Both the position numbers and the translations under genes were made by a program. A model generated the notes under the pieces. The model saw only the letters and a program-made list of their open reading frames with translations, did not search any database and was not told where the DNA came from. Shown here piece by piece: positions 1 to 64,000 of a DNA stretch of 64,000 nt. Every line of letters begins with the position of its first letter. Position 1 is the stretch's first letter. The stretch is from Ipomoea triloba (Eukaryota; Streptophyta; Magnoliopsida; Solanales; Convolvulaceae), in contig NC_044923.1 in the NCBI RefSeq assembly GCF_003576645.1, forward strand, positions 17,324,022-17,388,021, read 5' to 3'.

Positions 1-389
1 TGCCATATGTCTTTGCATCCAATTGATGTTCAAATTTTGGAAGCTTGGTTGAAACATAAAATATCGTGATACGCTTTCTTGATATGACCATTCCATGCAT
101 TGTATGGTGAGTACACTAACTGTCATGTGACGATTGTTTTTGAGTCACAATTTCAAATTGCTCTCTTTTGTTTTATGGCAATGTGAACCATCATAAAAGA
201 GCATTTGTTATTTTGCTCTTGATGGTAACAATTATTTGCTATAGGCCATAAATGTTAAGATTTATCTCACATCTTATAAATGAAATTATAGTCTAAATTA
301 TGACCACTCCATACATTCTAGAAGGTGAAAATTCATATCCCTAATTATAGGATAACACTAGAACAATTTATATGACTCAAATGTAAAAA
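1..389. other. Spacer, no gene recognised
   Basis: AT-rich sequence with no convincing reading frame. It lies directly upstream of a decayed copia pol relic and may be an even more decayed part of the same element, but I could not align it to a pol domain. Confidence 0.3.
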
Positions 390-1075
390 TTGACTTGGTA
401 TTAATTCAAACATCTTGAAGATGTTTTATATTGATAAGTATCATTTACTTATCACACTAATCGTTATCCAATATCTTGAAGTAGATAAGGAACCATTTAG
501 ACTCAAAGAGGATATGAAGTTATTTTGAGACCAAAAGTCCATTACTTCATTGTAGTTGAAGCATCAATTTAGGACCAAAAATTTCATAATAGCACCAGGC
601 TTGATATATTATCTCCGGTGAAATTGCTAGCAATATTTAGTGTTGCTCCTACAATGAAATATTGGAATAGTGTTTAACACATCCTCCGGTATCTTTGAGT
701 TACAACAGATTTTGCATTTATGCAAGAAACCAATATATGATTTTGGTGGGCTACTTGGGTACTTTCTATTTTGTTTGATCTCCTTGATGCCAAGTCCCAC
801 ACTGGTTATGCAATGTTTTTACCCTCAATGTCCTATATGAGGACAATAATAAAACTTGTGTTGCACAAATGGTAAATGAGTAATTGATTATGTTTAAAAA
901 TATTTGACAAAGCATATATAGTGTACGCCAAAATTCAACCCACATGAGTTCTAAAAAAGTCACGAGATTATTACTATACAAAATGTTCACTCTAGTGACG
1001 ATCTAAAAGATTGTACCATATCCATTTTCTATACTTATTTTGAAACAATGTTTTTATTATATTAGAACTTGTAAG
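390..1075 (+). pseudogene. Decayed Ty1/copia pol relic (end of reverse transcriptase and RNase H)
   Basis: There is no open frame, but translation with frame changes shows the order of a copia pol C-terminal half: the stretch between RT and RNase H around 400-600, a segment resembling the conserved region before RNase H at 600-700, an RNase H-like part at 700-830, and a YEDN-type motif (tatgaggacaat at about 833) before the 3' portion. Many stops and indels interrupt every frame, so it cannot be functional. No LTR, primer site or target duplication was found around it. This is a very old insertion compared with the elements at 41661-62121. The assignment rests on my reading of motif order, not on an alignment. 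Confidence 0.6.
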
Positions 1076-1400
1076 AGCAACCATACTAGTGCATTTTTGT
1101 TGGTTTTTTTGTGGAGTCTAGGGTGAGATGGAGGTGAGAGAAGAAGGTGAGAGAAGCAACTTTCAACTCCTGCAATGTATGATTTTTTGTGGGCCCCAAG
1201 GAGAGAGAAAGAAGAGAGGAATATACTGATTTCATGCGCGTCTCGCGCACTTAGCATGCCCAAAGGGCGCGTATACACCTTATATTTCTCGACGCCTAAC
1301 AATGCGGTTTTTTTTTCCTTTTTCTTCTATTTTCTCTTGCCCCCTCTCTCCTATATAACTTCTAAAAAACAGTGCAAAAAACACACTAATATTAATGCTC
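1075..1400. mobile_element. MITE-like element, GAGCA-terminus family
   Basis: The ends are imperfect inverted repeats: GAGCAACCATACTAGTG at the left and, on the other strand, GAGCATTAATATTAGTG at the right. The interior has purine-rich gagagaag tracts, a tgtgggccc block and a gcgcg-rich block, shared with the related elements at 14200-14598, 25376-26430 and 34990-35980. It encodes nothing. Confidence 0.5.
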
Positions 1401-2281
1401 TAAGCTTTGAAAATTGTTATCTTCGGGGGAGTGGCATTTACTTGTATCAATCCTGGACATTGGATCTTGAAGACCAAGAACTGTACTCTTTTTCCTTTGG
1501 TTGAGTGTTGATATGATTTTCTTAATTAAAAGTTTTTTAACCAGGCAGCTAGTGCAATTCAACACAAGAATATATACATACATCATGCACTCTTTTCCTG
1601 ATCACTAAGTTTTTATTTCCATTGAATTTTTAACGAGGAAGGCAAGTGTTGTAAATAAAAGTATATTATGATCGGTCACAAATATGTATGGATAGTAGGT
1701 CGGATCGTTGAATCATCTACTTGTTGAGCTCGGGAAAATGTGGGGTCCTAAGCTAACAATAGTTATGTAGAAATGCAAAGTCCCCCACGTGTGGCCTATC
1801 GGCAAGCACTCGTTGAATTGTAGGCACCTATTTGGGTGAGACAGCTGACTTGAAGATTTAAGGTTGCTCCCTACACAATGCCAATGATCGATTTCTTAAC
1901 CTTAGGTTAAGGATGGATGAGTCTCTTCCCACTCAACCAGACCCCCAGGTTAGACTTGTAGTTATACTGAAACTCTATATGTCATTTACTTATTGGATTG
2001 AATGATGAATAATAAATGATTGATGATTTTCTCTGTATTTCTTATCCCTTTCTTTATTTTACCCTATAATATTATGTTTATTGTTTTCATGAAATGGGGA
2101 CGATACAACTATTCACTCGAGGATATGAGGATATGTCTGGTTTTATAACACAACTTATTTTGAAAAACTAGGGGAAGTAAAATTTCAAAATAAGCTAATA
2201 TTTAAGCTCAATGATTTTTACTAAATAGAACTTATAACTTATTATTGATAACTTAAAATAAGTTATAAGTTTTAAAATAAA
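1401..2281. other. Spacer, no gene recognised
   Basis: AT-rich DNA without a supported reading frame or RNA. It ends at the T (A on the plus strand) bordering the candidate Helitron terminus. Confidence 0.3.
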
Positions 2282-3119
2282 CTAGTATTTTCGCCCGTGC
2301 GATGCATGGAATGAATTTGTTATAATATATTAAAAATATTTGGATTGATATATAATTATTTATATTAGAACATCAAATATTATATAGTGCAATTGAAGAT
2401 ATGTTTTGGATAATTTATGTTTTTTGATGTTATTATTGCTTGAGTTTTGAGCAAATAATTGCTTAAATTAATAGATAATGTGTAGATCTACGCATGCGGT
2501 GTTGTAACTTTGGAAATTTTATATATCATTATTTAAGATTTTTATAAATTGGGCAAATGTACTTGTTCTCTAGCAACTCCGTTATAAGAATCAATTCTTA
2601 TCTTAAATCATTTGTATGGAACATATGTTTTTTGTCTAGATATATAACAATTTTGTCATTTTGTATTAAAAAAAAAAACATGAGTTAATTAGTGAATTTT
2701 TTAGTTTTTCCTTCCTTTACAGTTTCCCTTAAGAAAACACGAGTTAATTAATCCATATGTTAAGCATTTAATTAGTCCAGTCAAACTAAGAAGAACTGAA
2801 ACTCAAATAAATATTATTTGTGGTAAATCGAAAACAGAACAACCAAGGCTATCATGCCTTGGGTTCAATCTTAGGCTTTTTCAAATTCTTTGAAGATGAT
2901 GAACAATTCATGTTTATTCTCTTCAAAGATTACTGCTCAGGAGTGGTTTCATCAACGGAGATGACTTCTGGATTTGTCGAATATGTAGCTTCCAGTGGTG
3001 TTATGCACTGGTCGAAAAATAACTATTAAAAAATCAAGGCTAAAAAAATTTTATTGCATGAGGTAGAACAAAATTGTAATTAAAAATTACTTGGTTGCTA
3101 TCCACACCTCCGGGAGCCT

Positions 3120-4094
3120 TCAACACTCAAAATCCTTGAGTTTAAACATGTCTTTGGGAAAATCAGAATCATCTTGATCCGTAACGCTAATCAAAGTGTC
3201 ATTATTCGTTTTCATAATGTACTTTTGTTCGTACGACTTAAACCTCATGCGAGAGGTGTTTGCACAACAAAATTGTGAATATTATAGATTTTCGTTTTCT
3301 TCAAGAGTTTGTTGAATTGTTTGACAAATTCTTTAGAAATTTGTAAATGAATACAAATTCCCTGAGAGAATCACCCATAAATATTAATATTAATTAATAA
3401 ATAAATATTATAAATTTTATATCCTTTTCTATCATGAATATACTAAAAAATAGTAATAATTCATTATGTGATTATATTCTGTGGATAACAAATTCATTAT
3501 GTGATTATATCCTATGATGTATATTGAAGTTTGATTGGCTAATATACAACATACAACATAAAGCAAAAATTCAGTATTCTAAAATAAACCATTTAACCAA
3601 TATACTATGAGTATGAGTCTAAATTATAGTATAAGTCTAAAATATAGTATTAATCCCAATATTAATAAATAAATAATATAAATTTTATATTCTATGAGTA
3701 ACAAATTCATTTTGTGATTATATTTTGTGGATAACAAATCCATTATGTGATTAAATTTTGTGATGTATATTGAAGTATGATTGTCTAACATACAACATAA
3801 ATTCAGTATTCAGAAATAAAACATTCAACCGATATAGTATGAGTATGAGTCTAAATTATAGTATGAGTTTTAATTATAGTATTAATCCAATAACACAAAA
3901 ATTCAATGCTGTAAAAAAAAGTGTATAAATGCAATATATACCTTGGAGTCATAGAATAAGCATGTCAGTGTTTGTTGGTTGATGGCAACACGTTGATATT
4001 CCTTGGACAAATAAAAACGCATCAACCAGAGCCTTATAGAGATTTTCCTTGTCCAGATGGATAGGTCGGAAGCCGAGACGTAATTTGACTCCAT
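3120..4094 (-). pseudogene. RPA-like (DUF223-like) single-strand DNA-binding protein gene, two exons, frameshifted
   Basis: Exon 1 runs from the ATG at 4094 to 3942 (51 codons) and ends CCAAG|GTATAT. Exon 2 begins at 3361 after TTCTCTCAG, in the same phase. The joined reading passes from LTCLFYDSK into GICIHLQISKEFVKQF and then KIYNIHNFVVQ, which is the order seen in the OB-fold of DUF223/RPA70-like proteins. Near 3255 one base is missing or extra: the frame hits TGA, while the neighbouring frame carries on with FKSYEQKYIMKTNN and FPKDMFKLKDF to a stop at 3120. Such proteins bind single-stranded DNA and occur both as host RPA paralogues and as Helitron cargo; the surrounding Helitron ends favour cargo. 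A further stretch at 2830-3020 may be remains of a later exon. Family assignment is from motif memory, not a search. Confidence 0.5.
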
Positions 4095-4139
4095 TACTAA
4101 GCAATAAAGAGAAAGATGAGAAATTGCAGAGAACAATAG

Positions 4140-5250
4140 AAAATATATAATGATAGAATATTAGTCAATTAGTGATCTTTTTATATATTCCGCCTATTAG
4201 TAATATCAGATTCATTTTCAGCCAATTATTCTTTTTTTTTTCAATCAATTAAAATATCAGATGCAGTAATATTTTTACCTAATTTCCGTTCCATTTTTAA
4301 TTGATGTTGTAGAATATTATTATTGAAATATTTCCATTCCTTTTTTAATTTACCTTTAATATTGTTTAAAATATGTTTTTACTATTGATGGTGTAGAATA
4401 TTGTTATTGAAATATTTCTGTTCCTTTTTTTTTTAATTAAAATGCAATGATCTGACCATTTCCTTTTTCATTTTAGTCAATTATTGATATTTTTTATTTG
4501 CAGACAATTATTAATATTCATTTTCTTTTATATATTCAGTCAATTAGTAATATCAGATTCATTTTCAGTCGATTATTCTTTTTTTATTTTCAGTCAATTA
4601 GAATAATAGATGCACTGATATTTTTACCTAATTTCCGTTCTATTTTTAATTAATGATGTAGAATATTATTATTGAAATATTTTCATTCTATTTTTAATTT
4701 ACCTTTACTATTGTTTAAAATTTAAAATATGCCTTTACTATTGATGAGGTAGACTATTATTATTGAAATATTTCCTTTCCATTTTTAATTTACTTTTACT
4801 ATTGATGATGTAGAATATTATTACTATTGAAATATTTCCATTTCATTTTTAATTTTCGTTCTATTGTTTAAAATTGTGAAAGATTTACGATTTAATTGTG
4901 ATTTGATTTATTCTACTTTGTAATATTATTGTGAAAAATTATAATACAATGATTTGACCATTTCTTTTCTATTTTAATTAATTATGGATATCTTTTTTTT
5001 TTATTTCCAGTCAATTATTAATATTCATTTCATTTTTCATGACATAATTGCCATTCTCTTTTCTATTTTTAATTTTCAATCAATTATTAATATTCATCTC
5101 CTTTTCTAATTTATCTAATTTCCATTCCATTTTTAATTGATGATGTAAATATTATTGTGAAATATTTCCGTTCTATTTTTAATTTACCTTTACTATTTAC
5201 TATTGTTTGGGCGGGAAATCAAGTAAATAGGATTTTATTTTTAATTATAG
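4140..5250. repeat. Degenerate repeats of about 100 bp, AT-rich
   Basis: The phrases gtagaatattattattgaaat and atttttaatttacctttact recur about six times with variable spacing, mixed with cagtcaatta-type phrases. This looks like a decayed minisatellite within the Helitron candidate. Confidence 0.5.
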
Positions 5251-5257
5251 CTTAGTA

Positions 5258-5316
<59 letters not shown>
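5258..5316. repeat. (GT)n(AT)n microsatellite
   Basis: About nine GT units run directly into about twenty AT units. Confidence 0.95.
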
Positions 5317-5323
<7 letters not shown>

Positions 5324-5785
5324 ATTCCGTTTCATGGTAAGTTAATTATGTTTCCTTTTCTATTTTTTCTTTTTTACTGCTAATATTATTAGTATTAATC
5401 AATAAATTATGGACCCTTTTTTATTTCATTTTCTATTGTTTCCTCAATAAATTTTCATTTTCTATTGTTTGGACAAAAGTGGTTGGACGGGAAAGCATGA
5501 AATGGAAATTTTGTTAGGATTTTCCTTTTTATTAGTAACCTTATTATTATTAGTCTGTTTCTTGTTAAGTTAATTCCATTTTGTTTTTATTTTTTCTCGT
5601 TAGTTAATTTTGTTTCTTTTTTCATTTTTCATTTTTACTGCTAACATTATTAATATTAATCATTGAATTATGGATCATTTTTTATTTTCCTTTTGTATTG
5701 TTTGCTAAATATTTTTTTTTTCTTTTTAAATTGTTTTGGCTGAAGTGTTTGTGCGGGAATAAACGAAATGAGGATTTTGTTTTTA

Positions 5786-5850
5786 ATAATATTATAGATT
5801 ATAGATTATAGATTATAGATTATAGATATAGATTAGTAGCCAGCCATCAA

Positions 5851-5930
<80 letters not shown>

Positions 5931-5931
5931 N

Positions 5932-5993
<62 letters not shown>
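5786..5993. repeat. ATTATAG heptamer repeat followed by a long (AT)n tract with an N
   Basis: About four copies of attatag (5786-5830) precede about 140 bp of pure AT (5852-5993). One N at 5931 marks an unresolved length, so the true tract length is unknown. Confidence 0.95.
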
Positions 5994-5996
<3 letters not shown>

Positions 5997-6157
5997 TAAT
6001 TTGTCTTATGCTGTAGTACAGTTAGGTAAAATGCATGTTGTGAAATTGATCAGAACAAAGGCATAAATTGATCTACGTACATATTGACATTTAGCATTCC
6101 TTATGAATATTGAATTACTATCTCTTACATACAAAGAGTCATCTAGGGAATTGAATT

Positions 6158-7088
6158 ATTATCTCTTACGTTTGCAGACACTGCAATCTGTATACCAAAG
6201 AGAGATCATTCCCGCAATAGTCTTCATTTGTTTTCCCGAATTACAGGAGCATCCATAGATGGAGAAGATAAATTTTCCCGAATTACAGGAGCATCCATAG
6301 ATGGAGAAGATAAAGATTGCTCTAAAGGAGGAGCATCCATAGATGGAGAAGATAAAGATTGCTCTAAAGGTTAATCATCAATAGATGGAGAAGATAAAGA
6401 TTGCTCTAAAGGTTAATCATCATAAAGTAAATCAGGAATAAGGAATAAAGATTCTAAACATAGTTACGTTTCCATTGTATATGATTTTTTGATTATAAGG
6501 CACTTTTATTACCATTTAAAATATGATTTTTTGATTATAAGGCACTTTTATTACCATTTAAATACTCTTTATTAAATATTTTATCACTTTTATTACCATT
6601 TAAATACTCTTTATTAAATATTTTATGTAGTATTAATTATCATTATAATGATTATTTTGAAAATATTTTATTTATTGCAAATATTAATATTTTGAAAAAT
6701 TTGCTTATATTCATTAACTAATTTTTTTNTTATCTCTTACGTTTGCAGACACTGCAATCTGTATACCAAAGAGAGATCATTCCCGCAATAGTCTTCATTT
6801 GTTTTCCCGAATTACAGGAGCATCCATAGATGGAGAAGATAAAGATTGCTCTAAAGGTTAATCATCATAAAGTAAATCAGGAATAAGGAATAAAGATTCT
6901 AAACATAGTTACGTTTCCATTGTATATGATTTTTTGATTATAAGGCACTTTTATTACCATTTAAATACTCTTTATTAAATATTTTATGTAGTATTAATTA
7001 TCATTATAATGATTATTTTGAAAATATTTTATTTATTGCAAATATTAATATTTTGAAAAATTTGCTTATATTCATTAACTAATTTTTT
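6158..7088. repeat. Near-identical overlapping copies around an N at 6729
   Basis: The block starting ttatctcttacgtttgcaga at about 6154 starts again at 6730, and the left copy stops at the N with attaactaattttttt, the same phrase found at 7072-7088. The left copy has extra internal repeats (gagcatccatagatggagaa three to four times, and a doubled ttaccattta block). The layout suggests two unmerged contig ends or haplotypes rather than a biological tandem. A third, more diverged copy lies at 7320-7440. Confidence 0.8.
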
Positions 7089-7722
7089 TTAAATTATAAA
7101 GATAATTTTACTACTATTTAAATACTATATAATTACTTAATTTCTTATTTTCCATTATTAACTTAATTAGAATTATTTCCTTATATTACTTAATTCCTTA
7201 ATTTCATTATTAGCTTAATTATAATTAATTCCTTAATTTGTATAATAATTAAAATATTTTAATTATTGCAAATATTGATATTTTGAAAGATTTGCTTATA
7301 TTCATTAACTAAAAAAAAGATTTAATATAGTTTGTAGAGACTGCAATCTGTATACCATGGAGAGATCCTTCCCGCAATAGTCTTCATTTGTTTTTTCCAA
7401 ATTAAAGGAGCATCCGTAGATGGAGAAGATGAAGATTGCTCTAAACACATACAAATATTTGATAAAGTCATGAGTCAAATAACAATTATTCATAAATACT
7501 ATAGAAATTATTTTTGAGGGATTTTAGAAAGATGGTGCACATAAACACTTACGAAAATGATTACTTTTGGAGAAAAAGTATTTTGGTGAACATGAATACT
7601 TACCCTAGAAATCAAAATTCACTGCGCCGAAACACTCATAGTTGATAATCCTTGTTTGCTAGTTCTTTTCTTCCTTTTGGCGAGAAAAGGGAAAAAATTA
7701 TGGGGAAAGATGGAGAATTTTT

Positions 7723-7814
7723 TTGCAACAATGGAAGAAGATGGGAGAATACATACTCGGAGGATGAAGAATGTGTTTGCAACAATGGAAGAAGATGGGA
7801 GAATATATACTCGG
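7723..7814 (+). repeat. 54-bp direct repeat, two units
   Basis: The phrase ttgcaacaatggaagaagat with its continuation to tactcgg occurs at 7723 and 7777. A 66-codon frame across it is explained by the repeat and shows no domain. Confidence 0.7.
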
Positions 7815-8001
7815 ATTAAGATTATGTTATGGAAAGAAGTGCATAATGATTACTAACGAAGAGGATATAATGGGATTATGATGAAATTAGGGAAAGAAAT
7901 GTGTAGTATTGTAAGATATATATTTATTTATATAATAATTATTTCCATATGAAAGTACGTAACTGTCAATTTCACAATTACATATAGGCATAATAGGATA
8001 A

Positions 8002-8004
<3 letters not shown>

Positions 8005-8060
<56 letters not shown>
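8005..8060. repeat. (AT)n microsatellite
   Basis: A continuous AT run of about 55 bp. Confidence 0.95.
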
Positions 8061-8062
<2 letters not shown>

Positions 8063-8226
8063 GATTGACATTATCAAAAATTGTAACAATCAAAACTACA
8101 TTCTTATCTCATTAATAGTATTCTATCATAATAATTACCATAATTACTAATAACCTATTATAATCAATTATAATTAATATTATTCTATCATTAATATTAT
8201 TCTATAATAATAATGAATATTCTTAA

Positions 8227-8228
<2 letters not shown>

Positions 8229-8262
<34 letters not shown>
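8229..8262. repeat. (ATT)n microsatellite
   Basis: About eleven ATT units just inside the proposed Helitron 5' end. Confidence 0.95.
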
Positions 8263-8264
<2 letters not shown>

Positions 8265-8340
8265 ATTACCATATTACTAAAATACCCCTACGTTTGGGCG
8301 GGAAAATTCTAGAGGATAATTTTTTTATATATAGTATAGA

Positions 8341-8498
8341 TTCTACCAAACAAGTCACTCCCATGTGGAATGGAGTGGGTTCGAGCCTCAGTGGAGGCAT
8401 CTGTTGACTCTTTGTGCTTCAGTAGGTTGAGAAAATAGCTATGATGAACAGATACTACATTGTAATGGAGTTAATAGAACTCAAAAAAAAAAAAAAAA
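8341..8498 (+). mobile_element. SINE-like element with B box and poly(A) tail
   Basis: A tRNA-type B box, GGTTCGAGCCT, lies at 8378-8388. The body ends with ggagttaatagaactc and a 16-base A run. The same body (cagtggaggc, then a ctttatgcttca-like block, then gagttaatag plus A-rich tail) recurs at 32983-33127, which supports a dispersed SINE family. The A box is poorly preserved. It directly adjoins the proposed Helitron terminus. Confidence 0.5.
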
Positions 8499-8623
8499 GC
8501 TTAAGCCTTTAATATTTTTTTTTTTTTTTTAAAAGAGAAAAAAAAAAGAGTAAAATTTATGGAAGAAGATATGGTTTCCAAAAGGGTCATCATATCAATA
8601 AATATAGAAACATATGTTAATTA

Positions 8624-8629
<6 letters not shown>

Positions 8630-8672
<43 letters not shown>
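8630..8672. repeat. (TA)n microsatellite
   Basis: A TA run of about 42 bp. Confidence 0.95.
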
Positions 8673-8675
<3 letters not shown>

Positions 8676-8708
8676 TGTTACATGTAACGAGTAGATATTA
8701 TTCCTACT

Positions 8709-8927
8709 GAGACTCAAACTCATGACCTCCCATTTGAGAGAGTTACTTCATGCCGCATGATCATAAAGTTTTGGCAAAGTAATGTTAATTATTCCATAAC
8801 AAACCTGATTGGCACCCGTCCTTTGGCTCTTTCTTTTAGCCGTTCACAAGTCTCTTTCACAAGAATAAATATATTTCCTTCTCTGCTCATTCATTTACAA
8901 CAATGCAAAATCAATTATCAAATAAAG

Positions 8928-8977
<50 letters not shown>

Positions 8978-9256
8978 AGCTTGNAGACTCAAACTCATGA
9001 CCTCCCATTTGAGAGAGTTACTTCATGCCGCATGATCATAAAGTTTTGGCAAAGTAATGTTAATTATTCCATAACAAACCTGATTGGCACCCGTCCTTTG
9101 GCTCTTTCTTTTAGCCGTTCACAAGTCTCTTTCACAAGAATAAATATATTTCCTTCTCTGCTCATTCATTTACAACAATGCAAAATCAATTATCAAATAA
9201 AGTTCTTTTAAAAAAAAAAAAAAAAAAAAGAAAAAGAAAGAAAAAAAAACCAGCTT
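8709..9256. repeat. Duplicated ~270-bp block joined at an N (8984)
   Basis: The sequence at 8709-8983 repeats at 8985-9256. Both copies start agactcaaactcatgacc and end ccagcttg, and they differ visibly only in the length and purity of the poly(A) tract. The N stands exactly between them, so this is most simply an unmerged contig overlap caused by the homopolymer. Read on the minus strand, the start of each copy carries a SINE-like B box, GAGTTTGAGTCTC. Confidence 0.8.
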
Positions 9257-9519
9257 GCACATTAATTAACAATTTTAAAGTCAAGCAGAACGTGTTAGTA
9301 CAATTGAAGACTTGAAGTTGTACCGCACAAACATCTCTAGGCCGCATAGTACAATTCTAACACAAATCATATCCGTTTATTTATTTGGTTTACTAATTCC
9401 TTCCGAAATTAAAGTTTTATGGAGATTCCCTCGATGCTGCTAATTTATACGAAGTAATAATTTTTCTTTTTAAAAAAAAATACATACTTTCCAAGATTAG
9501 GTCAGACTAATCATAGCTT

Positions 9520-9900
9520 GGTCCATAGTATAACAACTCGCCTTCCGTTCTCTGTCCCAAGATCACTTTTCAATCAGTCATTCGTCTTACTGTGGGTATC
9601 ACGAGTACAAACCACCCCCTACTCCAACCTTTTAGCAGAGTGACAAGTAAAACACACGGTTATTGTTCGACGATGTACATTTGTTAAACGTCTATTAACT
9701 TTAACTACACAGTTTTTACTCTTGTACTGTTGAGACTCGTGACTCTGATACCATGTTTAAAATCAAGCGCTTATTAATACGCCAAAAGCTATAGCTAGTA
9801 GTAAAGGTACAACTTTATTTATTTATACCACCACATTTTCAAGAGATAAGATGTTAAACTTAGCCCTTCATCGACCTCTCCTAAGATTGTTTGGACGTCT
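9520..9900 (-). mobile_element. LTR-retroelement relic with initiator-Met primer site
   Basis: On the minus strand, TGGTATCAGAGTC (revcomp of 9740-9752) follows a sequence ending TTTTAAACA, which is the normal LTR end/primer-site arrangement for initiator-Met tRNA priming. The LTR-like stretch 9753-9900 (gcgcttattaatacgcc, agctatagctagtag, caactttattta) recurs in diverged form at 29405-29630. No coding region is attached, so it is a TRIM-like or solo remnant. Confidence 0.4.
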
Positions 9901-10188
9901 CTCAATCAGCCATATATGCAAATAGATCAATTGTTGCTTTTTCTTTATATACACACAATAACGACACATATAATAGAGTGATTTTAATTAGGGAATGGAT
10001 GCAATAGACTTATATCATAATAAATTATGTAATATATATTAATTATTAGTAAGACTAAGATAATTGTAGAAATTGAATAGTCAAAGTCAAAACATCCCCG
10101 GGGCAGCCTATGATAATAGAGTGGGCGAGTGGGGTTTTTATAAAGAAAGGGTTTAAAAGGTCAGAGCACACTAATGCCCTCTTAACAC

Positions 10189-10198
10189 TATATATAAG
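10189..10198 (+). promoter_or_regulatory. TATA box of the arabinogalactan-peptide gene
   Basis: TATATATAAG lies about 115 bp upstream of the ATG at 10311, leaving room for a 5' leader of roughly 85-90 bases that contains an A run. Confidence 0.7.
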
Positions 10199-10310
10199 AG
10201 GGCTACTGCTCCATTGATTTCCAAGCAAAAATTCTTCCCCAACAAATAGCCAATTTTGAAGAAAAAAAAAACATTTAAGTCGAGATCAAAACCTAGTTGC
10301 ACTGAGAAAA

Positions 10311-10526
10311 ATGGCTCATCGATTCTCAATCGCCATTTTCATTGCTTGTTTTGTGATCGCGGTGGCCAGCGTGGTTGTAGCCCATGAAGGCCATCACCAT
10401 GGCCCTTCACCTTCCCCTTCTTCTACAAAAGACCCCTCAAGTGCCATTATTGCTTCTCTGCCATCAACAATGGCTGCCCTCTTTGCCTTTGTGTTTTCCT
10501 TTCTTGTGATTAGGGGTAGAGTTTGA
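10311..10526 (+). CDS. Arabinogalactan peptide-like, GPI-anchored cell-surface protein (71 aa)
   Basis: A short secreted proteoglycan backbone of the plant cell surface. Residues 1-24 form a hydrophobic signal peptide ending VVVA. The predicted mature part is tiny: HEGHHHGPSPSPSS and a few residues beyond, with SP/PSP positions suited to proline hydroxylation and arabinogalactan attachment. The C-terminal half (ASLPSTMAALFAFVFSFLVI) is a hydrophobic tail typical of a GPI-anchor signal after a small-residue cleavage region near SSA. Length fits the AG-peptide class (about 60-75 aa). The His-rich HEGHHH start of the mature peptide is notable. The gene has a single exon, ATG start in a clear leader, TATA box upstream and two poly(A) signals downstream. 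Exact subclass is not decided. Confidence 0.85.
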   Translation: MAHRFSIAIFIACFVIAVASVVVAHEGHHHGPSPSPSSTKDPSSAIIASLPSTMAALFAFVFSFLVIRGRV

Positions 10527-10661
10527 GCCCTCCACCTCTTATTGAGCAAGAATTATGTTTGCTTTGATTATGTTGTCTTCTTCAATCCTCTTTGCATGTT
10601 GGTTGTTGATCTATATATGTATTATTTCACCATATTGAATTGGGGCTGTTTTTATGATTAC

Positions 10662-10712
10662 AATAAAAAGTTCACTTTGATTTGTAAGTTATGGTTGTTT
10701 AATTATAATAAA
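10662..10712 (+). terminator. Poly(A) signals for the arabinogalactan-peptide gene
   Basis: AATAAA occurs at 10662-10667 and again at 10707-10712, about 135-185 bp after the stop codon, in AT-rich 3' UTR-like sequence. Confidence 0.55.
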
Positions 10713-10724
10713 ATTTCACTTTGA

Positions 10725-11289
10725 TTATTAATGTATGATTTGTCATCCTCATTCTCTAACCATGTTATCTTTATCTGTAGACAAAAACTTATGTTATATC
10801 GTCTCACGGGTTTCAATTCTTGATAGGGGTTGAATTTTTTATTAATGAGGTCACAGCTCAGGCCCATTAATCAAATATCCCACCCGCCTCAAGGATTGAG
10901 ACTCGTGAGATAATCTCACACTTATCCTTATCTGTATGCTTATTTTCTCTTCATGTATATTATATTGTTCTTGGAATTCAACTTCATTTCATATTCTTAT
11001 GAGTTTGGGTATAGTTATTATCTTATTTGTAAATGTTTAGTCTTGTTTATTTAGTGGATTGTATTTGATTGTAGTTCTGAAATAGAAACATTATAATTAG
11101 GCGTGTTGTTATAAATTTTCTTTTTTCATTTGGTGATGGAAAGAAGAAAGGCAAAGGATGATCTTGTAGCTAGCTAATTGATTTGGTTGAGTTTAATTTG
11201 TGCCCATTTCTTGAGGGTCAGGACTTTGTCCCCCTTTCGTTGTTTGCTTTTTTTGTATTTTACTATTTAAAAAAATGTAAATTTCTATA
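10725..11289. other. Spacer, no gene recognised
   Basis: Intergenic DNA downstream of the arabinogalactan-peptide gene, up to the A that borders the second Helitron candidate. Confidence 0.3.
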
Positions 11290-13710
11290 TCTATATTATA
11301 TATAAAATCCTCCTTCCAAATTTTCTAGCTCAAACTTTTGTTAATATTAATTACATAATTTATTGGTAAAATAATTAATAAAGCTTAATGGGTAAGAAAA
11401 TGATATATGGAAATTAAACAATATCTATTCATTTGGTAATATTGTTTCCAATATGTTTGCACATGCACTAATAAGGAAATAATCATTTATTATTATTCTT
11501 TGCAAATTTACGTTAATAACACCAATTATACATTAGTAACACTCGCACATCCATTTTCAATAAATTATTATGTGCAATAACCTATAATATTTTAAGGATT
11601 CATATACGTAATGGTAATATGTAAAAATTACCATTCATATACGTATTGTGTTCATTAATTACAATAATGGACTATATTTTCCTATTTTTGAAATGGTAAT
11701 TTTGCATATGGATGGATTCTTTATACTATTTAAACACTTCATTATGTTACCAAATTCTGAGAATAATTAAACCATTAGGTTATCATTATCCCTACAATAC
11801 CCTCTCACTTTCAAAAGTGAATCTCGCTTCAACATCATCACATTTGTAAATTCTCTATTATTTTCTCTACATCCCTGCAATACTCCCTCACTTTAAAAAA
11901 TAATCTCGCTTCCCTTTTATATTATAAATATAATAATAAAATAACAAATAAAAAAAATATAAGTCAATTGCAAACTTGTTATTATAGCAAGCTTTCAAAC
12001 CACATAAGCTAGCAAAATAAAACAAACAAACAAAAAATCCTTATTACCTTCCACATCATCTTGAAAGGGGTTCACATGCTGGGATAATGATAGTCTTATA
12101 CTTGTGAGAATAATGGAAACAAATTTTGCATAATAAATGAGAAAATTCATTGTAAATTCTACATAATTTTATAAGGAAATAATAATTTATTAATTATTAT
12201 TTACACCAATAATAATAATTTGAATACTTATATATACTTCTATACTATATTATTATTAATAAAAATAAAATTCTCCTTGGTGAAATTCCCACCCAAAAAA
12301 TAGTAAAAGTAAAATGGAAAAGGAAACTGATATTACTAATTGATTGAAAATATAAAAAGATTCTAATGGAAAAGAAAACGGAAATTAGGCAAATTAGAAA
12401 AAAAAAAAAAAGATATTACTAATGACTGAAAATTATTTAAAAAGTTTAAAAAAATTAATTAGGCTTTCCTTTTTAAAAAATTATACAAATTTATAATTCT
12501 CATATTCTCTACCTATATATACATTCTTCATTTTGCACATCCTCCCTCCTCTTCCCATGCTGGTGACTCTTCATTCGCTTCTTCCATTGCCCAACAAGAA
12601 ATCATATTACAACTTTATACATTGACATGTAATATACATTATTATATAATAGTTGACACTATATTTAGTTTTTAAATTATTACTCTTTTATTTTTTATAT
12701 TTATTTTAATAATAATATAATTGTCTAAATCATATTACAATATCGCTTTATGATAATAATAAATTGTCGTAGCATGAAACTGTCATAAACCACTGCAAGA
12801 ACGTCGAGGTCTTCATCGATCTGCCGGTGTGCAAAGAGAAGTCCATGTAGTTGCAGGAGGAAATTCGCATGTCGAGTACATGGAAGTGGGGGCAAAATCG
12901 AAAAACGGGGTTCGTGTGGATGAAGAAAAGAAGGCAAAAGAGTAGAAGTTTAAGAAAATTGGGATTCGTGTGGATGAAACAATGTTTCCTCCAATATTTC
13001 TCGTATTTGATTTTAAAGTAATTATTAAATTTTATATTTATTGCCTTATTTAAGTAAGATATTGTATAGCATCTTTTATATGTTTTCCTGTTCTTATTAT
13101 TTTTCTATCCATTTTTAATGCCTAATAATTACCATAAATAATTATTAATAATTGTAAATTTAAATTAGGTAATAATATTAATAATTAATTATTAAGGAAA
13201 ATATAATTTATTTTGTATTGTAGATACATTATTTTTTATAATTTAGATTTAATTAAATTATACCTTAATTATAAAAATTCTACCTAATAATTTTAGTATT
13301 TTAAAATTCATAAATAATGTTTAATAATTTTCAATTGTATCCTGCAATAAAATTAATAGTTTTTAAGTCAATTATAAAATCTTTTGTACTGTTGGAACAT
13401 TATTTTTAATTATTTGAGTTTAATAATATGATATCTTATTTATAAAATATCCAAAGTAATATTTTTCGTACTACGAATGTGACTAAGAATTATCTTACTT
13501 ATTAAGGAAATCAACATATATTTAGCTTGATAATAAAAAGTTTTCAAATGTATGAATTATAGTAACATAAAAATCAATAAGTAAAACTATTATATTAGGC
13601 AATCTATCTAATTAATAATAAACTTTTTAAATTATATTCTCTTTTCAATAATGAATATTTTTCGAAAGTTTATACACAAATTATACTTATCAATATAGAA
13701 TTAAAAGTGT

Positions 13711-13777
<67 letters not shown>

Positions 13778-14035
13778 CGCGCACAGACACACACACAACT
13801 ATAACACTATATATATGCCTTAATAATTAATAATTATTATTAATATTATTACCTAATAATTATTTATGGTAATTCAAGCAAGAAAAACATCAGAAAACAT
13901 AACTGATCCAACCAATTTCAGCAATTGCGTTATATAATATTTGATGTTATAATTTATATAATTGTATATCGATCCAAATATTTTAAAAATATTATAACAA
14001 ATCCATTCCGTGCAACGCACATGCGAAAATACTAG
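11290..14035 (+). mobile_element. Candidate non-autonomous Helitron (plus orientation)
   Basis: It starts TCTATATTATATATAAAATC after an A (11289) and ends with a short GTGC-AAC-GCAC hairpin, then atgcgaaaatACTAG and a following T (14036). These fit the Helitron A|TC...CTAG|T pattern. The last 110 bp are an inverted copy of the other candidate's end at 2282-2395. A second 5'-like motif, TCTATACTATATTATTATT, at about 12239 may be an older or alternative 5' end. No Rep/helicase is encoded; a short GC-richer patch at 12780-12960 shows no recognisable domain. Confidence 0.45.
13713..13771. repeat. (AT)n microsatellite
   Basis: About 58 bp of AT followed by a CA-rich stretch (acacatacgcgcacagacac). 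Confidence 0.95.
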
Positions 14036-14199
14036 TATATATAGTATAATTATATTTTCATATTCAATATTTTATTGAAAAATTTATAATACATATTTAA
14101 TTATTATAAAGTTATACAGAAATTGACATGCACTTTTGATCCATGAACAATGGTTATAATATAAACTTAACCCTTCAGTGATTTGAAGTGTTAATTTAA

Positions 14200-14598
14200 G
14201 ACTTATGTTCTGATAGAGTTGATGTTTTTTGTCACTGACGTCAGGATCCATTATTAGGTGACGCCTCCATATCTTGCTATCTTGTGATGTCGACCAATCA
14301 CAATAATGATTTTTACTCAATTTTTTAGGAGATGTTGGCTGAAGTGGGAGAGAGGCCAGGTGCGAGGAGAGAGAGAAAAGAGGTGAAAGTCTCCTGCAAG
14401 TATTAGTTTTTGGCCTCTGAAGTGGGTCCCACCAATTATGAAAAAGGCAAGTCATTTCTTGAGTGAGGCGCAACAACAACGTCTAGTTGGACGCGTTACT
14501 GTAGTTTTTTTTTTTAACTCATTTTTTCCCTCCCTCATTCTCTCCTACTTGGCATCCTAAAAATTGTGCAAAAAAATAACTATTGAGGATGTTCATGT
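14200..14598. mobile_element. MITE-like element, GAGCA/GAGGATG family
   Basis: It shares the family body: gagagagaaaagag purines, a gtgggtccca block, pyrimidine-rich ctccctcattctctcc and the right end tattgaggatgttc. The left boundary is uncertain. Confidence 0.4.
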
Positions 14599-16097
14599 CT
14601 GTTTGCACTTGGTGTAATTGTATGTGATATTTCCAAAAAAAAATAAAAAACTCGGAGTTCAGTACCTTTTATTTTTTTGGGCAGTAAATTAAATCTGAAA
14701 CTAAAAAAAAAAAAAAAGGAATTTAGGGAGTATATAATAATAAAGCTAGGAGCAAATTAAAAGTTTTGTGTCTAACTCTTACAAAATATATATTCTACTA
14801 ATAAAGTATGCTTAAGATTTATTTTTAAATATAAAAGAAATTCAAACACTAAAAAGTCATTTTTAGAACTATAAGATTTTATTCATAAAAAATTCAGTAT
14901 AATAAATGTTTCACATTTTTTTTTAAATTTAAATTTTAAATAATGAAATTTACAATATATTATTTCATAAATTTTATGGCAACGCTTGAGAAATCAAATT
15001 CATTTTTTTTTAGTCTAATAATAACTACACTAAAGAAATCGGATAAATTCAACGTTTGCTAAATCTAATAATACTATCAACTTGGCACAAAACTTATAAG
15101 ACCACGTATACTATACAATATAGAATGGACTGTCAAATATAATATTAATAATTTAAAATCAAGTCAATAAATTTGATTGAGACACATTTCGTATTGTACA
15201 TTAAAGATTGGTTGACATCCAAGATGAAATTGTTGAGACACATTTGATAGATTGGTCCAACAATAAATTGTTATTGTATCTTAGAGACCATTCTATGTAT
15301 TATAGAGTGCATGTGATGTTAATTTTTTGGTACTAATTTGATAGTGGTATTGAGTTTATTTAGCAAATATTAATGGATTGCCATCCCAAATACTTGTAGG
15401 CATAAAATGTATAAAATAATACGGAGTAGATTATAAATTAAACAAATACCAATTTTGGTCTCACGAGTATTAACAAAATGAAAATTTTAGTCCACATATT
15501 TAATTCCTATCAATTTTCATCAACGACTATTGTTTTAATACCAACTTTCATCTAGGACTATTATTTTAGTGCATAAAATAATCACGACGATCACCCATCC
15601 GCTTAAGGCATGCCGAAATCTAAAATTTTCAAGTGTATTTTTTGTCATTCTCAACTTAAAATCCCAATTTGAACATGAATAAAGGGATTTAAGCTTTAGA
15701 TCATCATCCTACCTTAATTTAATGAGGAGAACTGCGAATTGAGATTATCCTTAGGACTTAAATCCCTTTGTCCATACTCAAATTGGGGTCTTAATTTAAA
15801 AATGACGAAAATACCGTTAATAATTTCATATTTCGGCATGTTTTAAACAAATGAATGACCGACGCAATGAATTTTGACACTAAAACAATAGTCGAGGATT
15901 AAAATTGGTACTAAAATAATAATTGTGGATTAAAATTGGTACTAAAACAATATTATTTGTGAGTAGATCAACTAGCAAGGAATGAAACCTGTTTCTCATC
16001 CCCGTTTCCTAAAATTCTTCTCCATCTTTGTTCCTCATCAAGATGGGGAATTGAATTCCCCAATACACATAGGTTTAATCATCAATTCTTGTCTTAA
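14599..16097. other. Spacer, no gene recognised
   Basis: AT-rich DNA. Around 15450-15960 the phrases ttttagtcc/ttaaaattggta appear in both orientations, suggesting an old inverted-repeat element, but no clean ends were found. Confidence 0.3.
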
Positions 16098-16557
16098 ATA
16101 GGGTGTGTTGGTCTTCCAGAAAATGATTTCTGGAAATCATTTTTCGGGCTTTTGATGTTTGGCAACGTCTGGAAAATGCAGTCAACAGAAAACAATTTTC
16201 GTTGATCAAGGAAAATGAGGCTATTTTTCCAGAAAATGAGGCCATTTTTCCTGAAAATGACTTCTGAATTTTTTTTTCTTGGAAGTCATTTTCGGACTTG
16301 GCTTCAACAATTTTTTTGGCCAAAATGGCCACATCAGTTACTTTTAAAAAGAAATATTATTATTTTATATATTATTATTATTATTTTATATTTTACAAAA
16401 ATAATTAAAATGTAAAATTATACAATTTAATTTATTTTCTAGAAAATGAACCAAACACACAAAGACAGTTTTTCAGAATGCAACCAAACACCGGAAATGA
16501 CTCATTTTCCAGAAAATATTTTTCAGAAGTCTTTTTCCTATTTTCCAAACACACCTA
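16098..16557. mobile_element. TIR element (MITE), GGTGTGTTTGG termini
   Basis: The left end reads TAGGGTGTGTTGG and the right end, on the other strand, TAGGTGTGTTTGG. Both are followed inward by ccagaaaatgatttctgg-like inverted sequence. The AT-rich middle is non-coding. A related element lies at 62738-63234. Confidence 0.55.
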
Positions 16558-16835
16558 TTACTTCTTGAATCCTCTTTCAGACGAAAAAATAACTACTTAA
16601 AAATAGGGTACTATCTTTACCCTTTAACTAAATACAAAAGGCACATGTTACTCACTCAAATAAACCAAGGTAGTCCAAGATTAAAAATGTTACTTGACTT
16701 AGTCCTCCAATTATTTTTTTTGGGACCCAAATACTAGAGGACAACATTGAAACTTCAAGCACACTTCTAAAGTTCTCCTAGCATTCTCTTCAATAGTCAT
16801 GGCTATAAGTGCAATATTGTAGCTTTTCAAAAATT

Positions 16836-16960
16836 ACAAAAACTTCCTTTCTTCCTGCGCACAAGGAGTCCAAGGGTTGGTAAGACTCAAGCCATTATAT
16901 CTTTCTTCTCAAACTTCACCCATGTGACCAATTAAGCTACCCATATGGACAAAATTACAA
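16836..16960 (-). mobile_element. SINE-like element (minus strand)
   Basis: On the minus strand an A-box-like TAGCTTAATTGG (16939-16928) is followed by a degenerate B-box-like GGCTTGAGTCTTACC (16893-16879). The spacing suits a tRNA-derived SINE. The tail was not resolved. Confidence 0.35.
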
Positions 16961-17337
16961 AAACTTTAACATGGGGCAAGTGGCAAAAGGATTAAATTAG
17001 ATAACAAATGCATAGTCATATACTTAATTTGGTTTAACTAACCGACCAATTTTGATATTTCGAAATAGTTAAAAAACAATTTTAAAAAACTTTTTTTAAA
17101 ATGCAATAATTGAACAAGGTAGCAAGATAGATTGAACATTAACAGCAAAAGGCAGTGAAATGCCAGTCTACAAAAATTGAAATAAACTCCCACTATAAAA
17201 GTTTTAAGTAAAAGTTCAAAAAAAAAAAACAAAACAAACTTCTAGTAGTATTTGAGTGAAAATACTCAAGCAAAACATTCCGATGAGGTTCTCAACTCTC
17301 AAGTCTCCATAAGAGGAGGCCGTCTAACCTCGTCTTA

Positions 17338-19152
17338 TCACACAACAACATCTATGCGCTCAAATTCAATCAAGGACATGTTGATATCTTCTGGCACAGA
17401 AAAACTCGCAGCTTCTGTGATTTCAACACGCCCAAAGCGATCCACGGCAAGCCTCATCGATCCCTTGAACATGTCGACTTTTGCATTTGTAACCACAATG
17501 GTATTGCCCTCTTGCATCAAGTCCACTGGAACAATGACAAAAGTGAAAACGCCACTTAACATCGAGTGGTTTTGCAACAGATCTCAGCACATCAATATCA
17601 AAAGCAATCATTATACAACAGAGATTAAGCATTTGAACTTTGTCTTGCTTAAACTATTCACCAAACAATTGCCCACGCTACTGTTTGCCAAAAAGTTTTA
17701 ACTAATCCTTCCAAGCAAATTTTAAATCAATTGAAAGTAAAAAATAGAATCATAGCTTTGCCATTACAATATCAGAAAATAACATATAACACGATGAAGA
17801 GGGTATCCATATACCTTTTAAGCTAAGGGATTAGTGATTTAGTGTATAACTGTATATCCATTTTACCCGATACTAATTCATGTAGCCAAACTAGTTAGTA
17901 CACTAATGCTTAAGTTCAAAAAAGGACTAAATGTGCTCTCTTCCACATAAAAGAGACTTGTGCGGTCTGATGAATAATCTGAGACTGAGAGCATATGCCT
18001 AATGCACTTAGTGATTGGTTCATAAATCCAAAAGAATGGTTATACTTAAAGATTGCATAGTTAGCCAGCAAGGATTAGAATGGCAGGTTACCAGAAGAGA
18101 AGTTTCAAATGTGCTTTTGAAGAGTTTTTCTTTGAAGCACTCACCTTACTGGCAATATCATATCATATATGAACTCACAATTAATCCAAAATATCACAAT
18201 AAAGGTTTAAACTTTTGCATATTTTCTATAAAAAAAAAATCATTTTCAATACCTCAGACAATTAGAAGCATGAAAGAATAATCTAGTAACTGTAAACTAG
18301 AAATAAGCAGAGCCCTAAGTCAAATCGTTCATTCAGCAGAGTGAAAAGGATACTACCGAAAAATAATGAATATAAACATGAAAGCAAATTGATATCAAGA
18401 ACTCTTAGCATACAATGGTGAGTTAATACCCAATTTAGTCTTTAAACCACAGTAGTTTTTCTCGATTTAGTCTTAAACGACTTTTTGTGCTTAATTGGGT
18501 CCTGGACTTTGATGGTTTTACCTAATTGAGTAATTTCCCCTTTATTAATACCCAATTTAATCCTCAACTATAGTGATTTTACCCAATTTAGTCCTCAACT
18601 ATAGTGGTTTTACCCAATCTAGTCATCAACTATTGTGATTTTTCTCGATTTAGTCCTTGATTCTAACAGCTAAGGACTCAATCAGGTAAAATCATCGAAG
18701 TCCAGGATCTAATTAAGCACAAAAAGACTGTTTAAGTATTTAGGATTAAAAACTAAAAAGTTATAGTCATGACTAAATTGGGTATTAACTCATACAATTA
18801 TCAAACAGTCACAACTTTCAGAATCAACAGCCCATGAGTTCAATGGGAATCACAAAAAGAACTCTCTGCAGAATAAATTACTAGATAAACCCTAACTTAA
18901 ATCAACTACTACTGGCATTTAGATCATTAGATGCATTAAAAAAAGGGGCTAACCTTGATCATTTCTGGCACTGAAGATAACCATTCCAGTCTCATCTCCC
19001 ACCAAACATTCGGCAAAACGGCCCTGCGGCCTGCCTCTCTGGGCGATCTGCTTTGAACTCACAACTTTTACAGTGAGGCTAACCCCAGTATCCAAAGGGC
19101 GAAGCTGGTTGACCTTGGTAAAACCGCCCTGCTTCTTCTTCAGTTCTGCCAT
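17338..19152 (-). CDS. OB-fold single-strand nucleic-acid-binding protein, At4g28440/SOSS-B-like (128 aa)
   Basis: Two coding exons: 19152-18954 and 17525-17338. The donor is GATCAAG|GTTAGC and the acceptor GTTCCAG|TGGAC; the phase-1 join gives NDQ-VDLMQEG. The 128-residue product is one OB fold. The signature ECLVGDETGMVIFSARND (residues about 48-65) and KVDMFKGSMRLAVDRFGRVE (second half) match the plant At4g28440 family, related to the small SSB subunit of the SOSS DNA-damage sensor. The expected role is nucleic-acid binding, probably nuclear or cytoplasmic; no signal peptide or membrane segment is seen. The ATG at 19152 is preferred because the region upstream is a 5' UTR intron. The 1.4-kb coding intron holds a TIR element. 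The length is normal for the family. Confidence 0.85.
18420..18791. mobile_element. TIR element in the OB-fold gene intron (GAGTTAATACC termini)
   Basis: The ends are GAGTTAATACCCAATTTAGT and its inverted copy. Internal phrases such as acccaatttagtcctcaact repeat. Imperfect direct repeats (catacaatg / catacaatt) flank it, with a 3-bp offset from the exact ends, so a 9-bp MULE-type target duplication is possible but not clean. The terminal GAGTTAATACC is shared with the element at 52635-53476. Confidence 0.55.
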
Positions 19153-19160
19153 TTCTTCTT

Positions 19161-19507
19161 CTACGTTTTTGTTCAACAAAACCAACCAATTTCAAAATTC
19201 CACAAAGTAAATTAAAACCAAAAATAAAAAGTTGCAAAATTTTAGCAAAAAGTTTAAGTATTTTCAACACATCAGATTTACTATTTTCTGCTAGAAATCT
19301 GGTCCTTTTATACAGCGAATCATTCAGGGATTTCAATTAAACCCCAAGATAGAGCATTTCATTCGAGAACCCACAATCTAGTAGGAAAAATCTGGCGAAT
19401 CAATAGAAATCAATAACGCAGATCGTAAATCAACAAAACGTTTAAATCCAGAAGATCAATTGAATTTCAGAAGGTGAAATAAAATGCTTGAAGGGGAAAA
19501 CACAAAC
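19161..19507 (-). other. 5' UTR intron of the OB-fold gene
   Basis: On the minus strand GATTCAG|GTTTGTG at 19508/19507 gives a donor, and AACGTAG|AAG at 19161/19160 gives an acceptor 8 bases upstream of the ATG at 19152. This makes a 347-bp leader intron, a common arrangement in plant genes. It is predicted from sequence only. Confidence 0.5.
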
Positions 19508-19655
19508 CTGAATCGAATCGATAAGAAATATGCAAAAAAAGGATTGCGAAGAAGCGTAGATCGTAGAGGAATGAATAGAGTCGAAGCGAGATAAATTTGT
19601 ATAAGTTCCAAAATTAATCTTCCTTCTTTACTGTTTTACTTCTATCTCCGGGGCT

Positions 19656-20199
19656 CAATGTGCACCACGTTCGTAAAACGACGTCGTTTCGGTATTAGTA
19701 GATGCGGACGCGAATGAGTCAGGGAATTCATTATCTATAATACACATAATCATTATCTATAATACACAAAACGTTTGCCTAGAATACACAGAATGTTTGC
19801 CCAGAATACACAGAATATTGACACAAAATACACAGAACTCATCCTCCTAACATTCTAATGCACAAACACATCACAACTTGTGTTAATAACATGAATACAC
19901 ATAATATTTACACAAAATACACAGAACTCATCCTCCTAAACATTCGAATGCACAAACACATCACAACATTTGTTACTAACATGAAATCACAACATGTGTT
20001 ACTAACATGAATACACATAACGGTTGCCTATAATACACAGAACGGTTGCTTAGAATACACAGAATGATTGTCTGAAATACACAGAATATTAACATAAATA
20101 CAAAGACCGGCCGAAACGGGAAACGTGATTTCCAAAAAAAAATGGACGATTAGTTTACAATGCTCAAAACGACGTCGTTTAGGTACGTGGTGCACATTG
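19656..20199. mobile_element. TIR element upstream of the OB-fold gene (CAATGTGCACC termini)
   Basis: The terminal inverted repeats begin CAATGTGCACCACGT on both strands and run into the palindromic aaaacgacgtcgttt. The left end is roughly 100 bp from the probable transcription start of the minus-strand OB-fold gene. The interior is a short tandem array, not coding. Confidence 0.6.
19734..20100. repeat. Tandem repeats of ~20 bp (aatacacagaa units)
   Basis: Units of the type aatacacagaatgtttgcc recur about ten times with variation, along with two copies of ctcatcctcctaa and of cacaaacacatcacaac. They lie between the inverted ends of the surrounding element. Confidence 0.7.
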
Positions 20200-20331
20200 C
20201 TATGTGCACCGTGGTGCACAGTATAATTTGCCTCCAGGGCTGCATCTGTTTTACTGCGTATTATTATTTTTACTTATTTATACTTTTGTCTAATTGTCTT
20301 TAAGTTTTTGCAATCTCAGACGCCAAATTAT

Positions 20332-20565
20332 GGCAAATTATTGCGTGGACAATGGTTCACACAGTTGTGTGGACCAAAAATAAAAAGTAGTACATTATTT
20401 TTATACTGTAGGTACATTATTTTTATACTGAAGATATATTATTTGATATATAATGTACTTACAGTACAAAAATAATGTAGATTCAATATAAAAAAAAAAA
20501 TAATGTACTTTTTATTTTTGGTCCACGTAGCTGTGTGGACCATGGTTCATGCAATAATGATTGCC
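20332..20565. mobile_element. MITE, CCATGGTCCACACAGCTGTG family, copy 1
   Basis: The ends carry GGCAA...ATTATTG then tggac.atggttcacacag inverted repeats, and the middle is made of repeated tacattatttttgtactg phrases. AAATTAT is directly repeated at both flanks (20325-20331 and 20566-20572). Other copies lie at 22514-22772, 23054-23313, 24283-24600 and 29618-30425. Confidence 0.65.
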
Positions 20566-20568
20566 AAA

Positions 20569-21198
20569 TTATGTTGTGGACCCAGGTCCACCTTGCAAGG
20601 TGGACCCACCTGGTTCCAATACGACGCCGTTTCACTATTTTTTTTAAAAAAAATACTAAACATATAATCCTGAAATGTGTGAATATGGAGTATAGAATTT
20701 GTGAATATAGAGTTATGAATGTGTGAATCTATAGTAGAGTTAACAGAGTTCTAGCAGCTCATTGAAATGTGTGAATGTGGAGATTTCAAATTGTGAATAT
20801 GGAGTATAGAATTTGTGAATGTAGAGTTATGAATGTGTGAATCTGTAGTAGAGTTAACAAAGTTCTAGCAACTTGTAGCTCTGTAATGTGTGAATGTGGA
20901 GTTCCCAAGTTGTGAACATGGAGTATAGGACCTGTGAATATATAGTTTTGAATGTGTGAATGCATAACAGTGGTAATATAGTTACTAAACATATAGCCCT
21001 GTAATGTGTGAATGTGGAGTTTTCAAAGTGTGAATATGGAGTATAGGGTATGTGAATGTAGAGTTTGTGTTCTCTTGCGATTGAGGAACCGTTAAGGCCG
21101 TTAATTTTATTTTTTTTAATTTTTTTAAAAAAATTGTGAAACGACGTCATATTGGACCTAGGTTCACCTTGCAAGGTAGACCTGGGTCCACGACATAA
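20569..21198. mobile_element. TIR element, TTATGTTGTGGACCCAGGT termini
   Basis: The right end, read on the other strand, is TTATGTCGTGGACCCAGGT; both continue into a ccttgcaaggtgg palindrome and a cgacg(c/t)c block. The inside is a tandem series of tgtgaatgtggag-type phrases spaced about 35-60 bp. It abuts the previous MITE. A partner element lies at 24601-25110. Confidence 0.65.
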
Positions 21199-22496
21199 CA
21201 ACTGATCTCTGACTACTATGCTCCTAATTGACGCGGATTTGGATTTGGTCTTCTCTTTGAGGGCCAATTAGCCAAATAGTAACACCCTTGGGGCTTAGAG
21301 TATCTCCAGCAAAAGTTTTTAGAGAATTTTTTTGTATAGTTAAGAGTAGATAGAAGTTTTTAGAGAATTATTTTGTGTAGTAAGAGTAGATAGATGTTGA
21401 ATTGGAGGAAAGAGAGAAAAGTGCAGGGGGGTTAAGTATGTTGTGAGCTCCACAATGAGAAAAAAATATTATCTCTCGATGCCCACAGGTATGAACACTT
21501 CCACGATGTGGTAAATGTGGAGTGTAACAAGAAAAATTGTCACTTGTGACTTGTGAGAATCAAATCCAAATTCTCTCATAATTCCTTCCTACAAAGAAAG
21601 TACACTTGCCACTTGAGCTATCCTATTGAGTTGTATATATACTCCTTCATTAATATTAGCTATTGAAGACAAAAACCTAATCCTAAATTGACCGTCCTCC
21701 TCACTCATTCTCTCTCTCAAACGGCTCTTCTTTTTCTTCTCTCTCAAAGGTCACTCTCATCCAAACTCACCATTTTTTATTTTATCTTTGTTGTTGTGAG
21801 AAAATGAGAAAGAATAACTTTGCTTGTGGTTGTCCCCAATATTCTTGCTTTCAAAAACACTTGTGGTCCCTAAAGAAGCGAAGACATAACTTTGTTTTGT
21901 AAACACCAACTGTGGTCCCAACTCGATATCAATAGCAGATGGCGGCAAGTTGCCCCATTCCACTCATTACGCTCTAACACCTATCATCTTCTAGTAGCAT
22001 ATGAGACATATACAATAAGAACGATATATTTGGCATCTTAATTAAGTTACAACTTAAACACTTAAATTGTAATAGAAGTAATGTTTTCTACAAGGGATTG
22101 GTATATGCTCCTTTCAACTAGTAGGATGAAAAAATATATGATATCCTTTCTACCTATCAACTCTCAAAACTTCATAGAATTTCTTCAAGTTGTTGGAGAA
22201 GGATTATTTATACCTAGTTACCATATGGTTAATTGACTAGTCATAATTAACCATATTATTAAATATGAAATAAGTGCCAAATTATATTCATCACATGTAG
22301 GTTACATGATACCAACAGGTAGAAAGTTGAATAGCTAAGATTGAGTCAAGGCAAGGGGATTGGCAATATAAATTATAATGCTTTCAAGAATATGTTCAGT
22401 GCTAAGATGAAGCAACAATTGTGTGAATGGTTCTGCTAGTGAAATATTATAGGGCCATTTGCATTATTGATCATTATGGTACTGAAATAGTATTGG
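21199..22496. other. Spacer with MITE-like and SINE-like pieces, no gene
   Basis: A gagtatctccagcaaaag start at 21297 resembles the GAGCATCC MITE family. A short minus-strand frame at 21757-21963 shows no recognisable domain. Confidence 0.3.
21525..21640 (-). mobile_element. SINE-like element (minus strand) with A and B boxes
   Basis: On the minus strand the A box TAGCTCAAGTGG (21620-21609) and the B box GGATTTGATTCTC (21567-21555) are about 41 bp apart, as in a tRNA-derived promoter. The downstream body is short and its tail is not evident. Confidence 0.5.
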
Positions 22497-22513
22497 ATGT
22501 TAACTTCATCAAT

Positions 22514-22772
22514 CATTATTGCATGCACCATGGTCCACACAGCTTTGTGGACCAAAAATAAAAAGTACATTATATTTGTACTGAAAATACATTATTTTTG
22601 TATTGTAGGTACATTATTTTAGGGTTTATTATTTTTGTACTGAAAGTACATTATTTGATATATACTATCACATAATGTACCTACAGTACAAAAATAATGT
22701 ATCTTCAGTACAAAAATAATGTACCTTTTATTTTTGGTCCACAGCTGTGTGGACCATGGTCCATGCAATAAT
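22514..22772. mobile_element. MITE, CCATGGTCCACACAG family, copy 2
   Basis: Inverted ends with gcaccatggtccacacagc and its partner flank repeated gtacattatttttgtac phrases. Confidence 0.65.
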
Positions 22773-22867
22773 TTGCCTAACTGCATTGGGGTCATCTGAC
22801 CATGTTTTTTTAATTTATTTTTTNNNNNNNNNNNNNNNNNNNNNNNNNGATGTTAACTTCATCAATC

Positions 22868-22899
22868 ATTATTGCATGCACCATGGTCCATGCAATAAT
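22868..22899. mobile_element. Collapsed remnant of the same MITE
   Basis: Only the outer tips remain: attattgcatgcaccatgg followed directly by tccatgcaataat. The flanks match those of copies 2 and 3, so this is the same locus with the MITE body missing. Confidence 0.6.
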
Positions 22900-23053
22900 T
22901 TGCCTAACTGCATTGGGGTCATCTGACCATGTTTTGTTTAATTTATTTTTTTGATTGCTTGTTATTTTCTTGTATTACCAAAAAAAAAAAGAGTATTGGG
23001 CCATTTACGTGGATCATTATGCTTTGCAGAATTNGATGTTAACTTCATCAATC

Positions 23054-23313
23054 ATTATTGCATGCACCATGGTCCACACAGCTTTGTGGACCAAAAATAA
23101 AAAGTACATTATATTTGTACTGAAAATACATTATTTTTGTATTGTAGGTACATTATTTTAGGGTTTATTATTTTTGTACTGAAAGTACATTATTTGATAT
23201 ATACTATCACATAATGTACCTACAGTACAAAAATAATGTATCTTCAGTACAAAAATAATGTACCTTTTATTTTTGGTCCACACAGCTGTGTGGACCATGG
23301 TCCATGCAATAAT
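23054..23313. mobile_element. MITE, CCATGGTCCACACAG family, copy 3 (probably copy 2 represented twice)
   Basis: Near-identical in body and flanks to 22514-22772, differing by a few bases at the right TIR. An N at 23034 just upstream suggests assembly redundancy. Confidence 0.6.
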
Positions 23314-23592
23314 TTGCCTAACTGCATTGGGGTCATCTGACCATGTTTTGTTTAATTTATTTTTTTGATTGCTTGTTATTTTCTTGTATTACCAAAAAAA
23401 AAAAGAGTATTGGGCCATTTACGTGGATCATTATGCTTTGCAGAATTGGGCCACAAGAAGGAAGCTAATGAATTGGCAANTGTTTAATTTATTTTTTTGA
23501 TTGCTTGTTATTTTCTTGTATTACCAAAAAAAAAAAGAGTATTGGGCCATTTACGTGGATCATTATGCTTTGCAGAATTGGGCCACAAGAAG

Positions 23593-24250
23593 GAAGCTAA
23601 TGAATTGGCAAATTATTTTGTGAACTCGGGTAAAACTAAAAAATACACAATTTATATACTGAATATTTATAATTTTAATTGTGAACATTCAGTATGTAAA
23701 TTGTGACGAGTCCACTTTGAAATATGGATCCGGATCCATGGTTTAACTATTGTTAATGGAATAGGATTGGGCCAATTATGTGGAAGCTAATGAATTGGCA
23801 AATTATTTTGTGAACTCGGGTAAAACTAAAAAATACACAATTTATATACTGAATATTTATAATTTTAATTGTGAACATTCAGTATGTAAATTGTGACGAG
23901 TCCACTTTGAAATATGGATCCGGATCCATGGTTTAACTATTGTTAATGGAATAGGATTGGGCCAATTATGTGGAAGCTAATGAATTGGCAAATTATTTTG
24001 TGAACTCGGGTAAAACTAAAAAATACACAATTTATATACTGAATATTTATAATTTTAATTGTGAACATACAATTTATATACTGAATATTTATAATTTTAA
24101 TTGTGAACATTCAATTTATATACTGAATATTTATAATTTTAATTGTGAACATTCATTATGTAAATTGTGACGAGTCCACTTTGAAATATGGATCCGGATC
24201 CATGGTTTAACTATTGTTAATGGAATAGGATTGGGCCAATTATGTGGAAC
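23593..24250 (+). repeat. Three ~190-bp tandem units with nested ~41-bp repeats in the last unit
   Basis: Units start with gaagctaatgaattggcaaa at 23593, 23783 and 23973. The third has aatttatatactgaatattt with its continuation three times instead of once. Each unit contains the palindrome atggatccggatccat. Short frames across it are by-products. Confidence 0.85.
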
Positions 24251-24282
24251 ATTCTGCTCTATAGAGTTGTGTGGGTTGTTAT

Positions 24283-24600
24283 GCCGTGGACCAAAAATAA
24301 AAAGTACATTATTTTTGTACTGAACATACATTATATTTGTACTGTAGGTACATTATTTGACAGTATATATCAAATAATGTACCTTCAGTACAAAAATAAT
24401 GTACCCTAAAATAATGTACCTACAGTACAAAACAAAAATAATGTACCCTAAAATAATGTACCTACAGTACAAAATTAATGTACTTTCACCTAAAATAATG
24501 TACCTACAGTACAAAATTAATGTACTTTCAGTACTAAAATAATGTACTTTTTATTTTTGGTTCACACAGCTGTGTGGACCATGGTCCATGCAATAATGAT
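24283..24600. mobile_element. MITE, CCATGGTCCACACAG family, copy 4
   Basis: The same gtacattatttttgtactg body, longer here through extra taatgtacctacagtacaaa units. The right end is well preserved and the left end decayed. Confidence 0.55.
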
Positions 24601-25110
24601 TGCACTTTGCAAGGTGGACCTGGGTCTACATTCACATACACTATACTCTACATTCATAATTTGTAAACTCCACATTCACACATTACATGATTATATGTTT
24701 AGTAACTATATTACCACTGTTATGCATTCACACATTCAAAACTCTATATTCACAGGTCCTATACTCCACATTCACGACTTGAGAACTGCACATTCACACA
24801 TTACAGAGCTACAAGTTGCTAGAACTTCTTAACTCTATTACAGATTCACACATGCATAACTCTACATTCACGATTTCTATACTCCATATTCACGATCTGA
24901 AACCTCCACATCCACGCATTTCTGGACAACTCTACATTCACACAATCATAAATCTACATTCACGGTTTCTATACTCTATATTCACACTTTGAAACCTCTA
25001 CATTCACACATTTTTGGACAACTCTATATTCAGCAATATGTTTACTAATTTAAAAAAAAAAAAAAAAAAAGACAAAGACGACGTAGTTTTGGACCCAGGT
25101 CCACATCATA
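24601..25110. mobile_element. TIR element related to 20569-21198
   Basis: The left end is tttgcaaggtggacctgggt and the right end tggacccaggtccacatcat. The interior is the reverse-oriented tandem series of ctccacattcacacatt phrases. Confidence 0.55.
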
Positions 25111-25375
25111 ATTTGCCAAATTTGATAAAGAATATATACCGCGCTTTTTTTTTCTTTTTTTTTTTAATTTGTTAATGTGTATAATTATGTTTTTTTTTAA
25201 TAAAAGAAATTATTACACCCGTACATACATAAAAAATTTAGAGTTAATTCCATTTTTTGTCTTAAATTTATAAGTGGTAATTTATTTTTAATTTTTTTAA
25301 TTAGAACATTCACATTTGGTCTTAGTATTATTGTTATGTCACATGTGATATTAGGCATTTAGGCCTTCCCCATTG
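25111..25375. other. Short AT-rich spacer
   Basis: Contains T and A homopolymers; no gene or RNA seen. Confidence 0.3.
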
Positions 25376-25725
25376 GAGCATCCTTAACAGTATAGTTCTT
25401 TTGTGATCTTTGATGAGTTTTTGTAAGTGTGATTAGGAAAGAAAAAATAAGTGGGGAGAGAAAAAAAAAAGTAAAAGAAATCTGATAAAAAATTAAAGGC
25501 TTTGTCAGGCGTGTCCAGCGGGTGCGTGGGCGCATGTTTGACAGCCACGCACGGCGTGCGAGGCTAAAGTAAATGCTGTGTGGATCCCACTTTTTCTTAA
25601 ATAACCCTTGTTTTGCAGGAGTGAAAATTGCTCTCTCTCTCCTCCTCTCTCTCCCCGCCATGTTAGCACTCACTTTCTAAAAAAATAATGAATAAACTCC
25701 CAAATAACTTCTATAATGGATGCTC
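25376..25725. mobile_element. MITE, GAGCATCC family
   Basis: It runs from gagcatccttaacagtatag to ctataatggatgctc. The body carries the family purine tract, a gtgtggatcccac block and a gcgtgg/cgcacg GC-rich block. Confidence 0.6.
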
Positions 25726-26105
25726 GAGCATCCTTATCAGTGGAGTTTTTTCGCGGGTTTTAAGGGGTTTTTGTAAGTGTGATTATGAAAGAGAGAGTGG
25801 GAAGAAGAAAATGAAAAAGGAAAAAATAAAATAAATTCTGGGAACAAACAAAAAAAAATTAAAAAAATAAAATAAAAAGTTTGGTTTTAGTCAGTGTGGC
25901 CGCCAGCTGGCGGCCATGACGCGCCCAACGCGCGTTTTGGGCGGCGCTTCCTTTTTTTTTTTTTTTTAATTCTTCCCTTTTCTGACATGAAATGGGAACT
26001 TGCAGGAGAATTATTTTACCTTCATTTGGCCTTCACATCAGTTCAACTTTGCACCATGAAGATAATAAACTGACATAAACTCTCAAATATGCATTGATAT
26101 GGATG
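25726..26105. mobile_element. MITE, GAGCATCC family, directly abutting the previous copy
   Basis: It begins gagcatccttatcagtggag immediately after ggatgctc of its neighbour. The right end near gatatggatggcctta is diverged. Confidence 0.5.
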
Positions 26106-26430
26106 GCCTTAGTAATTTTTACACGGTTTTTGAGAGGGAATTCGCCAACATAGAGGAGAGAAGGTAAGGAGAGAGTTTTTGATATCTCCCTGCAAATATA
26201 TGAATTTTCAGACTTTGTGGGACCCACCAAATCAATGCTACAAGCTGGTAAGACGAGTGAAGAGCACAATTAGTGCCCAGCTTGGCGCGTGGGCGTGTAA
26301 ATACATTTTTTTTATTTTTTTTTTATTTTTGGTTTCAGACCTTTATTTTCTTTTATTTTTCTTTTCTTTTTTCTCACTCATCTCTCCTCTCTCCTATTTG
26401 GAAACCTAAAAACTTGTCTATTGTTTATTT
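26106..26430. mobile_element. MITE-like copy, GAGCATCC family, diverged
   Basis: It shares the gagagaaggtaaggagagag, tgtgggacccacc and ctctcctctctcctatttgg blocks in family order. The termini are eroded. Confidence 0.4.
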
Positions 26431-27282
26431 TATACCTACGTACATGATCTACAAATCTAATAAGAACAAATAAAGTTAAGGCCCTAATAATTTTATTTTG
26501 AGAAAACGGTCAAATACACCCTCAAACTTTTGCTAAGAATTCAATTAGGCCCTTGAACATTTGAAGGTTGCAATTAAATCCACAAACATTCTATTTTGGA
26601 GCAATTAAATCCACTGACCTGTTGGTGACTTGTGATTACATGTCAATTAAGTTTCCGGTGATCTTACGGCGAACATCCGGCCAAACTCCGGTGAATTTGA
26701 CCCTTTTTCCTTTTATTTTTATCAATTTTGAGTTTTTTAATGACTTTAATTTGTTATTGGTGTAGGTATTTGTTTTTTTCGTATATTATCAAATTAAAAA
26801 TAAAAAATACTAATAATTAACTAGTAACCATGAAATAGTTATAACATATAATTTATATTATTTTATTTAGAATAAAAATCTAGGTTAATTTGTGTTTCAG
26901 GTCAAATATAAATAAAATTTTAACCCTGCATATCCGAACTAAATTTATATATTAGTATATAATATAATTAAAAAATATCTACTGATATCTATTCGGATTC
27001 ACTCAAAATTTAAAATTCAATTCAAATTTTGGATATTAGGTAATCCGATTTAGGTCGACCTACTTCTACCATATAGACATGTACTGATGCACACACTCTT
27101 CCAGCTGAAAGCTAAGGCAATGGAATTTGTACAAATCAAGAGGTAAAATATTAATTGCAACAAACAATTAACTTCATCTTATGATCTTAATTAATTACCC
27201 CAAGAAGAAGAAGAAGAAAATCTCTACTTCAATTAATTCTAGCTAATTAAGGCTGGCTGGGGGTTATAACTCTAGCTAGCTA
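26431..27282. other. Spacer with a TIR-element end, no gene
   Basis: The stretch from 26509 (ggtcaaatacaccctcaaac) to about 26700 resembles 40476-40620, suggesting a dispersed element whose other end is not visible here. The rest is AT-rich 3' flank of the hydrolase gene. Confidence 0.35.
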
Positions 27283-30200
27283 CTATTTGGATGAAGAAAT
27301 GGCGATATGATTACTGGAATTGGAGAGGTAAGAATAGGCAAACATGGCGTGCAACGCAGCCCCAATAGGCAGAACATCCTCGTCGATGCTAAAATAAGGA
27401 TTGTGGGGAGGAAAAAGGGATTTTGTTTTCTGGTTTCTTGTCCCCAACAAGAAGAATGATCCTGGGACTTTGTCTAAGTACACTGCAAAATCCTCGCTTC
27501 CCATGTAGTTTGGAGCTAGCTGGAACCCATCTTCTCCCACCAGCAACCTCGAAAGCTTCCGGGCATGTTCGTAGATTCTCCGGTCGTTGATCGTCGGCGG
27601 CAGCGTCGGATGCTCCGTTCCCTCGAAGTCAATCTCCACCGTGCATCTATGCACCGCAGCCTGAGCCCTTACAATCTGTCATTCATATTCATATACTAAT
27701 TAATCCCGTTAGGATCAAACGTTTATCCATATCTCAAAATGTATAGCTAGTAGTGAAAGATCAATTTGTCCTTTCAAATCTGATCTTCGTCCAATGATTT
27801 TCCCAATAGGGTGTAAGGGCCGGTCCAAAGGTTTTATAGGCCCCTGGGCGGAATTAAAAAAAGGCCCTTATATGAAAAATTTGTTTCTCGATGATCAATT
27901 TGTTTACTTTTTTTTTTTTTTAATACTTCCGGATGAATGCTTTTTAGGCAACATTGTATTAAAAAAAATTATTATAAAATCAATCTTAACAAAAAGAAAA
28001 AGGAACAAAAGCAGCTGGCACTTATATGAACAAATCAATCTGAATCAGTCAATCGAAAATCTTTAAGTATTTGAACGTAGATTATTTATTGTTCACGAAC
28101 AAATTGTGTTCATTTTCTTTAAGTATTTGAACGTAGATTATTTATTGTTCACGAACAAATTGTGTTCATGAACATGAACGTGTTCGTTAACGTTAGCGAA
28201 CACATTCGTGAACGTGTTCGCGAATATTAACGAACACTAACGAACGCTTAACAAACGAACACGAACAGAATTTTCAAAAACTTTAACAAACGAACACGAA
28301 CACGAACACCCCAAAATTCTTAACAAACGAACACGAACAGCCTCCGTTCGTTTATGTTCGGTTCATTAATAGCCCTAAGTGATCTGTATATCTTATGGCC
28401 TATGGGCCTCCGTATACAGATGGGCCCTGGGCAGGTGCCCGCCCTGAACCCCCCTCAGGCCCGGCCTTGAGGGTGTTGTATTTGGCTTTTCAGGTCCAAC
28501 CTTCTCTCAATAGCACGTTGGACTTGGCCTTTTAGGCCTCATCTTCGCCCAACAATTTTGCCAGTAGAGTGTTGGACTAGGCCCTTCAGGCCGGGTTTGA
28601 CCTTTTCCCAACAATTCTCCCAGTAAGGTGCTGGACTTAACCTTTTAGGCTTGTGCCCAACAATCTTATAGCTACCTGGTTCTGGACTTGACCTTTTTTT
28701 ATACGATAGTGAATAAATTACCTCTTCTATTCTCTTCCTGAGTGCGTAGAAGCTCTTCTTGCTGAAAGCACGGTATGTGCCAGAAATGGTGGCGGAGTCT
28801 GGGATGACATTGAAAGCATATCCTCCTTGAATCATGGCCACCGAGACAACCTTAAAGTTGATCAAACAATTCGGTTAGTCGAGCATATAATATATAAACA
28901 AAATGTGCAATCCCATTACCAGCTTAAACTTTTAACTAAAACCAATCATGCACATGCTTCAATTCGGTATCAGAGCCAACCTCATGCAAAAAAGTATACG
29001 TACTTGTGAATCCAAAGGGTCAGTTTCCCTTGACACAATGCTTTGCAGACTAATGACAGCCGTGGAAGCAGCCAAGATTGGGTCGACGGACTCCTGTGGT
29101 AAGGCGGCGTGACCGCCTTTCCCTTTGATAATGGCTTTGAAACTACCACAACCGGCGAGGAACTGGCCGGGGCGTGACGCAAACACGCCGGTAGGATAGT
29201 TGTGGACAACATGTAGTGCGAAAATGGCTTCCACGTTTTCCAACACCCCTTCTGCTATCATGTCTTTCGCTCCCACTCCCCGTTCCTCCGCCGGTTGAAA
29301 TATTAACACCACGGTTCCCTATATCATAAACTATAATTCAAGATCATCCAATTACATAAAACATGTCTAAATTTTAAATCAAGAAAATATGATGAATCTA
29401 CTGATAGCATCTAGGATCAAACGCTTAACACTACACCACAAGCTATAGTTAGTAGCTAGTAAAGACACAACTTTATTTTCTTATACTACCACATTTTTTT
29501 TTAGAGGCAAGTTGGTAGATTTGCCCTTGACCTCCACTCCCAATAATCCCCTATCCACCTGATGCTAGACATGACTCTTCACTGACCTCCGCCCAACATA
29601 ACATTACTACAACTCGATTGTTATATCATGGACCATGGTACACATTATAGGTAAACTATTGTGTTGACCATAACAAAAAATATATTTTTAATATACTAAA
29701 AGTACATTATTTGTGTACTGAATGTACATTATACAAAATAATGTACTTTCAATACTCAAATAATGCATATTCCCTGAATATAATGTACATTTTTAATAGA
29801 ATCATTTTCATTTTTGGTCCTACTGTTATTGGGGCATTGCCAATTTTAGTCCACTTTATTAATTTTTGCCACATTACGGCCAGTCTTATTTAGTCCTTGC
29901 CACTTTTAGTCCACCGTTAAAATTTTCGTCAAATAACCGTCCAAAACAGGGGTATTTTGATCTTTTCATGCTTTGATCATCTCATTTACCCTTTGTAGTG
30001 GTTTTCCTTACAGATTTTCATTCAATGAAGAGGTCCGGTAAAAGCCATGGCTTTGTAATGTGGCTCACATAGCTTTTGTCGGACCTCTTCAATGGATGAA
30101 AATGTGTGAGGAAAACCACGACAAAGGGTCAAGGAGATGACCAAAGCATGAAAAGACCAAAAATACCCCTATTTTGGACGGTAATTTGACGAAAATTTTA

Positions 30201-32471
30201 ACAGTGGACTAAAAGTGGCAAGTACTAAATAAGACTGGTCGTAATGTGGCAAAAATTAATAAAGTGGACTAAAATTGACAATGCCAAAATAACAATAGGA
30301 CCAAAAATGGAAATGACTCTTTTTAATATACTAAAAGTACATTATTTGCATACTGAATGTACATTATTTGATAATATGATTACTACAGCTATATGGACCA
30401 GGACCACGGTCCACACAATAATAATTGACACATGATATTGTGGATTCACATAATCTGCATATTATTTTAGAACAAAGTCCACAATGCAAGCACAACCCTA
30501 TGGGTCCATGGTATAATTTGACAACTACAACTCAATTTGGCTAATAGTGTTGTACTAAGTACAACTAGCTTCTTTGTTTGTTTAAGAAACTTAATTGCAA
30601 TAATGTATGTACCACATTTATTACCTGTAAATCGTGCTGTAGTTGGTGAAGAATCTTTGCAGCACCTAAAAGCATAGCAGTATGTACATCATGTCCACAA
30701 GCATGCATTTTGCCATCAACTTGGCTCTTGTGCTCCCACTCCACCATTTCCTACGTGTAGGACAAACTATTATTGACCAAGTAATATCACAACCTACTTT
30801 CTACCCCTTATTCACGTGATATGTTCAACTGCTTCAAAAATAAAGAAGAGATAGACTCGAGAGTTAAACTCAAAACTTTATGATTACCAAGTCAATAGTC
30901 TGACTAAATTAATTGGGACAGTCCTACCTGCTTAGTCTTTTGGTTGGGATAAAAGGCATTATTCAATTTACTTATCATTTTACCTACTATAACAATACTA
31001 GTCTTTTAGTTAGGACAAAAGACATTATTCAATTTACTTATCATTTTACCTACTATATTAACAATATTAGTCTTTCAGTTAGGACAAAAGACATTATTCA
31101 GTTTACTTATCAAAACAAATTACTTTATAAAATGATCATAGAGCAAAACAAAATGTATTATAAAAGTTTAGGCGAAACAAGACTAGGGTCCTGTTTGGTA
31201 AATGGATGTTAGCTGATTGGGTTGGTTGTTTGGGTTAGAAGGTATGATTTGTTGATAACATTGGCTGATTGTAGAAAGTTGTTTGATAAATTAGCTGTTA
31301 GCTAATGGCTGTTTGATATAATTTCTTTTCTCAAAAAGCTATTTGAAAAGGCTACTTTGAGTAGCCTTTTGAATTTTAGCATTTTGGAGTTACAAAAAGC
31401 TTATTATTTACCAACTAATAGTGATCAAATAAGCTAAAATTGGCTGATATGCTGATTATTTACCAAACAGGGCCTAGGTCTAGAAATAACTTTCAATCTA
31501 AGAAGATTATGCGAAGCCACATTCGATAACAACATAATAATATAATTTAGAAAATATATTTATATATACAAATTGAATAGTAATTAAAATGTGGCATTTG
31601 ACTTTAAGACTGCTGAGACTGTAGTCGACAACTACAACCGCCGTACACCGCCACGGCAGCCACCACTAACACAAAAGTACTGCGCCAAGAATATATTCAA
31701 GTGATTATATGCCCCAAATTAAAGTATCTATATACCTTAATTTATACCCACACAATTTTTTTCACCTATATTTATTGGGATTCTTTTTCAAAAAATAGAA
31801 AATATGATGATCAAATTTAGACTGGAAACATAAAAGGTGGAATCGCCCAACCCTGACCCGACAGTTTATAGAGAGTAAATTGCTAGACTCTCTCTTTATT
31901 TCGAGGGGTTGCTCGCACAGTGTCGAGAGCTGCTGAGACTCGATATTTAGTCTCTGCTGGCACAGTTTGTAGAAAGTAAATTATGATAGAGGCTAGACAT
32001 GCTAGACTTCTGTTCACTAGCCCCTTTATTTTGTTGCTCCCACAGGTGAGTCTCTCGCGACAAATTTCATGTCTGAGACTAGTTGAGTTGCCCGACTATG
32101 CGGTGGCAAGACTGGGAACTAACCTGAATGGGCAAGGCGTCGAGGTCGGCCCGGAGCGCCACGAACGGCGGGGAGCCGGAGCCGATGGTGGCGACGACGC
32201 CGGTCTTGGCCACCGGCCACCGGTACTTAACTCCCAACCGGTCGAGCTCCTCCCTCACAAGGGCACTCGTAGCAAATTCCTCGTACGCAAGCTCCGGGTT
32301 CCTGTGAATTTCCCTTCTTACCCTCCTCATCCACTCCACCGTCCGGCTATCATTCGCCACACCCATCACCCGATCTTTCAACCACAAACTCTCCGCCGTA
32401 CAAAAAACCGGCAACAGAAAAACCAGACACGAAAACAAGAAAAAAACTCCGACAACATTTCCCATCACCAT
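27283..32471 (-). CDS. IAA-amino acid hydrolase ILR1-like, M20 amidohydrolase, five exons
   Basis: The predicted enzyme releases auxin from amino-acid conjugates. Exons: 32471-32124, 30750-30625, 29318-29004, 28850-28722 and about 27674-27283; the first four are all phase 0 with GT/AG borders. Residues 1-26 form a signal peptide. The metal ligands of the M20 family are all present: HACGHD (C134, H136), PAEERG (E170), ALHV (H194) and [15 protein letters not shown] (His near 394). Spacing between the first four equals that in Arabidopsis ILL2. Product length is about 433 aa, normal for the family. Two oddities: exon 5 only stays in frame with an acceptor at 27667 (AAG|GGC) instead of the better one at 27675 (ACAG|ATTGTAAGG), and the C-terminus ends ISSSK without the KDEL/HDEL-type ER signal of many relatives. 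Introns 1-4 are rich in mobile DNA. Confidence 0.85.
27770..28700. repeat. Intronic minisatellite of ~65-70 bp units, split by a transposon
   Basis: Units of the type cccaacaattttgccagtag with gtgttggacttggcctttta recur about four times at 28490-28690, and one diverged unit (ccaatgattttcccaatagg) lies at 27791-27814, on the far side of the element at 27815-28469. All lie in hydrolase intron 4. Confidence 0.65.
27815..28469. mobile_element. hAT-like TIR element in hydrolase intron 4
   Basis: The ends are AAGGGCCGGTCC and, on the other strand, CAAGGCCGGGCC. AGGGTGT is directly repeated at 27808-27814 and 28470-28476, close to the 8-bp target duplication of hAT elements. The interior is non-coding with many tgttcgtgaacg-type palindromic repeats (28080-28360). 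Confidence 0.65.
29405..29630 (-). mobile_element. LTR-like relic related to 9753-9900
   Basis: The phrases gatcaaacgcttaacactac, acaagctatagttagtagct and acaactttattttcttatac match the relic near 9760-9840 in order. It sits in hydrolase intron 3 (29319-30624), the intron between exons 2 and 3. No coding part is attached. Confidence 0.4.
29618..30425. mobile_element. MITE, CCATGGTCCACACAG family, interrupted by a second element
   Basis: The ends tcatggaccatggtacac and ggaccacggtccacacaata, with acattattt phrases inside, place it in the family of copies 1-4. The body is split at 29798/30320 by a long-TIR insertion. Confidence 0.6.
29799..30319. mobile_element. Fold-back MULE-type element nested in the MITE
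   Basis: A 521-bp element flanked by an exact 9-bp direct repeat TTTTTAATA (29790-29798 and 30320-30328). The two halves are inverted copies for about 240 bp each, starting GAATCATTTTCATTTTTGG and GAGTCATTTCCATTTTTGG, leaving almost no unique middle. A 9-bp target duplication plus long TIRs is the Mutator-like pattern. It has no coding capacity. Confidence 0.75.
30850..30915 (-). mobile_element. SINE-like fragment in hydrolase intron 1
   Basis: On the minus strand, gactattgacttggtaatc is followed by a B-box-like gagtttaactctc. Only a fragment is recognisable. Confidence 0.3.
30933..31115 (+). repeat. ~68-bp tandem repeat, 2.7 units
   Basis: Units start agtcttttggttgggataaa (30933), agtcttttagttagg (31000) and agtctttcagttagg (31069), each followed by attattca(a/g)tttacttatc. 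Confidence 0.85.
31184..31476. mobile_element. TIR MITE in hydrolase intron 1 (GGGTCCTGTTTGGTA termini)
   Basis: The left end is tagggtcctgtttggtaaat and the right end, inverted, ctaggccctgtttggtaaat. The interior has gctgattgg / ccaatcagc-type inverted phrases. It is flanked by TA. Confidence 0.65.
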
Positions 32472-32566
32472 AACTAAAATTTTTATAAAAAAAAAAAAAG
32501 ATTGAAAAGATTAAGGATAAGCAAGAAGGAAATTTATGGAGTGGGGGTAATAATATAAAGATGGGA

Positions 32567-32576
32567 TATTTAAATA
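32567..32576 (-). promoter_or_regulatory. TATA-like box of the hydrolase gene
   Basis: TATTTAAATA lies about 95 bp upstream of the minus-strand ATG at 32471, at a plausible distance for the core promoter. Confidence 0.45.
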
Positions 32577-32804
32577 GAAATCATACATAGAAAGGATGGA
32601 TGAGACTATGAGAGACACATAATTGCTTGTGGTTGACGGAGCTAGTAAGAGTACAGCGGAGTTGAATAATTGGGAGAGAATATCATTTTTTTTAAATTAA
32701 AAAATTCATGAAATAAATAAAACACGTGCTAATAAAAAGTAGGGACGAATTTAGATTTACAATATCAACTTCGTCAAACTTGTGTCAACAAGGTTGCGAC
32801 AAAT

Positions 32805-32835
<31 letters not shown>

Positions 32836-32982
32836 GAGAAGATTTTTTTAGTAAAGAGATAAACTCAAAATCCTTATTTTGGGTGTACTATGTATTAAAT
32901 AAACTTACTAAAAGTTTAAATTAAAAGAGTTGACAAGAATTAAATACGTAACATTATAATACGAGATTTATATCAAAGACAT
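32577..32982. other. Upstream region of the hydrolase gene
   Basis: Promoter-side spacer with a run of about 28 T at 32809-32836. No other feature is supported. Confidence 0.3.
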
Positions 32983-33127
32983 TATGGTCTAGTTGCACCC
33001 CCACATGGGAGATGGGTGAGTTCGAGTCTCAGTGGAGGCGATATTAGCTCTTTATGCTTCATTTGATTGAGAAAGTAGTTATGAGCAATACTACATTATA
33101 ACAGAGTTAATAGTATTAAAAAAAGAT
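32983..33127 (+). mobile_element. SINE-like element, second copy of the 8341 family
   Basis: The B box GAGTTCGAGTCTC lies at 33018-33030, preceded by a weak A-box-like tctagttgcacccc. The body and the gagttaatagtattaaaaaa tail match 8341-8498 in order. Confidence 0.5.
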
Positions 33128-34989
33128 CATTCAACGCTCCCAGCAAAAGCGTGCAGTACACACATCAATTAAGAAACACAAATGCATGCAATGCGTTCAA
33201 TGTCCAAAATTTCTTTTTATTTTATATTTTCAAAAAAATTTAAACTTGTTTTTTTAAAAGTAGAAACCTATCTCTCATCACCCTCCACCTATGAACAAAC
33301 TTTTTAAAAAAGGTGGCCAATAGTGATGCTCTAACAATAGTCAATAGAAACTAAGAAAAATCTTTTTTTTTTAATTAATATTATATAATAATCAATTTAT
33401 TTTTTTTAAATACAGAGTAAGCTGAGTAGCAAATAGCAATTTAAATTGTGTACGGGGAATTTATATAGTATGCTTTATGTTATTAATTTGCAATAGATTA
33501 ATTTATAAGTAATTGGCATATGCATAAAGATCTGTACCACCCATCACATGAATGAAATATCATTCGATAAAATATATATTTGATATAAAATCTAGTTTAA
33601 GAGTAGCTTTTGTGAGAGGCTGGCTATATTTGATAAACCTAGTTGAAAATGTATAAGTTAGAAGTTGAAAACTGAAAGGTTGTTAAGCTAGCTATTATGC
33701 TTAAAAGTTTTTGGTAAAAATAACTTTTTGATAAAGTGATAAATGTAAAAAGACTGAAAAGAACATTTTCATAGAATTTAAATAGTTTTAAATTTAAATA
33801 CGCTTGTTTACATATTAAAATTTAATGTTTTGAAATGAAACTATTAGCATAATCATGATCTACCATCCCATAATGAAGTAGCAATATTGTTGCGAATCTC
33901 CTTCATCTCAATAGAGGTTTGTTGTAGTTACGATTTGTTCGAATGAAGATGAAGGGGTTGTTGGGCGGTGAAAAGTTGTGGATATATATATAGGAGAAGA
34001 GAAAAGGGTTTTAATTGGAAGGGTAAGGATGTCATTTATTTAAAATAATAAGGATATATATGGAAAAAAGTTACAAAGCTACTAGCTTATTTTTGAAAAG
34101 CTACATAAGGTAACGTTTCAAAATAAGTACTTAATTATTTTAAACTACTAACTTATTTTGAAAACATTTTTACTCAAAGCTTATAACTTATTAATAGTCT
34201 AAAACGAGTTATAAGCTCCTAAATAAGCTCTGCCAAATAGAACCGCTATGACATAATGCATGCAATACTTTTAATTAAAATATAATATTTTTTTATTAAT
34301 TTATAAAAAAAGTATTATCACGCAGGTAAAATATCTAATCATAATACTTCTTTCTAGAACATGTAAAAATATCAAAATTTTAAAATATTGTGACTGATAG
34401 TTATAATTAAAAAAATTTTAAATTTTTATTTTTTTGAAATAAATTATAACTAGTTAAATACTATATTAATTATTAAAACTTGAAATAAACACTAGAGGAG
34501 TAATTAACATGTCACTCACTATAATAAAACATAGAAACTGCATTCATAATTTCCTATAAGATTATGAATAACACAATTATATTTACAAATCGTTTTACAA
34601 ACTGAAAGCTAATATCTTTTATTTCAACAACAACAACTTCATTAATATAATAATATGAAAAATTTATTTCAAAAAAAAAATAATATGAAAAATTACACTT
34701 CCTCCTTGAATTATAAACTTATAGCACTTTTTCCCTTTTAATTATTCATATATTCACATTAGGTCATCTCCAACAAGACAACAAAACATCAAATTTGCCC
34801 TTTTTCAACTCCAATGTAGTGCCAAATCAACCTCTTTTTTTTTTTTTGGTCGTTTGTGAGCAGTGCTGCGCCAAATATGGCACAACAATGTTCATCCACG
34901 CCATTTTCTGGGTAATTTTTTTTACTGTGTTGCCCATGCTTTTATATGTTAATTCCTTTTGTATCCAATATTTTGTTTGGTGTGACATT
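33128..34989. other. Spacer, no gene recognised
   Basis: AT-rich DNA. A possible decayed inverted-repeat element at 33590-34240 (ggctggctatatttgataaa at the left, gctctgccaaatagaacc at the right) is too diverged to call. Confidence 0.3.
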
Positions 34990-35980
34990 CAGTGTTTTAG
35001 GTCATCCCCAATAGAGTTTTTGGGGTGTATTTTGAGGAGGTTGGATCTTAGGTGGAAGAGATAGTGTTAGAGAGAGAAGGTTTGGATTGTTGCATCGTGG
35101 GTTTGTGTCTCCAAATGTAAGGCCCGCGTGGAGAGAGAAAAGGAAAAGCTACTCTCCTTAGATGCACGTTCAGCACAAGCTTCGCGTCCAAAGGGCGTGT
35201 GTACTACACCCGACCCTAGGTAAGTAAAACTTTTTTTTTTTTAAATTGTTTTCGCCTGACAATTGTTTTTTTTTTTTTTGTTTTCTCTCTCTCCTTGATC
35301 TCTCCTTGTAATCTGACAAAATTTCCTCAAAACTATGCCTTGAGGTTGTAATGCTTATGTGAGGAAGGAGGGAGAGGAGAGAGAAGGTATTGAGTTGTTG
35401 TAGGAGAACCTAATTTTTAAAACAAAAGTGGGCCACACTAAAAAAAAAAAAAGAAAAAAGAAAAAAGAAACAAACACCTCCGGTGTGCATGAAGCACACT
35501 AGAAGCACCTAGTCAGATGCGTGCACTCCACATGCCCGTGGGAGTGTCAGCATAGCTTTTTTTTTTTTTGCGTGTACTACACACAACCCTAGGCGAGTAA
35601 AACCTTTTAAAAAAAAAAATTAGCCTGAAAATTGTTTTTTTCTCTCTCCTCGTAATCTGACAAAATTTCCTCAAAAAATATGCCTTGAGGTTGTAATGCT
35701 TATGTGAGGAGAGAGGGAGAGGATAGAGAAGGTATTGAGTTGTTGCAGGAGAACCTAATTTTTGAAACAAAAGTGGGCCTCACTAAAAAAAAAGAAAAAA
35801 GAAGACCACCAACAAACAACTCTGGTGTGCATACCCAGCCAGACGCGTGCACTCCACATGCCCGTGTTAACATAGCTTTTTCCTTTTTTTTTTTTTTTTT
35901 TGAAAACTAATTTGTTTCCCTCCCTCCTCTCCTACTTGTCATCTTAAAATTTGTGCAAAAACCAAGCTATTGAGGATGTT
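34990..35980. mobile_element. At least two MITE copies of the GAGCATCC/GAGGATG family in tandem
   Basis: Two related blocks (about 34997-35340 and 35341-35980) share tctgacaaaatttcctcaaa, tatgccttgaggttgtaatg, gagagagaaggt and gcacgcgt-like GC blocks. The right end is attgaggatgttct. A further near-duplication inside (35380-35530 versus 35715-35880) suggests a third partial copy. Confidence 0.45.
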
Positions 35981-36155
35981 CTTGCGTTTAGTTCACGGAA
36001 TCTTAAGTACTAGGATTACCTCCAGGAAGGTAATGTGAGATTTTGAGAATGCAAGATTACTTTTTGTGTTTGGTTTGGATTGTGGAATATAATATTGCCT
36101 TGTTTGGTTAAGAGTTATATTTTAGGTTATATAGATCAATTTCCTATAATGTCTT

Positions 36156-36233
<78 letters not shown>

Positions 36234-36286
36234 CACATGTATATTTAATTATATACAAATATATTTATTTCATTATTATTATTGTA

Positions 36287-36326
<40 letters not shown>

Positions 36327-36524
36327 GTTAACAAGGGCAAAGTTGGAATAATTCAAGGTAATATAAGATTACCTAAGAAAATGGGGTAATCACGTTACCT
36401 TGAAACATTACCGCCCCATCAGCTTTGAGGTAATATAACATTACCAGATAATCTCAAAACTTGAACCAAACAAGGTAATATAATATTACCAAACTCAGAT
36501 TACCTGAACCAAGCGCCTTAGTGT
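35981..36524. mobile_element. TIR element with AT-rich centre
   Basis: The left end reads gcgtttagttcacggaatc and the right end, inverted, gcgcttggttcaggtaatc. Inverted ggtaatataagattacc phrases lie inside, around (AT)n at 36161-36227 and (ATT)n at 36270-36326. It is non-coding. Confidence 0.5.
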
Positions 36525-37603
36525 TAAATGGGTTGGAGATGCTATTAGCCTCCTCAATTATTCAAAAAGTGACAGTTTTTTCCTTGATATGTTAAATGGG
36601 CATCTTTATCCTTAAAATAAATATTTCATTTATTTTTATTTTCCAACAAATTATTACTTATATATATGTTGGGATGACCACTGTTTGGTTCAAACCGAAC
36701 CAAACACTGTAGCAACCAATAAAAAAGGTTCTGATTATGATTTAGAACCGAACCCATATTTGAGTTTCAGTTTATTAAAATCGCGAATCGAAACTACCGG
36801 TTCTTGTCTTGAACCCAAAAAAAAAAAAAAAAAGAGTAAAATTTTGAACCAACGCTTCAAATTGAATCCGGAACCATGAATAGCTGACGATTCAAAATCA
36901 GAATTGAATTGCAATCATATCATTGTTTTTACTTATTATTGTTTGTTTGAGAAATATGCAATAAATATATATAATTACTTGGAGTCCAACTACCCATAAA
37001 GATCTAATTTAAATTTCAATTAATGTTATGACAAAAATTAAATTTATAATTTTGTAGTTTTAAATTTACTGTGTAAGTGCGTAACTATAATATTATTGAG
37101 ATCTCACCCTACATTATATTCTATTGTTTAGGTACAAGACAAACTACGAGGATAGCAAATATTCATACTATAATCATATCAAATTGTCGTCCTCTAGAAA
37201 TGTCAAAACCATAATACATTTTTAAAAATATATGATAATAATGTTTGGGTACAGAGGCAAAGTATATTAAGTAATTAATCTACGGACAGGAAAACGAGTG
37301 ACAATGCACACATGAATTCCTCGTTGTGGATATTGATCGATTTTAGGTTTCCAACTACTACTGTTGACCCACCTTGCCAGTTGCCTCGATCAATTAAACA
37401 ATTGGATGTACCAAAACTTCAACGCACCAAACAAATGAAAGGGCTAATGAAAACGATAAGTAGTCCCACGGGAGTTAACTTAATGGTTCGAGTTAACTTA
37501 ATGGTTCACATGTTATTTTAAAAGTCTTGCTTTAGTAGCAGTCTAAAATTCGAAAAATTGATTGAAATTAAGAAGATTCTTTGTAGAGTGTACATGCAAT
37601 AGT
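36525..37603. other. Spacer, no gene recognised
   Basis: Short frames at 36685-36879 and 37312-37521 show no domain and are interrupted by homopolymers. Confidence 0.3.
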
Positions 37604-37770
37604 GGAAATTGTCCCGGGGAGTAGTGTAATTGGTTTATCGCCTGATTTAAAGGTCATGACTAGAGATGATAGTGTGGAGGTTCGAATTTCATTGGAAGCA
37701 TGGATAAGAAAAATGCTCAATGATGCTGTAAGGTCTGGATTAGATCACTTGTATACACATGAAGGCTACG
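37604..37770 (+). mobile_element. tRNA-derived SINE-like head with A and B boxes
   Basis: An A-box-like TAGTGTAATTGG (37622-37633) and a strong B box GGTTCGAATTTC (37679-37690) are in the right order. The sequence then continues into the tail-type modules that follow. Confidence 0.5.
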
Positions 37771-37779
37771 ATTTGACCG

Positions 37780-38335
37780 GTGGACTGATTGCGTGACACA
37801 CGATTTACATCTGCACAGGCTCTAGGCACATGAAGACTAAGATTTGACCGGTGGACTGATTGCGTGACACACGATTCACATCTGCATAGCCTCTAGGCGT
37901 GGGGTCCTGTGAGCTTAGGATTAGTTTGGTGAAACTGGGATCTCTTAAGTTTTGTTTTTCTTTTTTTTTTTTAATAGGAAGGGGTGGAAATTGAGGAATG
38001 ACTGAGCGACCCACGATTTACCTCTTCCAACGCTCTTGGGCAGGGGTTCTAGGGGTTTAAGATTAGTCTGTGTACAATACTGACGGGGCGACTTGTAATT
38101 TACCTCATCTAGCACCATTGGGCAGTAGTTCTGGCGACGTAGAATTAGTCAGTTTAGAGGTTGGGTGACTTGCGATTTACTTCCACCAGTACCTTTTTTT
38201 TTTTTAACCTCCTCTAGCACCCTTGGGCAGCAGTTATGGCGACATAGAATTAGTCAGTTTAGAGACTGGATGACTTGCGATTTACTTCCTCCATTACCCT
38301 TGGGTAGGGAATTTGGGGCTTAGGATTAATCAGTT
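37780..38335 (+). repeat. Array of about six SINE-tail-like modules (70-105 bp)
   Basis: Each module has gtgac..acgatttac, then a cacccttgggcag-type block, then a cttaggattagt-type block. Starts are near 37780, 37850, 38001, 38077, 38161 and 38264. Modules 4-6 share attagtcagtttagag. One contains a T-run insertion at 38190. Confidence 0.6.
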
Positions 38336-38352
38336 TGTAAGTGTGAACAACA

Positions 38353-38520
38353 GTGAAAAACAAGATGCAATATATCACATAAGAAATGTGTACCACGTTA
38401 AAGAAATCACAATAGTGAAAATATAAAATGCAATATGCTACATAAGAAATGCGAACCAAGTTAAAGAAATCACAATAGTAAAAATACAAAATGCAATATA
38501 GTACATAAGAAAAACATATA
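38353..38520. repeat. 62-bp tandem repeat, 2.6 units
   Basis: Units start at 38353, 38415 and 38478 and contain aatgcaatat, acataagaaat and gttaaagaaatcacaata. Confidence 0.85.
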
Positions 38521-38768
38521 AATGTAAAAAAATTATAAATGTATATTTACAAATATTTTTCTTTAAATATATTTAAATATTAATTATTTTTTTAAAAGTA
38601 CACTTATAAATTTTAAAATTACAGGGCATCATAAATGAAAAGCAACATTAAATAGTACTGTGTACTGCATGGGCCCGGGAACCACATGGCGGGATGTACG
38701 AATACAGACATAAAGTAGTTATGTAATTATTTTAATATTTAAATTTGGGATTGAGACTGAAAAATCAA

Positions 38769-39585
38769 GGGCCTGTTTACTAACTGGAAATTTTCTCCAG
38801 TTTTCTGAAAATTTGGAAAATTAGAAAACAGAAAACAGAAAACATGTTTACTAACACAGTTTTCTATTTTGAAAACAGGAAATAATTTTCCAATTTTCTA
38901 AAAAATTGAAATACTATTAAAAACTGTTTTATAAATGGAAAACAGAATCAGCTATAATCTATTAGACTATATGTCACTATTACTACATTCTCACGATTAT
39001 CTACTTACATATGTGTTCATTACTATGATTACATTCATCATCATCTTCTATCTTTTCTACTTGCATTACTTATTTAAACATAACTTATTTGCTTATGCTT
39101 AAAATTATACATCATTCACATTATCAAAAGTAAAAATTGAAATCTATACTAGGTTTTATATTTTGATTGAACTCAATTGGTTATTCGTTCGGATATTTTT
39201 AATTATGTTATATCGGATACAAGTTTGGTCCCGATATCGGATATCGAAATTTCACATATATTACTATATTAGAGTTCAAAATAAAAAGTTATATATTATA
39301 TACATGTCATTCAAATAAATATATCCAAACATATTTTAAATATTAGCTCAAAAGATATTAATATTATCTAAAGTAAATTTTTATGTGAACTTAATAGGTT
39401 ATTTGTTCGGATATATTTTTATTTTTTGTTAATTTTATAACGTTAATATAAAAAATAAATTTGAAAAATAAAGTGTTAGTAAACAAGTTTTCTAAACAGA
39501 AAACAGAGAATGGAAAACAGAGAATGAAAACTGAAAAATTAAAAAACAGAAAACAAAAAACAGTTTTCTGTTAGTAAACATGCCC
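38769..39585. mobile_element. TIR element (GGGCCTGTTTACTAAC termini)
   Basis: The left end is GGGCCTGTTTACTAAC and the right end, inverted, GGGCATGTTTACTAAC, followed inward by aaacagaaaac / gttttctgttt-type repeats. The centre is AT-rich and non-coding. Confidence 0.6.
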
Positions 39586-41655
39586 TAATGTTTGAACCTT
39601 GTTTCACGTCTCCGTTACATGTTGGAAAAAATGTTTTAATGATAAAATGACATATTAATCATCTTTATTAAACAAAAAAAAAATTAATCAGATGAATAAT
39701 AGTGAAAACAACTATAATTAAATGACGTAAAAAAGATAAAATTAAAAGAATATGATTAAATGCGACAATGTCACAATAATCGATGATTAAAAGTAAAATT
39801 TGTTCATTAATAAATTTTTAAAATACAATTAATGAATATGGAATATAACAATATATCTAAAACAAAAACATAAAAAAACCTAAAATTAAAAAAATGATAT
39901 CAGGTTCAAATGATAACAAGTAGTCGGGAAAGAATGTGCAAACTAATATCATTCGTCCATCTACAATGGTCAAATGCGGAAAATTAAGAAAAAATAGAAA
40001 GAGATGTGAGAGTAATTCATAATTACAACGGTACATTTGAAAACACTTGATAGTGAATTTGTATATAACTAATAGTAACACACATGAGTGCATAGTTATT
40101 AACAGATGTAAAATGTTTCCAAATTCACCATCATAATTACAGAAATGTTACCATATTTTCCCTTAATTCTCAACCCTTATCATTTTAGATTGGCATATGA
40201 CTATATGAGATTAGATCACACGTGTATTACTATTAGTACAGAACAACACCGCTGAAATCTTGAATGAAGGGAAATTAAAAGAAAACAAAAACGCGTAGTG
40301 AAACTTTATAATTTTATAATTTTTCTAACTTTGAAGTACAAAGATTTATATTGCAAAATACAAAAGTTTTATATTACAAGTGCATAAGTTTATATTACTA
40401 GTGCAAAGAGTAATATATGTTAAAAAAAATGATGTGGTATTTTAATTTGGTAAATTTTTTTTATGGAAAATGGTCAAATACACCTCCGAACTTTAATTGA
40501 GAAGTCAATTAGGCCATTGAACTTTTGAAAGTTGCAATTACGTACATAAATATGTTGATTTAGTGCATCAAGATCAAAATACCAATTAGTGACCTATAAT
40601 AACAGGTCAATAGGTTGTCTGCCCATGGTGGCGAAAATTGACGACGGCGACCATCACGTCACCGGAGAAGGGCTGGTTGCATTCTCCAGCGTCTAAAGAT
40701 GGCGACCAAACTAGTCGCCATCTCCAACGGACAGAGAAGGCGACCAGTTTGGTCGCCTTCTCCATCAATGGAGATGTCAACTAATCAATCGCCATCTCCA
40801 ATTGACTGATACCAAACTAGTTGCCTTCTTGCTTTTCACTTTTTACAAGAAAATCATGTTTTCATTTCAACCTCTTTCTGTATATATATTGATGAAAATA
40901 ATTACAATCATCTGTATTGATTAACACAAGATAAAGAAATGAAAAAGATATGCCTCTGATAGAAAACATTATTTGGTCAGCATTGCACGTTTATTTTTAG
41001 GAACAAACTTGTAATTATTTTTGGAGTAATTTATTTCCTATTTATTTGACCATTGAAACACTTTCAAGTATGAAATATTATTGATTGTCCGTAAAAAGAA
41101 ACAACCATCGTGGCGGCTGATGACTTTCTTTTTTCTTTAAAAATAAAAAATTCAACGACTACCCTACACTATTAGCTTTCTAACACATTATTTAATACTC
41201 TTTTTTTTTTTTTTGAAAGGCATTATTTAATACTCTTTATATCTAACACATTTATTATTTTATTTAATACTCTTTATGTTTCATTTTATGTGTTTGGTGT
41301 GATTAATTAAGATTAACTGAAGTTATTTTGAATATAATTTTTCTTAATAATAAATTAAATAAATTAGTATAAAAAATTTATATATTTATAAACTACATTA
41401 ACAATGCTATAAAACATTAAAAAAAATCTAAAAGTAATTTAAAATACTAAATAAAACAAGTAAAGAAGAAATAGTTGGTTTAACCAATGAATCGTAGCTG
41501 TGACAAGTAAAATGTGACAAAGAGAGTATTAACATTAATTTTAAAAAAATCACATAAAATATATCCTTCTAAATTTAAATTATTTTAATTTTTAAAAAGT
41601 AAAAAATGACATATATATTTTTAAAAATTCTTGATTATTTATAAGGAAATAGCAA
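39586..41655. other. Spacer with a GC-richer inverted-repeat patch, no gene
   Basis: The stretch 40470-40860 starts like the sequence at 26509 (ggtcaaatacacc) and contains repeated, partly inverted gcgaccaaactagtcgcc phrases. It may be one end of a MULE-like element. The rest is AT-rich with no supported frame. Confidence 0.35.
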
Positions 41656-41660
41656 TTTTC
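41656..41660. other. Target site duplication (left), TTTTC
   Basis: Direct repeat of the five bases right of the outer element (62122-62126). Confidence 0.85.
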
Positions 41661-42067
41661 TGTTGGAGAAAGTCCTCTCTGACAATCGAAAATACAAGAA
41701 ATTGGAAAACGAAAACAAAACAAATTACAAGGAATAATAATAATAATAATCCACGTAGGATTGAACAATTACACAGAAATAATCCACAAAGGATTAGAAG
41801 ATACGAGCAAGGTGAACTGTATGGCCTTCGGGGTGGTTGGAAGCACGAGTCGTGTTGTCACTATCCTTAAAACCTTATTTGCCGCTTCCTGAGGTGTTGG
41901 AACGTTGCGGCCTAGGCTTCCCAGGATAAAACGTGCTACGATCTGCTGTTTGAGCACACAAACTTGGACCCGGCGAACTAAACCGTGGGATTTTAGTGCA
42001 ATTTTCCACAAATATTTATACCACAAAATGGCCACTTAAAATGCCATTTTAGTGCAATTTTCCAACA
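41661..42067 (-). repeat. 3' LTR of the outer copia element, internally deleted
   Basis: 407 bp against 798 bp for its partner. After cgaactaaaccgtggga about 400 bp are missing, and the gap is filled by ttttagtgcaattttcca, a copy of sequence near the LTR end. Confidence 0.85.
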
Positions 42068-42076
42068 ATCCCCCAC
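42068..42076 (-). promoter_or_regulatory. Polypurine tract of the outer element
   Basis: On the minus strand GTGGGGGAT lies directly before the LTR start, the position for plus-strand DNA priming. Confidence 0.65.
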
Positions 42077-42652
42077 ATGAATGAAAATGTGATTTTCAAG
42101 GGTATTTTGAAAACGGAAACAACTGCGTTCAACGATTGATTCCTGCATAGCAAAGGTAGGTGTAACCCTTTGAACCTTGCCTCATGAGATCTATGTACTC
42201 TACTAGCTGTACGGTGGAACGCGATGTCTTTGAACCGACTGCCGTTTGTGTAGACATTGACAAATCTCACACAGGAACCTTCCAACCACGGTTTGTTCTC
42301 ATGACTGTGCCCATTTTGGTCGTGGGACACCGTTCCTGGTTCTGCAAGAGTTTCTAAAGAATTAAGCCCCTTCAATTCTCCTTTGAAGCGACCCTCACTT
42401 CTATCTCACATAGGTGATTCTTTCTCGAGTTTCCCGCAACTCAACATATGTCAATTGACATTGCATACATAGCATATGTCAAATACACTCGAATCATTAA
42501 AGCACTAATGTGCTAGCCTCAATCGGGAGTCACTGTTTTAACGAGGAGTGGTAGGGAGTCCGGGGACCCCCACAGTGACACGCTATTCCATAATTTAGTT
42601 GTCCCATTGAACCTAGGTGCCAGCTAGGTTGGGTATCCACTATGGAATTTTT

Positions 42653-44332
42653 TTATTCCAAGGGCTTTAGACCCATTCCTCGTGCCAACTTCTCGACAAC
42701 TTCTTTGCTCAACCCTTTGGTTAGCGGATCCGCTATATTGTCTATTGACCTCACGAAGTCAATCGAGACAACACTAGTTGCGAGGAGTTGTTTAATGGTA
42801 TTATGTCTACGACGCATATGTCTAGACTTACCATTATAAATCTGACTCCGTACTCTCCCAATTGTTGCTTGACTATCACAATGCACACAAATTGGAGGTA
42901 CAGGTCTTTCCCAACTAGGAATATCTTCCAAAAAATGGCGTAGCCATTCAGCCTCTTCACAGCATTTGTCCAAGGCAATCATTTCTGATTCCATTGTGGA
43001 CCTAGCTATTACTGTTTGCTTGGAAGATTTCCATGCAACGGCTGCACCGGCTAGTGTAAACACATAACCACTCGTGGATTTAGAATCCTTAATGTCAGAT
43101 ATCCAGCTAGCATCGCTATACCCTTCGAGTACAGCAGGATATCTTACATAGTGCAATCCGAGATCATGAGTATACCTCAAGTATCTCATAACCCTTACTA
43201 TTGCCTTCCAGTGAATCACACCGGGATTGCTAGTATACCTGCTAAGCTTACTAACAGCATAGGCAATATCCGGCCTTGTACAATTCATAAGATACATCAG
43301 GCTACCAATTACCCGAGCATATTCTACTTGAGAGATACACTCTCCGTGGTTCTTGGTTAGTTGAAAATTTGTATCAAACGGTGTATTAGCCAATTGATTA
43401 TCATTCTTGTTAAACTTTTCAAGGATTTTATCAACATAATGAGATTAACTCAACACAAGACCATCAGGTATTTTAATGATTTTAATCCCGAGGATTAAAT
43501 CAGCCAAACCCATATCCTTCATGTCAAATCTTGCATTTAGCATGTTCTTGGTGGATTTGATCCTTCGATCATTACTACCAATGATGAGTATATCATCCAC
43601 ATATAAACAAAGAATGACATAGCCATCTACCGTTTCCTTAACGTAGATGCATTTGTCACTTTCGTTTATTTTAAATCCATTAGTTAACATCGAGTGGTCA
43701 AACTTCTCGTGCCATTTCTTAGGCGCTTGTTTCAAACCATAGAGCGATTTAACTAATTTACATACTTTCTTTTCTTGGCCCGGAACCACAAACCCTTCGG
43801 GTTGGTCCATATAGATTTCCTCATCTAATTCACCATTTAAGAAAGCTGTTTTCACATCTATTTGATGAACTTCCAAATTCCGCAATGCGGCTATGGCAAG
43901 GATCATCCTAATGGAGTTTATTCTCGTTACAGGAGAATACGTATCGAAGTAATCAAGGCCTTCTCGTTGCCTGTAACCCTTGATTACAAGTCTAGCCTTA
44001 TACTTCTCGATGGAACCATCTGGTTTCATTTTCCTTTTAAAGACCCACTTGGATCCTAAAGGTTTACAACCTGGAGGAAGATCAACAAGTTCCCAAGTGT
44101 GATTCTGTAGGATAGAATCCACTTCACTTTTGATCGCTTCCTTCCACATTGGACCCTCCGTAGAAGTCACAGCTTCTTTATAAGTCCGAGGTTCGTTTTC
44201 AATCAAGCAAAAGAGAAAATCTTGTTCATTTTCTATCAAACATGTTAGAGTATTCGAATCATATTCTAATAAGTAAGTTAGAAAATCGGGACCAAATGAT
44301 TTTTCAACTCTCGCCCGTTTACTACGTCTCGG
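42653..44332 (-). pseudogene. Outer copia pol: reverse transcriptase and RNase H
   Basis: The frame is open from the junction at 44332 to a stop at 43447-43445 and then resumes in the same frame to the natural end at 42653. The RT part has [39 protein letters not shown] and the catalytic YVDD near 43596. The RNase H part has [23 protein letters not shown] and a C-terminal DPLTKGL. One stop codon lies between the two domains. Upstream, integrase sequence is lacking because of the junction deletion. It is non-functional, but decay is light. Confidence 0.85.
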
Positions 44333-45543
44333 TGTTAGGAACCCCGAGTTATTGATTTTGATGATACCAAACTATACGAGGAGACCCCTAACTTTTGTGT
44401 AAGTCTTTAGAATAGATCATGCTTTGTATCTTAGTCTTACAGGGTAACCGAATCCTTAGTATTTTTCGTTTACTAAGGATCTAAGTCTTACATACCGAAG
44501 TCGTGAAGACTTAAACCGAAGAGTAATCTATCCGAAGAGTTGAAGATGCGAAGAAACGAAGACTTGGAGAACCGAAGACTGGGATCTTAGGTCAAAACAC
44601 GGAAGGGCCAAGCTTTTATGACCGAGCAATCAAAAGTGTGATTGACTCGAGGAGATTAAGAGAAATGATAAGGTCAATCATTCTCTCTCACAACCAAGGC
44701 AAAGACATTCTCTGATAAGTTGTCTTGTCCACTGCCTTAAGAATGGGTATAACTGAATGACATTTTGGGTCCTATGCAACGATCCCAAGGAGCATTTAAT
44801 GATTGTCACCTTTTTGAGGGACAAAAGACAAATTGTCCTTGCACAAAAGTGGACAAACGGCTAGAAAGTACTGACATTCTGAAAAAGAAGAGAACACTAC
44901 CCATTGGATATTACACACTGGACAATAGGTTTTGAATTTCATTTTTCCCTCCAACGGATCTGAAATTCCACCTATAAATACCCTTGTCCCATCTCACTTT
45001 GACAAGGTTGAAATACGCGAAATATTGTCATTCAAGTGAAAAATTTTCAGTGTGATATTCATAAAGCTTACAAGTGATATTCAGATCTCATTAGAAGTTC
45101 TTGTGTGATTAAGAAGTTGATCAAGGAAGCAAAGAACAAGAATTTCAAGTTGGAGAATCATCACAATCTTTCAACCATCTCTACAAGTGAAGTAGAAAGA
45201 GGGGGAGTAAACTTGGAAGAAGTTGAAAAGCCTACAACAACAAGGCTGCCGGGCTTAGTGATCAAAGGAGCTTGTTGTAACGGAGATTGTACTATAAAGG
45301 AGATTATAGTGCAAACCTTCACGTGTTGTGAAGAAGAGTGGAGTAGGCTTAGTTACGCATTGCATTGCATATATCATCGCAAACTTAATACTTTCAAAGA
45401 AAATCCTAAGTGCAAAGTAAAGATAAAACTTGATATACTCTTTCCGCTGCGTTTATCTCTTTAGTCAAAAAGTTTTCAAAAACCTCTTGTGAGTCTATTC
45501 AACCCCCCCTTCTAGACTCATATCGCTACCATCGGGACCAACA
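44333..45543 (+). repeat. 5' LTR of the inner element
   Basis: 1211 bp, starting TGTTAGGAACCCC and ending ACCAACA. It holds a TATA box (TATAAATA, 44973-44980). The frames inside it are incidental. Confidence 0.9.
44973..44980 (+). promoter_or_regulatory. LTR TATA box
   Basis: TATAAATA in the 5' LTR, matched at 58939-58946 in the 3' LTR; the likely core promoter for the genomic RNA. Confidence 0.65.
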
Positions 45544-45545
45544 AG

Positions 45546-45557
45546 TGGTATCAGAGC
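45546..45557 (+). promoter_or_regulatory. Primer binding site, initiator-Met tRNA
   Basis: TGGTATCAGAGC two bases after the 5' LTR end, complementary to the 3' end of plant initiator-Met tRNA. Confidence 0.9.
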
Positions 45558-45644
45558 AAGTTACCTTGAACGGTGAACACTCTGTGTATACTGCCTGGTG
45601 ATCCTTTTTGAAAAATTTATCAAAATATTTTCAAACTTTGCACT

Positions 45645-48050
45645 ATGTCTAAAATGGAACATCATAGGCATTTTCTTATGTTTAACTTGGACAAGTTTGA
45701 TGATTGGAAAGTGCGCATGCAGGCTCACTTGTCTGCCATGCATGATGAGATGTGGGACGTGATAACTATTGGACCCATCCAGATACTACAAGTGAACCCC
45801 AATCGTGTTGCTACCGATCCGACATCACCAGAAATGATTCCAAAGGAGAAATCCTTGCTGACTACCGAAGAGAGAACCCGAGTAAATCTCGACAATATAG
45901 CCAAGGATATACTCTACAAGGCTTTGGACGAATCATTGTTCCCGAGAGTAAGAAAGTGCAAGACTACTAAAGAAATCTGGGATGTACTTATGCTCATAGG
46001 TGATGGAGACGAACAAGAGAAGGAGAACAAGCTAACCATTGCCATGAAGAAGTTTGAAGATTTCAAACTCAACCCAAAGGAGTCCATAACTGAAATGGAA
46101 GCTCGGTTCATAAAATTATTGATGGAAATCAATGATCTTGATGAGAAAAAGCTAACACAAAAGGAGATAAGCTTGAAGATTCTCCGAGGACTACCCAAAA
46201 GCTGGGAAATGAAAGTAGTAGCCATGCGAGATCATAGAGACCTCAAGACAACGAGCACTACTAAGATCTTTAGTGATCTGAAAGCCTACGAGTTCGAGAA
46301 GGAAGCTCAAAATGATGAAGAACCTGAAACGAGAAACATAGCCTTAGTTGCAAATCATCAACCTTCATCATCAACACCAAGGTCGAATACTAACCCCTCA
46401 TCTGATTTTTTCACTGACGACCAGCTTGCTTTGTTCATGAGAAGGTTCAAAAGATTCATGCGAAAGAATCAATCCTATGATAACTCTGACAAGACGAGAA
46501 GAATGAAGTATCGAAGCAATGACAAGGCTAGCGGATCCAGAACACATGAGAAGGATGAAATACAAGTGCTATGTTATAACTGCCGAAAACCTGGACACTT
46601 CAAAGTCGAATGTCCATATCCCATCGTCAAGAAGCATCCGGACGAGCACAACTACAAGAAGAATTTGGGAAATTATCACAACCCGAAGAGTGCATCAAAT
46701 GATGCTGACGAAGAGCCAAACAAAAACCAGAAGAATGATAGGCGAAGGAAGGCTCTAGCTGTAGAAGAGAAGTCAGGAGAAAAGAACGACGAGTCATGCA
46801 CATCCAGCTCTAGTTTAGAAAGTGACAGTTCGGAAGATGAGAAAGGACTACTGTGTCTTTTCAATCAAGAGGACTCAGATGAAGAGTTGTGCCTTATGGA
46901 TGATGAAGAAGAGGTAACTTCACAAAACCACTCTTCTAATTATAGTTCCGAATCCACATATCATGAAAACCCTAAGGAAGCATTTGAAAGAATGATGAAG
47001 AGTTTTGATGGTATTGAGGATTCACACTTAAAACTCAAAGAAGAGAATGCCAAGCTATTGGCAGAAAGACAAGATCTCGAGGACTTAAGGTCCAAAAATG
47101 CTGAGATGCTTGAATCTATAAGCCAGCTTGAGAAGCAAGTTCATCTTCTTGAGGAAGAGTGTAAAGCGAAGGATGATAGAGAGCAAAACTTGCGTGCGGT
47201 ACTTGCGACATTTACAAATTCATCTAGATTAATGGATCGAATGGTAGATGATCAAAGACCATCAGGGAGTAGAACCAGACTCGGCTATAACTCCAGCTCT
47301 TGTCAACATGTTCTCTTAACACGACCAACTGACCCTTCTACTAGTGGAGGTTTAAGCTCCGTCTTTGTCCAAGGACAAATTGAAAATCTTGAGCCAGTGA
47401 TTAACGCCACAAATGGAACAGAACCACAATCAACGAGTCGATCTAATGATTCGACTGAAACATGTATTGTGGAACCTACGAGAGGGGATTTCCAAAACGG
47501 TAACCCGAGAAGTCATCAGACCCCTCGGTATTGACCTCGCGTACCGAACCATCACGGTCGTATCGCAAATGGTCAACCACTTGGGAATAACCAATCTAAA
47601 GGGAAACTCCAAGGCAATAAGAGGCAACATTACTCACAGAGGCAACGCAAGGATATGCCTCAGGGAAGACCGAACTCTTACCCGAGTAATGTCAAGAATT
47701 TCAAAAAGTTCCCTAGCAAGCATAGAGGTGGAGAAGGTACTCGATATCCGAGTGATGAGGACTGGCTTATGGATTATGAACCAATGACGAGAGCAAAGTT
47801 TCTGCTCCATCATAGACATAAACAGACCTTATACACTAGAGTTAACACGAATAAACAAACACCTTCTCTTCAAAAGGTTTATTCACCGAAGTCACCTCAA
47901 GCCTACTATGCTATCCCTTATGATTATCGCGTGTTTAATGGGTATCGTGGACCGAGGATGAACCTTACGAGTTCTAGGTATGCATGGATGCCCAAGCTCA
48001 CCGCTAACCGACAAGGACCCAAGAAGGTATGGGTACCTAAAAATACTTAA
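45645..48050 (+). pseudogene. Inner element gag (zinc knuckle, coiled coil), interrupted by one TGA
   Basis: The frame is open for 629 codons from the ATG at 45645 to a TGA at 47532-47534, then open in the same frame to TAA at 48048-48050. The N-terminal third is a copia-type Gag (WKVRMQAHLSAM, MEARFIKLLMEI, ILRGLPKSWEMKV). The zinc knuckle CYNCRKPGHFKVEC is near residue 310, and a strong coiled coil follows around 460-520. The tail is basic and rich in R, Q and N. Gag forms the particle and binds RNA. The extended C-terminus with coiled coil is a Sirevirus habit. Whether the TGA is a mutation or a real Gag end is unknown. Confidence 0.8.
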
Positions 48051-48057
48051 TCTTTGA

Positions 48058-48417
48058 ATGCAGGGAAACAGGACCATCTGGTATGTAGATAGCGGTTGCT
48101 CAAGACATATGACTGGAGATAAATCAGAACTGAGCAATTATAAAGCGAAGAATGGTCCTAAAGTAGTCTTCGGTGGGAACTCAAGTGGACGAACTATGGG
48201 TACCGGAGATGTTATGAAGAATGGTTTAATCATCCAAGAAGTCTCATATGTTGAAGGATTAAAGTTCAATCTTTTAAGCACAAGTCAGTTTTGTGACAAA
48301 GGATACAGAGTTATATTCTCACGAGATCTATGTCAAGTTATCTCAGAGCTATCTCATGAAGTTGTATTGACAGCAAAACGAAGAAAGAATTGTATGTTTT
48401 CACGTGGGAAACAGTGA
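48058..48417 (+). pseudogene. Inner element aspartic protease region
   Basis: The frame is shifted by one relative to gag. TIWYVDSGCSRHMTG carries the catalytic DSG triad. The frame follows a TGA and ends at TGA 48415-48417; the pol sequence carries on in another frame from about 48385, so a frame change breaks the polyprotein here. Confidence 0.8.
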
Positions 48418-49703
48418 GACCAAATACCTGCCTAGTCGCCAAAAGTAAGAGAGATCTAAGTTGGGAATGGCATCATAAACTCAATCATCTCAACTTCAAG
48501 GCCATCAACAAGCTTGCAAGAAAGGAACTGCTTGAAGGATTACCGAACGTAATCTATGACAAGGATAAAGTATGTGAAGCATGTCAAAAGGGAAAGCAGA
48601 TCAAGTCTTCGTTCAAAACGAAATCTCTTAACACCAATGCAAGGCCATTAAGTCTACTCCATATGGACTTATTTGGACCAGTTGATCCAGTTAGTCTAAG
48701 CAGGAGAAAGTACACTCTTGTGGTAGTAGATGACTACACAAGATATACATGGACATCGTTTCTAAGAAAGAAGAATGAAACTGAGAAAGTCCTTCCAAAC
48801 TTGCTCCGAAGACTTCAAATCGAAAAGGATCTGAGTATTGTCAAAATCCGGTCTGATCGAGGAACTGAATTCGTAAACAAAGTCATTCAGGATTTCTGTG
48901 GACAACACGGTATACTACATCAGCTTTCAGCAGTAAGAACTCCTCAACAGAATGGTGTAGCTGAGAGACGCAACAGAACCCTCAAAGAAGCAGCAAGATC
49001 CATGATTGCTTTCTCAGGCTTACCTAAACGGTTTTGGGTCGAAGCTATAAACACTGCTTGCTACACTCAAAATAGATCTCTTATTCATAAAGATCATGGA
49101 GCTACACCTTACGAACTCTGGAAAGGCAGAAAACCTATTGTAAAATACTTTCATATATTTGGAAGTAAATGCTTCATCCACAACAACGGGAAATCACATC
49201 TAAAGGCTTTTGATGAACGTGCCGATGAAGGAATATTTATGGGATATTCTGAAAAGAGTAAAGCCTTTCGAGTACTGAACAAGCGAACCATGGTGATAAA
49301 AGAATCAATACACGTAGTCTTCGACGAACCATCAAAAGAGGGCGTGGTGATCTCTGACAGACAAACTGATGAAGAAGCGAAAGATAGAGAAATCGAAGAA
49401 CTATCCGAAGGATCAGAATCAGAAGACGACGATTATCCACTCTTTCCAAATTTTCCACCGAATACTTCATCTCAAACCGAAGTATTACCGAATGATGGAA
49501 ATGAGCCAATAATTCAACAAGATGGAAGCAATCAAGGCGAACCCTTTATCGATGAAGGAACACCTCCTTCCACTTTTCAACCGGATCTAAAATGGTTGAG
49601 AAATCATCCTCAAGATCAAATCATCGGTGATATACATGATAATGTACGAACTCGTGCATCCATTCGGGAATGCATGATGGAATGTTTTATATCTCAAAAT
49701 TAA
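48387..49703 (+). pseudogene. Inner element integrase
   Basis: It begins with the pre-integrase zinc-binding region (WHHKLNHLNFKAINK, then VCEACQKGKQ), followed by the DDE core (HMDLFGPV, VVVDDYTRYTW, RSDRGTEF, QNGVAERRNRTLKE) and the long variable C-terminal part ending in acidic linker sequence. A TAA at 49701-49703 separates it from the RT, which continues in the same frame. It would insert the cDNA copy into chromosomes. Confidence 0.85.
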
Positions 49704-51226
49704 CCAAAGACCGTCGAAGAAGCACTGAATGACTCGGACTGGGTCATTGCCGTGCAAGATGAACTACATCAATTTGAGAGAAATGATGTATGGGAACTGG
49801 TTCCACGACCAACTCATCAAAACGTCATTGGAACCAAATGGGTTTTCAGAAACAAGATGAATGAGCAAGGAGTCATTGTTAGGAACAAGGCTCGGTTAGT
49901 TGCAAAAGGATACTGTCAGGAAGAAGGGATCAATTTTGATGAAACCTTTGCTCCTGTTTCTAGACTCGAAGCCATAAGGATCTTTCTAGCATATGCTGCA
50001 TGGAAAGACTTTAAAGTCTATCAAATGGATGTCAAAAGTGCCTTCTTAAATGGGCTTTTGGAAGAAGAAGTATACGTCGAGCAGCCCCCAGGTTTTGTCT
50101 CTGAAGTCGGGATGGATAAGGTCTATAAACTCAAAAAGGCTTTATATGGTTTAAAACAAGCTCCAAGGGCTTGGTATGACACCTTATCATGCTTTCTTAT
50201 AAGCTGTGGATTCACGAAAGGGATAGTTGACAAAACCCTTTTTAGAATAAAAATGGAGATCATATCCTGTTGGTATAGATATATGTAGATGACATCATCT
50301 TTGGAAGTACCGATTCGGATCTATGTGAGAAATTCTCAAAACTCATGCAAGGAAAATTTGAGATGAGCATGATGGGAGAATTAAATTACTTTTTGGGTCT
50401 TCAAGTCAAACAAGAACGAAATGGGATTTTTATCAATCAAGCAAAATACACCAAGGATCTCATCAAGAAATTTGGAGTCGATGGGAAATCCTCAGTTAAA
50501 ATACCCATGAACACTTCGTTACGAATGGATATCGATAACGACGGGAAGGATGTAGATCAGACGAAGTATAGAGGAATCATCGGTTCTCTATTATATCTTA
50601 CAGCCAGTCGACCAGACATATCATTTGCTGTAGGGGTATGTGCTCGGTTTCAAGCCAATCCGAAGGAAAGTCATTTGAGTGCTGCCAAAAAGATACTAAG
50701 ATATCTAAAAGGGACTCAAAGTGTGGGACTTTGGTACCCGAGGAGTGACACCTTCGATTTAGTTGGATATTCTGACGCAGATTTTGCTGGTTGTAAAATT
50801 GATCGAAAAAGCACATCAGGGACATGCCAATTCTTAGGGGGAAGGCTTGTCTCTTGGTTTAGCAAAAAGCAAAATTCTATTGCTACAAGCACGGCTGAAG
50901 CCGAATACATAGCGGCTGGTAGTTGTTGTGCACAAATATTGTGGATGATGCAACAACTCAAGGACTATGGCGTATCTGCCAAAGAAGTAAGCATTATGTG
51001 TGATAACACAAGTGCTATCGCCATAACCCAAAATCCTGTGTTACACTCAAGAACCAAGCATATTGATATAAAATATCACTTCATTAGAGACCATGTGGAG
51101 AAAAAGGATATCAAACTTGAGTATGTGAATACCGAAGACCAGCTTGCGGATATTCTCACGAAACCGCTTGCCGAAGCAAGATTCTCTAACTTGAGGCATG
51201 AACTCGGTATGATCGAGATGAATTAA
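49704..51226 (+). pseudogene. Inner element reverse transcriptase and RNase H, one frameshift
   Basis: The first frame (to 50288) has [42 protein letters not shown] and [13 protein letters not shown] frame change falls at about 50265-50280, just before the catalytic YVDD (50282-50293), which lies in the second frame. That frame carries the RT end and RNase H (GYSDADFAG, STSGTCQFLGG, ATSTAEAEYIA, ADILTKPL) to TAA at 51224-51226. Catalytic residues are present, so only the frame is broken. Confidence 0.85.
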
Positions 51227-51389
51227 TGAAGAGACAATTGAATCGATCCAAAATTGAAGGGACATATCAGTTATGACATCTTGAAATTAATGCTCATCAG
51301 AATTAGAAGTTCACGGATTCATATTAATTGATAAGCTCAGAAATCTTGGACGGTTGCAACTTTGATTGGTCACGTCAAATGGATCTCAG

Positions 51390-51421
51390 CCAATCACAAA
51401 GCCACAATCTCTCTATAAATA
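51390..51421 (+). promoter_or_regulatory. CCAAT and TATA motifs before the first accessory ORF
   Basis: CCAAT at 51390-51394 and TATAAATA at 51414-51421 stand about 70-100 bp upstream of the ATG at 51490. A TTTTGTAG acceptor-like site (AG at 51486-51487) lies directly before the ATG. Either an internal promoter or a spliced sub-genomic RNA would place this ORF first on a transcript. Confidence 0.4.
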
Positions 51422-51489
51422 GATCACAACCGAGGAAGGAAGAGGTATCCTAACACCTAATCCTTTGTGTTGTCTTCTATTTTGTAGGA

Positions 51490-52113
51490 ATGGATAAAGG
51501 GAAGGGCAAGAAAGCGTGTTCTAAAGAGAAACCCGTCAAGAAAAGGTTCTCCTTTCGGTTGTTGTTGAAAGAAGGCACTAGCAAACTCAACAAGTTGAGA
51601 GAGGAAAAGGGAGAACCACTCCAAGGTGACACATCTGCACATCCTCTAGAAGTCTCTGACTCGGATTCTGAGGATTTCGTGCCCAAGCCACCAACCATGT
51701 CAGTTCCAGGCTTCTATTCTAAAGGTTTAGCTCCACCTAATGAGGAACCCTTCTGGCCAAGGCTAACTCCTCCACCTTCCATGAACGATATTGGAGATGA
51801 TGCCTGGAATGACATCCAAGGATGGTACCAACGGAATCAGGCTCCAAACCAGCCAGTGAATGCTGACCATGACGAGGACTATCTTCGCTACCTTGCGATG
51901 CTTGAACTAGATGATATATCTGACAAGTCCTCGGTGCTTGAAAATGAACCTGGTTATGGACCCATGGCTCCATCTTGGATCCCTGACGCTGCCCCAAGTG
52001 CTCTACCAGCTCCAAGCCCTCCTACCACGGAGAGCAGCCAAGGACAAAGCCTTATGTCTACTGCCAATAGTAGGCATGCAAAGAATAAGGGCAAAGGCAA
52101 GGCAAGAAAGTAG
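51490..52113 (+). CDS. Accessory ORF 1 of the inner element, unknown function (207 aa)
   Basis: Intact 207-codon frame after the pol end. The N-terminus is strongly basic (MDKGKGKKACSKEKPVKKR), the middle acidic and proline-rich (SDSDSEDFVPKPP, EEPFWPRLTPPPSMND), and the C-terminus is a short basic tail rich in K and G. No signal peptide, membrane segment or enzyme motif is visible; low complexity suggests a largely disordered protein, perhaps nucleic-acid binding at its ends. It lies between RNase H and a later MULE insertion. I do not recognise it. In position it matches the extra ORFs of Sireviruses, some called env-like, but nothing here looks like an envelope protein. Confidence 0.5.
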   Translation: MDKGKGKKACSKEKPVKKRFSFRLLLKEGTSKLNKLREEKGEPLQGDTSAHPLEVSDSDSEDFVPKPPTMSVPGFYSKGLAPPNEEPFWPRLTPPPSMNDIGDDAWNDIQGWYQRNQAPNQPVNADHDEDYLRYLAMLELDDISDKSSVLENEPGYGPMAPSWIPDAAPSALPAPSPPTTESSQGQSLMSTANSRHAKNKGKGKARK

Positions 52114-52634
52114 TTGTCATGCCTTGTAACAAAATCAGGGTTGGGTTGGTCAGTCCAGTCTGTTATCTTGGATGTCACTTTGTTATCTCTTTTTAATGGA
52201 ACTATCTTTTGCTTGCGTAGTCTGTCATTCTCTTTTCCGAAGTATTAAAATTTTTACCGAAGAATGACAAACTCAATGAGTACCGAAGACTGATAAAGCA
52301 CAAAGCACATGTGATGACCGAACCCATACTGACCGAAGGATATAGCTACCGAATCCTTAACCCCGAAAACTCTCTATGTGGTTCTCGTGATCGAATGGTC
52401 AAATATGTATCGTGCTGAACAAGTTTCAGAGTGAACCTCACTTATAACCGTTCAACTTGAGAACGTGGGATCATGGTGATACACGTGTCGACGCCCTATT
52501 TGAAGTAAATGCCGAAGCATGCGCTCCAACTTCTCTGAACCGTCTGACATGAAAGGACAGGCCATCAAGGATGTGATGGTAAAATGAGTGCATTTCTCTC
52601 TCCTCATTAAATAGCTATTTCATCTTATGGGAAA
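52114..52634 (+). other. Untranslated stretch of the inner element
   Basis: Non-coding, with repeated accgaa(g/t) phrases also abundant in the LTR. It ends with TATGGGAAA, the target duplicated by the next insertion. Confidence 0.4.
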
Positions 52635-53476
52635 GAGTTAATACCACAAATGGTCCTCTGACTATTGGGGTAGTACTCCTTTTAGTACTCGACTTTCAAT
52701 TCGACCACAAATGGTTCTCTGAATTTCATTTTTGACCACAAATAGTCCTTTTGTTAAAATTTCTGTTAAACAGGTGTTAAATCTAGGGGTATTATCGTCA
52801 AATTGATATATATAATGTTCATAAAATAAAAATGTTTATAATTTTTCACCAACAAGCATAATTGAAACAATTAACAAATATAAATACTCATAAATAAAAA
52901 GACAATACACTTTATTCTCGTAATTATGCGTACAAAATTAAGATTTAATATTAGAGCTATCTATTTTAATTTAACCAACAGACTAAAATGGAAGATTTTT
53001 TTTAAAAAATCTTGCTTTCATCATTTTCATGGTTGTTCATACATGGTCGATTAATAATTTTCACTTTTCATTAATCGATCAAACATTTTGTTTGGGACAT
53101 GACTGAAAGCTGCTACAGTTGAATTAATATAATTAATCAAGTACAAATTGCGAACATTAATCATGGATTTTTATTTAATTTGTTCATTTATATAAGTTCT
53201 CACGTCCATTTTATTTTTATATTTATTAACTTAATGTTTATTAATGTTTGAAATTAATTATGTTGTCATATAATTCTAAAAAAGAACTAATCATAAGAAT
53301 ATTAATCAATTTGACGATATTACCCCTAGATTTAACACCTATTTAACAGAAATTTTAACAGAGGACTATTTGTGGTCAAAAATGAAAGTCAGAGGACCAT
53401 TTGTGGTCGAATTGAAAGTCGATGACTAAAAGAAGTACTACCCCAATAGTCAGAGGACCATTTGTGGTATTAACTC
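52635..53476. mobile_element. MULE-type element inserted between accessory ORFs
   Basis: An 842-bp element flanked by an exact 9-bp duplication TATGGGAAA (52626-52634 and 53477-53485). TIRs of about 170 bp start GAGTTAATACCACAAATGG. The AT-rich middle encodes nothing. A 9-bp duplication and long TIRs indicate a non-autonomous Mutator-like element. It is younger than the host retrotransposon. Confidence 0.85.
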
Positions 53477-53607
53477 TATGGGAAACTACCCTTACCAGTA
53501 CAAACCTCATATACGACTTTATGCCATTTTTGCCCCCTCATTAAAGGGCATTTTCGCTCCACTTTTTCTAAAATGACCTGATCCACCCGATCCACCATCT
53601 CTCACCA

Positions 53608-53614
53608 TATATAA
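53608..53614 (+). promoter_or_regulatory. TATA box before accessory ORF 2
   Basis: TATATAA about 100 bp upstream of the ATG at 53715, followed by a pyrimidine-rich, gene-like leader with an aaaaaccctaaaacc telo-box-like motif. Confidence 0.45.
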
Positions 53615-53714
53615 CCTCTTGTACCTCTTACTTTTTACCGTTTACCCTCCCAAAAAGCTTCTTCTACCCTCAAAAACCCTAAAACCTCTCCAAAAACACC
53701 AAAAGTTGGAAATA

Positions 53715-54701
53715 ATGTCATCATCTGAATCAAGTTCTTCGTTTGAAAGTTCAAGTTCCTCTTCCGATGAGGTTGCTAATGCTCATGCGCCACCGCCAAA
53801 ACCCTCACCCTCGCCGGAAAAGACATCGGCCTCTCAAGAATCTTTTAGACCACCACAGATCATAACCCGCCCATGTGAAGATGTGGAAGTTTTCAAGTTC
53901 TTCTCCACCGTTGTTAAAGGTCAGAAGTCAAACCATTGCATGGTTAAAGTCGGTTCGATGCTTGATGTCGACGGTTTTCTTGATAAAGTGCTTGACAAAG
54001 ACTTTGGAAGTCACGTTGTGAAGTGCCTTGAGGATGGTAATCTTTGCAAGTTTGTTACTTTTAAACATAAAGCTTGGTATCCCATTGATGTGACACAGTT
54101 CTACATTAATGCTGAAATACAAACTGTCAATGGCGTTCATGAAATTCACTCAGTGGTTAATGGTACTGAGGTTGTGATCACTCATGAAGACATTAGGAGA
54201 GTTTTTGACTTTCCTATCTGTGGGGATGGCTTCCATCCGGACTGCTCTGAGAAGAAATATAGCAGAAAGAAGATGTGGAAAAAGATACAACCCTCATCCT
54301 TTCCATCTATTTTGAAGAAAAAGATGCTGAAGCTGGACTATGAATTTGTCGTAGACATCTTGAATAAGATTGTTGAGAGCAAACAATCTGGGACTAATGA
54401 TATTTCTGACAAGAAGATGCGGATGTTGTGTGCACTTCTGGAAAATTACCCTGTTGATTGGTCAAGGGTGATTTTTAACTTTCTAGTGGATAATGTTCAA
54501 ACAGGTATTAATCCTATGACCAGATGGATTGTTAAAGTTCTTGGCTACGGATTCATGCTCAGTACTCTTCTGAGAGATAAGAAGGTGAAGTTGCGTATTG
54601 GAACTGCCTCACATAGAAATCATTATCACATGACCTCAAAGCCTCCTAATTACCTCAAGAGAAAGGCAAATGAACTGGAAGCTGCCTTGAGAAAAGAATA
54701 G
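53715..54701 (+). CDS. Accessory ORF 2a of the inner element: plant-transposon-protein-like domain (328 aa to first TAG)
   Basis: The start is the ATG at 53715 after a leader-like stretch. Residues 1-60 are Ser- then Pro-rich. From about residue 60 a globular domain follows: CKFVTFKHKAWYPIDVTQFY, then ITHEDIRRVFDFPICGDGF, then a helical part with MRMLCALLENYPVDWSRVIF and MTRWIVKVLGYGFMLSTLLR. This arrangement resembles the 'putative plant transposon protein' domain (PF20167 type) seen in extra ORFs of plant retroelements; I infer this from pattern only. The frame ends at TAG 54699-54701 but stays open beyond it. No membrane segment or signal peptide is seen. Confidence 0.5.
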   Translation: MSSSESSSSFESSSSSSDEVANAHAPPPKPSPSPEKTSASQESFRPPQIITRPCEDVEVFKFFSTVVKGQKSNHCMVKVGSMLDVDGFLDKVLDKDFGSHVVKCLEDGNLCKFVTFKHKAWYPIDVTQFYINAEIQTVNGVHEIHSVVNGTEVVITHEDIRRVFDFPICGDGFHPDCSEKKYSRKKMWKKIQPSSFPSILKKKMLKLDYEFVVDILNKIVESKQSGTNDISDKKMRMLCALLENYPVDWSRVIFNFLVDNVQTGINPMTRWIVKVLGYGFMLSTLLRDKKVKLRIGTASHRNHYHMTSKPPNYLKRKANELEAALRKE

Positions 54702-57680
54702 AAGAAATCTAAATCCAAATCGTCCAAAAGCTCAGTTGGACAGGGAGAACCTGAGATGGCTAAAGGTCATGGTTCGGAAGGATCCACGCACCAACCAAAG
54801 ACACAACCCGAACCATCAAAACCGAAGGCCTCCAAACATGATAAATTCTCAAAGCGCACCGAATCCTCATCCGAGGAAGAACCAGAAAAGTCCTCTAAAA
54901 AGCGCAAGGCAGGAAGTTTGGAAGCTGCCCAGAAGAAGAAGTTAAAGAAACACAAATCTAAACGATCTAAGAGTTCGGACGAGAAGGATCCCACCGAAGT
55001 CTCTGAAGGTCGCAAGACTGAAGGGAAGCAAGCCGAATCCTCCCATGTAGAAGAGGTGAAGGCATCAAAAGAGGTCACTAAGAAGAGGAAGGCCAAACAG
55101 CTTAAACGTCCGAAAAAGAAGCAAATGACTGATCAAGTTGACGAAGGAGAAGTGGAACATGAAACCCGATCAACTGCTGTCTTACCAGCAGAAGAGGAAC
55201 CGAGGGAAGCTCAACTTGAAGAATGTCACCGAGTTCTTCCTCCTCCTCTTGATCTTTCCAGGGAAGATACTGATGAGGAAGATCAAATGCCTCTTACTAG
55301 GCTATTGAAACCGACAACCCCTCAAATCGAATCACCCTCTGTACCATCTGTCTTGGAGTCCTTACCACCTCCCGAGCCTTTGGTTACTGAACCTGAAAGT
55401 CCCATTGCTCCCATGCCCAGAACACAACAGCTGGTAATCACTTTGCCACGTGAAAGAAATGAGTCAGGCTTCGAATCCACCATGATAGAAGATGAATCTG
55501 AGGGAGATGATACTGAAGTCTGTGATCAATCCTATCGACCAATGTCTGCGATAGTTCAACGACAAATCACAGAACATTTGTCTCCTTCCATGGCCCATAT
55601 AATGCTCGCTCTTGACTACATTCATCGACACCTCTTTTTGCAATGGCCGCGTGTGTCAACTATTCGGATTGAAGAAATTCCACCTGCAACAACCGAATCT
55701 GAAATTCCTGAATCAGCCCAGCAACTTATCCTCCATCCTGATTCCATTACTCAACAGATTAATGCCGATGCAGCCTTGGCTCAACAGTTGGCATATGAGG
55801 AATCTGAGGCTGAAATACCTCCTGCCGAAGCATTCATTGCTGAATCTTCTCACGAGGACATTTTGAGACAAGAACTCGCTCGAGTTTATAACTGGCAGAG
55901 GTGGCAAATGTCGAGTCTTCGAGTTATTGCAAGTACAATCAGCGAAATGGCCGAAGAGGAAGAATGGGCGCTGGACTGGATGGGCACACGATCTATTTTT
56001 GACGCCACCAGACCCGATGAAATAGAAAGAGTTTTTGCTGAAAAACTACAAGGACGAACTACTCGGTTTGGCAAGACTGTGGTTTTGAATGTTGGCTACC
56101 GAACTCCTCGGGAACGCCTTATGCTAGAAGACATGCAGATTGCCAAAATCCACAACATCTCTCGAGCGCAAACAGAGATAAGAGATCTTAAACCAGATGT
56201 TGGGCCGAGTCGTCAACAAGATGAAGATGATGCTGAGGATTCAGATTCTAATCAAAATCAAGGATGCCGTGATCAACATCATAAGAAGGATGATGATGAT
56301 GATGACAACGATGATCCATCTGGAAGTCATGCTCCCTCTTCCCGAGCTGTAAACCTTCCCAACACAAGAGTTCATACAACTTGTGCCAATGATGAATCTA
56401 ATCAGAACCATACCGATGAGCCGAGGTCTGCTCCCACCGAATCCATGGAAGCACAAATCCTGCTAAGTCCTAGTTCAGCCCGAGATGAAACAATGGAAGC
56501 ATCTCGAGGTGCGAATCATGATGGCTTGCAGATACTTGATGAAACAATGGTTACATCAGATCTTAATTTGGTTGATGTTGAGGTAGAAGTCTTTCCTGAC
56601 TACACTTCGGATGGAAACCTGGAAGCATCTAAAAGTGCAAGTCCCGAAAACTTACCCTCTCCAATCGACGACTTAAATCTTGCAGAAAGCCAAGAACTCG
56701 TCTTAGTTGAAGGTGAAAACATGGAAGCACCTTCCAAGGACAGTCATGGTCCATCTGCTGACTCATCCAAGTGCTCGGATTCTTCTGAGGTAATCCTTGA
56801 TACCTCTTCTGCTTTCACTTCTCTGTTGAATGCTATACAGGGATTAGCGAGGACTCAAGATTCACAGTTTAAATCTCTTAATGAGTCCATCACCAAAATC
56901 AAGAAGGATGTAAGAAGGCAGAAAAAGAAGTCCTCAAAATCTACCATTGATGAAAGACTTACTGCTCTTGAGAAGAAGATAGATACTGCTTTCTCTGAGA
57001 ATCTCATTTCTCTTGGATCCTTGAAGGACTCGGTAACTGAAATCAAGAAAATACAGCGTGATCTGGTTACAAAGCATGCCTTCATTAAGGAACGTCTTGA
57101 CTTATCCTACTCAAAGCTTGAAACTGTCTCCGAAAGCCAAAATGCAACAGCATCTCTCGTCTGTGAATTTGAATGGACTCTTAAAGAATTGCAAGTTTGC
57201 ATAAATCGTTTGAGTAACAAGGTTGATATTCTCATCGAAGTCAATGATGCCAACAAGGGGGAAGAGATGAAAGGAACGCCCCTGAACACTTGCAAAGGAA
57301 AGGAAATTGTCCTAAGGAATGATGATCAGGACAATGATGATATTTCACGACAAAGGAAGGCCATCCTGAATCTTAGAAAAACTCCATCTCTTTCACCATC
57401 TCCGAAGAGAACGCAAGATAAACCTACAAGTGGTGAACCGAGTTCTAAAAGGCAAAAGAAACAAGGCAAAGAACCGAAGCCAATGAATCGAAGAGTAAAT
57501 GGAGAACCTATCGAGTATGTTCCATACAAAGAAGGATCTGGAAAGAAATGGGAAGAATGCAACATTCCGCCTTTTTGGAACAAAAAGCAACCCATGGACA
57601 GGATGAATTTCTTAAGAGATCACAATGAAAGAATCTTTAAACAAAGGAAGAGAGACGAAGAGATCTTCCGAATTCAGTAG
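54702..57680 (+). CDS. Accessory ORF 2b of the inner element: long charged coiled-coil protein (same frame as 2a)
   Basis: It follows 2a directly in frame; the first ATG is at 54756 (974 codons). The first 130 residues are Lys/Ser/Glu-rich, nuclear-localisation-like (KKKLKKHKSKRSKS). A Pro/Glu-rich region follows, then a more ordered part (about 260-480), an Asp run near 510, and a coiled coil at about 690-840 (FKSLNESITKIKKDVRRQKK, LEKKIDTAFSENLISLGSLK). The C-terminus is basic. It ends at TAG 57678-57680 in CAG-TAG-GAA. I recognise no enzyme motif and no transmembrane segment. Structural or nucleic-acid-scaffold roles are guesses. Confidence 0.45.
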   Translation, partial: KKSKSKSSKSSVGQGEPEMAKGHGSEGSTHQPKTQPEPSKPKASKHDKFSKRTESSSEEEPEKSSKKRKAGSLEAAQKKKLKKHKSKRSKSSDEKDPTEVSEGRKTEGKQAESSHVEEVKASKEVTKKRKAKQLKRPKKKQMTDQVDEGEVEHETRSTAVLPAEEEPREAQLEECHRVLPPPLDLSREDTDEEDQMPLTRLLKPTTPQIESPSVPSVLESLPPPEPLVTEPESPIAPMPRTQQLVITLPRERNESGFESTMIEDESEGDDTEVCDQSYRPMSAIVQRQITEHLSPSMAHIMLALDYIHRHLFLQWPRVSTIRIEEIPPATTESEIPESAQQLILHPDSITQQINADAALAQQLAYEESEAEIPPAEAFIAESSHEDILRQELARVYNWQRWQMSSLRVIASTISEMAEEEEWALDWMGTRSIFDATRPDEIERVFAEKLQGRTTRFGKTVVLNVGYRTPRERLMLEDMQIAKIHNISRAQTEIRDLKPDVGPSRQQDEDDAEDSDSNQNQGCRDQHHKKDDDDDDNDDPSGSHAPSSRAVNLPNTRVHTTCANDESNQNHTDEPRSAPTESMEAQILLSPSSARDETMEASRGANHDGLQILDETMVTSDLNLVDVEVEVFPDYTSDGNLEASKSASPENLPSPIDDLNLAESQELVLVEGENMEAPSKDSHGPSADSSKCSDSSEVILDTSSAFTSLLNAIQGLARTQDSQFKSLNESITKIKKDVRRQKKKSSKSTIDERLTALEKKIDTAFSENLISLGSLKDSVTEIKKIQRDLVTKHAFIKERLDLSYSKLETVSESQNATASLVCEFEWTLKELQVCINRLSNKVDILIEVNDANKGEEMKGTPLNTCKGKEIVLRNDDQDNDDISRQRKAILNLRKTPSLSPSPKRTQDKPTSGEPSSKRQKKQGKEPKPMNRRVNGEPIEYVPYKEGSGKKWEECNIPPFWNKKQPMDRMNFLRDHNERIFKQRKRDEEIFRIQ

Positions 57681-58052
57681 GAAGAACAGAAGAGATTTGA
57701 GAAAGTCATGAAGGAACTCGAAGAAGCAAACAAGATAACCAAAGCAGCTGATGGACGAACCAAAATGAATGGCATTGCTCAAATTTTGACTGCCATGCAA
57801 CAAAGTTTCTCCGATGGAATGAATGCTCCCGAACTAATAGCATGGTGGGACTGGGGAGTTATAAGGGGAGAAAATCTTGGTGAAGTAGTCCAAAACTATC
57901 TGATGCTGAGGCTACACCATAAATATGCTTTCAAGATTGAAGGTCTCGACACTGTGAAAGCAAGGAAAGAAATCAACGATATGATCCAACTCCAAGAGTA
58001 TGAAATTTGGGAAAAAGAGAAGAAGAAGAAGACTGGTGAAAGCTCAAAATAA
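57681..58052 (+). CDS. Accessory ORF 2c of the inner element: C-terminal continuation after second TAG
   Basis: Same frame as 2a and 2b, open to TAA at 58050-58052. It continues the helical, charged composition (EEQKRFEKVMKELEEANK), then has a Trp-containing segment (MNAPELIAWWDWGVIRGENL) and ends KEKKKKTGESSK. The absence of any frameshift across 2a-2c suggests one original protein of about 1445 residues. Confidence 0.45.
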   Translation, partial: EEQKRFEKVMKELEEANKITKAADGRTKMNGIAQILTAMQQSFSDGMNAPELIAWWDWGVIRGENLGEVVQNYLMLRLHHKYAFKIEGLDTVKARKEINDMIQLQEYEIWEKEKKKKTGESSK

Positions 58053-58284
58053 GAAGAATTTCCTTTCTGTCTTTAATTTTGTCAGTTTTGCTTTTTGTAA
58101 TGATGTATGAAACTTATTAAAAATCAAAGTCTCCTCTCGTTTGGGATCAGCGTGTGTGTGTTATCTAGTTTTTGTCTTAATCCTCGTCTCAAATGTAAAA
58201 CTTCAACTATTCTGGCACACTTAATGAAAATCCTTTTGAGGATAAAGAAAGCCGAATAGAATGAATTTAGGGTGTTGAATCATC
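58053..58284 (+). other. 3' untranslated stretch before the polypurine tract
   Basis: Non-coding; no poly(A) signal stands out before the LTR. Confidence 0.4.
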
Positions 58285-58297
58285 AAAAAGGGGGAAA
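58285..58297 (+). promoter_or_regulatory. Polypurine tract of the inner element
   Basis: AAAAAGGGGGAAA immediately before the 3' LTR start (TG at 58299), as in Sirevirus-type copia elements. Confidence 0.85.
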
Positions 58298-58298
58298 T

Positions 58299-59310
58299 TG
58301 TTAGGAACCCCGAGTTATTGATTTTGATGATACCAAACTATACGAGGAGACCCCTAACTTTTGTGTAAGTCTTTAGAATAGATCATGCTTTGTATCTTAG
58401 TCTTACAGGGTAACCGAATCCTTAGTATTTTTCGTTTACTAAGGATCTAAGTCTTACATACCGAAGTCGTGAAGACTTAAACCGAAGAGTAATCTATCCG
58501 AAGAGTTGAAGATGCGAAGAAACGAAGACTTGGAGAACCGAAGACTGGGATCTTAGGTCAAAACACGGAAGGGCCAAGCTTTTATGACCGAGCAATCAAA
58601 AGTGTGATTGACTCGAGGAGATTAAGAGAAATGATAAGGTCAATCATTCTCTCTCACAACCAAGGCAAAGACATTCTCTGATAAGTTGTCTTGTCCACTG
58701 CCTTAAGAATGGGTATAACTGAATGACATTTTGGGTCCTATGCAACGATCCCAAGGAGCATTTAATGATTGTCACCTTTTTGAGGGACAAAAGACAAATT
58801 GTCCTTGCACAAAAGTGGACAAACGGCTAGAAAGTACTGACATTCTGAAAAAGAAGAGAACACTACCCATTGGATATTACACACTGGACAATAGGTTTTG
58901 AATTTCATTTTTCCCTCCAACGGATCTGAAATTCCACCTATAAATACCCTTGTCCCATCTCACTTTGACAAGGTTGAAATACGCGAAATATTGTCATTCA
59001 AGTGAAAAATTTTCAGTGTGATATTCATAAAGCTTACAAGTGATATTCAGATCTCATTAGAAGTTCTTGTGTGATTAAGAAGTTGATCAAGGAAGCAAAG
59101 AACAAGAATTTCAAGTTGGAGAATCATCACAATCTTTCAACCATCTCTACAAGTGAAGTAGAAAGAGGGGGAGTAAACTTGGAAGAAGTTGAAAAGCCTA
59201 CAACAACAAGGCTGCCGGGCTTAGTGATCAAAGGAGCTTGTTGTAACGGAGATTATAGTGCAAACCTTCACGTGTTGTGAAGAAGAGTGGAGTAGGCTTA
59301 GTTACGCATT
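58299..59310 (+). repeat. 3' LTR of the inner element, truncated
   Basis: 1012 bp. It matches 44333-45361 except for a 17-bp deletion near 59255; the last 182 bp of the LTR are missing where outer-element sequence begins. TATA box at 58939-58946. Confidence 0.9.
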
Positions 59311-61265
59311 CATCATCTCTTTCATGTACGATTCTTTCGTTCAACAACACCATTCGATTGAGGTGCATAAGGTGCAGTACGCTCGTGTACTATTCCAACA
59401 CTCGCACAGAAGTCACCGATAGGTACTTCGTACTCACCACCTCTATCGCTTCTAACCTTTTTAATCTTTCGATTAAGTTGGTTTTCCACTTCATCCTTAT
59501 AAAGAATGAATTTTTCCTTGGCTTCGTCTTTGCTCTTTAGCAAATACACATAGCAAAATCGTGTGCAATCATCAATAAACGTGATAAAATATTTATTACC
59601 ACCTCTCGTTTGAATCGATCTAAAATCGCACAAATCGCTATGTACCAAAGTTAGTGGCTCGGTCTCCCTTTCAACCGATTTGAAGGGAGTTTTCGTTAGT
59701 TTTGCCTCAACACAAATTTCATATTTATTTGTATTAACTTGAAAATTAGGGATATGGTTCATGCTAATTAATCTACGCATAGAATTGAAATTAACATGAC
59801 CTAGTCTACCATGCCACAAATTGGAAGACTCAAGCAAGTAAACGGAATTAACTTTGCTTTTATTGATAATCGGCATTACATTGAGCTTAAAAAGCCCGTC
59901 AGTTACATAACCCTTACCAACAAACATCCCTAACTTTGACAAAACTACTTTGTCAGATTCGAAGACCATCTTGAATCCATGCTTGTTCAACAACGAGCCA
60001 GAAACAAGATTTTTCCTAAGGTCCGGAACATACAAAACATTATTCAATGTTAGTTCCTTCCCGGAAGTCATCTTCAGAATCACCTTGCCCACACCCTCAA
60101 CATTGGACTGAGCAGAGTTTCCCATCCAGACCTTCTCGCCCTCAACGATCTCAAAGGTGCTGAACATCTCCCGGTTGCAGCATAGATGTTTTGTTGCACC
60201 GGTGTCGATGAACCACTCGCGCGGGTTGGAGCCCACCAGGTTCACCTCCGTGACCATAGCCGAAAGGCTAATCTCCGCCACTTTTTGGCTCATATCACCA
60301 ACCATGTTGGCTTTAGAACCCTTGTTCTTTTTCTTTGGAGCCTTGCACTCCATCGACTTGTGGCCCGTCTTGCCACAATTGTAGCATTTTCCTTGGAACT
60401 TGCCCTTGGAAACACCACCTTTCGGACCCAGCTTTTTCTTGGCCTTCTTGGAGCTTTGCCCATGCTCCACCACGTTGGCTTTGGCACCTCCCACGAGAGG
60501 TCCTCTTCCATCACTGGTCCTGTTTCCTTCCTCGACTTGGAGTCGCTGGATCAGGTCTTCCAGGCTCATCTCCTTCCGCTTGTGCTTCAGGTAGTTCTTG
60601 AAGTCCTTCCATCCCGGAGGCAGCAAGTGGATCATGGACGCCACTTGGAAGGCTTCACTAATCGGCATGCCCTCGTCACGAATCTCGTCAAAGAGTAATT
60701 GCAACTCTTCAACTTGACTCAGCACGGTTTTTGAATCCACCATCTTGAAATCAAACAACCTGCCAACAACAAATTTCTTGGCCCCGGTATCCTCGCTTCC
60801 GTACTTGTGGTCCAAAGCTTCCCACAGTGCCTTAGCCGTGCCAATTTTACGACAAACATCGTAAAGGGAGTCAACTAACCCATTCAGAATGTAGTTGCGG
60901 CAAAGGAAGTTAGAATCCTTCCAAAGCCCAACTGCCATTACTGACTGAGGGTCTTGTTCCTTCACCACTGGAACCGTCTCGGTCAAGAACCTTGACAAGT
61001 CGAGAGTAGCGAGGTAAAACAGCATCTTTTGCTGCCACCTCTTGAAAAATGCTCCCGAAAACTTGTCCGACTTTTCAGCCGAACCACTTGGTACCGTAGG
61101 TATCCTCATCGTGGGGATATACCCCTCCGAACTGACACCCCCTTGTGAACCTGCGTTCACTAGTGCCTGGGATTGTGCAACATTGTTGCCATTCCCACCG
61201 CTGTTGTTTTCGACAACATTAGGATTTTCATCCCCAAGGTTGGCTACTGGCAACACGTTTTCCAT
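59311..61265 (-). pseudogene. Outer copia gag, protease and integrase (5' part of polyprotein)
   Basis: ATG at 61265 (MENVLPV); 647 codons are open to 59322. A UBN2-type Gag covers residues 60-260, the zinc knuckle [14 protein letters not shown] is near 292-305, and the protease [13 protein letters not shown] near 350. The pre-integrase region [10 protein letters not shown] lies near 482. The integrase core shows [12 protein letters not shown] (about 565), [10 protein letters not shown] (about 605) and [13 protein letters not shown] at the end. One base is apparently missing just after this, giving a stop, and within a few codons the sequence meets the inner LTR. The rest of the integrase is deleted. 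Confidence 0.85.
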
Positions 61266-61323
61266 TTCTTTTTCAGAAATCCGAAAGTCAGAAGGAGTAG
61301 AAGAAGAAATAAGGTTTTAAGAT

Positions 61324-62121
61324 TGTTGGAGAAAGTCCTCTCTGACAATCGGAAATACAAGAAATTGGAAAACGAAAACAAAACAAATTACAAGGAAAAA
61401 TAATAATAATAATCCACGTAGGATTGAACAATTACACAGAAATAATCCACAAAGGATTAGAAGATACGAGCAAGGTGAACTGTATGGCCTTCGGGGTGGT
61501 TAGAAGCACGAGTCGTGTTGTCACTATCCTTAAAACCTTATTTGCCGCTTCCCGAGGTGCTGGAACGTTGCGGCCTAGGCTTCCCAGGATAAAACGTGCT
61601 ACGATCCGTCGTTTGAGCACACAAACTTGGACCCGGCGAACTAAACCGTGGGATGAACGCAGATGGCTTGAAGGAAATATGAGCAGGGTTTTGAGGGAGA
61701 AAATAGTGTATTCGTGTGTGTTTTTCAAACCTACTGCTCACAAGTTACTTAGAACTCATTCTGGGATTTGATTTGCACCCCCACCCCCCCTGCGCGCGAG
61801 AGAGAGCATCTATGCTATACAAGTTACTTAGTCATAAAAAGTCCCTTGTATATATAGTGGTGCAAAAGTTCATTCCAAACCAATGTGGGACAAAGCTACA
61901 TAAGCTTTCCACACTTGAATTCCATCTCAAATGGGTCTACTTTGAGAATCAATTTCTCATTCACCCATTATCCATTTTGAGCGTATAATATATCGATCTC
62001 TTCGTCTAAGAACGAAGAACCCGAATCCGCTTTGACCCGACCCAAAATCGAAAGTGGACCCACAAATATTTATACCACAAAATGGCCACTTAAAATGCCA
62101 TTTTAGTGCAATTTTCCAACA
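61324..62121 (-). repeat. 5' LTR of the outer copia element (full length)
   Basis: 798 bp, TG...CA on both strands. No initiator-Met primer site is visible beside it: the bases next to the LTR on the minus strand are ATCTTAAAACC. It contains a C-rich run and a gagaga tract at 61780-61806. Confidence 0.85.
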
Positions 62122-62126
62122 TTTTC
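62122..62126. other. Target site duplication (right), TTTTC
   Basis: Matches 41656-41660. Confidence 0.85.
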
Positions 62127-62737
62127 ATCACTCAATTATATCTTAATTCTGCAAAGAAAAAATTAATTAATTTTACCTTAACATAAATAATAACTTTGAA
62201 GAAATTTTAAGAGTTTTTGTACTTGTAAATAAATTGAAGACACATCACATGATAATTACACACATAACATTATAATAAAAAACAGATAAACTGTTAACTG
62301 TAAGTATAAAATATATTAACTACAGACACATAACATGCTAGCCAACATTACTGATATAATCAATATTTTAAACCTTAAATATAATACTTTATAACATAAT
62401 TGCAGGTAATAGATGATTTGCAGGAAAATAAAGTAATATCATAACAAAATTATAAATGTAGTAATTTATAGCAAAAATGTAATATACATTTTGCATGGAA
62501 CCAAGTAACAACATAATAGTTATTTGCGAGACATAAAATGTCATTACATAGTAAAATTGCAGATATAATTAATACTTTAAACCACATATAATACTTTATA
62601 GAAAAATTATAATAGACAGTTTGCATGAAATAATATTACTAAATCCATATATCATATGTGATCCAAAATTTTCTAACTTGATCCATTTTATGAAGTGAGA
62701 TCTATGAGATGGTCTCACACAAGAGAATTTCCCTTTT
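62127..62737. other. Spacer, no gene recognised
   Basis: AT-rich with loosely repeated aatatac/ataacat phrases and two related blocks (aatactttaaaccacatata and aatattttaaaccttaaata). Confidence 0.3.
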
Positions 62738-63234
62738 AGGGTCTGTTTGAAAAGCAGGAAAATGTTTTCTGAAAAAAATAGTTTCATTTCCAGTGTTTGG
62801 ATGTATTATGAAAAACTGTTTTTGTGTGTTTGATTCGTTTTTTGAAAAATAGGTAGAATAATTAAACATTGTAATCATTTTATTTCAAATATAAAAAATT
62901 ATAATAATATTAAGATAATGTTATTTATTAAAAAATAGAATTAAAAAAAAACGTAGCACAATACAGGTTTCCGACGGTTCCCCGCCTCCTTGGTCCAGGA
63001 CCATGGGTGATATGGCTTGGTTTTGGCTGACAACATGAGAAACGCCCATTTTGGCGATTACCAAAAATGACTTACGGAAAAAATTCCGTAAGTCATTTTT
63101 CGAAAAAATGATATGATTTTCCTTGATCAACGGAAAACATTTTTTGTTGGCCACATTTTCAGGAGGTTGCCAAACACCGAAAACTCGAAAAACATTTTTC
63201 GGAAGCCATTTTTACGGATTACCAAACACACCCT
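62738..63234. mobile_element. TIR element (GGGTGTGTTTGG termini)
   Basis: The left end is TAGGGTCTGTTTGAAAA and the right end, inverted, TAAGGGTGTGTTTGG. Inward lie gaaaaatg(a/t)tttcc-type inverted phrases. It resembles the element at 16098-16557. Confidence 0.5.
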
Positions 63235-64000
63235 TAATATAATTAAAAATTTACAAGAGATAATTACGTGACAACATACAAGGCATTAAATAAATGTCTA
63301 AAGTCACCCTTATTTTGAAAAAAAAAAAAAAAAAAAAAAAAGAAGAAGGAAGCAAAACAATTTTCCTTTGTCTAACTAAAACCAATTAAAATCTATCTAC
63401 AAGTCTAATAAGAGCCCATAAACTTAGACCACTAACATGAGCTAAACAATGCGCGTGTAATTATTAGTTCAAATGAATGGTTCATATTATTTTGATTTTA
63501 GTATTTTTATTATTTGTCCAAGCTACTTTACTCTCTATTATATTATATCATTTACTTTTTCCAAATACCCTGCATTCCATCCGTGTAAACTTTAGTAACG
63601 AAATATTCCGTTAATTATACTATTATTCTTAACTTATTCATTGATTTTCATAAGAAAGGTCTTAGGTTTAAATCTCATCCCAATCAGAATTGATTTAATT
63701 GTTGAACTTATACTATGAATATGTTAGCATGTATTAAAAAAATATAATATAAAATTTAACATGAATTTTGGTAAAGCAATTAATCAATAATTCATTTTTG
63801 GCGAAAGTGGTAATCAAAGGAAGCATGGACGGTCATGACAAATTGGTAAAATTAATCGGGTTTTGTATTGCAAAAATTATGCTTGGGGGGAGGGGGGGGG
63901 GGGAACTATCTATTGAGGGTGTATCATAATTCTACCACATGTCATATTTATGCATTCTTGAAATAGCAGTTTTGGGTACTATCCTCTAAACTGCTATTGC
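63235..64000. other. Spacer with A run and G tract, no gene
   Basis: Poly(A) of about 23 at 63319-63341. G6-A-G12 at about 63885-63903 could form a G-quadruplex or reflect a homopolymer call. A weak SINE-like ggtttaaatctc occurs near 63665. Confidence 0.35.

What the first reader, a model, noticed from the sequence alone, without database searches (positions are those of the whole stretch)
51227..58284. Very large accessory region after pol in a Sirevirus-like copia element
About 7 kb (6.2 kb without the later MULE) separates RNase H from the polypurine tract. It holds a 207-codon ORF and a 1446-codon frame with an apparent plant-transposon-protein-like domain plus a long coiled coil. Extra ORFs in Sireviruses are known, but this is large, has two distinct genes, and shows no membrane segment or signal peptide, so an envelope role is unlikely. 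A DNA- or chromatin-associated role, or a captured host gene, is possible.
Basis: partly seen in the sequence, partly recalled or inferred. Interest (0 to 1): 0.75.

Follow-up and report, generated by a model that had tools for sequence, protein, structure and literature searches.

The report
Conserved two-gene module in plant retrotransposon
A plant jumping gene of the Sirevirus kind carries, after its copying genes, two extra genes that selection has kept working across its family, probably with promoters of their own, and that change faster than the rest; their job is unknown, but they are not passenger DNA.

Summary
Between the pol stop (51226) and the polypurine tract (58289) lie ORF A (51490-52113, 207 aa) and a long frame B (53715-58052, broken here by two stops), with a MULE-type insert (52635-53476) between them. 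In the same genome, 20 of 20 fetched copies (of about 37 places) carry A followed by B, and none shows the MULE. Pairwise dN/dS is 0.19 for A and 0.21 for B, against 0.11 for RNase H. Shifted frames give 0.95-1.64 and the non-coding linker 0.60-0.80. Passenger DNA is rejected. TATA boxes 76 and 107 bp before the start codons do not vary among copies. A sister family (RNase H 82-84% identical) has the same two-slot layout with TATA motifs, but its B protein is only about 30% identical and its small ORF is unrecognisable. B has no membrane segment. It has nuclear-type basic signals, a coiled coil and a sub-threshold PF20167 match, a family also reported in a sunflower Athila 3' ORF. Extra 3' ORFs are typical of SIRE elements, so this is a variant of a known kind. 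Best reading: a fast-evolving, probably nuclear accessory module belonging to the element itself.

The parts
44333..59313 (+). SIRE-type Ty1/copia element, 3' LTR cut short, inserted in an older copia element of the other strand
   Evidence: LTR alignment and boundaries, Pfam gag/pol domains, flanking copia pieces
44333..45543 (+). 5' LTR, 1211 bp, ending CA before spacer AGTGG and primer site TATCAGAGC (45549)
45645..51226 (+). gag and pol, broken in several places in this copy
51390..51421 (+). CCAAT and TATAAATA before ORF A (TATA 76 bp before the ATG)
   Evidence: TATAAATA 19 of 19 rows, CCAAT 18 of 18 rows with letters; only CTATAWAWAG in the window
51479..51489 (+). 3' splice-site-like sequence directly before the ORF A start
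   Evidence: TTTTG(C/T)AG in 16 of 19 rows, AG kept in 18 of 19
51490..52113 (+). ORF A, 207 aa, open in this copy
   Evidence: dN/dS 0.19
52114..52634 (+). A-B linker with 8 CCGAA motifs and short words shared with the LTR
52635..53476 (+). MULE-type insert with long terminal inverted repeats and 9-bp target duplication; seen in none of 20 other copies
   Evidence: arms 92-94% complementary; duplication read; 13 of 20 copies show two alignment blocks overlapping by exactly 9 bases at the empty site
53608..53614 (+). TATATAA, 107 bp before the start of frame B
   Evidence: 20 of 20 rows, distance
53715..58052 (+). Frame B, 1445 codons plus stop, two in-frame stops in this copy
   Evidence: dN/dS 0.21; longer open frames elsewhere in the genome
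54042..54587 (+). PF20167-like part of B (residues 110-291)
   Evidence: 11 of 14 relatives at E 0.1 or better
56790..57260 (+). Coiled-coil part of B (approximate limits)
   Evidence: heptad score, best 42-residue window at residues 785-826 of the 974-aa piece
58289..58296 (+). Terminal polypurine tract AGGGGGAA
58299..59313 (+). 3' LTR, cut short; identical to the 5' LTR at 1012 of 1012 aligned positions apart from one 17-base gap

Best explanation
The region is a selected two-gene accessory module belonging to a SIRE-lineage Ty1/copia family. Shown: A and B lie in the same order in the copies examined; both are under purifying selection; a sister family has the same layout with a homologous B protein. 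Inferred: both genes are expressed apart from gag-pol, most simply from internal core promoters (invariant TATA boxes), with splicing to the acceptor-like site before A as the alternative. Also inferred: B is a nuclear, self-associating protein (basic signals, coiled coil) acting on the element's own DNA or on host chromatin or silencing, and A is a small, mostly disordered partner. Their faster divergence than pol fits a contest with the host or a family-specific target.
For: 20 of 20 fetched copies with A then B. dN/dS: A 0.19 (0.13-0.26), B 0.21 (0.19-0.24), RNase H 0.11 (0.08-0.14). Open frames above 1400 aa at other B places. TATA boxes invariant in 19 of 19 and 20 of 20 rows and TATA motifs in all four slots of the two families. 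The leader of A diverges less (0.074) than the A-B linker (0.145). Sister B protein 28.6-30.4% identical over about 237 aa, E 5e-31 and 3e-31. B identity follows RNase H identity, Spearman 0.80 over 46 places. Basic nuclear-type signals, coiled coil, no membrane segment. A and B pieces lie side by side in an Ipomoea batatas protein model.
Against: No transcript, localisation or binding data. Each single TATA motif is not rare: 79, 151, 76 and 357 of 2000 shuffles have one. The copies fetched were chosen for having ORF A. Copy pairs are not independent, and the linker read as codons also gives values below 1 (0.60-0.80). Five of 64 close RNase H places had neither A nor B among the scored matches. 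Many single copies are broken (17 of 20 have a stop in the aligned part of B). The PF20167 match is below cut-off and is absent from the sister proteins at E 0.01. The structure model was unusable.
Confidence: 0.55

Rival explanations
1. Frame B is the Sirevirus 'envelope-like' gene with a particle-associated or cell-to-cell role, its membrane part lost or unrecognised.
For: Same place as the ENV-like gene of Sireviruses. PMC3414828 (passages) says such genes share little beyond transmembrane and coiled-coil domains; B has a coiled coil. PMC2829016 describes repeated motifs upstream of ENV; a motif cluster lies upstream of B.
Against: No membrane-like stretch in A or the B pieces (highest mean 1.11). 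Basic nuclear-type signals in B.
Confidence: 0.15
2. The genes work in the element's own particles or integration complex, for example as chaperone, capsid partner or nuclear-import helper, with no effect on host chromatin.
For: Strong purifying selection, basic segments and coiled coil. PMC7264820 (first of three parts read) reports the suggestion of a chaperone role for such proteins.
Against: Divergence several times faster than RNase H, not expected of a core replication partner. No direct evidence either way.
Confidence: 0.2
3. A and B are captured host genes or unrelated genes gained separately by different element families.
For: PMC6317226 (passages) leaves open independent acquisition for SIRE 3' ORFs. 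Both genes have their own TATA boxes, as captured genes might. The sister small ORF shows no similarity to A.
Against: B is homologous in the sister family. Identity falls in step with RNase H among close copies. TATA motifs stand before both slots in both families.
Confidence: 0.08
4. Passenger DNA without function.
For: Many copies are broken: 17 of 20 have at least one in-frame stop in the aligned part of B, 9 of 20 in A.
Against: dN/dS about 0.2 with shifted-frame controls of 0.95-1.64 and linker controls of 0.60-0.80. Present in 20 of 20 fetched copies. Homologous layout in a sister family.
Confidence: 0.02

Closest known systems
SIRE eORF-3'F (Neumann et al. 2019, PMC6317226; passages seen)
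   Same: Sense ORF between pol and the 3' LTR of SIRE elements, reported in 74% of them; sequences fall into 19 dissimilar groups.
   Different: Here two genes, each with an invariant TATA box, a MULE in this copy, and a measured dN/dS. Which of the 19 groups B belongs to was not tested.
Sirevirus ENV-like gene, as in SIRE1 (PMC2829016, section 6 and passages; PMC3414828, passages)
   Same: Position, large size, coiled coil; an internal promoter was proposed for it.
   Different: No membrane segment seen; a second, small gene precedes it.
Athila 3' aORF(+) with PF20167 in sunflower (PMC11728184, section 2.5 read)
   Same: PF20167-type match in a sense ORF after pol; nuclear signals reported there.
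   Different: That element is Ty3/gypsy and the ORF has 487 aa; here the match is below cut-off in a Ty1/copia element, in a frame of 1445 codons.
Medicago Mtr2/COPIA4 third ORF (PMC2533021, section read)
   Same: Large third ORF (over 790 aa) less than 1 kb downstream of pol, conserved among family members.
   Different: One ORF reported; weak similarity to the SIRE1-8 ENV reported there; not compared here.
Retand antisense aORFs with Transposase_28 (PMC11963269, passages)
   Same: Long pol-to-LTR region with accessory ORFs; a regulatory or DNA-binding role is suggested there.
   Different: Ty3/gypsy, antisense, another domain.

Membership tests
Sirevirus (SIRE lineage, Ty1/copia) | Polypurine octamer exactly 10 bp before the 3' LTR | tested here: met
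   AGGGGGAA at 58289-58296; the A-ending variant is the one given for ToRTL1 and Tnd-1 in PMC2829016
Sirevirus (SIRE lineage, Ty1/copia) | Several octamers clustered near the 3' LTR (about 4 per element, 83% within 0.5 kb) | tested here: not met
   AGGGGGAA only at 50836, 57256 and 58289; one within 0.5 kb of the LTR
Sirevirus (SIRE lineage, Ty1/copia) | LTR end CA, spacer ATTGG or AGTGG, primer site TATCAGAGC | tested here: met
   CA-AGTGG-TATCAGAGC at 45542-45557 (rule)
Sirevirus (SIRE lineage, Ty1/copia) | Inverted repeat around the polypurine/LTR junction | tested here: met
   ATCATCAAAA and TTTTGATGAT read by eye; no chance test made
Sirevirus (SIRE lineage, Ty1/copia) | C-rich integrase signal near the LTR 3' end | tested here: inconclusive
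   A run of seven C lies near 45505; the paper's aligned consensus was not seen
Sirevirus (SIRE lineage, Ty1/copia) | Position in an RT/INT tree | not tested
   no reference element sequences fetched
Envelope-like protein | Transmembrane segment | tested here: not met
   highest 19-residue Kyte-Doolittle mean 1.11 over A and the B pieces; no dedicated predictor available
Envelope-like protein | Coiled coil | tested here: met
   heptad score 7 against a shuffle 95% point of 4 (home-made score)
PF20167 (Transposase_32) | Score above Pfam's curated cut-off (45 bits) | tested here: not met
   32.1 bits, E 1.4e-7; 11 of 14 relatives match at E 0.1 or better
Mutator-like element (nested insert) | Long terminal inverted repeats and 9-bp target duplication | tested here: met
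   no transposase gene, so a non-autonomous type

The most novel reading that the evidence does not exclude
SIRE elements carry an old, vertically inherited two-gene, two-promoter accessory module that diverges several times faster than pol. It would work in the nucleus as a family-specific anti-silencing or targeting factor, comparable in role to the accessory proteins of VANDAL DNA transposons. The 'unrelated' 3' ORFs of different SIRE families would then be the same genes diverged beyond recognition.
Probability: 0.25. Interest if true: 0.75.

Novelty: new variant of a known kind. Interest (0 to 1): 0.55.

Why it matters
PMC6317226 leaves open whether the dissimilar 3' ORFs of SIRE elements evolved very fast or were acquired from different sources, and whether they have any function (passages). 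Here one genome gives a graded series: B proteins linked to pol fall from a median of 86.5% identity to about 30% in the sister family while the layout stays the same, and within close copies selection is strong. That favours fast evolution of a functional gene, and it can be tested in any plant genome.

Tried and rejected
Passenger DNA: rejected by dN/dS and copy structure. Chance ORFs: rejected by shuffles. Further copies of A or B within the window: none at E 1e-3. Solved structures: none for A at E 10; for the profile of the first B piece only one at E 0.82. Structure prediction: mean pLDDT 37.6 from a two-row alignment, so no fold search was run and the second job was not used. IMG/VR: no relatives of two B pieces or RNase H, no match to the junction pattern. 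GTDB contigs: none; the one pattern hit (L001) lies in a bacterial gene that looks like an ABC transporter and is chance. Protein database: one relative for the first B piece (P0001), only the window's own protein for the middle piece, one for A (P0003). Amino-acid-pattern selection test against P0001 alone: weak (3.9-14% of null draws reach it, depending on measure and bias); superseded. The sigma-70 scan is meaningless for a plant. Rfam: no match. A search for PF20167 across the own genome was asked nine times and never answered.
Full report
What is there. The window lies in a genome of 461,989,178 bases in 17 contigs, by size and contig number probably an Ipomoea (recalled, not tested). A copia element of the other strand (about 41661-62121) is interrupted by the element in question. 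The 5' LTR is 44333-45543; the 3' LTR starts at 58299 and is cut at about 59313, where part of the flanking copia integrase gene appears to be missing too. The two LTRs are identical at 1012 of 1012 aligned positions apart from one 17-base gap, yet gag, pol and frame B all carry breaks. The insertion is therefore young but was probably copied from an already damaged template and moved in trans (inference). Primer site, spacer, terminal polypurine tract and junction inverted repeat fit the Sirevirus description in PMC2829016. The clustering of several polypurine copies near the 3' LTR is not met, and an RT tree was not made.

The accessory region. ORF A (51490-52113) is open. Frame B (53715-58052) has two in-frame stops against a shuffle mean of 81.5. 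Between them sits a MULE-type insert, 52635-53476, with a 9-bp target duplication. None of the 20 fetched copies shows the insert; 13 of 20 show two alignment blocks overlapping by exactly 9 bases at the empty site, and one (L011) lacks the site altogether. ORF A DNA gave 45 matches in the own genome (40 of 119 candidates scored), at about 37 places outside the window. The 20 were chosen for having ORF A, so they say nothing about copies without it.

Selection. In 20 of 20 fetched copies A is followed by B in the same order, though in several part of B is missing, interrupted or beyond the fetched stretch. A has no in-frame stop in 11 of 20 copies; B has none in its aligned part in 3 of 20, one of which covers only 22% of the frame. 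A protein search with the first B piece gave 130 matches (122 of 1667 candidates scored), several inside open frames above 1400 aa, so uninterrupted copies exist. P0001, a 465-aa protein predicted from a public contig, is also open where the window has its first stop. Pairwise Nei-Gojobori dN/dS: RNase H 0.11 (0.08-0.14; 18 copies and the window), ORF A 0.19 (0.13-0.26) and frame B 0.21 (0.19-0.24; 20 copies and the window). Parts of B run from 0.15 (PF20167-like) to 0.30 (residues 851-1000). Controls: shifted frames of all three 0.95-1.64; the non-coding A-B linker read as codons 0.60, 0.80 and 0.71. So the method itself can give values somewhat below 1 without coding, but not near 0.2. Pairs are not independent; the intervals are bootstraps over codons.

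How it may be expressed. The only CTATAWAWAG in the 64-kb window on either strand lies 76 bp before ORF A (1.25 expected in the window by chance). A TATATAA lies 107 bp before frame B. TATAAATA is unchanged in 19 of 19 rows and TATATAA in 20 of 20, window included. The 263-bp leader of A differs less between copies (0.074) than the A-B linker (0.145) or ORF A silent sites (0.217). An acceptor-like TTTTG(C/T)AG stands directly before the A start in 16 of 19 rows, so splicing is a live alternative. CCGAA motifs cluster in the linker upstream of B: 8 in 523 bp, 0 of 500 shuffles reach this, and 4-8 per copy. They are also above shuffles in gag-pol and in B, at lower density (3.0 and 3.9 per kb against 15.3). 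The linker shares three 11-mers with the LTR (2 of 500 shuffles reach this; the best of 91 coding windows has one), but at 9 and 10 letters some coding windows share as many or more.

Sister family. RNase H protein matches in the own genome (134 of 7267 candidates scored) fall into a close group and a group at 82-84% identity. Of 64 close places, 47 have a scored B match within 8 kb downstream on the same strand, and 12 of the other 17 have an A match within 1.5 kb; 5 have neither among scored matches. Of 27 sister-group places examined, none has a scored B match. That is not absence: two sister copies read downstream of pol (L036, L037) both have a 122-aa small ORF and a large ORF of 1045 or 1159 aa. 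The large ORF is 28.6 or 30.4% identical to the first B piece over about 237 aa (E 5e-31 and 3e-31), with shorter matches to the middle piece and, in one, to the last piece (41.5% over 53 aa). The small ORF has no significant similarity to A (best E 2.0). TATA-type motifs precede the sister genes by 46 and 115 bp. Over the four slots, 79, 151, 76 and 357 of 2000 shuffles hold such a motif, so no single one is striking but all four together are.

Rate. Among 46 places, B identity follows RNase H identity (Spearman 0.80, 0 of 2000 permutations reach it), with median distance ratios of 3.9-5.6 by identity class. These identities are all to the window query and include decay after insertion; the dN ratio among close copies is lower, about 2.2 (0.053 against 0.024). 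The graded relation favours common descent with fast change over repeated acquisition; it does not prove it. P0003, an Ipomoea batatas protein model of 310 aa, is 38% identical to A over 95% of A, and its C-terminal part matches the middle of B (score 90 against shuffles of 46.5, SD 6.4, 0 of 1000), so A and B are neighbours there too.

What the proteins look like. A: no Pfam match at E 1 and no PDB match at E 10; charged and rich in Ser/Pro/Thr; basic start and end shared with P0003. The shared KKRFSFRL stretch recalls MARCKS-type effector segments; this is recalled and untested. B: Ser-rich start, PF20167-like part, a basic segment with nuclear-type signals, acidic stretches, coiled coil, no membrane segment. 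PF20167 scores 32.1 bits against a cut-off of 45; 11 of 14 aligned relatives match at E 0.1 or better; the two full-length sister proteins do not at E 0.01. The AlphaFold model was unusable.

Known or new. SIRE elements typically carry a sense 3' ORF (74%, 19 dissimilar groups; PMC6317226, passages). PF20167 was reported in a sunflower Athila 3' ORF (PMC11728184, section 2.5). An internal promoter for the Sirevirus ENV-like gene was proposed before, without one being conclusively identified (PMC2829016, passages). Searches for 'PF20167' and for 'Transposase_32' with 'retrotransposon' returned only the sunflower paper; 'putative plant transposon protein' returned two GWAS papers (listing only). 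I met no report of a two-gene, two-promoter SIRE module in the listings or in the parts of papers that I opened; the library holds open-licence papers only, and the supplementary tables of PMC6317226 were not seen.

Verdict. It is a variant of a known kind. The function is inferred, not shown.

Noticed in passing
window 44333-59313: LTRs without a single substitution in 1012 aligned positions, while gag, pol and frame B all carry breaks; suggests a damaged template moved in trans.
   Followed up: partly
window 44332 and 59313: The 3' end of the 3' LTR and part of the flanking copia integrase gene appear to be missing; no target duplication is seen.
   Followed up: partly
RNase H places at 82-84%; L036, L037: Sister SIRE family with many open pol frames (often 1062 aa, up to 3209 aa) and identical small ORFs in the two copies read; looks recently active.
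   Followed up: partly
window 41661-62121, minus strand: Older copia element with gag, integrase and RT pieces, split by the element described here.
   Followed up: partly
window 51538-51561 (ORF A residues 17-24): KKRFSFRL stretch shared with the Ipomoea batatas protein P0003; recalls MARCKS-type effector segments (recalled, untested).
   Followed up: no
L020 (G000:C14:8552500-8562400): Pol end and ORF A are present twice in tandem upstream of one frame B.
   Followed up: no
L036 231-260: In the sister family, too, an acceptor-like TTTCTTTCAG follows the TATA motif before the small ORF (read by eye).
   Followed up: no
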